Positions 1 to 64,000 of a DNA stretch of 64,000 bases are shown piece by piece. A program made the translations under genes and the position numbers. Source of the DNA: Thermomonas haemolytica (GTDB taxonomy: Bacteria; Pseudomonadota; Gammaproteobacteria; Xanthomonadales; Xanthomonadaceae); contig NZ_SMAP01000001.1 of assembly GCF_004346265.1 (NCBI RefSeq), forward strand, positions 434,001 to 498,000. The letters are read 5' to 3'. Within the stretch, counting starts at the first letter, position 1; each line of letters starts with the position of its first letter. The notes below the pieces were generated by a model. That model ran no database searches. It was not told the DNA's origin and saw only the letters and a list, made by a program, of their open reading frames with translations.

Positions 1-957
1 GCCGCCGCGCACGGGGCGCTGGCGAAGATCGGCGTGCTGGCGGTGCGCCCGGAGGCGCTGGAACGGCTGGCGCAGGCCACCGACGTGGTGTTCGACAAGA
101 CCGGGACGCTGGGCGACGGCAAGCCGCAGCTGCAGGGCATCGATGCCTGCACCGCCATCGATGCCGACGCCGCGCTGCAGATCGCCGCCGCGCTGGAACG
201 CGACAGCCGGCATCCGCTGGCGGCGGCCTTCGCCGGCGTGCCCACCACGGTGTTGCCACGCGACGTACACGCGCTGCCCGGGCAAGGGGTGGAAGGCACG
301 ATCGACGGCCATGTCTGGCGGATCGGCAATGCAACGTTCGCCACCGGCGGCACGGACGACGGCGCGGTCTGGCTGGGCAGCACGGACGGCGCGCGCGCGC
401 GCTTCCGGCTGGCCGAGGGCCTGCGCCCGGACGCCGCGGCGGCGGTAGCGCGGCTGCACGCGCAGGGGCTGTCACTGCACCTGGCCAGCGGCGATGCCGA
501 GGCGACGGTGGCGCGTTTCGCGCAGGCGGTGGGCATCGCGGATACGCACGCGCACGCACGGCAGTCGCCACAGGACAAGCTGGCGCGGGTACGCGCGTTG
601 CAGGCGGCGGGCCGGGTGGTGGCGATGGTCGGCGACGGCCTCAACGACGCCCCGGTGCTGGCGGGCGCCGATGTCTCGCTGGCGATCGGCGACGGTGCCG
701 CGCTGGCGCAGCGTGCGGCCGACCTGGTGCTGTCCGCGGCCTCGCTGCAGGCGGTGCCGACGGCGATCGCGATCGCCCGCCGCACGCGCCGCATCGTGCG
801 CCAGAACCTGGCCTGGGCGGTGGGCTACAACCTGCTGGCATTGCCTTTGGCCGCCGCCGGCATGGTGACGCCGTGGCTGGCCGCGCTGGGGATGGCGCTA
901 TCCTCGCTCATCGTCACCGCCAACGCGCTGCGGCTGGTGCGGGTGCCCTCGCCATGA
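1..957 (+). CDS. ccoI: Cation-transporting P-type ATPase (CcoI/FixI-like), C-terminal part
   Basis: The reading frame is open from base 1, so the N-terminal part lies outside the window. What remains is the cytoplasmic P- and N-domains and the last membrane helices of a P1B-type ATPase. The phosphorylation motif DKTGTL is at codons 32-37 and the hinge GDGLNDAP begins near codon 211. Two hydrophobic helices follow near the C-terminus (NLAWAVGYNLLALPLAAAG and the last 30 residues). The next gene is ccoS, so this is most likely the copper-exporting ATPase CcoI, which supplies copper for cbb3-type cytochrome oxidase assembly in the inner membrane. A general CopA-type pump is the alternative. Context favours CcoI, but the metal-binding N-terminus and the CPC motif cannot be seen. 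Confidence 0.88.
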   Translation, partial: AAAHGALAKIGVLAVRPEALERLAQATDVVFDKTGTLGDGKPQLQGIDACTAIDADAALQIAAALERDSRHPLAAAFAGVPTTVLPRDVHALPGQGVEGTIDGHVWRIGNATFATGGTDDGAVWLGSTDGARARFRLAEGLRPDAAAAVARLHAQGLSLHLASGDAEATVARFAQAVGIADTHAHARQSPQDKLARVRALQAAGRVVAMVGDGLNDAPVLAGADVSLAIGDGAALAQRAADLVLSAASLQAVPTAIAIARRTRRIVRQNLAWAVGYNLLALPLAAAGMVTPWLAALGMALSSLIVTANALRLVRVPSP

Positions 958-967
958 CCCTCCTGCC

Positions 968-1168
968 ATGACCATCCTGCTGTTCCTGATCCCGATCAGC
1001 CTGATCCTGCTCGGCATTGCGGTGCTGGTGTTCGTGTGGGCGGTGCGCAACGGTCAGTTCGAGGATCTCGATACCCCGGCGCTGGACATCCTGCGCGATG
1101 AGCCGCCCGCGCCACCCGCCAGCCGCACCGACGATGATCGCCGCGGCGGGAGCGACCATGCCGGTTGA
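968..1168 (+). CDS. ccoS: cbb3-type cytochrome oxidase assembly protein CcoS
   Basis: This 66-residue protein has one N-terminal membrane helix (residues 3-24). A short conserved segment follows, with the pattern W-x-x-x-x-GQFEDLDTPA (about residues 24-39), the hallmark of CcoS. The tail is polar and variable. CcoS is needed for cofactor insertion into cbb3 oxidase. The gene starts 10 bp after the ATPase stop and overlaps the start of the next gene by 11 bp, so the three genes form one maturation operon. The ATG at 968 immediately precedes the membrane helix, and the length is typical of the family. Confidence 0.93.
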   Translation: MTILLFLIPISLILLGIAVLVFVWAVRNGQFEDLDTPALDILRDEPPAPPASRTDDDRRGGSDHAG

Positions 1169-1883
1169 TTTGCTGGTGCTGGTGCCGGCGCTGCTGGCCG
1201 GCCTGCTGGGCGGCGCGCACTGCGTGGCGATGTGCGGCGGCATCGCCACCGGATTCTCCATGCACGCACGCGGCGCGGTCGCGGCGCTGCAGCCGAACCT
1301 GGGACGGGTGGCCGGCTACGTACTGGCCGGGGCGCTGGTGGGCGGCCTCGGCGGCGGCCTGCTCGGGGTCGCCCGCATGCCGCAGCTGGGCATCGCGATG
1401 CGCGCGCTGGTCGGCCTGGTGCTGATCGTGGCCGGACTGCGCATGCTGGACCGCCGCGGCCGCCTGCCGCGTTTCTCCGGCGGGCCCGGCAGCCGCCTGT
1501 GGCAGGCGCTGCGTCCCCTGCAGCGGCGATTGCTGCCGGCCGACACCGCCGGCAAGCGCCTGCTGCTGGGCGCCCTCTGGGGCTGGATGCCGTGCGGCCT
1601 CTCCACCACCCTGCTGGCCGCGGCCTGGCTCAGCGCCAGCGCCTTGCACGGCGCGCTGACGATGGCGGCCTTCGGGCTCGGCACCCTGCCGGTGATGGTG
1701 CCGCTGACCTGGGCCGGCGCGCGCATCGGCCAGCGCCTGCAGCGCGGCCCGTTCCGCAATGCCGCCGCCGCGCTGGTGGTGGCCTCCGGCCTGCTCACCG
1801 TGGCCGCGCCGTGGCTGATGCAGGCCCCGGCCCTGCACGGCCTGCTGGGCGCGCTGGGCTGCCGCAGCCTGCCGCCGGGCTGA
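1158..1883 (+). CDS. Sulfite exporter TauE/SafE-family membrane protein (cbb3 cluster)
   Basis: This is a 241-residue polytopic membrane protein with about six hydrophobic segments. The N-terminus contains the family signature GGAHCVAMCGG (about residues 15-25), with its Cys pair. A second half-repeat contains LLGALWGWMPCGLSTTLL. This subfamily is commonly encoded next to ccoI/ccoS and is related to copper delivery to cbb3 oxidase, although it is named after sulfite export. The ATG at 1158 lies inside the end of ccoS (11-bp overlap), indicating translational coupling. The frame is open further upstream, but the ATG at 1158 puts the GGAHC motif in the first helix as in relatives. Function in copper or heme handling is inferred from context only. 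Confidence 0.85.
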   Translation: MPVDLLVLVPALLAGLLGGAHCVAMCGGIATGFSMHARGAVAALQPNLGRVAGYVLAGALVGGLGGGLLGVARMPQLGIAMRALVGLVLIVAGLRMLDRRGRLPRFSGGPGSRLWQALRPLQRRLLPADTAGKRLLLGALWGWMPCGLSTTLLAAAWLSASALHGALTMAAFGLGTLPVMVPLTWAGARIGQRLQRGPFRNAAAALVVASGLLTVAAPWLMQAPALHGLLGALGCRSLPPG

Positions 1884-1928
1884 GCGCCGCGGGCCTGCCG
1901 CGACGCCCAGCGCAGCAGCTGCGACGTG

Positions 1929-2186
1929 CTACTTCTTCGCCGCCGGGGCCGCCGGGCACTTGATGAACTTGCCCTTGTCGTCGCGGCAGGCCTGCTTGGC
2001 GGGCTTGGCGGCGGCCTCGCATTTGATGAACTTGCCCTTGCCGTCGCGGCAGCGGTTGGCGGACTGGACCTCGCCCTTGGCGGAGGCGGCAGCCGGCTTG
2101 GCGGCAGTGGCCTGGGGCGTGGCGAAGGCACTGGAGGCGAACAGCAGGGTGACGGCCAGCGCGATGGACGGCAGTACGGTATTCAT
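1929..2186 (-). CDS. Small secreted protein with two CRDxKGKFIKC motifs
   Basis: This 85-residue protein of unknown function has a clear Sec signal peptide: a hydrophobic core at residues 7-20 with probable cleavage after AFA. The mature part is Ala/Lys-rich and carries two copies of an 11-residue motif, CRDGKGKFIKC and CRDDKGKFIKC, about 20 residues apart. Each copy has one Cys at either end, which suggests two small disulfide loops or a metal/ligand-binding repeat in the periplasm. It is convergent with the upstream cbb3 cluster and divergent from the diguanylate cyclase gene. I do not recognise a named family. Confidence 0.72.
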   Translation of the reverse strand: MNTVLPSIALAVTLLFASSAFATPQATAAKPAAASAKGEVQSANRCRDGKGKFIKCEAAAKPAKQACRDDKGKFIKCPAAPAAKK

Positions 2187-2381
2187 GCGGACTCTCCCGA
2201 GTGGTGGCGCCCGGACGGGCGATTGCAGCCTGCGCCTGCACGCGCTGCGCCGCAATGACCGCGGCATGAAACTTCGTTCATGCCCATCGCAAGCGCGATC
2301 GCAGCCTTCCTTCGTGGTAAAAAACCCTACATCCCCCACGCACGCCATGCCCTGCCGCCACCCAGCCCGGAACCACCGTTG

Positions 2382-3686
2382 ATGCCGACCGCCACCGCCC
2401 TGCCGCCTGCCGGGCACGCGCAACAACCCCTGCCCCAGCGCGTGCTGGTGGTGGAGAACTCCCGGGCCTACACCTCGATGCTGCGCGCGGCGATCGAGCA
2501 GCAGGTGGAGCTGCCGGTGGAGGTAGCCGCCACCCTGGCCGATGCCGCCCGCCTGCTGGATGCCCGCGACGACTGGTTCCTGGTGCTGACCGGCATGGTG
2601 CTGGCCGACGGCGACCGCGACCAGATCCTGGAGTTCTTCGCCGCCCGTGGTCTGCCCACCATCGTGGTCAGCGGCGTGTACGACGAGGAACTGCGCAAGC
2701 GCGCGCTGCAGCAGCAGATCATCGACTACGTGCTGAAAAGCACGCCCGACAGCCTGGATTACCTGGTCTGGCTGGTACGCCGGCTGGAACGCAACCGCCG
2801 GATCGGCGCGCTGGTGGTGGACGATTCGCTGGCGTCGCGCTCGTTCATCGCCTCCCTGCTGTCGGCGCAGGGCTACCAGGTGGCGCACGTGGCCGACGGC
2901 AGCTCCGCCCTGCGCGCGGTGGAGGCCGACCCCGGCATCCGCCTGTGCATCGTGGACCAGGAGATGCCGATGATGGACGGCATCGAGCTGACCCGCCGCC
3001 TGCGCCAGCTGCGCGCGCGCGACCGTATGGCAGTCATTGGCGTGTCCGGCAGCAGCGACGCTTCCTTGATCCCGCGCTTTCTCAAGAGCGGCGCCAACGA
3101 CTTCCTGCACAAGCCGTTCTCGCGCGAGGAGTTCTTCTGCCGGGTCTCGCAGAACATCGACCAGCTGGAACTGATCGGCACCCTGCAGGACCTGGCCACC
3201 CGCGACTTCCTGACCGGCCTGCCCAACCGCCGCAGCTTCCTCGAGCACAGCGAGCGCCTGCTGGCGCAGCAGGCCAGCAGCGAGGTCACGGTGGCGATGA
3301 TCGACATCGACCACTTCAAGCACGTCAACGACAGCTACGGCCACGAGGCCGGCGACCAGGCCCTGCGCGCGATGGCGCAGGCGCTGCAGCGGCACACCCG
3401 CGCCAATGACTTCAGCGGGCGCTTCGGCGGCGAGGAGTTCTGCATGCTGATCCACGGCCTCGACCGCGAGGCCGCGACGCGCCACCTGGAGGCCCTGCGC
3501 GAGGCGGTGCAGGCGCTCGAGATCGACATCGACGGCCGCCCGCTGCGCATCACCATCAGCATCGGCGCCTGCCAGCGCGACGCGCAGTTCCCCAACCTCC
3601 ACAAGCTGCTGGGCGAGGCCGACCGCCACCTGTACCTGGCCAAGGCCGGCGGCCGCAACCAGCTGCGCGGGCTGGAGCCGGGCTGA
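2382..3686 (+). CDS. Tandem-receiver diguanylate cyclase (REC-REC-GGDEF)
   Basis: This is a 434-residue cytoplasmic signalling protein. Receiver 1 (about residues 20-135) starts VLVVENS. At the phosphoacceptor position it has Thr70 (LVLTGMVLADGD) instead of Asp, so it looks unable to be phosphorylated. Receiver 2 (about 145-262) is intact: VVDDS, CIVDQEMP with the acceptor Asp, and HKPF with the Lys. The C-terminal GGDEF domain (about 270-430) has the active-site GGEEF and an upstream RAND (RxxD) inhibitory site, so it should make c-di-GMP and be product-inhibited. The ATG at 2382 starts about 20 residues before receiver 1; an in-frame ATG at 2280 would add 34 residues of low-complexity sequence. 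The gene ends 1 bp before the convergent asnB stop. No partner kinase is adjacent. Confidence 0.88.
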   Translation: MPTATALPPAGHAQQPLPQRVLVVENSRAYTSMLRAAIEQQVELPVEVAATLADAARLLDARDDWFLVLTGMVLADGDRDQILEFFAARGLPTIVVSGVYDEELRKRALQQQIIDYVLKSTPDSLDYLVWLVRRLERNRRIGALVVDDSLASRSFIASLLSAQGYQVAHVADGSSALRAVEADPGIRLCIVDQEMPMMDGIELTRRLRQLRARDRMAVIGVSGSSDASLIPRFLKSGANDFLHKPFSREEFFCRVSQNIDQLELIGTLQDLATRDFLTGLPNRRSFLEHSERLLAQQASSEVTVAMIDIDHFKHVNDSYGHEAGDQALRAMAQALQRHTRANDFSGRFGGEEFCMLIHGLDREAATRHLEALREAVQALEIDIDGRPLRITISIGACQRDAQFPNLHKLLGEADRHLYLAKAGGRNQLRGLEPG

Positions 3687-3687
3687 G

Positions 3688-5391
3688 TCAGCGCGCGGCG
3701 ACGGGTGGCGCGGCGTGGTGCACGCCCGCCACCGCGCGCCCGGACGGATCGGCCATCGCCGCGAACGCGGCATCCCAGGCGATCGCCGCCGGCGAGGAAC
3801 AGGCGATCGATTTCCCGCCCGGCACCGTCTGCGCCGCCGCCTGCCCGGGGAAGCACTGCTCGAACAGGTGGCGGTACCAGTACGCCTCCTTGCTTTGCGG
3901 CGGGTTGACCGGAAAGCGCGCGGCCGCGGCCGCCAACACGCGGTCGGAGACCTGCGCCTCGGCATGCGCCTTGAGGCCGTCGATCCAGCCGTAGCCAACG
4001 CCGTCGCTGAACTGCTCCTTCTGCCGCCACAGGATCTCGTCCGGCAGATACCCGGTGAAAGCCGCACGCAGGATGCCCTTCTCCATCCGCTGCGGCCCGG
4101 CGTCGCCCTTGCGCACCATCTTGTGGGCGGCGTCCATGCGCATCGCCATCTCGATGAACTCCACGTCCAGGAACGGCACCCGCGCCTCCACGCCCCAGGC
4201 CATCATCGCCTTGTTCGCGCGCAGGCAGTCGAACTGGTGCAGCGCCTCCAGCTTGCGCACCAGTTCTTCGTGGAAGGCGCGCGCATCCGGTGCCTTGTGG
4301 AAGTAGAGGTAGCCGCCGAACAGCTCGTCGCTGCCCTCGCCGGACAGCACCATCTTCACCCCCATCGCCTTGATCCGGCGTGCCAGCAGGAACATCGGGG
4401 TGGACGCGCGGATGGTGGTGACGTCGTAGGTCTCGACGTGGCGGATCACCTCCGGAACCGCGTCCAGCCCCTCCTCGAAGGTGTATTCGAAGCCGTGGTG
4501 CACGGTGCCCAGTGCGCGCGCGGCGACCTCGGCGGCGGCAAGATCCGGCGAGCCTTTCAGCCCGATCGCGAAACTGTGCAGGCGCGGCCACCACGCCTCG
4601 CTCCTGCCGTCATCCTCGACCCGCCGGCGGGCATGGCGGGCGGCCACTGCGGCGACCAGCGAGGAATCCAGCCCGCCGGACAGCAGCACCCCGTAGGGCA
4701 CGTCGCTCATCAGCTGCCGCCGCACCGCGGCCTCGAACGCCTGGCGCAGTTCGGCCAGCGGCACCGCAACGCCTTCCACCGCGTCGTAGTTCCGCCAGGG
4801 CCGCGCGTAGTACCGCGTCAGCTCGCCGGTTGCGCTGTCGTACCAGTGGCCGGGCGGGAACGGTGCCACGTCGGCGCAATCGTCCACCAGCGCCTTCATC
4901 TCCGAGGCCACGCGCAGGCGGCCTTGCGCGTCATGGCCCCAGTACAGCGGCACGACGCCAATGGGGTCGCGGGCGATGAGCACGCGCCCGCGCGCGCGGT
5001 CCCACAGCGTGAACGCGAAGATGCCGTTGAGGCGGTTCAGGAAGGTGGCCGGATCGTCCTCGCGGTACAGCGCGTTGATCACCTCGCAGTCGGAGGCGGT
5101 CTGGAACGCATAGGGCTGGCGCAGCGCGTCCTTCAGCACGGCGTGGTTGTAGATCTCGCCATTGACCGCCAGTACCAGCGCACCGTCTTCCGACAGCAGC
5201 GGCTGGGCGCCACCGGCCGGATCGACGATGGCCAGGCGCTCGTGCACCAGGATGGCGCCGGCGTCCACGTGGACGCCGCTCCAGTCCGGCCCGCGGTGGC
5301 GCTGCCGGCGGGAACGGTCGAGCGCCTCGCGGCGCAGGGCATGCAGGTCGTCCCCGGGCTGCAGGCCGAAGATGGCGAAGATGGAGCACAT
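3688..5391 (-). CDS. asnB: Glutamine-hydrolysing asparagine synthase B
   Basis: AsnB converts aspartate, glutamine and ATP to asparagine. The 567-residue length matches the enterobacterial enzyme (about 554). The start at 5391 gives MCSIFAIFG, placing the amidotransferase nucleophile at Cys2 after Met removal. The glutaminase domain shows RGPDWSG, NGEIYNH and SDCEV. The synthetase domain has the PP-loop SGGLDSS and the SGEGSDELFGGYLYF motif. The ribosome-binding site AAGGA lies 8 nt before this ATG, which settles the start. The C-terminal 30 residues are variable. The gene follows dapE on the same strand but is separated from it by a short Asn-rich leader ORF and a strong intrinsic terminator (5464-5608). 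It is therefore probably under transcription attenuation rather than simple read-through from dapE. Confidence 0.95.
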   Translation of the reverse strand: MCSIFAIFGLQPGDDLHALRREALDRSRRQRHRGPDWSGVHVDAGAILVHERLAIVDPAGGAQPLLSEDGALVLAVNGEIYNHAVLKDALRQPYAFQTASDCEVINALYREDDPATFLNRLNGIFAFTLWDRARGRVLIARDPIGVVPLYWGHDAQGRLRVASEMKALVDDCADVAPFPPGHWYDSATGELTRYYARPWRNYDAVEGVAVPLAELRQAFEAAVRRQLMSDVPYGVLLSGGLDSSLVAAVAARHARRRVEDDGRSEAWWPRLHSFAIGLKGSPDLAAAEVAARALGTVHHGFEYTFEEGLDAVPEVIRHVETYDVTTIRASTPMFLLARRIKAMGVKMVLSGEGSDELFGGYLYFHKAPDARAFHEELVRKLEALHQFDCLRANKAMMAWGVEARVPFLDVEFIEMAMRMDAAHKMVRKGDAGPQRMEKGILRAAFTGYLPDEILWRQKEQFSDGVGYGWIDGLKAHAEAQVSDRVLAAAAARFPVNPPQSKEAYWYRHLFEQCFPGQAAAQTVPGGKSIACSSPAAIAWDAAFAAMADPSGRAVAGVHHAAPPVAAR

Positions 5392-5463
5392 GGCGAAAGT
5401 CCTTGGCGTGGGCGGTGGAAGGAATGAATGAAGGTGGAAAGAAGCGGGAAGGACGGCGCAACG

Positions 5464-5492
5464 AAAAAGCCCGCATCTTGCGATGCGGGCTT
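5464..5492 (-). terminator. Intrinsic terminator in the asnB leader (attenuator)
   Basis: On the minus strand an 11-bp perfect stem (5' arm 5492-5482, 3' arm 5477-5467) closes on a GCAA tetraloop. It is followed directly by a U-run, seen as aaaaa on the plus strand at 5464-5468. It sits 73 bp upstream of the asnB start and 30 bp downstream of the stop codon of the Asn-rich leader ORF, so it ends transcription before asnB unless disrupted. Its 5' arm can instead pair over 7 bp with the end of the leader ORF (5532-5538), an antiterminator arrangement. Confidence 0.85.
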
Positions 5493-5521
5493 GGGAGGGA
5501 TTCGGCTTGCTGCTGCTTCGC

Positions 5522-5608
5522 CTAGGCGCGGGCCCGCAGCCGCGCACGCTGGTGGGCGCCGCGATTATTGCGGTTGAGGAAGATCGCGCTGGCGCTGCGG
5601 GACGGCAT
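5522..5608 (-). CDS. Putative asparagine leader peptide of asnB (28 codons)
   Basis: This small minus-strand ORF runs from ATG at 5608 to TAG at 5522-5524. The encoded peptide contains FLNRNNRG at residues 10-17, with Asn codons at 12, 14 and 15. Residues 14 and 15 use AAT, while genes in this window strongly prefer AAC. The distal half is Arg/Ala-rich. It lies between dapE and asnB and is followed by the terminator at 5464-5492. RNA segments around the ORF form alternative pairings: 5594-5601 with 5533-5540 (8 bp) and 5532-5538 with 5484-5490 (7 bp). A ribosome finishing translation would cover the middle segment and allow termination. A ribosome stalled at the Asn codons would leave it free to form the antiterminator. 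This is inferred from sequence only; no family is known to me. Confidence 0.6.
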   Translation of the reverse strand: MPSRSASAIFLNRNNRGAHQRARLRARA

Positions 5609-5614
5609 GGGCCG

Positions 5615-5644
5615 ACTATTGCACGCCCGTCGTGGCGCGCGCAA
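5615..5644 (-). promoter_or_regulatory. Possible promoter of the asnB leader transcript
   Basis: On the minus strand TTGCGC (5644-5639) is followed after 18 bp by AATAGT (5620-5615), with TG upstream of the -10 (TGCAATAGT). The -10 ends 6 bp before the leader ATG. Transcription would start at or next to the start codon, giving a leaderless leader ORF. No Shine-Dalgarno sequence precedes the ATG, which fits. It is a sequence match only. Confidence 0.4.
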
Positions 5645-5652
5645 GCGGCGGC

Positions 5653-6783
5653 TCAGACGCACAGCAGGCGTTCCATCAGGGTTGCGTACAGCGCAGGCAG
5701 GCGCTCGAGGTCGGCCACGCGCACGTGTTCGTCGACCTGGTGGATGCTGGCGTTGACCGGGCCGATCTCGATGCACTGCGCGCCCAGCGGGGCGATGAAG
5801 CGCGCATCCGAGGTGCCGCCGCCGGTGCTCTCCTCCGGCGGGTGGCCGGAAAACTCGGCGAGCACCGCGCGCGCGACCGCGCGCAGGCGGCCTTCCGGGG
5901 TATAGAACGGCTCGCCGCCGCGGTGCCAGGTGATGGCGTAATCCAGCCCGTGCGCGCGCAGCACGGCCTCGCATTCGGCTTCCAGCTGCTCGGCGCGCCA
6001 GTGCGGGTTGTAGCGCAGGTTGAACAGCACCGAAAGCTCGCCCGGGATCACGTTGTTGGCGCCGGTGCCCGCATGTACGTTGCTGATCTGCAGGCTGGTC
6101 GGCGGGAACGATTCATAGCCGTCGTCCCAGCGCCGGGCGGTGAGTTCCGCCAGCGCCGGCAGCGCCTGGTGGATCGGGTTGCGCGCCTTCTCCGGATACG
6201 CCACGTGGCCCTGGATGCCGCGCACCATCAGCGTGGCCGACAGCGTGCCGCGGCGGCCGACCCGCAGCAGGTCGCCCAGCACCTGCTTCGAGGACGGCTC
6301 GCCGGTGATGCACCAGTCGATGCGCTCGCCGCGTTCGCGCAGCACCTGCGCAACCTTGCGCACGCCATCGATGGCCTCGCCCTCCTCGTCCGAAGTCAGC
6401 AGCAAGGCCACCGTGCCCGGATGCGCGGGATGCGCGGCGACGAAGCGCTCCAGCGCCACCACGAAGGCCGCCACGCTGCCCTTCATGTCGGCGGCGCCGC
6501 GCCCGTACAGCAGGCCATCGCGCACCTCGGGAACGAACGGATCGCTGGCCCACGCCGCACGCGGGCCGGGCGGCACCACGTCGGTGTGGCCCAGGAGCAG
6601 CAGCACCGGGCCACCGCGGCCGTGGCTCGCCCAGAGGTTGTCCACCGCCCCGAAGCGCAGGTGCTCGACGGCGAACCCCGCGGCCTGCAGGCGCTGCGCG
6701 ATCACTGCCTGGCAACCAGCATCCTCTGGCGTCACCGACGGCCGCGCGATGAGATCCCGGGTGAGTTGCAGCACATCGCTCAT
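5653..6783 (-). CDS. dapE: Succinyl-diaminopimelate desuccinylase
   Basis: DapE hydrolyses N-succinyl-LL-2,6-diaminopimelate in the succinylase branch of lysine and peptidoglycan precursor synthesis. The 376-residue protein shows the M20 metallopeptidase ligands: [10 protein letters not shown] with His66, GRGAADMKG with Asp99, the SDEEGE pair at 133-134, and a late His in SIHQVDEH. The ATG at 6783 is preceded at 9 nt by GGAGAAGGA; the alternative TTG at 6792 would sit inside that ribosome-binding site. dapD, encoding the enzyme two steps earlier, lies about 3.3 kb upstream on the same strand. The gene order ArsC-family protein then dapE matches yffB-dapE in E. coli. Confidence 0.95.
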
Positions 6784-6867
6784 GGTGGTCAATCCTTCTC
6801 CCCTCGCAGGAGTTGGGGCAACGGTACGGCAAGCGACATCATCGCAGCGCCCCGAACCCTCACCCCG

Positions 6868-6890
6868 GCCCTCTCCCGCAGGGAGAGGGC
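6868..6890. repeat. Short palindromic REP-like hairpin
   Basis: A 10-bp perfect inverted repeat, gccctctccc / gggagagggc, has a 3-nt loop. It sits between the ArsC-family gene and dapE and is preceded by aaccctcaccccg. This type of sequence is dispersed in many copies in Xanthomonadaceae and other proteobacterial genomes. It lacks a U-run on either strand, so it is more likely a repeat unit than a terminator. Confidence 0.55.
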
Positions 6891-6897
6891 GCCAAGA

Positions 6898-7254
6898 TCA
6901 AATCCCGAACAGCTTCTTGAAGCCGTTGTCCGAAAAGCCCTGCGCGATGGTGCCGTCGTCCAGCACCACCACCGGCCGCCGGATCAGCTGCGGGTATTCG
7001 CGCAGCAGGAGCTTCCATTCGGCATCGCTGCCGGGGGTTTTGCGGTTGGGAGGCAGCTGGCGCCAGGTGGTCGAGGACTTGTTGACGAGCGCATCCCAGC
7101 CGCCCACCGCATCCCGCCATGCCAGCAGGGTCTCCGGCGGCTGCGGCTGCTCGCGGTAGTCCACGAACGCGTGCGGCACGTCGAAGCGCTTCAGCCAGTT
7201 GAGGGCCTTCTTGCAGGTGTCGCAGTTCTTCAATCCGTACAGGGTCGCGGCCAT
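6898..7254 (-). CDS. ArsC-family (Spx/YffB-type) thioredoxin-fold protein
   Basis: This 118-residue protein of the ArsC/Spx fold starts LYGLKNCDTCKKALNWL, with the N-terminal CxxC (CDTC) of the YffB group. It continues with a VDYREQP strand and a cis-Pro segment (RRPVVV). Members resemble arsenate reductase but generally lack proof of arsenate activity; a glutathione-dependent thiol reductase role is a common suggestion. The neighbouring dapE downstream repeats the E. coli yffB-dapE order. The stop of the CocE-type hydrolase (7256) lies 1 bp before this start codon (7254), so the hydrolase gene is directly upstream in the same transcription unit. Confidence 0.88.
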   Translation of the reverse strand: MAATLYGLKNCDTCKKALNWLKRFDVPHAFVDYREQPQPPETLLAWRDAVGGWDALVNKSSTTWRQLPPNRKTPGSDAEWKLLLREYPQLIRRPVVVLDDGTIAQGFSDNGFKKLFGI

Positions 7255-7255
7255 G

Positions 7256-9145
7256 TCAGTGCTTCACCACCGGCAGTTCGATGTAGCTGGAAGCCTCGGC
7301 GGAATGATGCACCGCGTTGTCCGCCACCACCATCGTGCTCTCGGTCTCGTTCGGGCCGCCGGTGTTGAGGTTGCGCGCGAACTTGGGGAAGTTGGAGCTG
7401 GTGATCTCCACCCGGATGCGGTGGCCCTTGCCGAACTGGATCGAGGTGGTGATCGGGGTCGGCCTGAGCGTGACCATCTGGCCGGGCTGCATTGGCTCCG
7501 GCTTGAGGTAGCCGTCGCGGTAGCGCGCGCGCAGGATGGTGTCGCCGATGATCCAGGCGGTGCCATCCGGCGCCACGTCCACCAGCTTCACCGCGAAGTC
7601 GGTGTCCTTGGCGCTGGACGAAACGTGCAGCAGCGGCTGCACGAAACCGGTCACTTCCAGCGGCTGCTCCAGCGGCGCGCTGGTGTACACCAGCACATCG
7701 TTGCGGATCTCCACCGGGCGCTGGTCGAAGGCACCGGGCACCACCAGCCCGCCGTTGCAGCAGTCGCCGCCGCCGATGGTCTGCACCGGGTTGGCCGGGT
7801 CGTAGCGGTAGCGGTCGGCCGGCTCCGTGCCGCGCGGGGCCTCGAAGCTGAGCACGCCGTCGCCCTCCAGCGAATTGGCGCGCCCGTTCGAGCGCAGGTA
7901 CAGGCGCACCGGCTGCGCCGCCTTCGGCGGCCACTGCGCGTCGGACTGCCAGCGGTTCAACCCCATGGTGAAGTAGCGCACGTGCGGGGTCTCGGCCGGG
8001 AACGCCTTGGGCTGGTTCTTCAGCCAGCGGTCGAAGAAGGCCCAGATCTGCTGGTCCACCGGGAAGCTGGCGTCGCCCATCTCGCGGTCGCCGACCTTGT
8101 AGTCCTTGCCCAGGCGCGCGAACTGGCAATGCGGGTTCGGGCCCACCACCACGTACTGGTTGGCACTGGCCACGGGGTTGCTGTTCACGCTGCGCGCGTG
8201 GTTGTACAGCGCCATGTTCGGGCCGATCGACACGTCGTACCAGCTGTTGAACCACAGCGCCGGCACGCCCCAGCCCATGGAATCGTCGTACAGGCCGCCG
8301 GTCTTCCACGCCGGGTCGCCCGGGGTGCGCGCGATCTGCTGCTCGAACGTGCCCGCCGGCTCGCCCAGCGAGGACAGCAGGCTGGCGTACGGCAGGTGCC
8401 AGATGTGCTTCTTCCAGTCCACCTCGGGCTTCCTGGCATCGAGGTCGTTGTACTGGGCGATATGCGCGCGCATCGCACCGGTGACGGTATCGGGGATCTG
8501 CGCGCGCAGCGGATTGTCCACGCCGTACATCCACACCGCGAACAGGATGCGCGGCACGCCGCCGGTGTAGAAATTGCCCTGCTCCCAAAACGGGCCAACC
8601 TTGCCGATGCCCGCGCCCGCGGCCATCGGCACCATCGCCGCGTGCGCCGGGTGGTGCATCGCCGCCAGCGCCAGCTGCCACTCCGCCGACGACGAGCAGC
8701 CCAGCGTGCCCACCTTGCCGTTCGACCACGGCTGCTTGGCGATCCAGCTCAGGGTGTCGTAGCCGTCGGTCTGCGGGTAGCCGAGGATCTCGTACTTGCC
8801 CTGGCTGAAGTAGCGGCCGCGCTCGTTCTGCACGATGAAGGCATAGCCGTTGCGCACCGCCTCCACCGCGAAGCGGGCGGTGCTGCCGCGCGGGACGTGC
8901 TCGTTGTACGGCGTCTTCCACAGGATGGTGGGCAGCGGCCCGGTGGCGCCCTTCGGCCGCCAGATGTTGGTGGACAGGCCGATGCCGTCGCGCATCGGCA
9001 CCAGCACCGCGGTATCGGCCTCGGAAATGGAGGCCAGCTCCGCGCGCAATCCCTCGTCGCTGTAGCGCGAGAGGTCCTGCGCGGAATTGGCCGAGGCGGC
9101 CGTCAGCGCGGCGACCAGCAAGGTGACGAGCAACGACGTCTTCAT
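7256..9145 (-). CDS. CocE/NonD-family serine hydrolase, secreted
   Basis: This 629-residue protein begins with a Sec signal peptide (hydrophobic residues 5-20, cleavage near ASANSAQ). The N-terminal alpha/beta-hydrolase domain has VPMRDGIGLSTNIWRP, TPYN and the nucleophile elbow GCSSSAEWQLA. The C-terminal jelly-roll domain is typical of X-Pro dipeptidyl-peptidase class C (S15/CocE). Such enzymes cleave acyl, ester or peptide bonds in the periplasm or outside the cell; the substrate here cannot be told. The ATG at 9145 was chosen because it is followed directly by the signal peptide. The upstream GTG (9202) would place 19 extra residues before it. The gene is about 50 bp downstream of the hypothetical dapD-linked gene. 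Confidence 0.88.
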   Translation of the reverse strand: MKTSLLVTLLVAALTAASANSAQDLSRYSDEGLRAELASISEADTAVLVPMRDGIGLSTNIWRPKGATGPLPTILWKTPYNEHVPRGSTARFAVEAVRNGYAFIVQNERGRYFSQGKYEILGYPQTDGYDTLSWIAKQPWSNGKVGTLGCSSSAEWQLALAAMHHPAHAAMVPMAAGAGIGKVGPFWEQGNFYTGGVPRILFAVWMYGVDNPLRAQIPDTVTGAMRAHIAQYNDLDARKPEVDWKKHIWHLPYASLLSSLGEPAGTFEQQIARTPGDPAWKTGGLYDDSMGWGVPALWFNSWYDVSIGPNMALYNHARSVNSNPVASANQYVVVGPNPHCQFARLGKDYKVGDREMGDASFPVDQQIWAFFDRWLKNQPKAFPAETPHVRYFTMGLNRWQSDAQWPPKAAQPVRLYLRSNGRANSLEGDGVLSFEAPRGTEPADRYRYDPANPVQTIGGGDCCNGGLVVPGAFDQRPVEIRNDVLVYTSAPLEQPLEVTGFVQPLLHVSSSAKDTDFAVKLVDVAPDGTAWIIGDTILRARYRDGYLKPEPMQPGQMVTLRPTPITTSIQFGKGHRIRVEITSSNFPKFARNLNTGGPNETESTMVVADNAVHHSAEASSYIELPVVKH

Positions 9146-9198
9146 GGGGCGACTCCTCCAGGGCAATCGACGCTGGATACCGAACTCAACGAAGGTTG

Positions 9199-10077
9199 TC
9201 ACAGCAGCCGTTCGGACACGACTCTAAATGGCACGCGAGGCAACAGGAAGCAGAGGGCTTGCTCCGCGCTCCCTCCCATGGCGCCCAGCAGTGGACATTC
9301 GATACCTTCGACCGCTACGGACAGCGGCCGCAAATGGGCAATGTTCACGGGCAGATCGATGCGGGTGAGAGCGATGCAGCCATCGGGCGCGATGGCCAGG
9401 GCAGCCTTTTGGCAGGCGAGGAACTCCCACGCTTGTTCCCGGCTACCGAATCGTCCCATCCACCAGGTGGCATCGACCTGCGCAGGATCGCAATCACGCA
9501 ACACTGCCCGCATGCGCGGCGCACTGCCCTGCCCCGGATCGATCGACGTCACGATACGATCCGCGTCGATCCGATGCACGAAATCTGCCGCCAGATGCGG
9601 CTGCATCGCATCGCTCAGAAGCCGTGCGCCAATGACGTGCGGCAGGCTGTCCATCACGTTGCGCGCGAACAGCACGGTCGGCATCGCATCCGGCGGCTCG
9701 TCCTCGCGCTGCAGATACCAGCGCCAGTTGCTCTGCAAAGGCGAAGGCAACAGGCGTCGAAGTGGCCCCCATGCAGCTGGACCAAAACCGCCGTGCCGGT
9801 AGGTCAAGATCGTGAATGGCGTATGCCCGGTGCGTACCCAATAGCGGTATCCCGCCGGCGGTGCAGGCAGCTGATCCACATCCAGCCACCAGTTCATGTA
9901 CACCACATCGGTCACGTCACTAGCGAGGATGGGCATCGGCATGCGCAAGGCCGCCCATCGGCGCAAAGCCGTCCAGCGCGGACAATCTACGAGGGCACCG
10001 ATGAGCCGCCCAGAAAGCGAACCAGCGGGATGGCGATACTGTGCGGCAGTCGCAAGTGAATCGGCAACTTCAGGCAT
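9199..10077 (-). CDS. Hypothetical protein downstream of dapD
   Basis: This 292-residue protein has no signal peptide or membrane segment and no family I recognise. It is rich in Trp and Pro, with recognisable patches such as VVYMNWWLDVD, YWVRTGHTPFTILTYRHGGFGP and SNWRWYLQRED. The start codon lies 12 bp after the dapD stop, so it is probably co-transcribed with map-glnD-dapD. Its codon usage and GC match its neighbours, so it looks like a lineage gene, not a recent arrival. No catalytic motif is evident. Confidence 0.75.
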   Translation of the reverse strand: MPEVADSLATAAQYRHPAGSLSGRLIGALVDCPRWTALRRWAALRMPMPILASDVTDVVYMNWWLDVDQLPAPPAGYRYWVRTGHTPFTILTYRHGGFGPAAWGPLRRLLPSPLQSNWRWYLQREDEPPDAMPTVLFARNVMDSLPHVIGARLLSDAMQPHLAADFVHRIDADRIVTSIDPGQGSAPRMRAVLRDCDPAQVDATWWMGRFGSREQAWEFLACQKAALAIAPDGCIALTRIDLPVNIAHLRPLSVAVEGIECPLLGAMGGSAEQALCFLLPRVPFRVVSERLL

Positions 10078-10089
10078 GCGGGCCTGCCC

Positions 10090-10935
10090 TCAGTCCGCCA
10101 GCCCGCGCAGCAGGTCGTTGACGCTGGTCTTGCCGCGGGTCTTCTCGTCCACCTGCTTGACGATCACCGCGCAGTACAGCGAATGGCTGCCGTCGGCCGC
10201 CGGCAGCGCGCCGGAGACCACCACGCTGTAGGGCGGCACGCTGCCGTAGCTGACCTCGCCGGTCATGCGGTTGTAGATGCGCGTGCTCTGGCCGAGGAAC
10301 ACGCCCATGCCGATCACGCTGTGATGTCCGACGATCACGCCCTCCACCACCTCGGAGCGCGCGCCGATGAAGCAATGGTCCTCGATGATGGTGGGCCCGG
10401 CCTGCAGCGGTTCCAGCACGCCGCCGATGCCGACGCCGCCGGACAGGTGGCAGCCACGTCCGATCTGCGCGCAGCTGCCGACCGTGGCCCAGGTATCCAC
10501 CATCGTGCCCTCGCCTACGTAGGCGCCGATGTTGACGAAGCTCGGCATCAGCACCACATCGCGGCCGATATGGCTGCCGGCGCGCACCACTGCACCCGGC
10601 ACCACGCGCGCGCCAAGCGCACGGAACGCTTCCGCATCAAACCCGGAAAAGCGCGCCGGCACCTTGTCCCAGAACGGCGCAGGCGAAGCGTCCACCACCG
10701 CCATGTCCTGGGTGCGGAAGTACAACAGCACCGCTTTCTTCAGCCACTGGTTCACCCGCCAGCCGCCGCTGCCATCGGGCTCGGCCACGCGCAGCTCGCC
10801 GCGCTCCAGCCCGGCGATGGCCGCGTCCACCGCCGGGCGCACGCGCGTGGCGATCTCATCGGCAGTCAACTCGGCGTGGCGCTCCCAGGCGTCGTCGAGG
10901 ATGGCGCGCAGGGCATCGGTATCGGGCAGGCTCAT
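10090..10935 (-). CDS. dapD: Tetrahydrodipicolinate N-succinyltransferase
   Basis: DapD transfers succinyl from succinyl-CoA to tetrahydrodipicolinate, the first step of the succinylase lysine branch that dapE continues. The 281-residue protein has an N-terminal helical part and a central left-handed beta-helix of hexapeptide repeats (from about residue 100: [35 protein letters not shown]). It includes the family patches VGSCAQIG and GGVLEP. The length matches the E. coli enzyme (274). Its ATG overlaps the glnD stop by 4 bp (ATGA), showing coupling to the nitrogen-sensing enzyme gene. Confidence 0.96.
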
Positions 10936-13532
10936 CGTTTGTCTCCGTCGAGGGCGGCCAGCAGCGCGGCGCGCAGGGCGTCGCGCCGGTCCGGCGCCAG
11001 GGGGTGGTTGTGGGCATCGCTGACCAGCAGCAGGTCTTCGGCGCGCTCGCCGAAGGTGGCGATGCGCGCATCATGCACGCGCAGGCCGTGTTCGCGCAGC
11101 ACGTGGGCGACGTCGGCCAGCAGCCCGGGGCGGTCGGTGCAGACCAGTTCGATGCGCGTGCCGCCGTCGAGATCGGTGAAATCCAGCTGCGGCGGCACCC
11201 GGAAGTGGCGCAGGTGCTGCGGCTGGCTGCGCCGCGCCGGACGCAGGCGGGCGATGTCGCCGGCCAGCGCGCGCGCCAGGGTCGTCGCCAGCAGCGCCGG
11301 CTCCGGCGCCTGCCGCTGCTCCGCCGGCAGCACGTGGAAGGTATCGAAGATGGTGCCGTCCGGGCCGTCCAGCGCGCGCGCCTGCAGCACGCTCATGCCC
11401 AGGCGGTCGAGGGTGATCACGATCGCGGCGAACAGGCCGTCGCGGTCGGGCATGTGCACCAGCACGTCCAGCCCGTCGCGGCCGTCGCGGCCCGGCATCG
11501 CGCGCGCCGCCACCACCGCCTGCCCGGGCGCAGCCTCGCGCAGCGCATTCGCCTGCCACGCGATCTGGTCGGCGCGGCTGCGCAGGAAGTTCTCCTCCGG
11601 CATGCGCGCGAATACGGCCTCGATCGTGCCCGCGTCGCACCCTTCGGCATGCAGCAGCGCGCGCGCCGCCTCGCGGTTCTCGGCGATCCGCTCCGCCACC
11701 GCCACCGGCTGCCCCAGCCCGCGCCGCAACGCCAGCCGGGTAGCGGCATGCAGGTCGGCCAGCAGGCGGTCCTTCCAGCTGTTCCAGAGCTTGGGAGAGG
11801 TGCCGGCGATGTCGGCGCAGGTCAGCAGGTACAGCGCGTCCAGGCGCTGGCGATCGCCTACCTCGGCGGCGAAGCGGTGGATCACGGCCGGATCGGTGAT
11901 GTCCTGCTTCTGCGCGGTCACCGACATCAGCAGGTGCTTGCGCACCAGCCATTCCACCAGCGCGGTGTCGGGCTCGGATAGCGCGTGCGCCTCGCAGAAG
12001 GCGCGCGCATCCACCGCGCCAAGCTCGGAATGATCGCCGCCACGGCCCTTGCCGATGTCGTGGAACAGCCCCGCCAGCAGCAGCAGCTCGGGCTTGCGCA
12101 GCGACGGCCAGACCTGGTGGGCGGTGGAAAACCGCGGGTCCGGCTGGCCGCTGGCGAAACCTTCCAGGTTGCGCAGCACCGCCAGCGTGTGCTGGTCCAC
12201 GGTGAACACGTGGAACAGGTCGAACTGCATGCGTCCGGACACCCGCTGGAACGCGGTGATCCAGCGCCCCAGCACGCCCGCGCGCGCCATTCGCTCCAGC
12301 GTGCGCACCGGCTGCGGGCCGCGCAGCAGGGCCATGAACGCGGCGCGCAGCGACGGCGGGGCCTCCTCGTAGGCTGGAATCTGCGGCAATTCCTGCGCCA
12401 GCTCGCGCGCTGTCTGCGAATGCAGTCCACGCAGGTCGGGATCGGCGGCCCATTGCAAAAACAAGGCGAAGATATGCGCCGGGTCCTGGCCCAGCCAGCC
12501 CGGGACGCGCGTGGCCAGATAGCCGCCACGGCGCTCGAAGTGGGCGTCGATCGGCTCCGGCGCCGCCACCCCGGCGAAATGCTCCTCGAAGCGCTGCAGC
12601 AGGCGGTCGCCGATCCGGCGCACCACCGCGGCGCTGCGGTAGAAGCCCTGCATCATCTGCTCGACCGCCAGTGCCTTGCCGTCGTCCACGTAGCCCAGCC
12701 GCTCGGCCAGCAGTTTCTGGTAATCGAAGCGCAGCCGCTCCTCGCGGCGCCCGGCAACCAGATGCAGGCCGTAGCGCAGCCGGCACAGCGCGCGCCGCTC
12801 GCGCTCCAGCGCGGCCGCCTCGTCCCAGCCGAGCCGGCCGAGCGCGACCAACCGGTCCAGCGCATGCACGCCGAAGCTGCGCAGCGCCAGCCAGCCCAGC
12901 ACGTGCAGGTCGCGCAGGCCGCCCGGGCCGTCCTTCAGGTTCGGCTCGAGGTTGTCGGAGGTATCACCGAAGCGCGCGTGGCGCTGGCGCTGCTCCTCGC
13001 ATTTGGCCTCGAAATACGCCTCCGGCGGCCACACCCGCGCCGGCGCGATCGCCTCGCGCAGGGATGCAGCCGCGGCGGCGTCCGCCACCAGCGGACGCGC
13101 CTCCATCAGCGCCGTGAGCACGCTGAGGTCGGCCGCGGCCTCGCTGCACTGCTGCGGCGAGCGCACCGCATGGCTGGCTTCCAGGCCGGCATCCCACAGC
13201 AGCGCCACGAACCGCGCCAGCGCGGATTCGAACCGGCGCTGCGCGGTGGTTTCCGCCAGCACCAGCAGGTCGATGTCGGAATGCGGGAACAGCTCGCCGC
13301 GGCCGTAGCCGCCGACCGCGAAGAGTGACAGCGGAGCCGGGGCCTGCGCCGCGTCCGCCGGGAAGCAACGGTGCCAGGCCGCGCGCACCTGCGCATCCAC
13401 CGCGCGCGCGCGCAGCAGCACCAGGCGGTCGGCGGGAACTCCGGCGTCGTAGCGGCGGGCCAGGCGGGCGTCCGCGCGGGCCAGCACGGCTTTGGCCGCG
13501 GAAGACCAGCCGGCGTCGTCCGCCGCCGCCAT
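10932..13532 (-). CDS. glnD: Bifunctional PII uridylyltransferase/uridylyl-removing enzyme
   Basis: GlnD senses glutamine and modifies the PII protein to control nitrogen assimilation. The 866-residue protein has an N-terminal nucleotidyltransferase domain with [17 protein letters not shown] (residues 74-90; the Asp pair 86 and 88 binds metal). A helical domain follows, then an HD domain for deuridylylation with [14 protein letters not shown]. Two ACT domains at the C-terminus bind glutamine. The ATG at 13532 lies 2 bp after the map stop codon; longer in-frame starts would run through map. It overlaps dapD by 4 bp. Confidence 0.95.
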
Positions 13533-13534
13533 GC

Positions 13535-14311
13535 TCACAGGTCGTTGTCGTCGCCCGGAAGCCGGGTGAGGATCTCCACCCCGTCGCGGGTGACCGCCAC
13601 GGTGTGCTCCCACTGCGCCGACAGCTTGCGGTCCTTGGTCACCACGGTCCAGCCGTCCGGCAGCAGCCGGGTGTGCCGACTGCCCTCGTTGATCATCGGC
13701 TCGATGGTGAAGGTCATGCCTTCCTGCAGCACCAGGCCCTCGCCCGGGCGGCCGTAGTGCAGCACCTGCGGGTCGTCGTGGTAGACCTTGCCGATGCCGT
13801 GGCCGCAGTACTCGCGCACCACGCTGAAGCGCTGGCCCTCGGCGTATTCCTGGATGGCATGGCCGATATCGCCCAGGGTCGCGCCCGGGCGCACCGCGCG
13901 GATGCCGCGGAACATCGCCTCGCGGGTGACCTCGACCAGCCGCCGCGCCATCACCGAGGGCGTGCCCACGAAGTACATGCGGCTGGTGTCGCCGTGCCAG
14001 CCGTCCTTGATGACGGTGACGTCGATATTGACGATGTCGCCGTCCTTCAGCACTTTTGATTCGCTGGGAATGCCATGGCAGATGACGTTGTTGACCGAGG
14101 TGCACACGGTCTTGGGATAGCCGCGGTAGCCCACGTTGGCCGGGATCGCGCCCTGCACGTTCACGATGTGGTCGTGGCAGATGCGGTCGAGTTCCTCGGT
14201 GGTGACGCCCGGCTTCACGAACGGGGCGACCACCTGCAGCACTTCGGCGGCCAGGCGGCCGGCCTCGCGCATCTTCTCGATCTCGGCGGGGGTCTTCAGG
14301 TGGATGCTCAT
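13535..14311 (-). CDS. map: Type I methionine aminopeptidase
   Basis: Map removes the initiator methionine from nascent proteins. The 258-residue length is standard. Visible metal ligands are the Asp in [11 protein letters not shown], the Asp in HGDTSRM, the His in [13 protein letters not shown], the Glu in FTIEPM and the Glu in QWEHTVAV. It is the first gene of map-glnD-dapD and is divergent from rpsB, the usual arrangement in proteobacteria. A GATAAT hexamer ends 6 bp before the ATG on this strand, so the mRNA may be leaderless. Confidence 0.96.
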
Positions 14312-14317
14312 GCCCGG

Positions 14318-14323
14318 ATTATC
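14318..14323 (-). promoter_or_regulatory. -10-like element of map
   Basis: The minus-strand hexamer GATAAT ends 6 bp upstream of the map ATG (14311). Transcription starting 6-7 bp downstream would begin at the start codon. No clear -35 is seen, and no Shine-Dalgarno can fit. The rpsB -35 lies in the same interval on the other strand. Confidence 0.4.
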
Positions 14324-14329
14324 GCGCAT

Positions 14330-14358
14330 TTGCCCGCGCCGCGCGCCGCGGCTATACT
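14330..14358 (+). promoter_or_regulatory. rpsB promoter
   Basis: TTGCCC (14330-14335) and TATACT (14353-14358) are separated by exactly 17 bp, the best sigma70-type match seen in the window. It points toward rpsB and leaves a 5' leader of roughly 195-200 nt. It overlaps the divergent map promoter region. Confidence 0.7.
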
Positions 14359-14365
14359 CCGCCAG

Positions 14366-14562
14366 CTGCAAAAGCCGCCACGCCGGGCGTCACCGGCGAA
14401 TCCACACCCATCGGCAACCCCTGCTCCGGGGTGCCCGCGCAAGCGGGTTCGGCAGCAGTGACGATGGGGAGGCCCAACCCCGGGATCCAGCGCCCGCCGC
14501 GTGCGGCAGGGCGCAGTGCCACATTTCCCGGCGCGGATTCCACCACATCGGAGTTTTTAGCA
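14366..14562 (+). promoter_or_regulatory. rpsB 5' leader, possible S2 autoregulatory region
   Basis: The stretch between the rpsB promoter and the ATG at 14563 is an untranslated leader of about 197 nt. It has several G+C-rich hairpins, for example cccgc-gcaa-gcggg near 14434-14447 and a ggggt/acccc pairing nearby. It ends with GGAG 9 nt before the start. Long rpsB leaders that mediate repression by S2 are known in gammaproteobacteria. Whether this one has the conserved S2-binding fold is not decided here. Part of it (ending gggatccagcgc near 14492) resembles a dispersed repeat. Confidence 0.4.
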
Positions 14563-15345
<783 letters not shown>

Positions 15346-15397
15346 TCGTCCGGTCACGCGGCCGCGCCATGCTGCGCGGCCGCGATTCGCATTTGCT

Positions 15398-15484
15398 CGT
15401 CATTCCCGCGAATGCGGGAATCCAGCCTTTCCAGCGCCGCACATCGGATCCAACGGCTGAATCCCCGCTTCCGTGGGGATGACG
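15398..15484. repeat. Inverted pair of dispersed palindromic repeats
   Basis: Two related 29-bp units face each other in the rpsB-tsf gap. The left unit (15398-15426) holds an 8-bp stem attcccgc/gcgggaat with loop gaat and ends in ccagc. The right unit (15456-15484), read in reverse, has the same layout, cgtcatcccc...ggggattcagc. About 29 bp lies between them. The unit resembles a repeat common in Xanthomonadaceae genomes (cgtcattcccgcgaa...gggaatccag). It lacks U-runs, so rpsB transcripts probably read through into tsf, with the structure available for processing or stability effects. Confidence 0.65.
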
Positions 15485-15511
15485 TTCCCAAACATCTGGA
15501 GGTAATCCCCA

Positions 15512-16390
<879 letters not shown>

Positions 16391-16457
16391 GGCAGCCCTG
16401 ATGCAGGCCTGAGACAGGCCGCGGGCGTCGCCACTGGCGCCGAAACCCGCCGCGCAT

Positions 16458-16491
16458 CACGAAAAACCCGCCGCAAGGCGGGTTTTTCGTG
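16458..16491 (+). terminator. Intrinsic terminator after tsf
   Basis: A 15-bp perfect stem (cacgaaaaacccgcc paired with its complement) has a gcaa loop and a U-run inside the 3' arm. Because of the symmetric A and T runs it could act in both directions. It separates the rpsB-tsf unit from the downstream signalling gene. Confidence 0.9.
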
Positions 16492-16558
16492 CCGCTAATT
16501 CCCCCTTTGCGCGTTGCCATCGCATACTAGCCATTCAGGATCAGAGCCCACCCGCCGG

Positions 16559-18049
16559 ATGCGACCCGAACTCGAAAGCACGCTGCTGCACTGCCGCAAC
16601 CTGCCCTCGCCGCCCGGGGTGGCGCTGCAGATCATCGACCTTGCGCAGAACCCGAACGCGACCCTGGCCGACGTGGCCCAGATCGTGGGCATGGATCCGG
16701 CCCTGAGCGCGCGCCTGCTGCGGATGGCCAATTCCCCGCTGTACGCCACCCGGCGCCGTGCCGGCACCCTGGCGCAGGCGATGACCACCCTGGGGGTGAA
16801 CGCCACCCTCAGCCTGGCGCTCGGGTTCTCGCTGATGCAGGGCCTGCGCGGCAGCCACGGCAGCGAGGCCCTGCAGGAGCATCTCTGGCGCCGCAGCGTG
16901 CTGGCCGGCCTGGCGGCGCGCATCCTCGGGCAGCACGCCGGCGTCCCCCGCACCGATACCCTGATGCTGGCTGGCCTGCTGCAGGACATGGGCCGGCTGG
17001 CGCTGCTGCAGGCGCTCACCGACGGCTATGCCTCGCTGTGCGCGAAGGCCAACGGCAACGACGCGCTGCTGGTGCTGGAGCGCGCCCACTACGGCAGCGA
17101 CCACGCGGAAATCGGCGCCTGGCTGGCCGCGCGCTGGAACCTGCCGGGCTACCTGGTGGATGCCATCGCCCGCAGCGAGGACGAGCGCCCCGCGGAGGAC
17201 CTGCTGCAGCGCTGCGTGCAGGCCTCCGGCGCAATCGCCGACCTGTGGCTGGCCGGCGAACGGCCGGCGGACGTGCTGGTCGAACTCGCGCAGGCCCGCA
17301 TCGCCACCTGCACCGGCGAGGGCGGCCCCGGCCTGGACGCGCTGCTGCCCGAGATCGCCGCCTCGGTGCCGGAGATCGCCACCGTGTTCGACGTGCACAT
17401 CGACAACCCGGCGCACCTGCAGTCGATCGGCGAGCACGCGCGCGAACTTCTGATCCTGCGCAACCTGCGCCAGATCCAGGAAATGGCGCAGACGCGCGAC
17501 GAGGCGCACGCGCTCGAGGAGCGCATGCGCCAGCTCACCGAGCAGTCGCGCCGCGACCCGCTGACCGGCGTGCACAACCGCCTGCACATGGAGGAGTCGC
17601 TGGAGCGCGCGTTCGCCATCGCCGGCCAGCATTCGCCGCTGGCACTGGCGCTGATCGACATCGACGACTTCAAGCAGATCAACGACGGCCACGGCCACCT
17701 GGTGGGCGACCAGGTGCTGCGCCAGTTCGCACTCAGCCTGCAGGGCAGCCTGCGCGCCAGCGACCTGCTGGCCCGCTACGGCGGCGAGGAGTTCCTGCTG
17801 GTGCTGCCCTATTCCGACGAGGAGGCCGCCATCGTGGTGCTGCAGCGCCTGCTGGCCGAGGTGGCGCGGCTGCCGATGGCGGTGGTGGAAGGCCGCCCCA
17901 TCCACGTCACCTTCTCCGCCGGGGTCGCCGTGCAGAACGGCAGTCACGCCCGCTTCGACAACGTGGTGGCGATGCTGCAGGCCGCCGACGGCGCGCTGTA
18001 CGCGGCCAAGCGCGGTGGCCGCAACCGCGTGCATCTGCATCGCGGATAA
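16559..18049 (+). CDS. HDOD-domain diguanylate cyclase (HDOD-GGDEF)
   Basis: This 496-residue protein has an N-terminal HDOD domain (about residues 5-210: LPSPPGVALQIIDLAQNPNATLADVAQIVGMDPALSARLL-type start), a helical linker predicted as coiled coil (about 300-335), and a C-terminal GGDEF domain (about 338-495). The active site is GGEEF, with an RASD (RxxD) inhibitory site, so it probably makes c-di-GMP. HDOD domains are signalling modules related to HD domains without the catalytic HD pair. The ATG at 16559 was preferred over a TTG at 16514 because a -10-like CATACT (16522-16527) lies between them. It stands alone between the tsf terminator and pyrH. Confidence 0.88.
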   Translation: MRPELESTLLHCRNLPSPPGVALQIIDLAQNPNATLADVAQIVGMDPALSARLLRMANSPLYATRRRAGTLAQAMTTLGVNATLSLALGFSLMQGLRGSHGSEALQEHLWRRSVLAGLAARILGQHAGVPRTDTLMLAGLLQDMGRLALLQALTDGYASLCAKANGNDALLVLERAHYGSDHAEIGAWLAARWNLPGYLVDAIARSEDERPAEDLLQRCVQASGAIADLWLAGERPADVLVELAQARIATCTGEGGPGLDALLPEIAASVPEIATVFDVHIDNPAHLQSIGEHARELLILRNLRQIQEMAQTRDEAHALEERMRQLTEQSRRDPLTGVHNRLHMEESLERAFAIAGQHSPLALALIDIDDFKQINDGHGHLVGDQVLRQFALSLQGSLRASDLLARYGGEEFLLVLPYSDEEAAIVVLQRLLAEVARLPMAVVEGRPIHVTFSAGVAVQNGSHARFDNVVAMLQAADGALYAAKRGGRNRVHLHRG

Positions 18050-18130
18050 ACCCGCCGGCGTGCCGGGCGGCGGCCCGGCGCGCGCTTTCCGCTAGAATTC
18101 CCGGGATTTTTCCAACGCCCGAGGCCCGCC

Positions 18131-18853
18131 ATGTCCGAACTCGCCCATCGCCGCATCCTGCTGAAACTTTCGGGCGAGGCGCTGATGGGGGACGAGGACT
18201 ACGGCATCGACCCGAAGGTACTGACCCGGATCGCGCGCGAGGTGATCGAGGCGCGCGAGGCTGGCGCCGAGATCGCGCTGGTGATCGGCGGCGGCAACAT
18301 CTTCCGCGGCGCGGGGCTGGCCGCCAGCGGCATGGACCGGGTCACCGGCGACCACATGGGCATGCTGGCCACCGTGATCAACGCGCTGGCGATGCAGGAT
18401 GCGCTGGAAAAACTGGGCGCCAAGTGCCGGGTGATGAGCGCGATCAAGATCAACGACGTGTGCGAGGACTACATCCGCCGCCGCGCCGTGCGCCACCTCG
18501 AGAAGGGCCGCATCACCATCTTCGCCGCCGGCACCGGCAACCCGTTCTTCACCACCGATTCCGGCGCCGCGCTGCGCGCGATCGAGATCGGCGCCGACCT
18601 GCTGCTGAAGGCGACCAAGGTGGACGGGGTGTACGACAAGGACCCGAACAAGCACGCGGACGCGATCAAGCTGGAAAACCTGACCTACGACGAGGTGATC
18701 GCCCGCGACCTGCAGGTGATGGACACCGCCGCGTTCGCCCTGTGCCGCGACGCCGGCCTGCCACTGCGCATCTTCGACATGGCCCAGCCCGGGGTGCTGC
18801 TGCGGATCCTGCGCGGCGAGCCGCTGGGCACCCTGGTGCACGGCCGCGGCTGA
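18131..18853 (+). CDS. pyrH: UMP kinase
   Basis: PyrH phosphorylates UMP to UDP. The 240-residue protein of the amino-acid-kinase fold shows KLSGEALMG at the N-terminus, [10 protein letters not shown] for phosphate binding, and the [15 protein letters not shown] segment. The hexamer TAGAAT (18093-18098) upstream is a possible -10. The gene precedes frr as in most bacteria. Confidence 0.97.
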
Positions 18854-18898
18854 GTGCCGGAGCGGGCGCCGGCGCCGATGCGCGCCGGGCCGCGCCTA

Positions 18899-18904
18899 TA
18901 TAAT
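18899..18904 (+). promoter_or_regulatory. -10 element of frr
   Basis: A consensus TATAAT inside ctatataatcg lies 40 bp upstream of the frr ATG. No good -35 is visible, so this is a partial promoter match. It suggests frr can be transcribed independently of pyrH. Confidence 0.45.
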
Positions 18905-18943
18905 CGCCGGTTCGCAGAACACCACCCCCGGAGCCACGCCGCC

Positions 18944-19501
18944 ATGTTGAACGAGATCAAGAAAGACGCCCAGGCCCGCATGGCCAAGAGCATCGAGGCG
19001 CTGCGCCACAACCTGGTCAAGGTGCGCACCGGGCGCGCCTCCACCGGGCTGGTCGATTCCATCAAAGTGGTGGCCTATGGCAGCGAAGTGCCGCTGTCGC
19101 AGGTGGCCAGCGTGTCGGTGGCCGACGCCCGCTCGCTGGTGATCACGCCGTGGGACAAGACCGTGGTGGGCGCGGTGGAGAAGGCGATCCTCGCCTCCGA
19201 CCTGGGCCTGACCCCGAACACCGCCGGCACCACCATCCGCCTGAACCTGCCGGCGCTGACCGAGGAGCGCCGCCGCGACCTGACCAAGGTGGTGCATGGC
19301 GAGGGCGAGGACGCCAAGGTGGCCATCCGCAACATCCGCCGCGACGCCAACCACCAGGTGAAGGAGCTGCTGAAGGACAAGCAGATCACCGAGGACGAGA
19401 GCGCGCGCGCCGAGGCCGAGATCCAGAAGATCACCGACGCGGCGATCAAGGACGTGGACGAGGTGGTGAAGGCCAAGGAAGCCGAGCTGATGGCGGTCTG
19501 A
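18944..19501 (+). CDS. frr: Ribosome recycling factor
   Basis: With EF-G, this factor splits post-termination ribosomes. The 185-residue length is exact for the family. Diagnostic stretches are [12 protein letters not shown] near residue 25 and the C-terminal [14 protein letters not shown]. The start ATG encodes [13 protein letters not shown]. The gene lies between pyrH and uppS. Confidence 0.98.
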
Positions 19502-19572
19502 GCGGCCGCACCGGACCGCCCGCCGATGCCCTTCCCGCGCATGCCCTCGCCGCACATGCCCGTGCCCGCCGC

Positions 19573-20322
19573 GTGAGCGCCCTGCCCGCCCCGGTGCCCC
19601 GCCATCTGGCCATCGTGATGGATGGCAACGGCCGCTGGGCGCAGCAGCGGCACCGCCCGCGGCTGGTCGGGCACCGCGCCGGCGCGCGCGCGGTCAATCG
19701 ATGCGTGGAGTTCTGCCTGCAGCGCGGGATCGCGGCACTGACCCTGTTCGCCTTCTCCAGCGAGAACTGGAGGCGGCCGGCCGAGGAGGTCGGCGGCCTG
19801 ATGAAGCTGTTCCTCGGCGCGCTGGAGCGCGAGGTGGACGAGTTGCACCGGCTGGGCGTGCGCCTGCGCTTCATCGGCGAGCGCGCGCGCTTCGACGCCC
19901 CGCTGCAGGCGCGGATGCAGGCGGCCGAAGCGCTGACCGCCGGCAACGCGCGCCTGGCCCTGACCATCGCCGCCAGCTACGGCGGCCGCCAGGACATCGC
20001 CAGCGCCGCGCGCGCCCTGGCCGAGGACGTGGCCGCCGGGCGCCTGCGCCCGGAACAGATCGACGAGGACGCGCTGGGCGCACGCATGGCGCTGGCCGAC
20101 CTGCCCGCGCCGGACCTGTTCATCCGCACCGGCGGCGAGCTGCGCATCAGCAATTTCCTGCTGTGGCAGCTGGCCTACACCGAGCTGTGGTTCACCGATA
20201 CCCTGTGGCCCGAGGTCGATGCCGGCGTGCTGGACGCGGCGCTGGCCGACTACGCCGTCCGCGAGCGCCGCTTCGGCCTGACCGGCGAGCAGGTACGCCA
20301 CCCCAGCGGGAGAACCTCTTGA
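19573..20322 (+). CDS. uppS: Isoprenyl (undecaprenyl) diphosphate synthase
   Basis: UppS extends FPP to the C55 lipid carrier for peptidoglycan and O-antigen. The 249-residue protein has [10 protein letters not shown] (Asp17 binds Mg and diphosphate), FAFSSENW, and [15 protein letters not shown] with the final RERRFG. The frame is open far upstream, but the GTG at 19573 places the [10 protein letters not shown] motif at the usual distance from the N-terminus. There is no closer ATG. The stop overlaps the TTG start of cdsA. Confidence 0.93.
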
Positions 20323-21170
20323 CCCGAACCCGTGTACTGGCCGCCCTGGCCATGGCCCCGGTCGCCATCGGCGCCGTCCTGCTGCTGCCCACCAGCTGGC
20401 TGATGCTGCCCAGCGCGGTGGTGTTCCTGCTCGCGCTGTGGGAGTGGCTGCGGCTGGCCGAGGTGGAGGACACCCTGGCACGCAGCATCCTGCTGGCCTG
20501 CAACCTGGCGCTGATGGTCGCGCTGGTGTGGGGCTCGCGCTCGCAGCACGCCGGCGCGCTGCCGCTGTTCCAGGTTGCCGTGGTGCTGGGCGTGGCCTGG
20601 TGGCTGCTGAGCCTGCTGTGGCTGCGCCACTACGACTTCGCCGCCCGCCACGACGGCAATGCGCGGATGTTCAAGCTGGCCGCCGGGACCGCGGCGATCG
20701 TGCCGGCCTGGTGCGCGCTGGCCCTGATCCACGCCAGCCAGCCCAGCGGCCACCGCTGGCTGCTGCTGGCCCTGCTGCTGGTCTGGGCGGCCGACACCGG
20801 CGCCTACTTCACCGGCCGCCGCTTCGGCGGGCAGTGGTTCGGCGGGCGCCGGCTGGCGCCGCGGATCAGCCCGAACAAGACCTGGGAAGGCGTGGTCGGC
20901 GGCGTGGTACTGGCCATGCTGGTCGCGGTACTGGGCGCGCTGGTGATCGGCGCGCACGCGGCGCAGCTACCCGGCATCGCGCTGGTGGCGGCGATCACCG
21001 TGCTGTTCGCGGTCGCTGGCGACCTGTTCGAAAGCCTGCTCAAGCGTCACGCCGGGCTGAAGGATTCCGGCACCCTGATCCCCGGCCACGGCGGCGTGCT
21101 GGACCGGATGGACAGCGTGCTGGCCGCGCTGCCGGTATTCGCACTGGGCAAGATCTGGCTGGGGTTCTGA
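20319..21170 (+). CDS. cdsA: Phosphatidate cytidylyltransferase
   Basis: CdsA makes CDP-diacylglycerol, the branch point of phospholipid synthesis, in the inner membrane. The 283-residue protein has about eight membrane helices and the C-terminal signature region [12 protein letters not shown] followed by [21 protein letters not shown], ending in DRMDS. The TTG start at 20319 overlaps the uppS stop (TTGA) and has GGGAGA 6 nt upstream, so a non-ATG start is well supported. Confidence 0.94.
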
Positions 21171-21172
21171 AG

Positions 21173-22338
<1,166 letters not shown>

Positions 22339-22342
<4 letters not shown>

Positions 22343-23706
22343 GCGGCATGGGCTCGGTGCTCGGCTCGATCTGGTGGCTGCTGGTGGCGCTGGGGGTGCT
22401 GGTCACCTTCCATGAATTCGGCCACTTCTGGGTCGCGCGCCGCTTCGGGGTCAAGGTGCTGCGCTTCTCGATTGGCTTCGGCAAGCCGCTGTGGCGCTGG
22501 CACGGCAAGGACGGCACCGAATATGTGATTGCCGCGCTGCCGCTGGGCGGCTACGTGCGCATGCTGGACGAGCGCGAGGGCGATGTCCCCGCCACCGAGG
22601 CGCACCTGGCCTTCAACCGCAAGCCGGTGCTGCAGCGGATGGCGATCGTCGCCGCCGGCCCATTGGCGAACCTGCTGCTGGCGTTCCTGCTGCTGTGGGG
22701 GATGCTGGTCATCGGCCGTCCCGACTATGCCCCGGTGGTGGGCCAGGCGCAGGCTATCGCCGCCGAGGCCGGCCTGCAGCCGGGCGACCGCGTACTGCGG
22801 GTGGGCGACCGCGCCACCCCGACCTGGAGCGAACTGCAGATGGCGCTGGTGGTGGCCGCACTGGATCGCCAGCCGGTGCCGCTGGAGATCCGCCGTGCGG
22901 ACGGCCAGGAGGTGCGCCGCACCCTGCCGCTGCAGCGGATCCCGCCGCAGGTGGACGAGCTGCACGCGCTGGGCGCGATCGGGCTGGTACCGCGCCATCT
23001 ATTGGTGCCGGCGGTGGTCGGCAGCGTGCGCGAGGGCAGCCCGGCCTGGGGCATGCTCGCCGAGGGCGATCGCATCACCGCCATCGACGGCCACCCGGTG
23101 GCCACCTTCGAGGACATCGCCCCGCTGGTACGCAAGCTCGGCCAGCGCGGCGGCCCCGGCATGGTCGAAGTCGAGCGCGACGGCGAGCGGCTGGCGCTGG
23201 AATTGACGCCACAACGGATCACCGGCCGCGACGGCCAGCCGCAGTGGATCCTGGGCATCACCAATGCCCCGGCCGGCACCCCGCCGCGCGATGCGGTGCT
23301 GCGCCTGTCGGCCTTGCCGGCGATCCCGGCGGCCGTGCGCGAAACCGGGTTCCAGGTGCGGCAGCTGGTGGACATGCTGGGGCGCGCGGTCAGCGGCCAG
23401 GTGGCGGTCGAGAACACGGTGTCCGGGCCGATCACCATCGCCCGCGCCGCCAACGACTTCGCCGCGCGCGGCCCGGCCTGGTTCCTGAACTTCCTGGCCC
23501 TGCTGTCGGTCAGCCTGGCGTTGATCAACCTGCTGCCGATCCCCGTCTTGGACGGGGGTCACCTGCTGTATTACCTTATCGAGCTGGTCACCCGCCGCCC
23601 GCTGGGCGAACGGGCCATGGCCGTGGGCCAGTACATCGGGCTTGCGCTGGTCGCAGGCTTGATGGGACTGGCCTTCTACAACGACATCCTGCACCTGGTG
23701 TCGTGA
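22339..23706 (+). CDS. rseP: RIP metalloprotease RseP (site-2 protease)
   Basis: RseP cleaves anti-sigma factor RseA and signal-peptide remnants within the inner membrane. The 455-residue protein has the zinc motif HEFGH in the first helix (about residues 25-29) and LDGGHLLYY in the third, which completes the active site. Two PDZ domains lie between (about 115-200 and 215-300). Its ATG overlaps the dxr stop (ATGA). Location directly before bamA fits an envelope-stress role. Confidence 0.95.
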
Positions 23707-23812
23707 TGCAATACCCCTTACGCCGGCCGGCGCTGCATGCCGCGGCCCCCATCCCGTCGGGCGCCCGCGCAGGCATCCCCGGCGGGCCGCTCCGCACTAC
23801 AGGATGTCCCGC

Positions 23813-26278
23813 ATGACCCGACCCTTGTCCCGCCGCCTGCTGACCCTCGCACTGGCCTCGGCGCTCGCGCTGCCGGCCTGGGCGCAGACGGCGATCACGC
23901 CTTTCAAGGTCACCGACATCCGCATCGACGGCCTGCAGCGCATCAACCCGGGCACGGTGTTCACCTACCTGCCGGTGGAGCGCGGCGATACCCTCGACCA
24001 GGGCAAGGCCGCGGAGGCGCTGCGCGCGCTGTACAAAACCGGCTTCTTCCAGGACGTGCGGCTGGACCACGAAGGCGGCATCCTCGTGATCACCGTGGTC
24101 GAGCGCCCGGCGATCAACAAGCTCACCTTGTCGGGCAACAAGGACCTCAAGACCGAGGACCTGACCAAGGGCCTGAAGGAGATCGGGCTGGCCGAAGGCG
24201 AGACCTTCAACCCGCTGGACCTGGACCGGGTCACCCAGGAACTGACCCGCCAGTACAACAACCGCGGCAAGTACGGCGTGCAGATCAGCCCGAGCATGGA
24301 GCGCCTGGACCGCAACCGGGTGAACCTGACCATCACGATCAAGGAAGGCAAGGCGGCCAAGATCCGCCATATCAACCTGATCGGCAACGACAGCTTCAGC
24401 GACGAGGACATCACCAAGAACTGGGAGTCGCACACCAGCAACTGGCTGAGCTGGTACAAGCGCGACGACCAGTACTCGCGCGAGAAGCTCTCGGGCGACA
24501 TCGAAAAGCTCAATTCCTGGTACCTCGACCGCGGCTATGTGGACTTCAGCCTGGATTCCACCCAGGTGGCGATCAGCGCCGACCGCAAGGACATGTTCAT
24601 CACCGCCGGCCTGACCGAGGGCGAGGTGTACAACTTCGCCGATATCACGGTCTCCGGCGACACCGTGCTGCCGAAGGAAGACATCGAGAAGATCGCCGGC
24701 ATGATCAAGCCGGGCAATACGTTCTCGCGCGCGGCGCTGGAGTTCGTGTCGAATGCGATCACCCTGCGCCTGGCCAACATCGGCTATGCCTTCGCGCGGG
24801 TGAACCCGGTGCCGACCATCGACCGCGACAAGCGCACGGTGGCGATCGACTTCCAGGTGCAGCCGGGGCCGCGGGTGATGGTCCGCCGCATCGTGTTCAA
24901 GGGCAATACCCGCACCGCCGACGTGGTGCTGCGCCGCGAGATGCGCCAGTTCGAGGACAGCTGGTACTCGCAGGCGGCGATCGACCGCAGCAAGGTGCGC
25001 CTGGACCGCCTGGGCTACTTCGAGTCGGTCGATGTGGACACCCAGCCGGTCGCGGGCAGCGACGACCAGGTGGACGTGGTGTACACGGTGAAGGAAACCA
25101 CCTCCGGCAGCATCACCGCGGGCATTGGTTATTCGCAGCTGTCGGGCGTGAACCTGTCGCTGTCGCTGTCGGAGAACAACTTCCTCGGCACCGGCAACCG
25201 CACCTCGCTGGCGGTGACCCGCAGCGTCTACCAGAAGCGCTACGACTTCTCCTTCATGAACCCCTATTTCACCGATGACGGGGTCTCGCTCGGCTACAAC
25301 ATGTACTGGCGCGAGTTCGATTATTCGAACTTCAACGTCGCCCAGTATTCCAGCAACAGCGGTGCCTTCCAGGTGTTCCTGGGCGTGCCGCTGAGCGAGA
25401 GCGATTCGATCTCGCTGATGCTGGGCATCGACAAGAACCAGATCCTGGCCTACCAGGGCACCACCCCGCAGCCATTGGTGGATTACGTGGATGCGATCGG
25501 CAAGCGCACGTTCCACTCCTGGCGCGCCCAGGTCGGCTGGGGCCGCGATACCCGCAACAACTATTTCACCCCGGTGGTGGGGACCACCCAGAACCTGCTG
25601 CTGGAAGTCACCCTGCCCGGCTCCACGGTCGAGTACTACAAGCTCAGCTACGACATCGCCAAGTACTGGCCGCTGAGCCAGTCGCTGGTGGTGAAGACCG
25701 GGCTGAACCTGGGCTACGGCAATTCCTACGGCAAGGACTACGTCCGCAACATCTGCTTCACCCCGCCGACCCTGGTGGACACCAACAACGATGGCGTCGG
25801 CGACACCTACGTGCCCGGGCCCGCGCCGAGCGATCCGTGCCTGCCGACCTCGGGCGACTACGTGAAGACCGTGACGGCCAGCGGCCTGCCGTTCTTCGAG
25901 AACTTCTACGCCGGCGGCATCTCCTCCAGCGGCCGGGTGCGCGGCTTCATGGACAACACCCTGGGGCCGTCCTACACCTCTGCTTTCGGCTACAAGCAGC
26001 CGCTGGGCGGTTCGTTCCTGCTGGCCGGCTCGGTGGAAACCATCTTCCCGAAGCTGTTCGACAGCCCGTCCGCACGCGTCTCGGCCTTCCTCGACTTCGG
26101 CAACGTATACGACGGCTACAAGAACTTCAGCACCAGCGAGCTGCGCGCCTCGGTCGGCGTGGCCCTGCTGTGGCGCTCGCCGATGGGCCCGCTGTCGATC
26201 AGCTACGCACTGCCGGTGCGCAAGAAGGACGGCGACCAGATCGAGCGGCTGCAGTTCAACTTCGGCGGCCAGCTCTGA
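23813..26278 (+). CDS. bamA: Outer membrane protein assembly factor BamA
   Basis: BamA is the essential insertase for outer-membrane beta-barrels. The 821-residue protein has a signal peptide (cleavage near PAWAQ), five POTRA domains (about residues 25-420) and a 16-strand barrel, with the conserved VRGF of loop 6 (GRVRGFMDN). The ATG at 23813 has AGGA 8 nt upstream; the ATG at 23804 would overlap that site. An extracellular loop just before the VRGF region carries a Ca-binding-like DTNNDGVGD (about 656-664) between Cys648 and Cys676, probably a disulfide-closed loop. lpxD follows after 13 bp; a skp/ompH gene, often present here, is absent. Confidence 0.95.
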   Translation: MTRPLSRRLLTLALASALALPAWAQTAITPFKVTDIRIDGLQRINPGTVFTYLPVERGDTLDQGKAAEALRALYKTGFFQDVRLDHEGGILVITVVERPAINKLTLSGNKDLKTEDLTKGLKEIGLAEGETFNPLDLDRVTQELTRQYNNRGKYGVQISPSMERLDRNRVNLTITIKEGKAAKIRHINLIGNDSFSDEDITKNWESHTSNWLSWYKRDDQYSREKLSGDIEKLNSWYLDRGYVDFSLDSTQVAISADRKDMFITAGLTEGEVYNFADITVSGDTVLPKEDIEKIAGMIKPGNTFSRAALEFVSNAITLRLANIGYAFARVNPVPTIDRDKRTVAIDFQVQPGPRVMVRRIVFKGNTRTADVVLRREMRQFEDSWYSQAAIDRSKVRLDRLGYFESVDVDTQPVAGSDDQVDVVYTVKETTSGSITAGIGYSQLSGVNLSLSLSENNFLGTGNRTSLAVTRSVYQKRYDFSFMNPYFTDDGVSLGYNMYWREFDYSNFNVAQYSSNSGAFQVFLGVPLSESDSISLMLGIDKNQILAYQGTTPQPLVDYVDAIGKRTFHSWRAQVGWGRDTRNNYFTPVVGTTQNLLLEVTLPGSTVEYYKLSYDIAKYWPLSQSLVVKTGLNLGYGNSYGKDYVRNICFTPPTLVDTNNDGVGDTYVPGPAPSDPCLPTSGDYVKTVTASGLPFFENFYAGGISSSGRVRGFMDNTLGPSYTSAFGYKQPLGGSFLLAGSVETIFPKLFDSPSARVSAFLDFGNVYDGYKNFSTSELRASVGVALLWRSPMGPLSISYALPVRKKDGDQIERLQFNFGGQL

Positions 26279-26291
26279 CGGCAACCGCGGC

Positions 26292-27311
26292 ATGAACGCA
26301 CCGGTTTTCACTGCGTCCGGGCTGGCCCAACGCTTCGGGCTGGCCTTGCGCGGCGAGGATCGCGAGGTGCACGGCGTGGCCACCCTGGCCGAGGCAGGGC
26401 CGACGCAACTGGGCTTTCTCGCCAACCCGCGCTATCGCGGCCAGTTGTCCCAGACCCGCGCCGGCGTGGTGGTGCTGCGCGCGGAGGATGCCGAGGCCTT
26501 CGCCGGGAGCGCGCTGGTGGCGCGCGACCCCTACGTGGCGTTCGCGCGCATCGCCGCCCTGTTCGAAGGCCGGCCCGCGCGCGCGGCGGGCATCCATCCC
26601 AGCGCCGTGGTCGATCCCACTGCCCACGTCGATCCCGCGGCCCATGTCGGCCCGCACGCCAGCATCGGCGCGCGCAGCCGGATCGCGGCGGGCGCGGTGG
26701 TCGGGCCCGGCTGCGTGATCGGGGAGGACTGCGAGGTCGGCGAGGACTGCGAGCTGCAGGCACGGGTGACCCTGCTCACCCGCGTGCGCCTGGGCAAGCG
26801 CGTGCGCATCCTGCCCGGCGCGGTGCTCGGCGGCGCCGGCTTCGGCCTGGCGATGGACGCGGGGCACTGGATCAACGTCCCGCAACTGGGCGGCGTGGTG
26901 GTCGGCGACGACTGCGAAATCGGCGCCAACACCACGATCGACCGCGGCGCACTGGGCGACACCGTGCTCGAGGAGGACGTGCGCCTGGACAACCAGATCC
27001 AGATCGGCCACAACGTCCGCATCGGCGCGCACACCGCGATGGCCGGATGTTCCGCCGTCGCCGGCAGCGCGCGCATCGGCCGCTACTGCCTGATCGGCGG
27101 CGGCGCCGGCATCCTCGGCCACCTCGAGGTCTGCGACCGCGTGGTGGTGACCGCGATGTCGCTGGTGACCCATTCGATCCGGACTCCGGGCGAGTATTCT
27201 TCCGGCACCCCGTTGATGGACAATCGCAGCTGGCGCAAGAGCGCCGCACGCTTCAAGCAACTCGACCGCATCGCCCGGCGCGCCCCCGGCGGCGGCAAGG
27301 ACGACGAATGA
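26292..27311 (+). CDS. lpxD: UDP-3-O-(3-hydroxyacyl)glucosamine N-acyltransferase
   Basis: LpxD adds the second acyl chain in lipid A synthesis. The 339-residue protein has an N-terminal uridine-binding domain (to about residue 95) and a hexapeptide left-handed helix (IHPSAVVDPTAHV onward) with the catalytic His in QIGHNVRIG. A short C-terminal helical part follows. The stop overlaps the fabZ ATG by 4 bp, coupling lipid A and fatty-acid genes. Confidence 0.96.
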   Translation: MNAPVFTASGLAQRFGLALRGEDREVHGVATLAEAGPTQLGFLANPRYRGQLSQTRAGVVVLRAEDAEAFAGSALVARDPYVAFARIAALFEGRPARAAGIHPSAVVDPTAHVDPAAHVGPHASIGARSRIAAGAVVGPGCVIGEDCEVGEDCELQARVTLLTRVRLGKRVRILPGAVLGGAGFGLAMDAGHWINVPQLGGVVVGDDCEIGANTTIDRGALGDTVLEEDVRLDNQIQIGHNVRIGAHTAMAGCSAVAGSARIGRYCLIGGGAGILGHLEVCDRVVVTAMSLVTHSIRTPGEYSSGTPLMDNRSWRKSAARFKQLDRIARRAPGGGKDDE

Positions 27312-27778
27312 ACGACCCGAACACCGACGTGCAACTGCCGGTCACCAGCGCCGAGATCGAACGCCTGCTGCCGCACCGCTATCCGTTCCTGCTGGTGGAC
27401 CGGGTGGTCGAATTCGAGAAGGACAAGCGCGTGCTGGCGTACAAGAACGTCAGCTACAACGAACCCTTCTTCAGCGGCCACTTCCCCGGACATCAGGTGA
27501 TGCCCGGCGTGCTGATCGTGGAGGCGCTGGCCCAGGCCGGCGGCCTGCTGACCCAGCTCTCGCGCGATCCCGGCGCGGGCGAGGGCCAGATCTTCTACCT
27601 GGTCAAGGTGGACAACGCCAAGTTCAGCAAGATGGTGGTTCCGGGCGATCGCCTCGAACTGGAGGTCGAGCTGAAGCGGCGCATCCGCAACATGGCCCAG
27701 TACGCCGGCGTGGCCCGGGTGGACGGCGAGAAGGTGGCCTGCGCCGAGATTCTGTGCGCGGCCGCCAGCCAGGGCTGA
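27308..27778 (+). CDS. fabZ: 3-hydroxyacyl-ACP dehydratase
   Basis: FabZ dehydrates 3-hydroxyacyl-ACP and so competes with the LpxA/LpxD branch for the same substrates. The 156-residue hot-dog protein has [14 protein letters not shown], the active-site His58 in [13 protein letters not shown], and Glu72 in IVEALAQ. The start ATG at 27308 is within the lpxD stop. lpxA follows after 4 bp. Confidence 0.97.
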
Positions 27779-27782
27779 CCCG

Positions 27783-28577
27783 ATGGCCGGCGACCCCGCA
27801 GCCCTGATCCACCCGACCGCCGTGATCGATCCCGGCGCGCGCCTTGGCACGGGCGTGCAGGTCGGCGCGTACGCGGTGATCGGCGCCGAGGTGGAGATCG
27901 GCGACGGCACCCGGATCGGCCCGCACTGCCTGATCGAGGGCCCGACCCGGATCGGGCGCGACAACGTGATCCACGGCCATGCCGCGATCGGCGGCGCGCC
28001 GCAGGACAAGAAATACCGGGGCGAGCGCGTTGCACTGGAAATCGGCGACGGCAACGTGATCCGCGAATTCGTCACCATCAACCGCGGCACCGGCGATGGC
28101 GGTGGCGTCACCCGGGTCGGCAGCCGCAACTGGATCCTCGCCTACTGCCACGTCGCCCACGATTGCCAGGTGGGCGACGACTGCGTGTTCTCCAACAACG
28201 CCACCCTGGCCGGGCACGTGACGGTGGGCAACCACGTCATCCTCAGCGGCTTCGCCGGGGTGCACCAGTTCTGCCGGATCGGCGACCACGCCTTCATCGG
28301 CATGGGGGCCTTCGTCAACGGCGACGTGCCGCCCTACCTGATGGTGGCGCAGGAAAAATACGCACGCCCGCGCGGCATCAACGCCGAAGGCCTCAAGCGC
28401 CGCGGCTTCGACGCCGCCCGCATCGCCGCGATCAAGCGCGCCTACCGCGCGCTGTACATGGGCGAGGCGAAGCTGGACGAGGCCAAGGCCGAGATCGCCG
28501 AAATCGCCGCCGCCAGCGACGACGTGCGCGCGTTCCTCGAGTTCATCGACGCCGGCGAGCGGCCGTTGCTGCGGTGA
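27783..28577 (+). CDS. lpxA: UDP-N-acetylglucosamine acyltransferase
   Basis: LpxA performs the first acylation of lipid A synthesis. The 264-residue protein starts with left-handed beta-helix repeats ([14 protein letters not shown]), has the catalytic His126 in [11 protein letters not shown], and ends in a C-terminal helical domain. The length matches E. coli LpxA (262). It is separated from lpxB by a 118-bp gap filled mostly by a large foldback repeat. Confidence 0.97.
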
Positions 28578-28591
28578 ATCCGATCGGCTTC

Positions 28592-28672
28592 GTCGCGGCT
28601 GAGGCGGGGGCGCACTCCAAGTCGCTCCACGTTATTCGCTTTGTTGGAGCACGCCCCCGCCTCAGCCGCGAC
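28592..28672. repeat. Large foldback (REP-like) element between lpxA and lpxB
   Basis: Two perfect 21-bp arms (28592-28612 and 28652-28672) are followed inward by a CA/CA mismatch and a further 6-bp pair ctccaa/ttggag, around a 23-nt loop. Motifs such as ttgttggagc and cagccgcgac resemble REP units found in pseudomonads and Xanthomonadaceae. No U-run follows. In RNA it would form a very stable hairpin between two genes that are usually adjacent. Confidence 0.7.
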
Positions 28673-28695
28673 CCGATTGACGCGCGGGAAGCAGC

Positions 28696-29832
28696 ATGAC
28701 GGTTCGCATCGCCCTCTGCGCCGGCGAGACCTCCGGCGACCAGCTCGGCGCCGACCTGGTGGCGGCGCTGCGCGAACGCTTCCCCGATGCGCAGTTCGCC
28801 GGCATCGGCGGTGAGGCCATGCGCGCGGCCGGCGTGGACACCTGGTGGGATGCCAGCGAACTGGCGGTGATGGGGCTGGCCGAGGTGCTGGCGCATCTGC
28901 CGCGCCTGCTCCGGCTGCGCCAGACGTTCCGCCAGCGCGTGCTCGCCTGGCAACCGGATGTGTTCATCGGCATCGATGCGCCCGACTTCAACCTCGGCGT
29001 GGAGCGCTGGCTGAAGCGGCGCGGCGTGCGCACCGTGCACGATGTCAGCCCGTCGGTCTGGGCCTGGCGCGAACACCGCGCGGCGAAGATCGGCGCGAGC
29101 GCAGACCGCGTGCTCTGCCTGTTCCCGATGGAGCCGCCGATCTACGCCCGGCACGGCATCGATGCCGCCTTCATCGGCCACCCGCTGGCCGATGCCATCC
29201 CGCTGCAGCCAGACCGCGCCGGCGCGCGCGCCGCGCTGGGCGAACCGGCCGACGCGCCGATCCTCGCGCTGCTGCCCGGCAGCCGGCTGGGCGAGATCCG
29301 CCGCATGCTGCCCGACTTCGCCGCGGCGGCGCGCCTGCTGGCGCACGACGTGCCCGGCCTGCGGGTGCTGGTACCGGCCGCGAACGCGCACTGCCGCGCC
29401 GCGATCGATGCGCTGCTTCGCGATGCGCCGCTGTTCCGCGTCATCGACGGCCAGGCCCAGCGCAGCATGATCGCCAGCGACGTGGTGCTGCTCGCCTCTG
29501 GCACCGCCGCGCTGGAAGCCATGCTGTGCAAGCGCCCGATGGTGGTGGGCCACCGCATCGCGCCGCTGACCTACCGCATCGTCAAATGGCTGGGCCTGCT
29601 GAAGTCGCGGTTCGTCAGCCTGCCGAACGTGCTGGCCGGCGAAGCGCTGATCCCCGAACTGCTGCAGGACGACTGCACGCCCGGCAGGCTGCACGCCGCC
29701 CTGCTGCACTGGTTCCGCGATCCCGGCGCGGTGGCCGCGCTGCAGCCGCGCTTCCTCGCCCTGCACGAAACCTTGCGCCGCGATGCGTCCCGCCGGGCCG
29801 CCGACGCGGTGGCGGAGCTGCTGCCGCGATGA
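28696..29832 (+). CDS. lpxB: Lipid-A-disaccharide synthase
   Basis: LpxB joins UDP-diacylglucosamine and lipid X at the inner membrane. The 378-residue protein shows [14 protein letters not shown] at the N-terminus, IDAPDFNLG, the SVWAWRE segment, [10 protein letters not shown] and the sugar-nucleotide-binding [19 protein letters not shown]. It is coupled to rnhB by a 4-bp overlap. Confidence 0.96.
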
Positions 29833-30446
29833 GCCTGCGCGTGGCCGGCATCGACGAGGCCGGGCGCGGGCCACTGGCCGGGCCGGTGGTGGTGGCCGCG
29901 GTGGTGTTCTCGCCGGGTCGGGTGCCGGTGAACGGGCTGGACGATTCCAAGGCGCTGACCGAGAAACAGCGCGAGCTGCTCTACCCGCGCATCTTGGAGC
30001 GTGCGCTGGCGTGGAAGATCGTGTTCGTCGAGGCCGAGGAGATCGACCGCCGCAACATCTTCCAGGCCACCATGCACGGCATGCGCGAGGCGCTGCTCGG
30101 CGTTATGCACGTGGCCGACTGCGCGCGCATCGACGGCAACCGCCTGCCCAAGGACCTGCCCTGCCCGGCCGAGGCCTGGGTCGGCGGCGACGCCCGCGAC
30201 CGCAGCATCATGGCTGCCTCGATCCTGGCCAAGGTCGCGCGCGACGCACGCATGCGGGACTTGCACGCGCAGTACCCGCAATACGGCTTCGACCGCCACA
30301 AGGGCTACCCCAGCCCACTGCACCTCGACGCCCTGCGCCGCTTCGGGCCCTGCCCGGCGCACCGCCGCAGCTTTGCCCCGGTCCGCGCCGCCCTGGCGGC
30401 AACGCCGGTGCAGGCCGCGCTGCCCGGATTTCCGCCAGCCACCTGA
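29829..30446 (+). CDS. rnhB: Ribonuclease HII
   Basis: RNase HII removes ribonucleotides from DNA hybrids. The 205-residue protein has [15 protein letters not shown] with the first acidic pair (Asp9, Glu10), a [11 protein letters not shown] segment, the third acid in [10 protein letters not shown], and [11 protein letters not shown]. The ATG at 29829 overlaps the lpxB stop. In many proteobacteria dnaE follows directly; here a 3 kb insertion intervenes. Confidence 0.96.
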
Positions 30447-30510
30447 GCCGGGTGCGGACGGCAAACCAGCGTTAGCCAAAATCAACCATCTTGAGCTGGA
30501 TACATGCCGC

Positions 30511-31236
30511 TTAACCGCCCGGCGGCATGTCCCAACACATTTTCGACACGGGAAGCATGGGCTCGATGCAATTGAGCGCTTTCGCCACCTCGACAAAGTG
30601 CGCATCCCGATCCTGGAAATCGTAGCGGGCCACTTTGCTCAGCGTGTTCGTTATTTCGCACTCACTGTCAACGACACCCCGGATGAGCCCCCTGCGATTA
30701 AAAAGGTAGGACGCGGCGCGCGCGATGATGCCCTCCATTTTCCTGATGCGTACCGGATCCACAGGCCCCGACCCTTCAGGAACCAGGTAAAGCACACGCA
30801 ATGACTTGAGGAATCGTTCAGCAGCATCGAACCGTCCCTCATCATTGATAGGCTCGCCGAGGCTGCCTAGTCCCTGATCATTTGGTGCAGCCTTCAATTC
30901 GTGGACTCTATCCACAGTGAACTGATTCCTGATGTGGGTCATGGTTCTTTTCGCCAAAGAGCTTGCGCCTTTGGTACTGATGCCCACATGCACGAACCGC
31001 CATCCCGAGCCTCCGGGCCTTTTGGCCAGCCAAATGTAAACACCCTTTCGATCGAGCGGATCCCCGCCTGCCTTGAGCCAGTGCGCATACTCGATCCTGC
31101 CGCTCTTCGATTTTCTAGCGACAAATGGAGAATCCACAGGCGACCAATATCGCCATTTACCACAAGCCAAATTTTCCTCCACCACGGCCGGCAGCTCGAA
31201 GCCCCCTTGGACCAGACCCCTCATCAATACCCTCAT
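30511..31236 (-). CDS. GIY-YIG-like nuclease candidate, coupled to WYL regulator
   Basis: This 241-residue protein without signal or membrane segments has a central part that reads as a diverged GIY-YIG fold. It has KGVYIW (Gly65-Val66-Tyr67) for the first motif and FVHVGIS (about 81-87) for the second. Arg97 and His101 follow in LAKRTMTHIR, and a later Glu168 in RIRKMEGIIARAA has Asn180 12 residues on. This spacing fits the catalytic Arg/Glu/Asn of the family. About 60 residues with FVARKSKSGRIEYAHWLKAGG precede it. The ATG at 31236 overlaps the WYL gene stop by 4 bp (ATGA), so the two are one operon. The assignment is by motif reading only; a non-catalytic relative is possible. The role may be defence or mobile-element related, from context. 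Confidence 0.55.
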   Translation of the reverse strand: MRVLMRGLVQGGFELPAVVEENLACGKWRYWSPVDSPFVARKSKSGRIEYAHWLKAGGDPLDRKGVYIWLAKRPGGSGWRFVHVGISTKGASSLAKRTMTHIRNQFTVDRVHELKAAPNDQGLGSLGEPINDEGRFDAAERFLKSLRVLYLVPEGSGPVDPVRIRKMEGIIARAASYLFNRRGLIRGVVDSECEITNTLSKVARYDFQDRDAHFVEVAKALNCIEPMLPVSKMCWDMPPGG

Positions 31237-32231
31237 ACTGAATAGACTCCGACCATCGCTATTACTTCGTCCCTGAAGGTTTCGCGAAGCCGCTTCGGAT
31301 GGATGACCTCCACCATGGAACCGAAGCCTAAAAGCCACCAACGCAACGTTTCGTCATCCTCTACCGTTGCCCTCACCTCAACCCGCCCATCCTTCAGATC
31401 GAGGATCGCCTGATCTGCGGCCAAAGGCGTTTCCCGCAAGTGTTCCGCCGCATCAGGATCAAAACGTGCGACCAGCATGATTCGACCTCTACCCCGGTAT
31501 TTGGACCCTGCGGCTTTTGCATAGGCCTGGAAGTCGAATCCCTGCGGCTGCTTCGCAGGAAGGCCCAATTCTTTCACTGACGACAGGCGATGCAGTGCCA
31601 GCTGCAGAACATCGTCGTAATCAAACGTTGTGCAAACGAGATACAGAATCACCCCCCGCACCATCAAACCAAGAGGGTGTATCAGGAACTCCTTTGCCTC
31701 CTTGCTGCCTTTCGTCCGGTATCGTGCACTGAAGCAGCGCCGATGGGACAGTGCCGATTGCACGGCCACCAGGGTGCCAACCGGAATCTTGGGCGGCATC
31801 AGCGCAAGCCCCTGCGGAATCACGACCGTCCTAGCGGGCCAGTCCTTCCAGCCCGAATGCGCCAACGCCTGCTCCGCCGCATCAAATATCGGGGCGATCT
31901 CCTTCCCCAATGCCTCCGGCAGCAGTGCGCGCAGGTGCGCACGGGCCAATAGCAATACCACGGACTGCGATGGCAACAATCGCGGCAGGGCCATGAGGCC
32001 CGAGCCCCTCGACCACGACCAGCCATATGGCCTGGACCGGTCATCCAACAACAACGGAAACCGCGCGGAAAGTGCATGCAGGTCACGCTCGATCGTGCGC
32101 CGAGACACTTCAAAGCCCTCCACGAGCAGCCTCGACTCCAGCTCGGCAGTCGTCATCTTGAGCGGACTGCGCGGGATGGCCTGTAGCAATGCGATGTATC
32201 TAGCAGCAGTCAGACCAGCCGCTTTTGACAT
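31233..32231 (-). CDS. WYL-domain helix-turn-helix transcriptional regulator
   Basis: This 332-residue protein has an N-terminal winged-helix of the DeoR/YafY type (about residues 8-70: TTAELESRLLVEGFEVSRRTIERDLHAL), a linker, and a WYL domain (about 145-245). A C-terminal WCX-like extension ends in GFGSMVEVIHPKRLRETF. The WYL core reads RYRTKGSKEAKEFLIHPLGLMVRGVILYLVCT, with the usual W-Y-L positions replaced. AGGAGG lies 4 nt before the ATG. Two similar palindromes lie just upstream (32268-32286 and 32313-32330), probable autoregulatory sites. WYL regulators often sense nucleic acid or nucleotides and control defence or DNA-damage genes. Here the regulated partner is likely the coupled GIY-YIG-like gene. 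Confidence 0.85.
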   Translation of the reverse strand: MSKAAGLTAARYIALLQAIPRSPLKMTTAELESRLLVEGFEVSRRTIERDLHALSARFPLLLDDRSRPYGWSWSRGSGLMALPRLLPSQSVVLLLARAHLRALLPEALGKEIAPIFDAAEQALAHSGWKDWPARTVVIPQGLALMPPKIPVGTLVAVQSALSHRRCFSARYRTKGSKEAKEFLIHPLGLMVRGVILYLVCTTFDYDDVLQLALHRLSSVKELGLPAKQPQGFDFQAYAKAAGSKYRGRGRIMLVARFDPDAAEHLRETPLAADQAILDLKDGRVEVRATVEDDETLRWWLLGFGSMVEVIHPKRLRETFRDEVIAMVGVYSV

Positions 32232-32267
32232 GAGCCCTCCTCATAACTTCCCCAGGATACATCTGCG

Positions 32268-32286
32268 TCCGACAAGGAGTGTCGGA
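32268..32286. promoter_or_regulatory. Operator-like palindrome 1 upstream of the WYL gene
   Basis: TCCGACA-aggag-TGTCGGA is a perfect 7-bp inverted repeat with a 5-nt centre, 37 bp upstream of the WYL start codon. It lies just upstream of a -10-like TATCCT (minus strand, 32259-32254), so binding there could repress the operon. Confidence 0.5.
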
Positions 32287-32312
32287 TGGATGTAGATCAT
32301 TGGAGCGGTGAT

Positions 32313-32330
32313 TCTGACAGGAGTGACGGA
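32313..32330. promoter_or_regulatory. Operator-like palindrome 2 upstream of the WYL gene
   Basis: TCTGACA-ggag-TGACGGA is a second, slightly diverged copy of the site at 32268 in the same orientation, with its start 45 bp further upstream. Both share GGAGTG in the centre and are followed by TG. Two copies at near-integral helical spacing suggest a cooperative regulator site. Confidence 0.45.
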
Positions 32331-32413
32331 TGCGCACCAATAAAATACAGCCTTCCGCATCAATCAGAACGCTTTTACTTTTGGCTCGCAGGCATGACAT
32401 CCAAACACTATGG

Positions 32414-32686
32414 CTACTCCGGATTTAGCTTCACCTTTGTGGCGGACACGATGGCATCGACCAGCTTGCAGGCCCGTCCGCAGGCCTTGCGGCGCTCGCG
32501 GTAAGCCGAGCCGGCGAGCGTCGCATCGTAGCGCTCGCCATGCGCGTTGCGCCGAAGCTCGCGCGCCACCGTCGAGGGGGAACGACCCAGCATCCGGGCG
32601 ATCGCCACCCCGGCGCTCCCTCGGAGCGTCTCAGCCATGATCAGGCCGCGCTCCTCGGCTGACAGGTGTGTGTATGTTCGTGCCAT
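32414..32686 (-). pseudogene. Truncated IS30-family transposase (N-terminal HTH only)
   Basis: The 90-residue reading frame starts TYTHLSAEERGLIMAETLRG and continues with the helix-turn-helix VAIARMLGRSPSTVARELRRN, diagnostic of IS30 transposases (full length normally over 300 residues). Homology appears to run to about residue 78 (RACKLVDA). The last residues (VSATKVKLNPE) are probably read into unrelated DNA at the deletion point. The DDE catalytic domain is absent. Confidence 0.8.
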
Positions 32687-32735
32687 GCCTGAACCCTACG
32701 TGTTAGGCGTTGCACTTGGAATTTGAGACTAGCAC
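32414..32735 (-). mobile_element. IS30-family insertion sequence remnant
   Basis: Only the 5' end of an IS30-type element remains: the first part of the transposase gene plus upstream sequence with gttgcacttggaatttga (32709-32726), which looks like the terminal inverted repeat region. The other end and most of the transposase are missing, so the element cannot move by itself. Exact boundaries are approximate. Confidence 0.6.
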
Positions 32736-32824
32736 TTTGACCCAAGGCGGCAAATGCAGACGAGCACAGGACGCAATCATTTCAGTGCAATGTTGAGCGA
32801 ATTCATTTAAGCCAAGCCAAAACC

Positions 32825-33511
32825 ATGACCCCCAAGCCCGAAGACCACCTGCTTGCTTGCCATCGAGTCACGATGCCACTCATTTACGCCACACCACTGC
32901 CACCACGAGTCGCCATCTATGAATTGCCAGCGGCTTCACCCGGCGAGACCGTGCCGCATGTCTACAGAATCCTTGATGTAGCAAAGAGCGATTTCAAGGA
33001 TGTTTGCGCAACGCTCCGCGCTGACGGAAACCAAGAAGAGTATGCCACCACCATCCTGCTTTTGAAATTTGCCTTGAATGGTTCGGATGCGCCCCATCTC
33101 CCATCGCACACATTTTGGTTGCGACGTACTCGCCACGTCTACAACGAGCTACGCGCACTTCGGATGCTACTGGTAGACCCAATTGCGGCAAAGACCTGGC
33201 CCTGCATTGACACGATGGATCACTTGGCTGCCCTGTCGGTGGGAAGTGAACTTTGCATACTCGAAGCCAAAGGCCCCGAGCTTATTCCGGCCATGGATGA
33301 GCTCAAGCGCAAGCTGAACAGCCAACGCCCAGCCCACTCCTTGCTTCTACAAGTTCGATATCCGCCAGATCAAAACCCAATAACTGCCATGGAACGCACA
33401 AAAAATTGGGTTGAATCGCGCACAACGCTCGAAGGCAAGGCCATTTTTCTGTTATCGACAATGCCGAGCCAATCGCTCCAATATGAACTTATCGCGATGA
33501 CGATCCGATGA
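32825..33511 (+). CDS. Hypothetical protein, low-GC, upstream of dnaE
   Basis: This 228-residue soluble protein matches no family I recognise. It has no signal peptide or membrane helix. Patches such as PHVYRILDVAKSDFKDVCATLR and TFWLRRTRHVYNELRALRMLL suggest a mixed alpha/beta fold; the only Cys residues are scattered. Codon use is clearly more AT-rich than in the core genes on both sides, which supports recent transfer. Its TGA overlaps an ATG in the frame of dnaE (33508), but that is probably chance because conserved DnaE sequence begins 56 codons later. No partner in the same orientation is present. Confidence 0.65.
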   Translation: MTPKPEDHLLACHRVTMPLIYATPLPPRVAIYELPAASPGETVPHVYRILDVAKSDFKDVCATLRADGNQEEYATTILLLKFALNGSDAPHLPSHTFWLRRTRHVYNELRALRMLLVDPIAAKTWPCIDTMDHLAALSVGSELCILEAKGPELIPAMDELKRKLNSQRPAHSLLLQVRYPPDQNPITAMERTKNWVESRTTLEGKAIFLLSTMPSQSLQYELIAMTIR

Positions 33512-33675
33512 CGCAACCTTTCAACGCGGAGGGAGTGACGCGCAACACGCGACTGGCAACCGGACAGGCCGAAGCCACTGGCCCGATTCCGGACGCCCTC
33601 GGCATGGCTCGCCTGTCAAGCCTTGCCCGCTCCGCCCCCGCGGCCTACCCTGCCGCTTCCATACGCGATGCCGCG

Positions 33676-36600
33676 ATGCCCGCACGCTTCGTCCACCTGC
33701 ACCTGCATACCGAGTTCTCGCTCGCGGATTCCACCATCCGCGTGCCCGAGAAGCCCGACTATGCGCGGCCGGAAAAGGCCGGCGACCGGCCCAACCTGCT
33801 GAGCCGGGCGCTGGAGCTGCGGCTGCCGGCATTGGCCGTCACCGACCGCAACAACCTGTTCGCGCTGGTGAAGTTCTACAAGGCGGCCGAAAGCGTGGGC
33901 ATCAAGCCGATCGCCGGGGCCGACGTGCTGGTGGCCGACGGCGGCGATGCGCCCTCGCTGCTCACCCTGCTCTGCCGCGACCGCAGCGGCTACCTGAGCC
34001 TGTCGCGCCTGCTCAGCCGCGCCTGGCTGGAGGGCCAGCGCGGCGACTGCGTGGCGATCGAGCCGGAGTGGCTGCGCGACGACCACGCCGGGCTGTTCGC
34101 CATCGCTGGCCGCCAGAGCCTGGCCGGGCGGCTGGCGACGGGCGGCCGCCACGACCTCGCCGAGGCCCAGCTGGCGGCGCTGCGGCAGGTGTTCGGCGAG
34201 GACCTGCACCTGGAACTGACCCGCACCGGCCGCGACGGCGAGGAGGTGTTCAACCGCTTCGCCCTGCACGCCGCCGGCAAGCTCGGGCTGCCGGTGGTGG
34301 CCAGCAATGACGTGCGCTTCCTCGATGCCGCCGGCTTCGAGGCGCACGAGGCGCGCGTGTGCATCGCCAGCGGCCGCACCCTGGACGACCCGCGGCGTCC
34401 GCGCGAGTACAGCCGCGAGCAGTACCTGAAATCGGCCGAGGAGATGGCCGCGCTGTTCGTGGACGTGCCCGACGCGCTGGACAACACGGTGGCACTGGCC
34501 CAGCGCTGCAATCTCGAACTACGGCTGGGCACCTACTTCCTGCCCGCCTATCCGGTGCCGTCCGACGAGACCCTGGACAGCTGGATCCGCAAGCAGGCGC
34601 GCGAAGGCCTGGAAGCGCGCCTGCAGAAGAATCCGCTGGCGCCTGGCAAGACCCGCGCGGACTACGAGGCGCGGCTGGAATTCGAGCTGGACACCATCTG
34701 CAAGATGGGCTTCCCCGGCTACTTCCTGATCGTGGCCGACTTCATCCAGTGGGGTAAGCAGCAAGGCATCCCGATCGGTCCCGGCCGCGGTTCCGGCGCC
34801 GGCTCGCTGGTGGCCTGGGCGCTGCAGATCACCGACCTCGACCCGCTGCCGTACAACCTGCTGTTCGAACGCTTCCTCAACCCGGAACGCGTGTCGATGC
34901 CGGACTTCGACATCGACTTCTGCATGGACCGCCGCGACGAAGTGATCGAGTACGTCGCCCGCAAGTACGGCCGCGACCGCGTCAGCCAGATCATCACCTA
35001 CGGCACCATGGCCGCGAAGGCCGTGCTGCGCGATGCCGGACGGGCGCTGGGCTTCGGCTACGGCATGGTGGACGGCATCGCAAAGCTGATCCCCAACATC
35101 CTCGGCATCACTCTCAAGGACGCGCTGGGACGCGGCAAGGGCGGGATGGACGGCGAGATGGCCTCGCCGGAGCTGATCCAGCGCTACCAGGCCGAGGACG
35201 ACGTGCGCGATCTCGTCGATCTGGCCCTGCAGCTGGAGGACCTCACCCGCAACGCCGGCAAGCACGCGGGCGGCGTGGTGATCGCGCCGTCGCCGCTGTC
35301 CGACTTCTGCCCGCTGTTCGCCGAACACGACCACGGCACGCTGGGCAAGAACCCGGTGACGCAGTTCGACAAGGACGACGTCGAGGCGGTGGGCCTGGTG
35401 AAGTTCGACTTCCTCGGCCTGCGCACGCTGACCATCATCGACTGGGCGGTGAAGGCGATCAACGCGCGGCGCGCGCGCGAGGGCGCCGAGCCGATCGACA
35501 TTTCCGCGATCCCGCTGGACGACGCCAGCGTCTATCGCGACATCTTCGCCAACGGCAACACCGGCTCGGTGTTCCAGTTCGAATCCGCCGGCATGCGGCG
35601 CGCGCTGAAGGACGCGAAACCCGACCGCTTCGAGGACCTGATCGCGCTGAATGCGCTCTACCGCCCCGGCCCGATGGAGATGATCCCCTCGTTCGTGGCG
35701 CGCAAGCACGGCCTGGAGGAGTTCGACTACCCCGACCCGCGCACCAAGGCCATGCTCCAGGAGACCTACGGCATCATGGTCTACCAGGAGCAGGTCATGC
35801 AGATGGCGCAGATCGTCGGCGGCTACTCGCTGGGCGGCGCCGACCTGCTGCGCCGCGCGATGGGCAAGAAGATCCCGGCCGAGATGGCCAAGCACCGCGA
35901 GATGTTCCGCGAGGGCGCGGCGAAGAACGGGGTCGATGCCGCCAAGGCCGACGAGATCTTCGACCTGATGGAGAAGTTCGCCGGCTACGGCTTCAACAAG
36001 TCGCATGCCGCCGCGTACTCGCTGGTGGCCTACCAGACCGCCTGGCTGAAGAAGCATTATCCGGCCGAGTTCATGGCGGCCACCCTGTCCTCGGACATGG
36101 ACAAGACCGAGAAGGTGGTGGGCTTCCTCGACGAGGCGCGCGGCCTGGGCCTGACCGTGCTGCCGCCGGACGTGAACCATTCCGGCTTCATGTTCGTCGC
36201 CACCGATCCGCGCACCATCCGCTACGGCCTCGGCGCGGTGAAGGGCGTCGGCCAGGGCGTGTGCGAGGCGATCGTGGCCGCGCGCGAGGACGGCGGCGTA
36301 TTCCGCGACCTGCTCGACTTCTGCCAGCGCGTGTCCGCCGCCGGCCTGAACAAGCGCACGCTGGAGGCGCTGATCCACGCCGGCGCGATGGATGCGCTGG
36401 CGGTCAACCGCGCCTCGCTGATGCTGCAGCTGCCGGAGGCACTGAAGGCCACCGAGCAGATGGCGAAGAACCGCGAGGCCGGCATGTTCGACATGTTCGG
36501 CGGCGGTGGCGGTGGCAGCGAAATCCGGGTGGAGTTGCCGGAAACCACCGAGTGGCCGCTGGCGCAGCGGCTGCAGGGCGAACGCGACACGCTGGGCTTC

Positions 36601-37248
36601 TACCTCAGCGGCCACCCGATGGACCCGTACCGCGAGGACGTGCAGAAGCTGGTCGGGCACGACCTGTCGATGCTGGAGGCGCTCTGGGACGCCGGCTCCC
36701 GCGGCAATCGCCCGCAGGAAGGGCGCAGCTGGCGGCCGATGGTGCAGACGGTAGTAGCCGGCCAGGTCGTCGGCATGCGCAAGCGCGGCGATTCCCAGGC
36801 CTTCGTGCAGCTGGAGGACGGGCGCGGACGCATCGAATGCGGCTTCTTCGGCGAGCAGTGGACCCAGTTCGCACCGCTGCTCACCCGCGACCGCATCCTG
36901 GTGGTGGAAGGCGGCCTGCGCGAGGACGAATTCAACGGCGGCTTCTCGCTGCGCGCCACCCGCTGCTGGGACTTCGCGCAGATCTGCCAGCAACAGGCGC
37001 AGCGCATCGCCATCCGTTTGGACCTGCGCGTGGCGGAGGCACTGCCGCGACTGGAGGATGTGCTGACGCGGCATGCCGGGCCGACTCCAGTGCTGCTGGA
37101 GGCCACCACCGCGGCCGGCGTCGGCCGCCTGCTGCTCAATGGCGGGCGCGGCCTGCGGCTGGAACCGGACCTGCCCGGCCTGCTGCGCAGCCTGCCCGGG
37201 GTGAGCGCGGTCAACGTGCAGCTGGCGCGGCCCTGGGCGAGCGCCTGA
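33676..37248 (+). CDS. dnaE: DNA polymerase III alpha subunit
   Basis: DnaE is the replicative polymerase catalytic subunit. The 1190-residue protein begins [15 protein letters not shown], the PHP domain (about residues 3-270). The palm region contains [16 protein letters not shown] and the catalytic [15 protein letters not shown]. Next come the finger segments ([20 protein letters not shown]), a helix-hairpin-helix region near [11 protein letters not shown] and a C-terminal OB fold ([24 protein letters not shown]). The ATG at 33676 gives the N-terminus typical of the family. The frame is open to 33508, but those 56 residues have no DnaE character. dnaE-accA order is conserved. Confidence 0.95.
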
Positions 37249-37287
37249 GCCCCCACCGTCCGCCTCGGTACGGCGCCCCGGCTGCGC

Positions 37288-37293
37288 TAAACT
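37288..37293 (+). promoter_or_regulatory. -10-like element of accA
   Basis: TAAACT ends 7 bp before the accA ATG, with the same tandem layout as upstream of xseB. If used, transcription would start at the start codon, giving a leaderless mRNA. No strong -35 is visible. Confidence 0.35.
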
Positions 37294-37300
37294 TGGTCGG

Positions 37301-38266
37301 ATGAACCCGAACTACCTCGACTTCGAGCAGCCGATCGCCGACCTGGAAGCCAAGATCCAGGAGTTGCGGCAGGCCAGCACCGGCCCGGCGCTCAACATCG
37401 ACGCCGAAGTGCGCGCCCTGCAGGAAAAGCTGCGCAAGCGCACCGCGACGATCTTCCGCGACCTCACCCCGTGGCAGGTCTCGCAGCTGGCGCGCCACCC
37501 GCAGCGGCCGTACACGCTGGACTACCTGAAGGTGATCTGCGAGGAGTTCCAGGAACTGGCCGGCGACCGCGCGTTCGCGGACGATCCCGCCATCGTCGGC
37601 GGCCTGGCCCGCATCGACGGCCGCGCGGTGGTGGTCGTCGGGCACGAGAAGGGCCGCGATACCAAGTCCAAGGTCCGGCGCAACTTCGGCATGCCCAAGC
37701 CCGAGGGCTACCGCAAGGCGTTGCGTCTGTTCAAGCTGGCCGAGCGCTTCGGCCTGCCCATCTTCACCTTCATCGACACCCCCGGCGCGTGGCCGGGCAT
37801 CGACGCGGAGGAGCGCGGCCAGTCCGAGGCGATCGCCCGCAATCTGCTGGAGATGGCCGAACTGCGCGTACCGATCGTATGCACGGTGATCGGTGAAGGC
37901 GGTAGCGGCGGCGCGCTGGCGATCGGCGTCGGCGACCGCACCCTGATGCTGGAATACAGCACCTACTCGGTGATCAGCCCGGAAGGCTGCGCCTCGATCC
38001 TGTGGCGCGACGCGACCAAGGCCAAGGAGGCCGCCGAGCAGCTGGGCATGACCGCCAGGCGCCTGAAGGAGCTTGGCCTGATCGACAAGGTGGTACGCGA
38101 GCCGATCGGCGGCGCCCACCGCAATCCGGTGCAGATGGCCAGGCGCCTGAAGGCGGTCCTGCTGAACGAGCTGGACGCGCTGGACGCGGTGCCGATGGAG
38201 ACCCTGCTGGAAAACCGCTACCGCCGCCTGCGCGGCTACGGCGCCTACGAGATCCACGCCGCCTGA
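37301..38266 (+). CDS. accA: Acetyl-CoA carboxylase carboxyltransferase subunit alpha
   Basis: AccA with AccD transfers the carboxyl group to acetyl-CoA, starting fatty-acid synthesis. The 321-residue protein starts [19 protein letters not shown] and has [27 protein letters not shown]-type residues. It also has [20 protein letters not shown] and [15 protein letters not shown], the oxyanion region of the crotonase-like fold. It follows dnaE after 52 bp, as in E. coli. Confidence 0.97.
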
Positions 38267-38413
38267 TTTCCAGGCCTGGTTCCCACTGATCCGCAGGGCC
38301 GACCTGCACGAACCGCATGCCTGTTGCCGCTGCGCGTCGCTGCGGATGCGCCGCGCCAGCTGCTTTTGCTAGATTCCCCGGGCCGGCAATCCGCCGGCAT
38401 CGGGGAGGAATCC

Positions 38414-38707
38414 ATGATCATCAAGCGTATCGACGTGCTGTCGGCCGGCAAGATCGCGGCCATCATCGCGGCCGCGTTCGGCCTGCTGGCCGGCGTGGTG
38501 TTTTTCCTGTTCGGCAGCCTGCTGGGCGCGCTGTTCGGCAATGCGTTCGGCCATGCCGGCGGCGGCGCGATGGCGGGCGGGTTCCTGGGCATCATCCTGC
38601 TGCCGATCCTGTACGGCATCTTCGGCTTCATCGGCGGCGTGATCCAGGCCTTCGTCTATAACATCGCCGCCGGGGTCGTCGGCGGCATCCGGATCGAAAC
38701 CGAGTAA
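38414..38707 (+). CDS. Small membrane protein, DUF3566-like
   Basis: This 97-residue protein has two long hydrophobic segments (about 14-45 and 52-85). The start IIKRIDVLSAGKIAAIIAA and the end YNIAAGVVGGIRIE resemble the DUF3566-type pattern, with a K-x-I-x-x-L-S start and a GGI-x-I-E end. GGAGG precedes the ATG at a good distance, and TAGATT about 40 bp upstream could be a -10. Function is unknown; it lies between accA and tilS. Confidence 0.75.
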   Translation: MIIKRIDVLSAGKIAAIIAAAFGLLAGVVFFLFGSLLGALFGNAFGHAGGGAMAGGFLGIILLPILYGIFGFIGGVIQAFVYNIAAGVVGGIRIETE

Positions 38708-38766
38708 CGCCCGCAGCCCCGCGCCCCGGCGCGGGCGCGGGGCCCTCGATGGAGCACCCGACCGCC

Positions 38767-40050
38767 ATGTCCCTGGCGCTGCCAGCCCCGCCCCGGGATG
38801 GCCCGCTGCTGGTGGGGTTCAGCGGCGGCATGGATTCGAGCGTGCTGCTGCATTGCCTGGCCACGACACCAGCGCTGCGCGCACGCGGCTTGCGCGCCCT
38901 GCACGTCCACCACGGCCTGCATCCCGAGGCCGATGCCTGGGCCGCGCATTGCCAGGTCGTCTGCGCCGGGCTCGGGGTGCCACTGCAAGTCGCGCGCGTG
39001 GAGGTGGACCCGGGCTCCGGCCTCGGCCGCGAAGGCGCGGCGCGCGCGGCCCGGCACGCGGCGTTCGCGCAGGCGCTGCAGGACGATGAGATCCTGGTGC
39101 TTGCCCACCATCAGGACGACCAGGCCGAAACCTTCCTGCTGCGCGCGCTGCGCGGCTCCGGAGTGGACGGCCTGGCGGCGATGCGTGCCTGGCGGCCCTA
39201 TGCGCGCGGCTGGCTGTGGCGTCCGCTGCTGGAGCTTCCGCGTACGGCGCTTGCGGCTCATGCGCAGCGCCATGCCCTGCGCTGGCTGGACGACCCCGCC
39301 AATGCCGATCCCAGCTTCGACCGCAATTTCCTGCGCCAGCAGGTGCTGCCGCTACTGCAGCGACGCTGGCCGCAGGCCGCCGCGAATCTCGCACGCAGCG
39401 CGGCCCTGGCGGCGCAGGCGACCGACCTGCTGGACACCGACGATACCGCGCTGCTGGCGGGCATGCGCCTGTCCGCAGACACCCTGGATGCTGCGACCCT
39501 GCGCGCACTGGCGCCGGCGCGGCGCGCGCGCGTGCTGCGCCACTGGATCGCCGCGCTCGGCCTGCCGCCGCTGCCGGGGCAGGCGGTGGCGCGGATCGAG
39601 CGCGAGCTGCTGGACGCCCCGCGCGACGCGAACCCGCGCATCGACTGGCACGGCGCACGCCTGCAACGCTGGCGCAACCAACTGCACGCCGGGCCACTGC
39701 GTGACCCGCTGCCATTGGGCTGGGAAACACTCTGGGACGGCTGCGCGCCGCTAGCCTTGCCAACCGGCGATGTGCTCGAACTGCACGGCCGCGCGGGCTT
39801 CGAGGCGCCGCTGCGCGTGCATGCCCGGCGCGGCGGCGAGCGCATCCGCCTGCCTGGGCGCGCGCATTCGCATGCGCTCAAGCATGTGCTGCAAGAAGCA
39901 GGCATCCCGCCTTGGCGACGCGAGCGCCTGCCGCTGCTGTCCGCCGCCGATGGCACCCTGCTGGCCGCCGGCGACGGCATCCTCGCGGCGCCACTGGCCA
40001 ACTGGCTGCAATCCCGTGGCGCGCGCCTGCGATGGGTAGAGCCGGGTTGA
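38767..40050 (+). CDS. tilS: tRNA(Ile)-lysidine synthetase
   Basis: TilS modifies C34 of tRNA-Ile(CAU) to lysidine so that AUA is read. The 427-residue protein has the PP-loop SGGMDSS at 19-25 and HHQDDQAETFLLRALRGSG (HHxDDQxET motif). Central and C-terminal RNA-binding domains follow, with the final GGERIRLPGRAHSHALKHVLQEAGIP. A start at 38749 (6 codons earlier) is also in frame; the ATG at 38767 has GGAG upstream and was preferred. The order accA-tilS is common in proteobacteria. Confidence 0.94.
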   Translation: MSLALPAPPRDGPLLVGFSGGMDSSVLLHCLATTPALRARGLRALHVHHGLHPEADAWAAHCQVVCAGLGVPLQVARVEVDPGSGLGREGAARAARHAAFAQALQDDEILVLAHHQDDQAETFLLRALRGSGVDGLAAMRAWRPYARGWLWRPLLELPRTALAAHAQRHALRWLDDPANADPSFDRNFLRQQVLPLLQRRWPQAAANLARSAALAAQATDLLDTDDTALLAGMRLSADTLDAATLRALAPARRARVLRHWIAALGLPPLPGQAVARIERELLDAPRDANPRIDWHGARLQRWRNQLHAGPLRDPLPLGWETLWDGCAPLALPTGDVLELHGRAGFEAPLRVHARRGGERIRLPGRAHSHALKHVLQEAGIPPWRRERLPLLSAADGTLLAAGDGILAAPLANWLQSRGARLRWVEPG

Positions 40051-40058
40051 ACCTGGCG

Positions 40059-40064
40059 TAAACT
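40059..40064 (+). promoter_or_regulatory. -10-like element of xseB
   Basis: TAAACT ends 7 bp before the xseB ATG; the same hexamer and spacing occur before accA. It suggests a leaderless xseB-ispA transcript. No clear -35 is visible. Confidence 0.35.
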
Positions 40065-40071
40065 TGCCGGC

Positions 40072-40362
40072 ATGGCCAAGACACCCGATACCCAGGCAGC
40101 GCCGCAAGACGCCTCGGCAGTCGCCGACTTCGAGCAGTCGATGCAGGCGCTGGAGCAGCTGGTCGCGAAGATGGAAGCCGGCGATATGACGCTGGAGGAG
40201 TCGCTGGCCGCCTACGAACGCGGGGTCGGCCTGTACCGACGCTGCCAGTCCGCGCTGGAGCAGGCCGAGCTGCGGGTGCGCCAGCTCAGCGATCCGGCGC
40301 GCCCGGAGCAGGCCAATCCCTTCGAGAACGACGATAACCCCTTCGAAAGCGACGATGACTGA
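40072..40362 (+). CDS. xseB: Exodeoxyribonuclease VII small subunit
   Basis: XseB forms with XseA a nuclease that degrades single-stranded DNA. The 96-residue protein shows the family core [20 protein letters not shown] followed by [21 protein letters not shown] (about residues 17-64). The acidic tail [12 protein letters not shown] is longer than in E. coli (80 residues). It overlaps the ispA start by 8 bp, the conserved xseB-ispA pairing. Confidence 0.95.
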
Positions 40363-41230
40363 AGCGGCCCTGGCGCGCTGGCGCGCGCGGGTGGAGGCCG
40401 CGCTGGAGGCCGCCCTGCCCGATCCCGCGCGGGACCCGCAGCGCCTGCACGCGGCCATGCGCCATGGCGTGCTGAACGGCGGCAAGCGCATGCGTCCGCT
40501 GCTGGTGTATGCCACGGGCAGCGCGCTGGGCGCTTCCGATGCGGCGTTGGATGCGGCGGCAGTGGCGGTGGAACTGGTGCACTGCTATTCGCTGGTGCAC
40601 GACGACCTGCCGGCGATGGACAACGACGCCCTGCGCCGCGGCCAGCCCACCGTGCACGTGGCGTTCGACGAGGCCACCGCGATCCTCGCCGGCGACGCAT
40701 TGCAGGCGCTGGCGTTCGAGCAGCTCGCCACTGCCCCGCAGGCGTCGGACGTGCGCATCGCGATGCTGGCGGAGCTGGCGCGCGCCGCCGGCGTGGCCGG
40801 CATGTGCGGCGGACAGGCACTGGATATCGATGCCACCGGGCGCGCCATCGACCTGCCCGCGCTGGAACGCCTGCACGCGCTCAAGACCGGCGCCCTGCTG
40901 CGCTGCGCGGTGCGCCTGGGCGCGCTGGCCGGGCACGCCACGCCAGAGCAGTCCGCGGCGCTGGACAGCTATGCCGAAGCGCTGGGGCTGGCATTCCAGA
41001 TCAAGGACGATCTGCTCGATATCGAAGGCGACTCGGCCACCCTCGGCAAGACCGCCGGCAAGGACATCGCGCAGGACAAGGCGACCTTCCCGGCCCTGCT
41101 CGGCAGCGCGGCCAGCCAGGCCCGGCTGCAGGCGCTGTCCGCGCAGATGCAGGCGGCGCTGGACGCGCTGGCAATTGATACCGAAGCGCTTTCCCTGCTG
41201 GCGCGGCAGGTAGTGCAGCGCCAGCACTAA
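40355..41230 (+). CDS. ispA: Farnesyl diphosphate synthase
   Basis: IspA condenses IPP with DMAPP and GPP to FPP, the substrate of UppS. The 291-residue prenyltransferase has the first Asp-rich motif DDLPAMD (83-89), GGKRMRP, and the second [12 protein letters not shown]. The start ATG lies inside xseB. dxs, which often follows, is not here; the convergent rhlE ends 16 bp away. Confidence 0.95.
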
Positions 41231-41246
41231 CGCGGAGACCGCGCGC

Positions 41247-42581
41247 TCAGCGCGCCTGGCGGCGACCGCCCTGGGCCCCGCCACCGCGGCGGCCCTCGCC
41301 CTGCCCATCGCGGGCGGGCTTTGCGCCCGTGTGCGCGTGCGCATGCGCCTCCGCGCTGCGCGGCTTGCCGTGCGGGCGGCGGTTGCGGCCCGGGCGCGGG
41401 CCGCGCGCCGCATCGGCGAACGGCGCGGCGTCGGTGCGGATGGCGCGGCTGGGCTCGAAGCCCGGCACCGTTTGCATCGTGATCTCGCGGCCCAGCAGCT
41501 TCTGGATCTGGCGCAGCAGCCCGGCCTCGTCCGGCGACACCAGCGAGATCGCCTCGCCGCTGGCGCCGTTGCGGCCGGTGCGGCCGATGCGGTGGACGTA
41601 GTCCTCGGCCACCATCGGCAGGTCGTGGTTGATCACCAGCGGCAGCTGTGGGATGTCCAGCCCGCGCGCGGCCACGTCGGTGGCGACCAGGATCCGGACA
41701 CGGCCGCTCTTGAACTCCGACAGCGCCTTCTGGCGCGCGGCCTGGCTCTTGTTGCCGTGGATCGCCAGCGCCGGCAGCCCGGCCTTCTCCAGCTGCTCGG
41801 CCAGGCGGTTGCAGCCGTGCTTGGTCTTGCCGAACACCAGCACCTGGTCGGCGTGGCGGCGGGCCAGGATGTCGACCAGCAGGTCGCGCTTCTTCGCCGC
41901 ATCCACCGGATGCGCGTGGTGGCGGATGGTCTCGACCACGGTGTTCTGCGCGGCCACCTGCACCTGCCGCGGGTCCTGCATGAACTCCAGCGCCAGCGCC
42001 TTGATGCGCGGCTCGAAGGTGGCCGAGAACAGCAGCGTCTGCCGCTGCGCCGGCACGTGCTTCATCACCCGCTTGATCGAGGGCAAAAAGCCCATGTCCA
42101 GCATGCGGTCGGCCTCGTCCAGCACCAGCATGCGCACGTCGCCGAGCTTGCAGGTGCCACGCTCGAGGTGGTCGATCAGGCGCCCGGGGCAGGCCACCAG
42201 CACGTCCACGCCGCGCCGGAACGCCTCCACCTGCGGCTGCATGCCCACGCCGCCGAACAGCGCAGTGACGTTGATGCGCAGGTGCTTGGCATAGGCGCGC
42301 AGGTTGTCGGTGATCTGCACCGCCAGCTCGCGGGTGGGGGTGAGCACCAGCACCCGCGGCCGGCGCAGGCCTTCGGGCTTGGGCAGTTCGGCCAGCTTCT
42401 GCAGCAGCGGCAGGCCGAACGCGGCGGTCTTGCCGGTCCCGGTCTGGGCACCGCCCAGCACGTCGTGGCCGGCCAGCACCAGCGGGATCGCCTGCGCCTG
42501 GATCGGGGTCGGGGTGGCATAGCCTTGCTCGGCCAGCGCGCGCAGCAACGCGGGCGCAAGGCCCAGGGATTCGAACGACAT
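41247..42581 (-). CDS. rhlE: DEAD-box ATP-dependent RNA helicase (RhlE-like)
   Basis: This 444-residue RNA helicase shows the Q motif (GYATPTPIQAQAIP), Walker A AQTGTGKT (45-52), LVLDEADRMLDMGF, SATF, and motif VI HRIGRTGRNG. The C-terminal 70 residues are Arg/Gly/His-rich and basic, probably binding RNA. The ATG at 42581 has GAGGAG 8-9 nt upstream; a GTG at 42590 would destroy it. RhlE proteins take part in ribosome assembly and mRNA decay, often at low temperature. The 5' region before it is long (about 220 nt from a possible promoter). Confidence 0.9.
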   Translation of the reverse strand: MSFESLGLAPALLRALAEQGYATPTPIQAQAIPLVLAGHDVLGGAQTGTGKTAAFGLPLLQKLAELPKPEGLRRPRVLVLTPTRELAVQITDNLRAYAKHLRINVTALFGGVGMQPQVEAFRRGVDVLVACPGRLIDHLERGTCKLGDVRMLVLDEADRMLDMGFLPSIKRVMKHVPAQRQTLLFSATFEPRIKALALEFMQDPRQVQVAAQNTVVETIRHHAHPVDAAKKRDLLVDILARRHADQVLVFGKTKHGCNRLAEQLEKAGLPALAIHGNKSQAARQKALSEFKSGRVRILVATDVAARGLDIPQLPLVINHDLPMVAEDYVHRIGRTGRNGASGEAISLVSPDEAGLLRQIQKLLGREITMQTVPGFEPSRAIRTDAAPFADAARGPRPGRNRRPHGKPRSAEAHAHAHTGAKPARDGQGEGRRGGGAQGGRRQAR

Positions 42582-42907
42582 CGGGAACACTCCTCAAGGA
42601 ACGGCACGCGCACGCGGCGCGCACCACCCGGGCGTTCCTGTCGAACCGCGCCGCGGGCATGCATGGCACGACGCCGGGATTCCGGGCCGTGTCTGCGCAA
42701 CGATGAGCGTACGGGGAAGAAAGCCGCACAAGGCGGCCGGCTTGATCAGGAAAAACGCGACCTTCGCGGAGGAAGGGGGATCAGCCGTGCGCAGAATGCG
42801 CGCATTGTACGCGAAATGCCGCTACCTGCCTGCACCGGGCTTTCCTCGCGCACCGCGCCATGCGAGGCTTGTGGCTTCCGCATGCTCGTCGCTCCCGGTT
42901 CCCGCTC
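42582..42907 (-). promoter_or_regulatory. Gene-free interval: likely rhlE leader and promoter
   Basis: No gene is convincing in this 326-bp divergent interval. On the minus strand TACAAT (42809-42804) is the best -10. It would give rhlE an untranslated leader near 215 nt. A short hairpin (gccgc-cttgt-gcggc, 42737-42723) followed by TTTCTT lies in it. Long leaders are common for DEAD-box helicase genes and can mediate autoregulation or cold response, but nothing in the sequence proves it. No clear DoxX promoter was found on the other strand. Confidence 0.35.
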
Positions 42908-43255
42908 ATGAAGATCGAAGTCCGCATCGCGCAGTGGCTGCTGGCTGCGCTGTTTTTCCTGACCGGCGCCCTGCGCCTGTGGCAGGCCCTGCACGGCATT
43001 GCCATCAGCGATACGACCCTGCTGATGAGCACGGCCCAGGTCGTGCTGGGCGTACTGCTGGCCTCCGGCTGGCAGCTGCGCATCGTGGCCCTGTGCGCGG
43101 CGGTGTTGCTGCTGATCGACGCCGCGCTGGCGCATCCGTTCTGGAAGCTGTCCGGCGCCAACCTCACGGCATCGCTGCTGGCCTTCCTCAAGCATATGGG
43201 CCTGGTGGCCGGGCTGCTGTTGCTCTCCACGGCCGGCGGCGCGCGCCGGCGCTGA
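42908..43255 (+). CDS. DoxX-family small membrane protein
   Basis: This 115-residue inner-membrane protein has four hydrophobic segments. Its layout resembles the DoxX/DoxD group: WLLAALFFLTGALRLW in the first helix, a second QVVLGVLLASGW, and the LIDAALAHPFWKL segment. These proteins are of loosely defined function, some associated with thiosulfate or quinone metabolism. The ATG at 42908 precedes the first helix directly. It ends 4 bp from the convergent TauE-family gene. Confidence 0.7.
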   Translation: MKIEVRIAQWLLAALFFLTGALRLWQALHGIAISDTTLLMSTAQVVLGVLLASGWQLRIVALCAAVLLLIDAALAHPFWKLSGANLTASLLAFLKHMGLVAGLLLLSTAGGARRR

Positions 43256-43259
43256 GCGT

Positions 43260-43994
43260 TCAACCGGCGGCCTGCCACAGGGTCACAAGGCCGATCGCAA
43301 ACACCAGCAGCAGCGCGATGCGGCGGAAGATCGCCTGCGGCAGCCGCGCCAGGATGCGCCGGCCCAGCCAGGTGCCAGCCAGCGCCACCACCGCCAGCAG
43401 CGGCACCCACACCAGGTCGTGGGCGTGGAGGTAGCCGTTGCGCGCGTACACCAGGCCGCGGCTGAGGTCGATCGCGAGGTCAATCGCCGCCGAGGTCGCC
43501 ACGAACACCTCCTTGCGCAGGTCGAACGCGGCCATGGTGATGCCGCGCACCGCGCCGCCGGTGCCCACCAGCCCGGCCATGCCGCCGGACAACACCCCGC
43601 CCAGCACCGCATTGCCGGTGCTGGCGCGCACCTTCCAGCGCGGACGCAGCAGCATCCAGCCGCTGAGCGCGAGCAGGAACAGCGCCAGCACCCCGGTCAG
43701 CCAGCGGGTGTCGATCGCGGCCGAGGCCAGCCCGCCCAGCACCGCGCAGGCCACCGCGGGCACGCCCAGCCGCAGCAGCAGGCCATAGTCGATTCCGGCG
43801 CGGAACAACCCGAGCTTGCTCAGGTTGCTGGCCAGGTGGAACAGCGCGGTGATGCCGAGCACCGACTGGAAGTCGAAGTAGAAATTCGCGATCGGCACGA
43901 AGAACACCGACGAGCCGAACCCGCCCACGGTGCCGGCGACCTCGGCCAGCAGCGCCAACAGCAAAAATCCCGCGCCGCGGCCGAACCCCGGCAT
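43260..43994 (-). CDS. TauE/SafE-family membrane transporter
   Basis: This 244-residue protein has about seven to eight helices and two TauE repeats. The N-terminal repeat has VAGTVGGFGSSVFFVP. The second has GGVLSGGMAGLVGTGGAVRG, whose Gly-rich helix is the family signature. Members are putative anion (sulfite, sulfonate) exporters; the substrate is unknown. The ATG shares a base with the stop of the upstream beta-CASP gene (TGATG), so the two are translated together. Confidence 0.85.
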   Translation of the reverse strand: MPGFGRGAGFLLLALLAEVAGTVGGFGSSVFFVPIANFYFDFQSVLGITALFHLASNLSKLGLFRAGIDYGLLLRLGVPAVACAVLGGLASAAIDTRWLTGVLALFLLALSGWMLLRPRWKVRASTGNAVLGGVLSGGMAGLVGTGGAVRGITMAAFDLRKEVFVATSAAIDLAIDLSRGLVYARNGYLHAHDLVWVPLLAVVALAGTWLGRRILARLPQAIFRRIALLLVFAIGLVTLWQAAG

Positions 43995-45367
43995 CAGACG
44001 TCCAGCACCAGTCCCGGGCGCGGCAGCACCGCCTGCACGCCGTGGCGGGTCAGGATCTCGCCGGCCAGCGCCTCGCGCGCGCGCTCCTCGCCGTGCACCA
44101 GCGCCAGCGGCGGCGGCGCGGAAAACCCCGCATACCAGTCCAGCAGGCCTTGCTGGTCGGCATGCGCGGACAGCCCGCCGACGGTGTGCCGCTGCGCATG
44201 CACCTGCACATCGTGGCCGTGGATGCGCACCCAGCGCGCGCCGTCCACCAGCCGCCGCCCGAGCGTGCCTTCGGCCTGGTAGCCGACGAACACGATCCGG
44301 GTCTGGCGATGCGGCAGGTGCTGGCGCATGTGGTGGAGGATGCGGCCGCCGTTGGCCATGCCGTTGCCGGCGATGATGATGGCCCCGCCGTGGATGCGGT
44401 TGATCGCCATCGACTCCTCCACCGATTCGGTGACGGAGAGGTTCGGCAGCCGGAACGGATTGGGGGTGCCGCGCCACGCCGCGCGCGCCTCGGCGTCGAA
44501 CAGTTCGTGGTGGCGGTCGTACACCTGCACCACCTTCGCGGCCATCGGGCTGTCGAGGAAGATCCGCCAGCGCGCCATGCCCCAGTCGTCCCAGTGGCGG
44601 GCGAACCAGTACAGCAGTTCCTGGGTGCGCCCCACCGCGAACGCCGGGATCAGCACGTTGCCGCCGTCGCGCCAGGCCGCATGCAGGATCTCGCCCAACT
44701 CCTGCACGGTGGCGACGCGGTCGCGGTGGTTGCGATCGCCGTAGGTGGATTCCATCAGCAGCAGGTCGGCCGCGGGCACCGGCTCGGGATCGCGCAGGAT
44801 CGGGGTGCCGCGCATGCCAAGGTCACCGGAGAACACCAGGGTGCGGCCGTCCGCGCGCAGCTCCACGCTGGCCGAGCCGAGGATGTGGCCGGCATCGCGC
44901 AGGGTGAGGTCGACCCCCGGCAGCAGCGCCGGATGCGCGCCATAGGCCAGCGGCCGCACCCGTTCCAGCGTGCGCTGCACGTCCTGCCGGGTGTACAGCG
45001 GCATCGCCTGCGGCTGCCCCGGCCGGCGCCGGCGGTTGGCGCGTTCGGCGTCGCTTTCCTGCAGCGAGGCCGAATCCAGCAGCATGATCGGCAGCAGGTC
45101 GGCGGTGGCGGCCTGGGCGTAGATCGGCCCGCGGAAGCCGGCCATCGCCAGCCGCGGCAGGCGCCCGCAGTGGTCGATGTGGGCGTGGCTGAGCACCACC
45201 GCGTCCAGCGCGGCCGGATCGAACGGGAACGGCGCGAAATTGGCCGCCTCGGCCTCCGGGCTGCCCTGCACCATGCCGCATTCCAGCAGCAGGCGGCGGC
45301 CCGCGGCCTCGACCAGGTGCATCGACCCGGTCACCTGCCCGGCCGCTCCTTGGAAATGCACGCGCAT
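43994..45367 (-). CDS. MBL-fold beta-CASP RNA-processing hydrolase
   Basis: This 457-residue protein combines a metallo-beta-lactamase domain with a beta-CASP insertion, as in CPSF73-like RNases. The zinc motif HAHIDH is at 61-66. Further ligands are in DAGHILGSASVEL and FSGDLG. The beta-CASP part contains ESTYGDRNH and the C-terminal motif HTVGGLSAHADQ. Bacterial relatives act on RNA as endo- or exonucleases, but substrates are not known here. It is followed in operon by a TauE-family transporter gene, a pairing I cannot explain functionally. Confidence 0.9.
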   Translation of the reverse strand: MRVHFQGAAGQVTGSMHLVEAAGRRLLLECGMVQGSPEAEAANFAPFPFDPAALDAVVLSHAHIDHCGRLPRLAMAGFRGPIYAQAATADLLPIMLLDSASLQESDAERANRRRRPGQPQAMPLYTRQDVQRTLERVRPLAYGAHPALLPGVDLTLRDAGHILGSASVELRADGRTLVFSGDLGMRGTPILRDPEPVPAADLLLMESTYGDRNHRDRVATVQELGEILHAAWRDGGNVLIPAFAVGRTQELLYWFARHWDDWGMARWRIFLDSPMAAKVVQVYDRHHELFDAEARAAWRGTPNPFRLPNLSVTESVEESMAINRIHGGAIIIAGNGMANGGRILHHMRQHLPHRQTRIVFVGYQAEGTLGRRLVDGARWVRIHGHDVQVHAQRHTVGGLSAHADQQGLLDWYAGFSAPPPLALVHGEERAREALAGEILTRHGVQAVLPRPGLVLDV

Positions 45368-45484
45368 GCGCCGCCGACTCCCTGAAATGCCCGCGCCAGC
45401 TTACCCCGCCACCCCGACTTCCGGCAGGTGGCGGCGGCGCGCCGCCTCGGGCATGGTGGGCGGGTGCCAACACCGGGACTCCCC

Positions 45485-46858
45485 ATGCGCCTGCTTCCCC
45501 TCGCCTGCGCGCTTGCGCTCGGCACCGCCGCGGCCGTCGCCCGCGCGGCCACGCCCGCCCCTGCCCCGCCGCCCGCGGTGCCCGGAAGCGCGGCCATCGC
45601 CAGCAAGACCCTGGCCAACGGCCTGAAGATCATCGTCTGGCCCGACCACGACATCCCCAGCGCCAACTACTACACCTTCTACAAGGTGGGCAGCCGCAAC
45701 GAGCACGCCGGCATCACCGGCCTGGCGCACTTCTTCGAACACATGATGTTCAACGGCACCACGAAACGTGCGCCAGGCGAATTCGACCGCATCATGGAAG
45801 CAGCCGGCGGCAGCAACAACGCCAGCACCAGCAGCGATTTGACCATCTACACCGACTGGTTCCCGTCCAGCGCGCTGGAGACCATCTTCGACCTCGAGGG
45901 CGACCGCATGGCCCACCTCGCGTTCGACCCCAAGGTGGTGGAGAGCGAGCGCGAGGTGGTGTACAGCGAGCGCCGCAGCAGCGTGGACAACGACAGCATG
46001 GGCACGCTGATGGAGCAGATGCAGGCCAGCGCGTTCCTGGCGCACCCCTACCAGATCCCGACCATCGGCTGGCCCAGCGACATCGAGCACTGGAGCAGCG
46101 ACGACCTCAAGCGCTTCTTCAAGACCTACTACGCGCCCAACAACGCGGTGCTGGTGGTGGCCGGCGACGTGCAGCCGGCGCAGGTGTTCGCGCTGGCCGA
46201 CAAGTACCTGGCCGCGCTGCCGCGCCAGCCGGCGCCGACGCCGGTCACCACGGTCGAGCCGGAGCAGCTGGGCGAGCGCCGGATCGTGGTCGAGCGCGCC
46301 GACGCGCAGTCGCCGATCGTGGCCTACGCCTTCCACAGCGGGCTCGGCGCCGGCAGCAAGGACTTCCCGGTGCTGGAGCTGCTGACCACCCTCCTCGCCC
46401 AGGGCCAGTCCTCGCGCCTGCACCAGCGTCTGGTGGAGCGCGAGCAGGCCGCGGTGAGCGCCGGTGCGTTCGCGGAAGCCGGGTTCGACCCCGGGCTGCT
46501 GTGGGTGTACGCGCTGCTGCCACCGGGCGGCGACATGGCCCGCGCCGAGGCGCTGCTGGACGACGAGCTGGCGAAGATCGCGCGCGACGGCGTGAGCGCC
46601 GCCGAGCTGGACAAGGCCCGCAACCTGAAGCTGTCCGCGTTCTGGCGCGGGATGGCCACCATCAACGGCAAGGCGCAGGCACTGGGCGAGGCCGAGGTGT
46701 TCCAGGGCGACTACCGCAAGGCCTTCGACGCCCCGGACGCCTACGCGGCGGTGACCCCCGCCCAGGTGCAGGCGCTGGCCGCGAAGATCCTGCGCAAGCA
46801 GAACCGCACCACCGGGCTGCTGCAGCCGGTCGCCACCCAGAAGGAGGGCGCACGATGA
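45485..46858 (+). CDS. M16 zinc metallopeptidase, catalytic partner
   Basis: This 457-residue secreted or periplasmic protease has a signal peptide at residues 1-21 (cleavage near ARAAT). The inverted zinc motif HFFEHMMF gives His82, Glu85 and His86, with a downstream Glu in ESEREVVYSERR. Two M16 repeats are visible (about 40-250 and 250-457). The ATG at 45485 directly precedes the signal peptide. The partner gene overlaps its stop by 4 bp. Such pairs act as heterodimers in which only one subunit has the zinc site. Confidence 0.92.
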   Translation: MRLLPLACALALGTAAAVARAATPAPAPPPAVPGSAAIASKTLANGLKIIVWPDHDIPSANYYTFYKVGSRNEHAGITGLAHFFEHMMFNGTTKRAPGEFDRIMEAAGGSNNASTSSDLTIYTDWFPSSALETIFDLEGDRMAHLAFDPKVVESEREVVYSERRSSVDNDSMGTLMEQMQASAFLAHPYQIPTIGWPSDIEHWSSDDLKRFFKTYYAPNNAVLVVAGDVQPAQVFALADKYLAALPRQPAPTPVTTVEPEQLGERRIVVERADAQSPIVAYAFHSGLGAGSKDFPVLELLTTLLAQGQSSRLHQRLVEREQAAVSAGAFAEAGFDPGLLWVYALLPPGGDMARAEALLDDELAKIARDGVSAAELDKARNLKLSAFWRGMATINGKAQALGEAEVFQGDYRKAFDAPDAYAAVTPAQVQALAAKILRKQNRTTGLLQPVATQKEGAR

Positions 46859-48246
46859 GCCGCCTGCGTTTCCTGTTCGCGGCGCTGGCCGCACTGGCGC
46901 TGTCCGCGGCCTCCGCCGCCGGCATCCGCCTGCCCGACTACCAGACCGTGCATCTGGACAACGGCGCCACCCTGCTGCTGGCCCCGCGCAAGGACGTGCC
47001 GATGGTAGCCGCCACCGTGCTGGTGCGCGGCGGTTCGCTGGCCGATCCGCCCGGCAAGGAAGGCACCGCCGACCTGCTGGCCGACATGCTCACCAAGGGG
47101 GCCGGCAGCCGCGACGCGCTGGCCTTCGCGCAGGCGGTGGACGGCGCCGGCGGCAGCTTGAGCTTCGCCAGCACCGGCGAGGCGATCATGGGCCAGGCGC
47201 AGTTCCTGGCCAAGGATGGCGACCTGATGCTGGCGCTGCTGGCCGATGCCCTGCTGCGTCCGCGCATGGACGCATCCGAATTCGACAAGCTGCGGCAGCG
47301 CGCGATCGAGTCGATCGCCGCCGCCAAGGACGCCGACCCGCGCCGACTGATCGGGCAGTACGCGGATGCCTGGCTGTTCCGCGGGCATCCCTACGGGCAC
47401 CCCGACAGCGGCGACGAGACCAGCCTGGCGACGATCACGCTGGATGACTTGCAGGCGTTCCGCCGCCAGCAGATGGGCGGCGACCGCCTGATCATCGCGA
47501 TCGCCGGCGACTTCGACCCCGCGCGGGTGACCGCGCAGGTGCGCCAGGCCTTCGGCGGCTGGGACAAGGCCGCGGGCACGCTGCCGCAGGTGGCCGCCAA
47601 GGCCCGCGAAACCGGCCGCCGGGTGCTGCTGGTGGACAAGCCCGGCGCCACCCAGACCTACTTCGCGCTGGCCAACGTCGGCAGCCGCCGCGACGACCCC
47701 GCGCGCGCCGCGCAGGACCTGGTGCAGACCGCGTTCGGCGGGCGCTTCACCTCGATGCTCAACACCGAGCTGCGGGTGAAATCCGGCCTGACCTATGGCG
47801 CGCGCTCGCAGATCGACCGCCCGCGCCAGCCGGGCGCGGTGGAGATCAGCAGCTTCACCAAGACCGAGACCACCCAGGCCGCGATCGACCTCGCCATCAC
47901 CACCCTCGACCGCCTGCACCGCGAGGGCCTGGACGCGGCCACGGTGCAGTCGGCCAAGCACTACATCGCCGGGCAATACCCGCCCGGGCTGGAGACCGCG
48001 CCGCAGCTGGCCAACGCCATCGCCTGGCTGGCGCTGTACGGCGATGGCCGCGACTACATCGACGGCTACCTCGACCAGGTGGCCGCCGCCACCCCGGCGC
48101 AGGTGGCCGCCGCGCGCGCGGTGTTCCCCGCCAGCCAGGACCTGGTGATCGTGGCCATCGGCGATGCCGCCAGGATCCGCGAGGTGATGCGCCGCTACGG
48201 CCCGCTGACCGAAATGAAACTGTCCGACCCCCGCTTCTCCCCCTGA
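46855..48246 (+). CDS. M16-family peptidase subunit lacking the zinc motif
   Basis: This 463-residue protein has a signal peptide (cleavage near ASAAG) and the M16 fold. Where the partner has HxxEH, this one reads GTADLLADMLTKG, so it lacks the metal ligands and should be non-catalytic. It keeps the substrate-binding signature RFTSMLNTELRVKSGLTYGARS near residue 310. It is translationally coupled to the upstream catalytic subunit, in line with a heterodimeric mitochondrial-processing-peptidase-like pair. Confidence 0.92.
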   Translation: MSRLRFLFAALAALALSAASAAGIRLPDYQTVHLDNGATLLLAPRKDVPMVAATVLVRGGSLADPPGKEGTADLLADMLTKGAGSRDALAFAQAVDGAGGSLSFASTGEAIMGQAQFLAKDGDLMLALLADALLRPRMDASEFDKLRQRAIESIAAAKDADPRRLIGQYADAWLFRGHPYGHPDSGDETSLATITLDDLQAFRRQQMGGDRLIIAIAGDFDPARVTAQVRQAFGGWDKAAGTLPQVAAKARETGRRVLLVDKPGATQTYFALANVGSRRDDPARAAQDLVQTAFGGRFTSMLNTELRVKSGLTYGARSQIDRPRQPGAVEISSFTKTETTQAAIDLAITTLDRLHREGLDAATVQSAKHYIAGQYPPGLETAPQLANAIAWLALYGDGRDYIDGYLDQVAAATPAQVAAARAVFPASQDLVIVAIGDAARIREVMRRYGPLTEMKLSDPRFSP

Positions 48247-48317
48247 CCTGTCTCTCCCTGACCTGCCGCCGGGCAGTACCATCCCGGCTTCTCCCGCCTT
48301 CCCCGGAGCCTGCGTTC

Positions 48318-50405
48318 GTGAACACCCCCAAGCTGCTGTTGCTGTCCCTTGCCGTCACCGCCGCCCTGAGCGCCTGCCAGAAGCCGGCCGCGCCCGCGGC
48401 CTCCGCCGACGCCACCGCCGCCGCGACGCCCACGCTGCCGCCGCTGGCGGGCTTCAAGACCAGCGACCTCGACCCGTCCAAGAACGTGTGCGACAACCTG
48501 GCCGATTACGTCAACGCGAAATGGCTGGCCGCCAACCCGGTGCCGTCCGACAAGACCAGCTGGGGCAGCTTCGAGATGCTGGACGAGCGCTCGCAGGCCG
48601 CCAGCCGCGGCATCGCCGAAGCCGCCGCGTCCGACAAGAACGCCACCGGCATCACCCGCCTGGTGGGCGACCTGTATGCCAGCGGCATGGACACCACCAA
48701 GATCAACGCCGCCGGCATCGCCCCGCTGCAGCCGATGCTGGCGCGGATCGACGCGCTCAAGACCCCGGCCGACATCGCCGGCTACCTGCGCGAGGAATTC
48801 GCTGCCGGCCGCGGCGACGTGTTCAGCTTCGGCGCCGAGGCCGACTTCAAGAACTCCAGCCAGAAGATCGGCTACGCCTTCCAGGGCGGGCTATCGCTGC
48901 CGGAGCGCGCCTACTATCTGGAAGACGGCCCGGACGGCAAGTACAAGGCGATCCGCGAGGCGTTCGTGAAGCACGTCTCCAGGCAACTGCAGAACGCCGG
49001 GGTGGCCGCGGCCGACGCCGACAAGCAGGCCGCCGACGTGCTGGCGTTCGAGACCCGCCTGGCCAAGGCCTCGCTGTCGCCGATCGAGCTGCGCGACCCG
49101 AACAACCAGTACCACTACGTTTCCATGGCCGAGGCCGACAAGCTCACGCCGCATTTTTCGTGGACGGAGTTCTTCAAGGCCAACGGGGTGCAGGCCGACG
49201 GCTTCTCGCTGTCGCAGCCGAAGTTCTTCGCCGAGTTCGACAAGATGCTGACCGACGTGCCGGCCGCGCAGTGGCAGGCCTACCTGCGCATCCACGCGAT
49301 CGACGGCATGGCCCCGTACCTGGCCGACACGTTCAACGACGAGCGCTTCGACTTCTACGCCCGCACCCTGCGCGGCCAGAAGGAACAGAAGCCGCGCTGG
49401 AAGCGCGTGCTCGACACCGTGGAAGGCAGCGCCGGCGAGGCGCTGGGCCAGCTGTACGTCAAGCAGTACTTCCCGGCCGAGTCCAAGGCGCAGATGCAGG
49501 TGCTGGTGGACAACCTGCGCGAGGCGCTCAAGGCGCGCATCGAGAAGCTCGACTGGATGAGCCCGGAGACCAAGGCCAAGGCGATGGAGAAGTGGTCCAG
49601 CTTCACGCCCAAGATCGGCTACCCCGACAAGTGGCGCAGCTGGGACGGCCTGGCCACGAAGCGCGACGACTACGCCGGCAACGTACTGGCCGCGGCCAAG
49701 TTCAACCACGACTACGAGATGGCCAAGATCGGCAAGCCGGTGGACCGCACCGAGTGGGGCATGACCCCGCAGACGGTGAACGCCTACTACAACCCGCTGA
49801 TGAACGAGATCGTGTTCCCGGCGGCGATCCTGCAGCCGCCGTTCTTCGACCCCAAGGCCGACCCGGCACTGAACTACGGCGGCATCGGCGCGGTGATCGG
49901 GCACGAGATGATGCACGGCTACGACGACCAGGGCAGCCAGTTCGACGCCCAGGGCAACTTCAACAACTGGTGGACCAAGGCCGACCGCGATGGCTTCGAC
50001 GCGCGCACCGGCAAGCTGGTCAAGCAGTTCGACGACTACGTGGCGATCGACGGCCTGCACGTGAAGGGCCAGCTCACCCTGGGCGAGAACATCGCCGACC
50101 TCGGCGGTCTGAACGTGGCCTGGGATGCCTACCAGAAGGCGCTCAAGGACGCCGGCAAGTCGGGCGGCGACAAGGTGGACGGCTATCCGGAGGACCAGCG
50201 CTTCTTCTTCAACTGGGCCACCGTGTGGCGCCGCAATTTCACCCCGGACGAAGCCAAGGTGCGCCTGAACACCGACCCGCACGCCCCGGCCAACTTCCGC
50301 GCGATCGGCGCGCCGTCGAACATGCCGGCGTTCGCGCAGGCGTTCGGCTGCAAGGCCGGCGCCCCGATGGTGCGCGAGGGCGAGCAGCAGGTGGTGATCT
50401 GGTGA
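48318..50405 (+). CDS. M13-family (neprilysin/PepO-like) metallopeptidase, lipoprotein
   Basis: This 695-residue zinc endopeptidase has a lipoprotein signal: a hydrophobic core and lipobox LSAC near residue 20, then an Ala/Pro-rich linker. The zinc motif is HEMMH (His529, Glu530, His533), with the third ligand in GENIADLGGL. NAYYNPLMNEIVFPA is the substrate-binding segment of M13. The start is GTG at 48318 with GGAG upstream at about 10 nt. A strong terminator follows at 50433. It lies 71 bp downstream of the M16 pair on the same strand, perhaps part of one envelope proteolysis group. Confidence 0.92.
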   Translation: MNTPKLLLLSLAVTAALSACQKPAAPAASADATAAATPTLPPLAGFKTSDLDPSKNVCDNLADYVNAKWLAANPVPSDKTSWGSFEMLDERSQAASRGIAEAAASDKNATGITRLVGDLYASGMDTTKINAAGIAPLQPMLARIDALKTPADIAGYLREEFAAGRGDVFSFGAEADFKNSSQKIGYAFQGGLSLPERAYYLEDGPDGKYKAIREAFVKHVSRQLQNAGVAAADADKQAADVLAFETRLAKASLSPIELRDPNNQYHYVSMAEADKLTPHFSWTEFFKANGVQADGFSLSQPKFFAEFDKMLTDVPAAQWQAYLRIHAIDGMAPYLADTFNDERFDFYARTLRGQKEQKPRWKRVLDTVEGSAGEALGQLYVKQYFPAESKAQMQVLVDNLREALKARIEKLDWMSPETKAKAMEKWSSFTPKIGYPDKWRSWDGLATKRDDYAGNVLAAAKFNHDYEMAKIGKPVDRTEWGMTPQTVNAYYNPLMNEIVFPAAILQPPFFDPKADPALNYGGIGAVIGHEMMHGYDDQGSQFDAQGNFNNWWTKADRDGFDARTGKLVKQFDDYVAIDGLHVKGQLTLGENIADLGGLNVAWDAYQKALKDAGKSGGDKVDGYPEDQRFFFNWATVWRRNFTPDEAKVRLNTDPHAPANFRAIGAPSNMPAFAQAFGCKAGAPMVREGEQQVVIW

Positions 50406-50432
50406 TCCGGCGGGTGCCCGCCTGATGCCCGC

Positions 50433-50464
50433 GAGGCCCGGCCCTGCCGGGCCTCGTCATTTTT
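50433..50464 (+). terminator. Intrinsic terminator after the M13 peptidase gene
   Basis: A 10-bp perfect stem gaggcccggc / gccgggcctc has a 3-nt loop (cct), followed 4 nt later by five Ts (50460-50464). It ends the M16-M13 unit. Confidence 0.85.
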
Positions 50465-50544
50465 GCGACCGGTGGCGAGGCCGCGGCGGTTCCGGCGCGC
50501 GCGCCGGCGGTGTATGTTCGCGCTTCCGCCTGCGGAGCCCGCCC

Positions 50545-50733
50545 ATGGACATCCACGACATCGCCCTCAACCTGTACGCCCAGCTGGTGGGCGGCCGCCA
50601 CGACGCCAACCTCGACATGGACGCCCGCATCGCGCTGGGGCGCGAGGCCTACCGCTACGCCGAGGCCTTTGTCGCCGCCAAGGACCAGTACATTCGCGAG
50701 CTGCCGGTCCCGGCCAGCGAGCAGGGCTTCTGA
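50545..50733 (+). CDS. Small hypothetical protein (62 aa)
   Basis: This short soluble protein starts DIHDIALNLYAQLVGGRHDA and has a helical, amphipathic middle (ARIALGREAYRYAEAFVAAK). No family is recognised. The start ATG follows CGGAGCCCGCCC. The next gene begins 12 bp after its stop, so the two are probably co-transcribed. Codon usage fits the core genome. Confidence 0.6.
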   Translation: MDIHDIALNLYAQLVGGRHDANLDMDARIALGREAYRYAEAFVAAKDQYIRELPVPASEQGF

Positions 50734-50744
50734 GGCCGCGCCCG

Positions 50745-51251
50745 ATGCGACTGCCCGCCTTCCTGTCCGCGCGGCTGTCCCCCCGCATCGCCGCGCTCGC
50801 CCTCGCGGCGTCCTTGCTCGGGCTGTCCGCTTGCAGCAGCGGCCCGGTGCGGCGGGTGTCGGAACCCACCGCCAGCATCCAGCAGCTCAGCGTGCGCGCC
50901 GACGGCCAGTGGGACGTGCAGCTGCGGCTGCAGAACTACAGCAGCGTGCCGATGCGGTTCGACCGCACCGCGCTGGCGCTGGCGTTCGACAACGGCCCGG
51001 CGGCACGGCTGGACCTGCAGCCGGGGATCGACATCGGCCCGGAATCGGCCGACGTGGTCAACGCCACCCTGGCCCCGCTGCCGGCCGGACGCGCGCGCAT
51101 CGCCGGCGCGCTGGCCGACGGCCACGGCCTGTCCTACACCCTGTCCGGCAGCATCGACGCCACCCCGCAGGACGGCAAGCAGAAGTCGTGGACGATCAAG
51201 CGCGAAAGCGCGCTGTCGCCGGTTCCGGGCCTGCCCGGCGCGCTGCGCTGA
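50745..51251 (+). CDS. Lipoprotein, possible LEA14/WHy-type fold
   Basis: This 168-residue protein has a signal peptide and lipobox LSAC (Cys about residue 30), so it should be lipidated. The mature part alternates beta-like strands (QWDVQLRLQNYSSVPMRFDRTALALAF and a later ADVVNATLAPLP). This resembles the single-domain immunoglobulin-like LEA14 or water-stress domain, where a strand ends in QNYSSVP-type sequence. That assignment is a guess; what is firm is the lipoprotein nature. It precedes the acyl-CoA dehydrogenase gene by about 100 bp. Confidence 0.6.
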   Translation: MRLPAFLSARLSPRIAALALAASLLGLSACSSGPVRRVSEPTASIQQLSVRADGQWDVQLRLQNYSSVPMRFDRTALALAFDNGPAARLDLQPGIDIGPESADVVNATLAPLPAGRARIAGALADGHGLSYTLSGSIDATPQDGKQKSWTIKRESALSPVPGLPGALR

Positions 51252-51350
51252 AAGGCGGGGCGGCGGTCACGCCACCCCACCATACGCTGTAGTATGCTCA
51301 GGGGCTGAAGCGGGCCGGCAGGCGGCCCGCGCATGCCAGGAACCCCACGC

Positions 51351-53144
<1,794 letters not shown>

Positions 53145-53161
53145 GCGGCCTGCAAGCGCCC

Positions 53162-53197
53162 GGCCCGTTGCTCCCACGCCTGCGGGAGTGACGGGCC
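53162..53197. repeat. Imperfect hairpin after the acyl-CoA dehydrogenase gene
   Basis: ggcccgt-tg-ctccc pairs with gggag-tg-acgggcc across an 8-nt loop, with a symmetric tg/tg mismatch. It has no U-run, so it may be a Rho-independent terminator relic or one of the dispersed palindromes of the family. Confidence 0.4.
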
Positions 53198-53271
53198 TGC
53201 GGCATTCGACCCACGGCGCGGCCCCGGGCGGTACACAAACCGTCATCGAAGGGGTATAAGCTGCTGTTCCG

Positions 53272-53937
53272 ATGGAGACCGATAGAGCGCTTGTTCGCCC
53301 GGCCCATGACGGCCCCCGCCCCGCTGCCTCGCTGCACGCGGTGCGCAGCCTACCCCCGCGCGATCCCGGGTTCGCCCCGCACCTGCGCCTGCTGGCCCTC
53401 GACGCGCACGGCCGCGCCCTCGACTGGATGAGCTGGCAGGACGCCGCCTGCCTGTATGCGCGTGGCGCGGTCGCCTGGACGCTGGGCGAGCCCTGCCTGG
53501 AACTGCACGGCGGGCTGCAGCGCGCCACCGGCCGCCGCAGCCTGCTGCAGTTGCACCCCATCATCGCCGCGCGCGGGCACGTGCGCCCGGCGGCGATCGC
53601 CCCCACGCCCGCGCTGACCAACCAGGCCCTGTTCGCCCGCGACCAGCACCTGTGCCTGTACTGCGGGCGCGAGTTCTCGCGGCATGCGCTCACCCGCGAC
53701 CACGTGCAGCCGGTGTCCCGCGGCGGGCGCGACGTGTGGGAGAACGTCGTCACCGCCTGCGTCCACTGCAACTCGCGCAAGGGCAACCGCACCCCGCAGC
53801 AGGCCGGCATGCCGCTGCTGGCCATCCCCTACCGCCCGAGCTGGGTGGAACACCTGATCCTCTCCAACCGCAACATCCTCGCCGATCAGATGGCGTTCCT
53901 GAAGGCGCAGATGCCCCGCCACCCGCGCGGCGGCTGA
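53272..53937 (+). CDS. HNH endonuclease-domain protein
   Basis: This 221-residue protein has a C-terminal HNH fold (about residues 120-180). CLYCGREF is the first CxxC. TRDHVQPVSRGGRDVWENVVTACVHCN then gives the His, Asn and second CxxC, followed by RKGNRTPQQAG. The N-terminal 110 residues are unlike known nuclease partners. Such stand-alone HNH genes are widespread in the family; their substrate is unknown. A TATAAG hexamer lies about 11 bp before the ATG. Confidence 0.85.
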   Translation: METDRALVRPAHDGPRPAASLHAVRSLPPRDPGFAPHLRLLALDAHGRALDWMSWQDAACLYARGAVAWTLGEPCLELHGGLQRATGRRSLLQLHPIIAARGHVRPAAIAPTPALTNQALFARDQHLCLYCGREFSRHALTRDHVQPVSRGGRDVWENVVTACVHCNSRKGNRTPQQAGMPLLAIPYRPSWVEHLILSNRNILADQMAFLKAQMPRHPRGG

Positions 53938-53970
53938 GCGCCACCCCGCACCCACCCCTCGAGGCAAGCC

Positions 53971-54234
53971 ATGGACACGCCAGCCAAGGTCGAGAACTGC
54001 TACTTCAGGTTCCAGTGCAACCGCGACTGGAAGGACCTGTTCGAGATCCAGCAAAACCCCGGCATCCGCTACTGCGGCGAATGCGACCATCTCGTCTACC
54101 TCTGCTCCCGCGCGGAACTGCAGGAGCACGCCCGCAAAGGGCACTGCGTCGCGCTGCCGGTCGAAGCGGACGCCCACCTCCGCCGCCACACCGTCGGCAT
54201 GGTCGCGCCGCCGGTGCCCGGCGAGTATCGCTGA
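53971..54234 (+). CDS. Small hypothetical protein with CxxC and His/Cys motif
   Basis: This is an 87-residue protein. A Cys-containing N-terminus (VENCYFRFQCNRDW) is followed by YCGECDHLVYLC and HARKGHCVA, a pattern of Cys and His that could bind zinc. Gene order suggests co-transcription with the HNH gene 33 bp upstream. No family recognised. Confidence 0.6.
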   Translation: MDTPAKVENCYFRFQCNRDWKDLFEIQQNPGIRYCGECDHLVYLCSRAELQEHARKGHCVALPVEADAHLRRHTVGMVAPPVPGEYR

Positions 54235-54383
54235 GCATCGCCACCGCGGCCGCCGCAGGACGCCGCCGTGATACGCAGCATCCCCGGCACATGCAGTCCG
54301 CTCCGCCCCCGCCCGCCGCCGGCGATTGACGCACGCGCCGGCGACGGCAACACTCGGGGCCGAACCGCGACAAGGACACTGCG

Positions 54384-55514
54384 ATGGCGCTGACCCTGGG
54401 CATCACCGGCATGGAACGCCACATCGAGGCCGAGGTGACGGCGGCCTTCAAGGCCGCCAACGCCGAGATCGGCGGGCACTGGACGCTGGTGGACAGCGAA
54501 CAGGCCGATTACGTCATCATCGACATGGACAGCCTGTACGGCCCGATGAGCTGGCTGCGCCTGCACGGGCTGGGCCGCAAGGTGATCGGGCTGACCTCGG
54601 TGGACCGCCAGCAGACCGACTACCGCCTGCCACACCCGATCAGTGCCAGCGACCTGGCCGTGCTGCTCAGCGAGATCGAAACCGATGCCTCGCTGCTGGC
54701 GGACGCGGCCGCCGCCGAACCCGCGAACGCCGCATCCGCTCCTGCCGCGAGCGCTTCGGCCGAAGCGGCGGAGACGGCCGAGCTGGCCGAAATGGACGAA
54801 ACGCCCGAAATGGCAGCACCTTCCGTCGCCATCGCCGATACCGAACCCAGCGACATCCTCGCCACAGCCGCCACTGTGGCCGCGCCGGCGCCAGTCGCGG
54901 AACCGCAGGCCGTGGCCGATGCCGCAACGCCGGTGCTGGAGGAACCGCCTCCTGCCGCCACAGAGCCGCAAGCGAAGCCGCTGCTGGACTGGCTGGCCGG
55001 CGGCCGCCCCGCCCGCCGCGTGCGCCTGCAACATCCGGATGCACCTGCGCTGCTGCTGGATGTAGGCAACGGCCACTGGCACGGCCCGGCCGCGCTCAAG
55101 CCGCTGGCTCCGTACTTCGCCGCGCCGCTGGAAGAGACCGATTTCGTCGCGCTGGACGATGCCGCCTGGGCCGAGGAAAGCGCCCGCCTCGGCGCCGCGC
55201 AGCCGCTGGCCCGCCTGCTGTGGCTGGGTGGCCTGCTCTCCGGCGCGCCGGTGGCGGGGCCTTACGTGCTGAAGAAATGGCCGCAGACCGAACGCGAATA
55301 CCCGCGCCACTTCCGCATCGCCACCGTGATGATGAAAGGCCAGGCCGACGCCGACGCCATCGCCGCCGCGGCCGGCGTCCCGCAGGCGGAGGTGGCGGAC
55401 TTCATCAACGCCAACCTGGCCACCGGCTACGCCGAGCCGGTACAAGCGGCACCACCGCCGGAACCGGCCACCACCAAACCCGCCGGCCTGTTTGGCCGCC
55501 TGCGCGGGCACTGA
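54384..55514 (+). CDS. Uncharacterised protein with pseudo-receiver-like N-terminus and Ala/Glu linker
   Basis: This is a 376-residue protein of unknown function. Residues 1-98 read like a receiver domain: VIIDMD with Asp47 at the acceptor strand end, LTS (Thr71), and HPI where a Lys-Pro would be expected (His84). It is probably a pseudo-receiver. Residues about 100-200 form a low-complexity Ala/Glu/Pro linker. Residues 200-355 form a second domain starting LLDWLAGGRPARRVRLQHPDA and containing PYVLKKWPQTEREYPRHFRI and a helix-turn-helix-like AAAAGVPQAEVADFINANL. No membrane segment or signal peptide is present. It could be a signalling adaptor; nothing around it tells which pathway. Confidence 0.6.
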   Translation: MALTLGITGMERHIEAEVTAAFKAANAEIGGHWTLVDSEQADYVIIDMDSLYGPMSWLRLHGLGRKVIGLTSVDRQQTDYRLPHPISASDLAVLLSEIETDASLLADAAAAEPANAASAPAASASAEAAETAELAEMDETPEMAAPSVAIADTEPSDILATAATVAAPAPVAEPQAVADAATPVLEEPPPAATEPQAKPLLDWLAGGRPARRVRLQHPDAPALLLDVGNGHWHGPAALKPLAPYFAAPLEETDFVALDDAAWAEESARLGAAQPLARLLWLGGLLSGAPVAGPYVLKKWPQTEREYPRHFRIATVMMKGQADADAIAAAAGVPQAEVADFINANLATGYAEPVQAAPPPEPATTKPAGLFGRLRGH

Positions 55515-55541
55515 CCCGCGGCCCCTGCCGCAGCGCGCGGC

Positions 55542-56012
55542 TTACGCGCGGTGGTAGGGATGGTTGGCCAGCAGCGCGGCAGCGCGGTAGAGCTGTTCGG
55601 CCAGCACCAGTCGCACCAGCATGTGCGGCAGCGTCAGCGGGCCCAGCGACCAGGTTTCATCGGCGCGCGCCAGCACGTCGGGCGCATGCCCTTCCGGTCC
55701 GCCGATCAGGAAGGCGAGATCGCGCCCCTGCCCGCGCCAGTGCTCGAGGCGCTGGGCGAGCTGCTCGGAGCTGTGCATGCGGCCGCGACCGTCCAGCGCC
55801 ACCACCTGGGCCTGCTTCGGGAGTGCCGCCAGCACCCGCGCGCCCTCGTCGCTGATCGCGCGGGCGGTGTCGCGGCCCTTGCCGCGGATGCCAGGCTCGA
55901 TCTCCACCAGCTCCAACGGCAGCCAGTGCGACAGCCGCTTCTGGTATTCGGCAAACCCCTGCGCCACCCAGCCGGGGGCGCGCTCGCCGACCGCGACCAA
56001 TCGGCCTTTCAT
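55542..56012 (-). CDS. rlmH: 23S rRNA (pseudouridine1915-N3)-methyltransferase
   Basis: RlmH is a 156-residue SPOUT methyltransferase acting on the helix 69 loop of assembled ribosomes. The start KGRLVAVGERAPGWVAQGFAEY, the central LIGGPEGHAPDVLARADE (SAM-binding knot) and the end LTLPHMLVRLVLAEQLYRA are diagnostic. It is the last gene of the leuS-lptE-holA-nadD-rsfS-rlmH operon, as in E. coli. Confidence 0.97.
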   Translation of the reverse strand: MKGRLVAVGERAPGWVAQGFAEYQKRLSHWLPLELVEIEPGIRGKGRDTARAISDEGARVLAALPKQAQVVALDGRGRMHSSEQLAQRLEHWRGQGRDLAFLIGGPEGHAPDVLARADETWSLGPLTLPHMLVRLVLAEQLYRAAALLANHPYHRA

Positions 56013-56042
56013 GGGGCTGCCCCGGTACCGGCCCGGCGCGGA

Positions 56043-56444
56043 TCAGGCATCCGCCGCGTCGTCGGGGCGCTGGTCGCCCACCGACCACAGGCGCTCCAGC
56101 GCGTAGAACTCGCGCACGCGCGGCAGCATGACGTGCACGACCACGTCGCCGAGGTCCACCAGCACCCATTCGGCCTCGCGCTCGCCTTCCACGCCCAGCG
56201 GGACCACGTCCAGCTGCTTGGCGAACTTCACCACCTCGTCGGCGGCGGACTTCACGTGGCGGGTGGAGGTGCCGGAGGCGACCACCATGAAATCGCAGAC
56301 GCTGCTCTTGCCGCGCACGTCGATTTCCACCACGTCCTTGGCTTTGAGTTCCTCCAGCCCGGCGTGCACCGCCTTGAGCAAGACGTCCACCGAGGGCGGC
56401 GGCGTGGGCAGGCTGGTCTTGATGACGTGGGCGCTGGTGGTCAA
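56043..56444 (-). CDS. rsfS: Ribosome silencing factor RsfS
   Basis: RsfS binds L14 and blocks subunit joining in starved cells. The 133-residue protein has the family core AVHAGLEELKAKDVVEIDV, SSVCDFMVVASGTSTRHVKS and EWVLVDLGDVVVHVMLP. The only start before the conserved domain that overlaps nadD is TTG at 56444 (TTGA with the nadD stop). No ATG exists in this part. The overlap supports coupling. Confidence 0.93.
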   Translation of the reverse strand: MTTSAHVIKTSLPTPPPSVDVLLKAVHAGLEELKAKDVVEIDVRGKSSVCDFMVVASGTSTRHVKSAADEVVKFAKQLDVVPLGVEGEREAEWVLVDLGDVVVHVMLPRVREFYALERLWSVGDQRPDDAADA

Positions 56445-57133
56445 GGGCGATCGCTCTGGGAAGTTGTGGCCAGTATAACGGCCGGGTCGCGGTACAGCTG
56501 CAGGCGCTCGATCTCCGCCGCCACTGGCGTCGGCACCCAGTCCTGCCAGGCGATGCCGGCGGCGATCCGCTGCCGCAGCGCGGTCGAGGATTCCGGCCGC
56601 AGCCCCGCCAGCGGCAGCCGGCAGACGGCCCCGGCGGGGGACTGCGCGAGCGCGGTGGGCGGGCGCCAGCGTGGGCCGACGACCGCCTGCACCTCCGGTG
56701 CCGCCGCTGCCAACGCCGCGTCATCCAGCGGCGCGTCCGGCCGTGCCGCCACCACCAGGTGCGCCAGCGCGAACAGCTCCCGCCAGCGGTGCCAGCTGCC
56801 CAGCTGGCGCAACGAATCGGCCCCGACCAGCCAGGCGATCGGCGCCTGCGGGCCCAGCTCGGAACGCAGCTGGTGCAGCGTGTCCACCGTGTAGGACGGC
56901 CCGGGGCGCTGCAGTTCGCGGCGGTCCACCCGCAGCCCGGGCACCCCGGCCACGGCCAGTTCCAGCAGGTGCGCACGCACGTCGGCGGCGGCGTGGGTGC
57001 TCGTCTTGTGCGGCGGATCCCCGGCCGGCAGCAGGAACACCTCGGCCCCGAGCTGGTCGCGGGCCGCGCAGGCCAGCGCCAGGTGGCCGTTGTGCACCGG
57101 GTCGAAGCTGCCGCCGTAGTAGACCCGCAGCAT
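56441..57133 (-). CDS. nadD: Nicotinate-nucleotide adenylyltransferase
   Basis: NadD makes NaAD in NAD synthesis. The 230-residue protein starts with the nucleotidyltransferase motif YYGGSFDPVHNGHLALA (HxGH), has GADSLRQLGSWHRWREL and the ESSTALRQRI motif. The ATG at 57133 was chosen; a GTG at 57142 overlapping the holA stop is also possible and adds 3 residues. Confidence 0.95.
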   Translation of the reverse strand: MLRVYYGGSFDPVHNGHLALACAARDQLGAEVFLLPAGDPPHKTSTHAAADVRAHLLELAVAGVPGLRVDRRELQRPGPSYTVDTLHQLRSELGPQAPIAWLVGADSLRQLGSWHRWRELFALAHLVVAARPDAPLDDAALAAAAPEVQAVVGPRWRPPTALAQSPAGAVCRLPLAGLRPESSTALRQRIAAGIAWQDWVPTPVAAEIERLQLYRDPAVILATTSQSDRP

Positions 57134-57138
57134 CGCGC

Positions 57139-58176
57139 TCACGAGGCCAGCAGGCGGCGCGCCTTGGGTTCGGCCACCGCCAGCAGCAGGCGCTCCAGCT
57201 GCAGCCAGGCATCGTGCGAGTCCTGCCCCGGCCGCACCCGCCCCTTGGCGATGCGGTCCACCCGCCCGGCCTCGGCCAGCAGCCACTGCCAGCGCTCCGG
57301 CGGGTGCCGGCCAAGCGCGCGCTTGTAGGTGGCCTGGCGCGATTCCCAGATCCCCAGCGCCTTGCAGCGGCCGGCGAAATCCGCGGCCTGCGCCAGCGCC
57401 GCCAGCGCGCCTAGTTCCTTCACCACCATGCCCATCAGCGCCGGCACCGCCTCGCCCTCGGCCTGCAGGCCGGCCAGCACGCGCGCGACCTGCGCCGGCT
57501 GGCCGTTCAGCGCGGCCTCCATCAGCCGGAACACATCGAAGCGCGCGGAATCGGCCACCAGTGCCTGCAGCCGGTCGGCATCCAGCACTTCGCCGCGGCC
57601 CTGCAGCAGCGCGAGCTTGTCCATTTCCTGCGCCGCCGCCAGCAGGTTGCCTTCCACCCGCTGCGCGAGCAGCGCCAGCGCCTCCGGGGTGGCCTTGATC
57701 CCGGCCCGGCGCAGGCGCGCGCCCAGCCAGCCGGCCAGCTCATGTGGCTTCACCGGCCAGGCGATGGCCACGTGCCCGACCTTGGCGATGGCCTGGCTCC
57801 ACTTGCCGGCATGCGCCTTCGACCACTCGCCGGAGATGACCAGCAGCACCACGTCCGGCGGCGGTGCTTCGCAGTAAGCGGCGATGACCTTGGCGCCCTC
57901 GGTGCCGGGCTTGCCCGAAGGCAGGCGCACTTCCAGCAGGCGGCGACTGGCGAACAGGCTGGGGGCGTGCAGCGAGGACTGCAAGGCCGGCCAATCGGCC
58001 TCGCGGCCCTCCATGTCGTGCACTTCGCGCTCTCCGATCCCCTGCACGCGCGCGGCCGCACGCACGGCGTCGGCGGCCTCCAGCACCAGCAGCGGCTCGT
58101 TGCCGGCGACCAGGTAAGCCGGCCGCAGCGGCTCGTTGGCCAGTTGCGCGGCGAGGCGGTCGGCGCCCAGCTCCAT
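57139..58176 (-). CDS. holA: DNA polymerase III subunit delta
   Basis: HolA opens the sliding clamp in the clamp loader. The 345-residue protein begins MELGADRLAAQLANEPLRPAYLVAGNEP-like, with the characteristic YLVAGNEPLLVLEAADAVR segment. The helical middle contains LLAQRVEGNLLAAAQEMDKLALL. The ATG at 58176 precedes the conserved region; longer reading is possible but not conserved. It lies 16 bp after lptE. Confidence 0.93.
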   Translation of the reverse strand: MELGADRLAAQLANEPLRPAYLVAGNEPLLVLEAADAVRAAARVQGIGEREVHDMEGREADWPALQSSLHAPSLFASRRLLEVRLPSGKPGTEGAKVIAAYCEAPPPDVVLLVISGEWSKAHAGKWSQAIAKVGHVAIAWPVKPHELAGWLGARLRRAGIKATPEALALLAQRVEGNLLAAAQEMDKLALLQGRGEVLDADRLQALVADSARFDVFRLMEAALNGQPAQVARVLAGLQAEGEAVPALMGMVVKELGALAALAQAADFAGRCKALGIWESRQATYKRALGRHPPERWQWLLAEAGRVDRIAKGRVRPGQDSHDAWLQLERLLLAVAEPKARRLLAS

Positions 58177-58192
58177 CGCGGCGGGCGCGGCT

Positions 58193-58705
58193 TCAGTGCG
58201 CGCCGGCGGGCGCCGAGGCGGCGTCCACCCGGCGCAGGATCGAGGCGGCCATGTCGCGCTGCAGTTCGCGCACCAAGAGCTCGCGTTCGCTGGCCTTGCC
58301 GATCGAATCCACCGCCGGCGCCAGGTAATCGCGCGAGAGCTCCACCGGCTGCTGCGGCACCGCCACGCTGCCGTCGGCACGGCGCAGGCTGAACACCACC
58401 GCGTAGCGCAGCATGTACTCCACCGCCCGCCCCGAGGTGTCATTGCTGATCGGGGTGTCCGCCCAGTTCTCCGAAATCACCTGCAGCGTGGCTACGCCCT
58501 CGCTGGCATCGGGCGCGGCCGGCTGCGCGCCGGCGCGGCGCAGGCCGTCGGCCAGCAGGTCGCCCAGCGGGCTGTAGCGGTCGGCGGTGACCACCCGCAC
58601 CGGCCCGAGGTTGGCCGGCAGATTGAGCGCATTGCGCAGGTGGAAGCCGCAGCCGGACAGCAGCGCAGCGACGGACAGGACGAGGACGGCGAGACGGGCG
58701 TTCAT
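58193..58705 (-). CDS. lptE: LPS assembly lipoprotein LptE
   Basis: LptE is the outer-membrane plug of the LptD translocon that inserts LPS made by the lpx genes of this window. The 170-residue protein has a signal peptide ending in lipobox LLSGC (Cys about residue 19), directly followed by GFHLRNALNLP, the family start. The rest is alternating strand-helix. ATG 58705 is used because it begins the signal peptide; the frame is open upstream. Gene order leuS-lptE-holA is conserved. Confidence 0.94.
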   Translation of the reverse strand: MNARLAVLVLSVAALLSGCGFHLRNALNLPANLGPVRVVTADRYSPLGDLLADGLRRAGAQPAAPDASEGVATLQVISENWADTPISNDTSGRAVEYMLRYAVVFSLRRADGSVAVPQQPVELSRDYLAPAVDSIGKASERELLVRELQRDMAASILRRVDAASAPAGAH

Positions 58706-58799
58706 GCCGGGCAGTCTAGCGAAAACGGCCGGGCGTTCGCGCGGCGCCGCGACCCGGGCGAAGGCGCGCAGGGCCGGACGCATACGCCTGGCCCGCGCC

Positions 58800-61652
<2,853 letters not shown>

Positions 61653-61671
61653 TCACTAGGGAGATACCTGC

Positions 61672-62970
61672 ATGCGCCACCGCCTCCTGCTCGCCGCCGG
61701 CCTGCTGGCCGCCGCCGCGCCCGCCCTTGCCGCCGATACCGTGCTTGCCTGCGGCCGCCTGTTCGACAGCGGCAGCGGCCAGCTGCTGGGGCCGCACACG
61801 CTGCGGGTGCGCGACGGCCGCATCGCCGAGGTCCGCGCCGGGCTGCCGGCACCGGCCGACGGCGTGATCGACCTGTCCGCCCTGACCTGCCTGCCGGGGC
61901 TGATCGACGCCCATACCCACCTCACCAGCGAGACCAGCCCGACCAGCTACAGCGACCAGTTCCGCTGGAACACCGCCGACTACGCGATCCGCTCCACCGT
62001 GTACGCCGCGCGCACCCTGCAGGCCGGCTTCACCACGGTGCGCAACCTCGGCGATGGCGATGGCGAATCGATCGCACTGCGCAACGCGATCGAATCCGGC
62101 ATCGTGCCCGGGCCGCGCATCTTCACCGCCGGCACGGCCATCGGCAGCACCGGCGGCCACGCCGATGGGACCGATGGCTACCGCAAGGATCTGCAAGGCG
62201 ATCCCGGGCCGAAGCAGGGCATCATCAATGGCTCCGCCGATGCCTGGAAAGCCGTGCGCCAGCATTACAAGGACGGCGCCGACCTGATCAAGATCATGCC
62301 CTCCGGCGGGGTGCTGGACGAAAGCGCCAGCGCCGACAACCCGCAAATGACCCTCGAAGAAATCCAGGCCGTGGTCGCGGCCGCGCACGACTACGGCTTC
62401 ACCGTGGCCGCGCACGCGCACGGCGCCGAGGGCATCCGCCGCGCGGTGCTGGGCGGGGTCGATTCGATCGAACACGGCACCTTCATGGACGCTGCCGACA
62501 TGCAGCTGATGAAGCAGCGCGGCACCTGGTACGTGCCCACCATCACCGCCGGAAAATACGTGCAGGAAAAAGCCGAGACGCCCGGCTACTACCCGCCGCA
62601 GGTGGCGGCCAAGGCCCGGCTGGTCGGTCCGCAGATCCAGGCCACTGCCGGCAAGGCCTACCGCGCCGGCGTGCGGATCGCCTTCGGGACCGACGCGGCG
62701 GTGTACCCGCACGGGCAGAACGCGAAGGAATTCCAGTACATGGTGGAGGCCGGCATCCCCGCCGCCTACGCCCTGCAGGCCGCCACCCGCAACGCCGCCG
62801 AGCTGCTCGGGCGTAGCGCCGATCTCGGCGCGCTCGAGGCCGGCAAGTACGCCGACGTGATCGCGGTCAACGGCGATCCGCTGGCCGACATCACCCGCAT
62901 GCAGGCGGTCGAGTTCGTGATGAAGGGCGGCACCGTGTATCGCCGCGACGGCAGGCCGGTGGCGCCGTGA
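61672..62970 (+). CDS. Secreted metal-dependent amidohydrolase
   Basis: This 432-residue enzyme of the amidohydrolase superfamily has a signal peptide (cleavage near PALAAD). Metal ligands are His81 and His83 in DAHTHL, the carboxylated-Lys candidate in LIKIMPSGG, His in AAHAHG, His in SIEHGTFM, and Asp in FGTDAAVYPHG. The group includes Xaa-Pro and Xaa-Arg dipeptidases and related carboxypeptidases; the substrate cannot be fixed. GGGAGA precedes the ATG at 8 nt. The gene is coupled to a SemiSWEET gene. Confidence 0.9.
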   Translation: MRHRLLLAAGLLAAAAPALAADTVLACGRLFDSGSGQLLGPHTLRVRDGRIAEVRAGLPAPADGVIDLSALTCLPGLIDAHTHLTSETSPTSYSDQFRWNTADYAIRSTVYAARTLQAGFTTVRNLGDGDGESIALRNAIESGIVPGPRIFTAGTAIGSTGGHADGTDGYRKDLQGDPGPKQGIINGSADAWKAVRQHYKDGADLIKIMPSGGVLDESASADNPQMTLEEIQAVVAAAHDYGFTVAAHAHGAEGIRRAVLGGVDSIEHGTFMDAADMQLMKQRGTWYVPTITAGKYVQEKAETPGYYPPQVAAKARLVGPQIQATAGKAYRAGVRIAFGTDAAVYPHGQNAKEFQYMVEAGIPAAYALQAATRNAAELLGRSADLGALEAGKYADVIAVNGDPLADITRMQAVEFVMKGGTVYRRDGRPVAP

Positions 62971-62978
62971 CTTCGGGC

Positions 62979-63230
62979 ATGAACCTCGAATGGCTGGGCG
63001 TGGTCGCGGCCACCTGCACCACGCTGTCGTTCGTGCCGCAGGCGGTCAAGACCATCCGCACCCGCGAGACCCACGGCATCTCGCTGTGGATGTACGTGGT
63101 GTTCACCTTCGGCGTGGCCTGCTGGTTCGGCTACGGGCTGTTCCTGCACTCGTGGCCGATGATCGTCTCCAACCTGGTCACGTTCGCGCTTGCGGCCACG
63201 ATCCTGGTGCTGAAGCTGCGCTACGGCTGA
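62979..63230 (+). CDS. SemiSWEET family transporter
   Basis: This 83-residue protein has three helices, the half-repeat of the SWEET/PQ-loop family, with the PQ motif in LSFVPQAVKTIRTRETHGIS and MYVVFTFGVACWFGYG. It should work as a homodimer, moving sugars or other small solutes. A GTG at 62967 that overlaps the amidohydrolase stop would add 4 residues; either start is possible. The last 53 bp overlap the convergent DUF998-like gene. Confidence 0.88.
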   Translation: MNLEWLGVVAATCTTLSFVPQAVKTIRTRETHGISLWMYVVFTFGVACWFGYGLFLHSWPMIVSNLVTFALAATILVLKLRYG

Positions 63231-63801
63231 ACGCACGCGCCGCCAGCAGCCACCAGCCGAACCAGAGCAGGAACGCCAGCCGCTGGGCCAGCCCGACCCA
63301 GGCCCCGATCGGCGCCAGCACCGCCAGCCACGGCACCAGCAGCGCGGCCGCCACGCCGGCGACGGCGAATCCGCGCCCGCGCCCACCTGCAAGCGCCAGC
63401 AGCAGCGCGCCGGGCGCGAAGGCGATCCACCACAGCATCCACGCCAGCGCGTGCAGCCGGTTGGCGAGCGCATCCAGCGTGCGCATGTCCAGCGGCAGCA
63501 GCCCCTGTGCGGCGAACGCGAGCGCCGAGCCCTGCATCAGGGTCAGCCCGATCCTCGCCGGCCACCCCGCCCGCGCCAGCGCCGGCCGCAGCCCCTGCGC
63601 CGCCAGCAGCAGCGCCAGCCCGGGCAGCACGAAGGCCCCCGCGTTGAACAGCCACGCCCCCGGCAACCCGCTGGCACCGCGCAGCGCCAGCGGATGGATG
63701 CGGTGCGAATACTCGGGTACGCCGAAATCGGCCAGCAGCAGCGCTGCCAGGAACGAGGCCGATGCCAGCCAGGGCCATGCCTGCTTGAATGGGCTTTGCA
63801 T
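63178..63801 (-). CDS. DUF998-like membrane protein
   Basis: This 207-residue protein has about six helices. DFGVPEYSHRIHPLALRGASGLPGAWLFNAGAFVLPG and FAAQGLLPLDMRTLDALANRLHALAWMLWW show the DUF998 pattern: a conserved LPLD and an RLHxxAW segment. Function is unknown. The C-terminal 18 codons run into the SemiSWEET gene on the other strand; they are not conserved-looking and the true end could be functionally dispensable. Confidence 0.78.
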   Translation of the reverse strand: MQSPFKQAWPWLASASFLAALLLADFGVPEYSHRIHPLALRGASGLPGAWLFNAGAFVLPGLALLLAAQGLRPALARAGWPARIGLTLMQGSALAFAAQGLLPLDMRTLDALANRLHALAWMLWWIAFAPGALLLALAGGRGRGFAVAGVAAALLVPWLAVLAPIGAWVGLAQRLAFLLWFGWWLLAARAFSRSAASAPGSWPQART

Positions 63802-63853
63802 GCCCCCATGCTAAGGACATTTCCTTCACCACTCCACGACTGCCCGACGCCCC

Positions 63854-64000
63854 ATGACCGACGCCGCCAAGCCCCATGTGTTCGACGCCACCGCCGCCCG
63901 CTTCGAGGAGGAGGTGATCCGCAAGTCGCTGCAGACGCCCGTGCTGGTCGATTTCTGGGCGAGCTGGTGTGGGCCGTGCAAGACCCTGGGGCCGACCCTC
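63854..64000 (+). CDS. Thioredoxin-domain protein (YbbN/CnoX-like), N-terminal part
   Basis: The frame is open to the end of the window. The first 49 residues contain the thioredoxin fold start [19 protein letters not shown] with the CGPC active site. The preceding [24 protein letters not shown] resembles the CnoX/YbbN group, a chaperedoxin with a C-terminal TPR-like part, rather than housekeeping TrxA. The remainder is outside the window, so this cannot be settled. Confidence 0.75.

Follow-up and report, generated by a model that had tools for sequence, protein, structure and literature searches.

Upstream of the asnB gene of Thermomonas haemolytica, within the 64,000-nt stretch of DNA analysed here (the window), lies an element that we read, with a probability of about 0.93 for both mechanism class and target gene, as a conserved ribosome-mediated asparagine attenuator. 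Comparison with relatives shows Asn codons kept in one phase, a terminator, a covarying pairing between an antiterminator segment 2 and a terminator segment 3 (2:3), a maintained geometry of the stop codon, a maintained promoter-ATG spacing and a link to asnB. From these features we infer translation of the ORF, ribosome stalling, termination, antitermination and a response to asparagine. An earlier note on this DNA had proposed an Asn leader-peptide attenuator of asnB, and the comparative tests that could be run, on the ORF, its Asn codons, the terminator and compensatory changes, support that proposal.

The Asn ORF, the terminator and the 7-bp competing pairing were located on the minus strand at the positions given by the earlier note (Table 1). 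Re-derivation of the coordinates reproduced the 28-codon ORF, whose codons 12, 14 and 15 specify Asn (AAC, AAT, AAT), the 7-bp complementarity of segments 2 and 3, and the 11-bp stem with its U-rich tract before asnB; the originally described span, 5464–5644, runs from the U-run through the first base of the -35-like box. The gene names asnB and dapE were verified against NCBIfam models. AAT, said to be rare in this genome, indeed accounts for only one of eight Asn codons in the adjoining asnB and none of eight in dapE.

Table 1. Coordinates of the predicted asnB leader and related features (window positions, or positions within the named loci; A1, A2 and R1 are described in the text)
Feature	Coordinates	Strand	Basis
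-35-like hexamer TTGCGC	5639..5644	-	sequence; relatives' promoter motif
-10-like hexamer AATAGT	5615..5620	-	18 nt past -35, 6 nt before ATG
Leader peptide ORF, 28 codons, MPSRSASAIFLNRNNRGAHQRARLRARA*	5522..5608, ATG at 5608	-	sequence and relatives
Regulatory Asn codon 12 (AAC)	5573..5575	-	sequence
Regulatory Asn codons 14 and 15 (AAT AAT)	5564..5569	-	sequence; leader AAT excess in relatives
Conserved hairpin, starting directly 3' of last Asn codon	5541..5563	-	RNAalifold, A2, 13 sequences, columns 13-35
Segment 2 (TGCGGGC), antiterminator 5' half, within ORF	5532..5538	-	stop codon begins 7 nt later
Segment 3 (GCCCGCA), antiterminator 3' half and terminator 5' arm	5484..5490	-	2:3 pairing on A1, A2
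Intrinsic terminator hairpin (3:4), 11 bp, GCAA loop	5467..5492	-	RNAalifold; R1 match 5457-5575, 40.5 bits
Terminator U-rich tract	5460..5466	-	sequence
asnB, asparagine synthase B, controlled gene (predicted)	3688..5391, ATG at 5391	-	NF006949 852.9 bits, TIGR01536 417.4 bits
dapE	5653..6783	-	TIGR01246
ilvC leader	L202 near 975-1081; ilvC 1147-2157		ilvC by TIGR00465
ilvC-type leaders, further loci	L198-L201, L205-L207, L209, L212, L214, L217		R1 match, by eye

At least three Asn codons occur in 33 of the 117,070 stop-free eight-codon windows found in the six frames of the 64 kb, so that three in eight codons is, in the window alone, mildly unusual; conservation decides. The regions upstream of asnB, 350 nt each, were therefore collected from 110 relatives' loci and 80 named GTDB records; nine of these 190 regions were duplicates, leaving 181 distinct ones. 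The 110 loci comprised 30 plus 80 picked, mostly for greater similarity, from asnB matches in 170 of 198 genomes, many of which were partial or weak. Among the 181 regions, at least four Asn codons in eight were found in 119 on the sense strand and in 2 on the antisense strand, compared with 45 of 3620 dinucleotide shuffles. The full layout, defined as at least three Asn in eight codons followed within 130 nt of the stop by an intrinsic-terminator-like hairpin, was present in 128 regions. Two of these (L154, Shewanella; L176, Colwellia) were discarded as chance occurrences whose layout and 2:3 pairing do not fit. The remaining 126 all come from the order of the window and carry 3–7 Asn per eight codons. 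Thus, the comparison with relatives that had been suggested for this element finds ORF, Asn codons and terminator kept with asnB in 126 of 181 regions. The window copy is a weak one, with three Asn codons; 116 of the 126 leaders have four to seven in their best eight codons. Examples from relatives include MSFQRANNNRNNASPPRVGD (L064), ...ALNNNNANNNTRIDGWAGV (L080), MSIRLATAVNNNNRNNLRANNRARPMRDCALGR from Stenotrophomonas maltophilia LMG 978 (L121) and MVFQRANLNNANRNNLRANNRARPMRVCD from Xanthomonas euroxanthea (L115). Outside the 126, three loci (L052, L137 and L140) carry an Asn ORF and, after it, a hairpin whose T-run is poor.

By family, the leader was found among the 110 loci in 86 of 92 from the window's own family, 3/3 from f2, 8/8 from f12, 0/6 from f9 and 0/1 from f5, all of these families belonging to the window's order. 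Among the named records it was present in 20 of 23 Lysobacteraceae (a count that takes as negative L180, the duplicate of L106, a locus with no Asn leader), 13 of 13 Rhodanobacteraceae and three of four Lysobacterales of no family, and the bearers include Xanthomonas, Stenotrophomonas, Lysobacter, Luteimonas, Rhodanobacter and Dyella. No Asn leader was retained in the 29 named records from other orders (0/29 after dropping L154 and L176), and one of 11 unplaced named records has a leader, being a duplicate of a positive locus. The six own-family loci without a counted leader comprise L105–L108, whose asnB is divergent (64–66% identical), L052, which has the Asn ORF mentioned above, and L068, which has none. 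A class-wide search detected window-type asnB at E<=1e-100 in only 4 of 274 genomes, three of them the window genome and two sampled relatives, and therefore says little about other asnB types.

Several individual loci deserve mention. In L068 (genome G027) asnB is 77% identical and 1471 upstream bases contain no Asn leader, while the congeneric L050 and L076 have one; perhaps the leader was recently lost or the region rearranged. Three asnB genes that are 74–81% identical to that of the window, in records bearing the names of distant phyla (Rhodococcus sp. RD6.2, L129; Holophagales UBA5704, L124; a Deltaproteobacteria MAG, L148), lack the Asn leader and point either to horizontal transfer or to mislabelled or contaminated contigs. 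At five loci (L051, L055, L069, L127 and L128) the leader terminator ends some 170–360 nt before asnB, and the gap may hold a further gene or promoter.

The RNA structure was examined on two alignments. A1 comprises 34 of the 38 class II leaders aligned with MAFFT (L046, L049, L074 and L086 were excluded on visual inspection because of their length or layout), and A2 represents the window's subgroup with 13 sequences, namely 12 of the 13 class W leaders (L006 left out) plus L015. On A1, RNAalifold predicted de novo two helices, corresponding to a hairpin after the Asn codons and to the terminator; the former, which contains part of segment 2, starts at the final base of the last Asn codon. In these two helices 96.4% of alignment cells pair, compared with 31–49% after sliding, and seven pairs carry two-sided changes, a number reached by 2 of 500 shuffles. 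The 2:3 helix pairs in 89.9% of cells, a figure that falls to 25–43% when the partner is slid by 1–3 columns, and 17 of 34 sequences lack an intact outermost pair. It holds 11 cells with two-sided changes against 3.8 in shuffles (0/500 as high), and its covariation score likewise lies above all shuffles; the number of pairs with a two-sided change (2; 320/500 shuffles as high) and that of further pair types (3; 499/500) do not stand out. In all, 2:3 covariation exceeds the shuffles on three of five measures, with relatedness not removed by the shuffling. The pair at columns 26:83 is G-C in 24 sequences, A-U in 10 and broken in none of the 34, and the same segment-3 base is paired in the terminator as C-G in 24, U-G in 6 and U-A in 4. 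Thus, six sequences keep a Watson-Crick pair in the antiterminator while the terminator makes do with U-G. On a rough FastTree tree of the first 180 AsnB residues, this C/T base changed at least six times.

In the window's subgroup the hairpin again starts right after the Asn codons, with segment 2 beside it rather than in it. Its 5' arm would lie under a ribosome stalled at the last of these codons and takes the place of segment 1 in the present reading. On A2 the 2:3 helix pairs in 86.8% of cells and its covariation stays within the shuffle range (114/500 as high); these sequences may be too alike to reveal covariation. The compensatory changes anticipated for both stems were accordingly recovered on A1, for class II, but not for 2:3 within the subgroup of the window itself. 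Across all leaders, the core motif CCTGC is matched by CAGG in 12 of 12 cases and CCCGT by ACGGG in one, while CCCGC goes with GCGGG (93), ACGGG (6), ATGGG (2), GTGGG (1), GTAGG (1) or no partner (10), a table that is supportive but partly circular because segment 2 was selected for pairing best with segment 3. The same circularity in part affects a permutation test, with relatedness again not removed, in which the leaders' own mean was 19.6 against 17.5 (sd 0.2) over 2000 permuted draws, with the shuffle p per leader averaging 0.11; the main weight is therefore placed on the MAFFT-aligned columns of A1. The 8-bp 1:2 pairing that the earlier note had drawn between 5594-5601 and 5533-5540 does appear in the minimum-energy fold of the naked full leader, but it is not conserved. 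Its shuffle p in the window is 0.08, and at least seven contiguous pairs (G-U allowed) between the N-terminal-coding part and segment 2 occur in 49 of 125 leaders, with p<0.05 in just 6 and a mean p of 0.65. Segment 1 at 5594-5601 was thus rejected as a conserved part and is regarded as particular to the window genome.

The position of the stop codon is also maintained. It starts 6–8 nt past segment 2 in 91 of the 126 leaders, and 7 nt past it in the window, where the earlier note had placed it just beyond this segment, so that a terminating ribosome would cover segment 2. The suspicion that the Arg-rich distal half of the peptide is incidental did not hold, given that this half encodes the conserved segment 2 and hairpin, with segment 2 at a largely maintained distance from the stop. 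To model the ribosome in folding calculations, its footprint was assumed to reach 12 nt, counted from where the A-site codon begins. Over the 126 leaders, the upstream pairing of segment 3 averaged 0.91 with the ribosome on the Asn codons versus 0.35 with the ribosome at the stop, and the difference in sequestration, counting all upstream pairing, exceeded 0.3 in 115 leaders. When 2:3 pairs alone are counted the picture is mixed, since a stalled ribosome, compared with none, helps in 45 of 126 leaders and harms in 12; the alternative-fold check thus favours sequestration of segment 3 upon stalling but not uniformly by the 2:3 helix. In the window's subgroup, 2:3 drops from 3.3 to 1.6 pairs once the A site is occupied by the final Asn codon. 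For the window copy, the expected number of 2:3 pairs out of seven is 6.3 with codon 12 in the A site, 0.7 with codon 14 and 0.1 with codon 15; upon stalling at codons 14 or 15, segment 3 is predicted to pair with the strand adjoining segment 2, and its sequestration has a mean of 0.98 over the Asn codons and is 0.56 with the ribosome at the stop. An earlier caveat, that segment 1 lies slightly upstream of a normal stalled-ribosome footprint, is removed for class II by the hairpin that directly follows the Asn codons, but only partly for the window's subgroup. Without a ribosome, the full-length leader of the window folds into the terminator but not into 2:3, which implies that antitermination would have to be kinetic or to require a stalled ribosome.

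A promoter motif was found at a constrained distance from the start of the ORF. The pattern TTG-N16..19-nAnnnT-N5..8-start, with an in-frame ATG or GTG and every in-frame start candidate of a leader tried, fits 100 of the 126 leaders, compared with 2 of 479 other ATGs, and in 72 of the 100 the start lies exactly 6 nt after the -10 box. Among 70 leaders chosen for the -10 box only, the T at -35 is invariant (70/70). The 26 leaders without such a fit include eight from f12 and nine from named Rhodanobacteraceae. The window sequence reads TTGCGC-18-AATAGT-6-ATG, and the predicted transcription start is the A of the ATG or a neighbouring base. With its start predicted so close to the first codon, the mRNA of the leader probably lacks a 5' untranslated region and is thus leaderless.

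The reading phase of the Asn codons bears on two explanations that dispense with a sensing peptide. Within a span that opens 60 nt ahead of the final Asn codon of the cluster and closes at the stop, separate AAY runs share the phase of the longest run in 298 cases and depart from it in 7 and 11, with all runs in phase in 112 of the 126 leaders; in 55 control regions without a leader the AAY phases are distributed 161:141:129. A simple count of AAY by frame (661, 2 and 1) had been set aside in favour of this run-phase count, because the cluster itself chose the frame and tandem AAY excludes AAY in the other frames. Were the AAY stretch a nucleic-acid signal, such as an unstructured RNA or protein-binding site, with asnB controlled by a protein or through translation initiation, the shared hairpin and terminator could offer a place for a protein to act; yet neither a single phase nor the maintained distance between stop codon and segment 2 would be expected, and AAT accounts for 48% of the Asn codons in the leaders but for 16% of those in the 5' portion of asnB at the same loci, an interchange of AAT and AAC that keeps the codon meaning rather than one nucleotide string. 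We hold this explanation to be very unlikely. The element could also be an ordinary intergenic terminator of dapE preceded by a chance ORF, with the asnB promoter lying further downstream. The window by itself lends this some colour: its terminator follows dapE on that gene's own strand, and the ORF has just three Asn codons, a density reached in the window at the frequency given above. However, of the 97 leader-bearing loci of the 110-locus set, only 33 had a detected dapE upstream, indicating that the element travels with asnB and not with dapE; a promoter motif phased to the ATG lies between dapE and the ORF; and both the common phase of the AAY runs and the covariation of segment 2 with the terminator arm speak against a chance ORF. 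Little credence is accordingly left for a dapE terminator.

Two further explanations concern what is sensed. Asn T-box riboswitches occur in Firmicutes, where, as proposed for the asnB leader, tRNA-Asn charging controls Asn genes, but in the T-box the RNA binds the tRNA directly and there is no leader peptide. A tRNA- or metabolite-binding riboswitch of this sort before asnB is extremely improbable: Rfam yielded no family at gathering score in the window and, in eight relatives, none with an E value of 0.1 or below, and the conserved parts consist of an ORF and simple hairpins. If instead the attenuator is real but its stalling mainly reports general translation speed or stress, the rarity of AAT in the window's asnB and dapE would find a role, and leaderless mRNAs are said to be preferentially translated under stress in E. 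coli (PMC7298713). Nevertheless, the controlled gene makes asparagine, and the occurrence of both AAT and AAC in the clusters keeps the identity of the amino acid rather than one rare codon, which makes a general stress sensor highly unlikely.

The asparagine attenuator would thus operate as follows. Transcription would begin at the leader's ATG or beside it, probably giving a leaderless leader mRNA. With asparagine plentiful, the ribosome would pass the Asn codons, reach the stop and cover segment 2, so that 3:4 pairs and transcription ends before asnB. With asparagine short, the ribosome would stall at the Asn codons and open the hairpin right after them, leaving segment 2, or the adjoining strand, free to pair with segment 3; with segment 3 taken, no terminator would form and asnB would be transcribed. 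The switch would in this way read charged tRNA-Asn. AsnRS scored above the cut-off in 112 of 117 genomes, that of the window among them. GatB, which is required for the indirect Asp-tRNA-Asn route, was not found in the window's genome by a search that was positive in 12 of 14 control genomes, nor was AsnA, by a search positive in 2 of 14. With AsnRS present and GatB and AsnA not found, charged tRNA-Asn should depend on free asparagine.

Leader-peptide transcription attenuators of proteobacteria serve trp, his, thr, ilv, leu and phe, and a 2004 study by Vitreschak and co-workers is said to have treated the attenuators of proteobacterial amino-acid operons. We know of no attenuator with an Asn leader peptide. 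Like the classical systems, the asnB leader combines a short ORF rich in codons for the product, a terminator, a mutually exclusive antiterminator and a stop near segment 2; it differs in using Asn for its regulatory codons and in preceding asnB. The statement of the earlier note that no peptide attenuator is known for Asn agrees with the literature covered: among the open-access matches listed, no title or abstract opening names an Asn leader peptide or asnB attenuator, although the subscription literature lies mostly outside this set and could contain a report. In the portions available, the main text of Naville and Gautheret 2010 (PMC2965389) contains none of asparagin-, asnB, asnA or asnS, and that of a paper on Shewanella, which names leaders of ilvG, leuA, pheA, trp and his, lacks asparagin- (PMC2659441). 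Another paper includes Xanthomonas AsnB2 (XCV1533) with the extra genes that were assayed by qRT-PCR in connection with the sRNA sX13 (PMC3771888). Two parallels for a leaderless leader peptide have been described. In Sinorhizobium meliloti, the 5' end of the trpL leader RNA (rnTrpL) coincides with the ATG of the leader ORF, so that this transcription attenuator has a leaderless leader peptide, but its codons are Trp, the organism is an alphaproteobacterium and its start is known, whereas that of the asnB leader is predicted (PMC7298713). In mycobacteria, leaderless polycysteine short ORFs control a downstream gene by attenuation (Canestrari et al. 2020, per PMC9031893); they share with the asnB leader the contiguous codons for one amino acid and differ in the amino acid, cysteine, and in the organisms.

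The mechanism is a known one. What appears to be new is the amino acid, and a leaderless start, probable for this leader, is uncommon. If the attenuator is borne out, asparagine would become one of the few amino acids known to be sensed through leader-peptide attenuation in proteobacteria, and control of asnB without a protein regulator would be explained across an order that includes Xanthomonas, Lysobacter and Dyella. More than 100 natural variants, with a covarying antiterminator and a promoter-placed start codon, would offer a system for the study of leaderless ribosome-RNA polymerase coupling in attenuation, and the same variant series could reveal how an attenuator changes its amino-acid specificity. 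A more far-reaching version, in which this is the first Asn-specific attenuator, leaderless throughout the order Lysobacterales and derived from a branched-chain (ilv-type) attenuator by a swap of its regulatory codons within an otherwise shared RNA framework, and in which the terminated RNA or peptide may persist as an sRNA with further roles, as with S. meliloti trpL, is speculative and, in its entirety, rather unlikely.

As an independent check, a model, R1, was built from class II only, without the window's subgroup. The window leader ranks first in its own genome with this model, with an E value of 4.4e-10 (next, 8.8e-6). Of the further matches, which are more numerous, 20 were opened and judged by eye: 12 precede ilvC-like genes; one, L211, is an Asn leader ahead of a further asnB start; and the remaining seven resemble repeats or terminators that follow coding or tRNA genes. 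Branched-chain leaders (e.g., ...LVLVLITSPTGAGRSGV*) precede ilvC-like genes in the window's genus and in one other genus. These ilvC attenuators (L202, L205 and others) resemble the Asn leader in layout, in GGTGCGGG near the stop, in the terminator CCCCGCACC and in their detection by R1, and differ from it in that the regulatory codons spell LVLVLIT and the controlled gene is ilvC. Being attenuators of a known kind with the same layout, they serve as a positive control for R1 and are perhaps relatives of the Asn leader. L211 and L024, on two contigs of a fragmented genome (G054), carry near-identical Asn leaders beside asnB starts and represent either a second copy or an assembly duplicate. 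Finally, L204 in the window genome (C17:287-373) and L213 in genome G018 of the same genus contain a terminator-like element, CAAGGCCCGCAACGCAAGTTGCGGGCCTTG, that is not a leader and that in L204 is partly duplicated just upstream.
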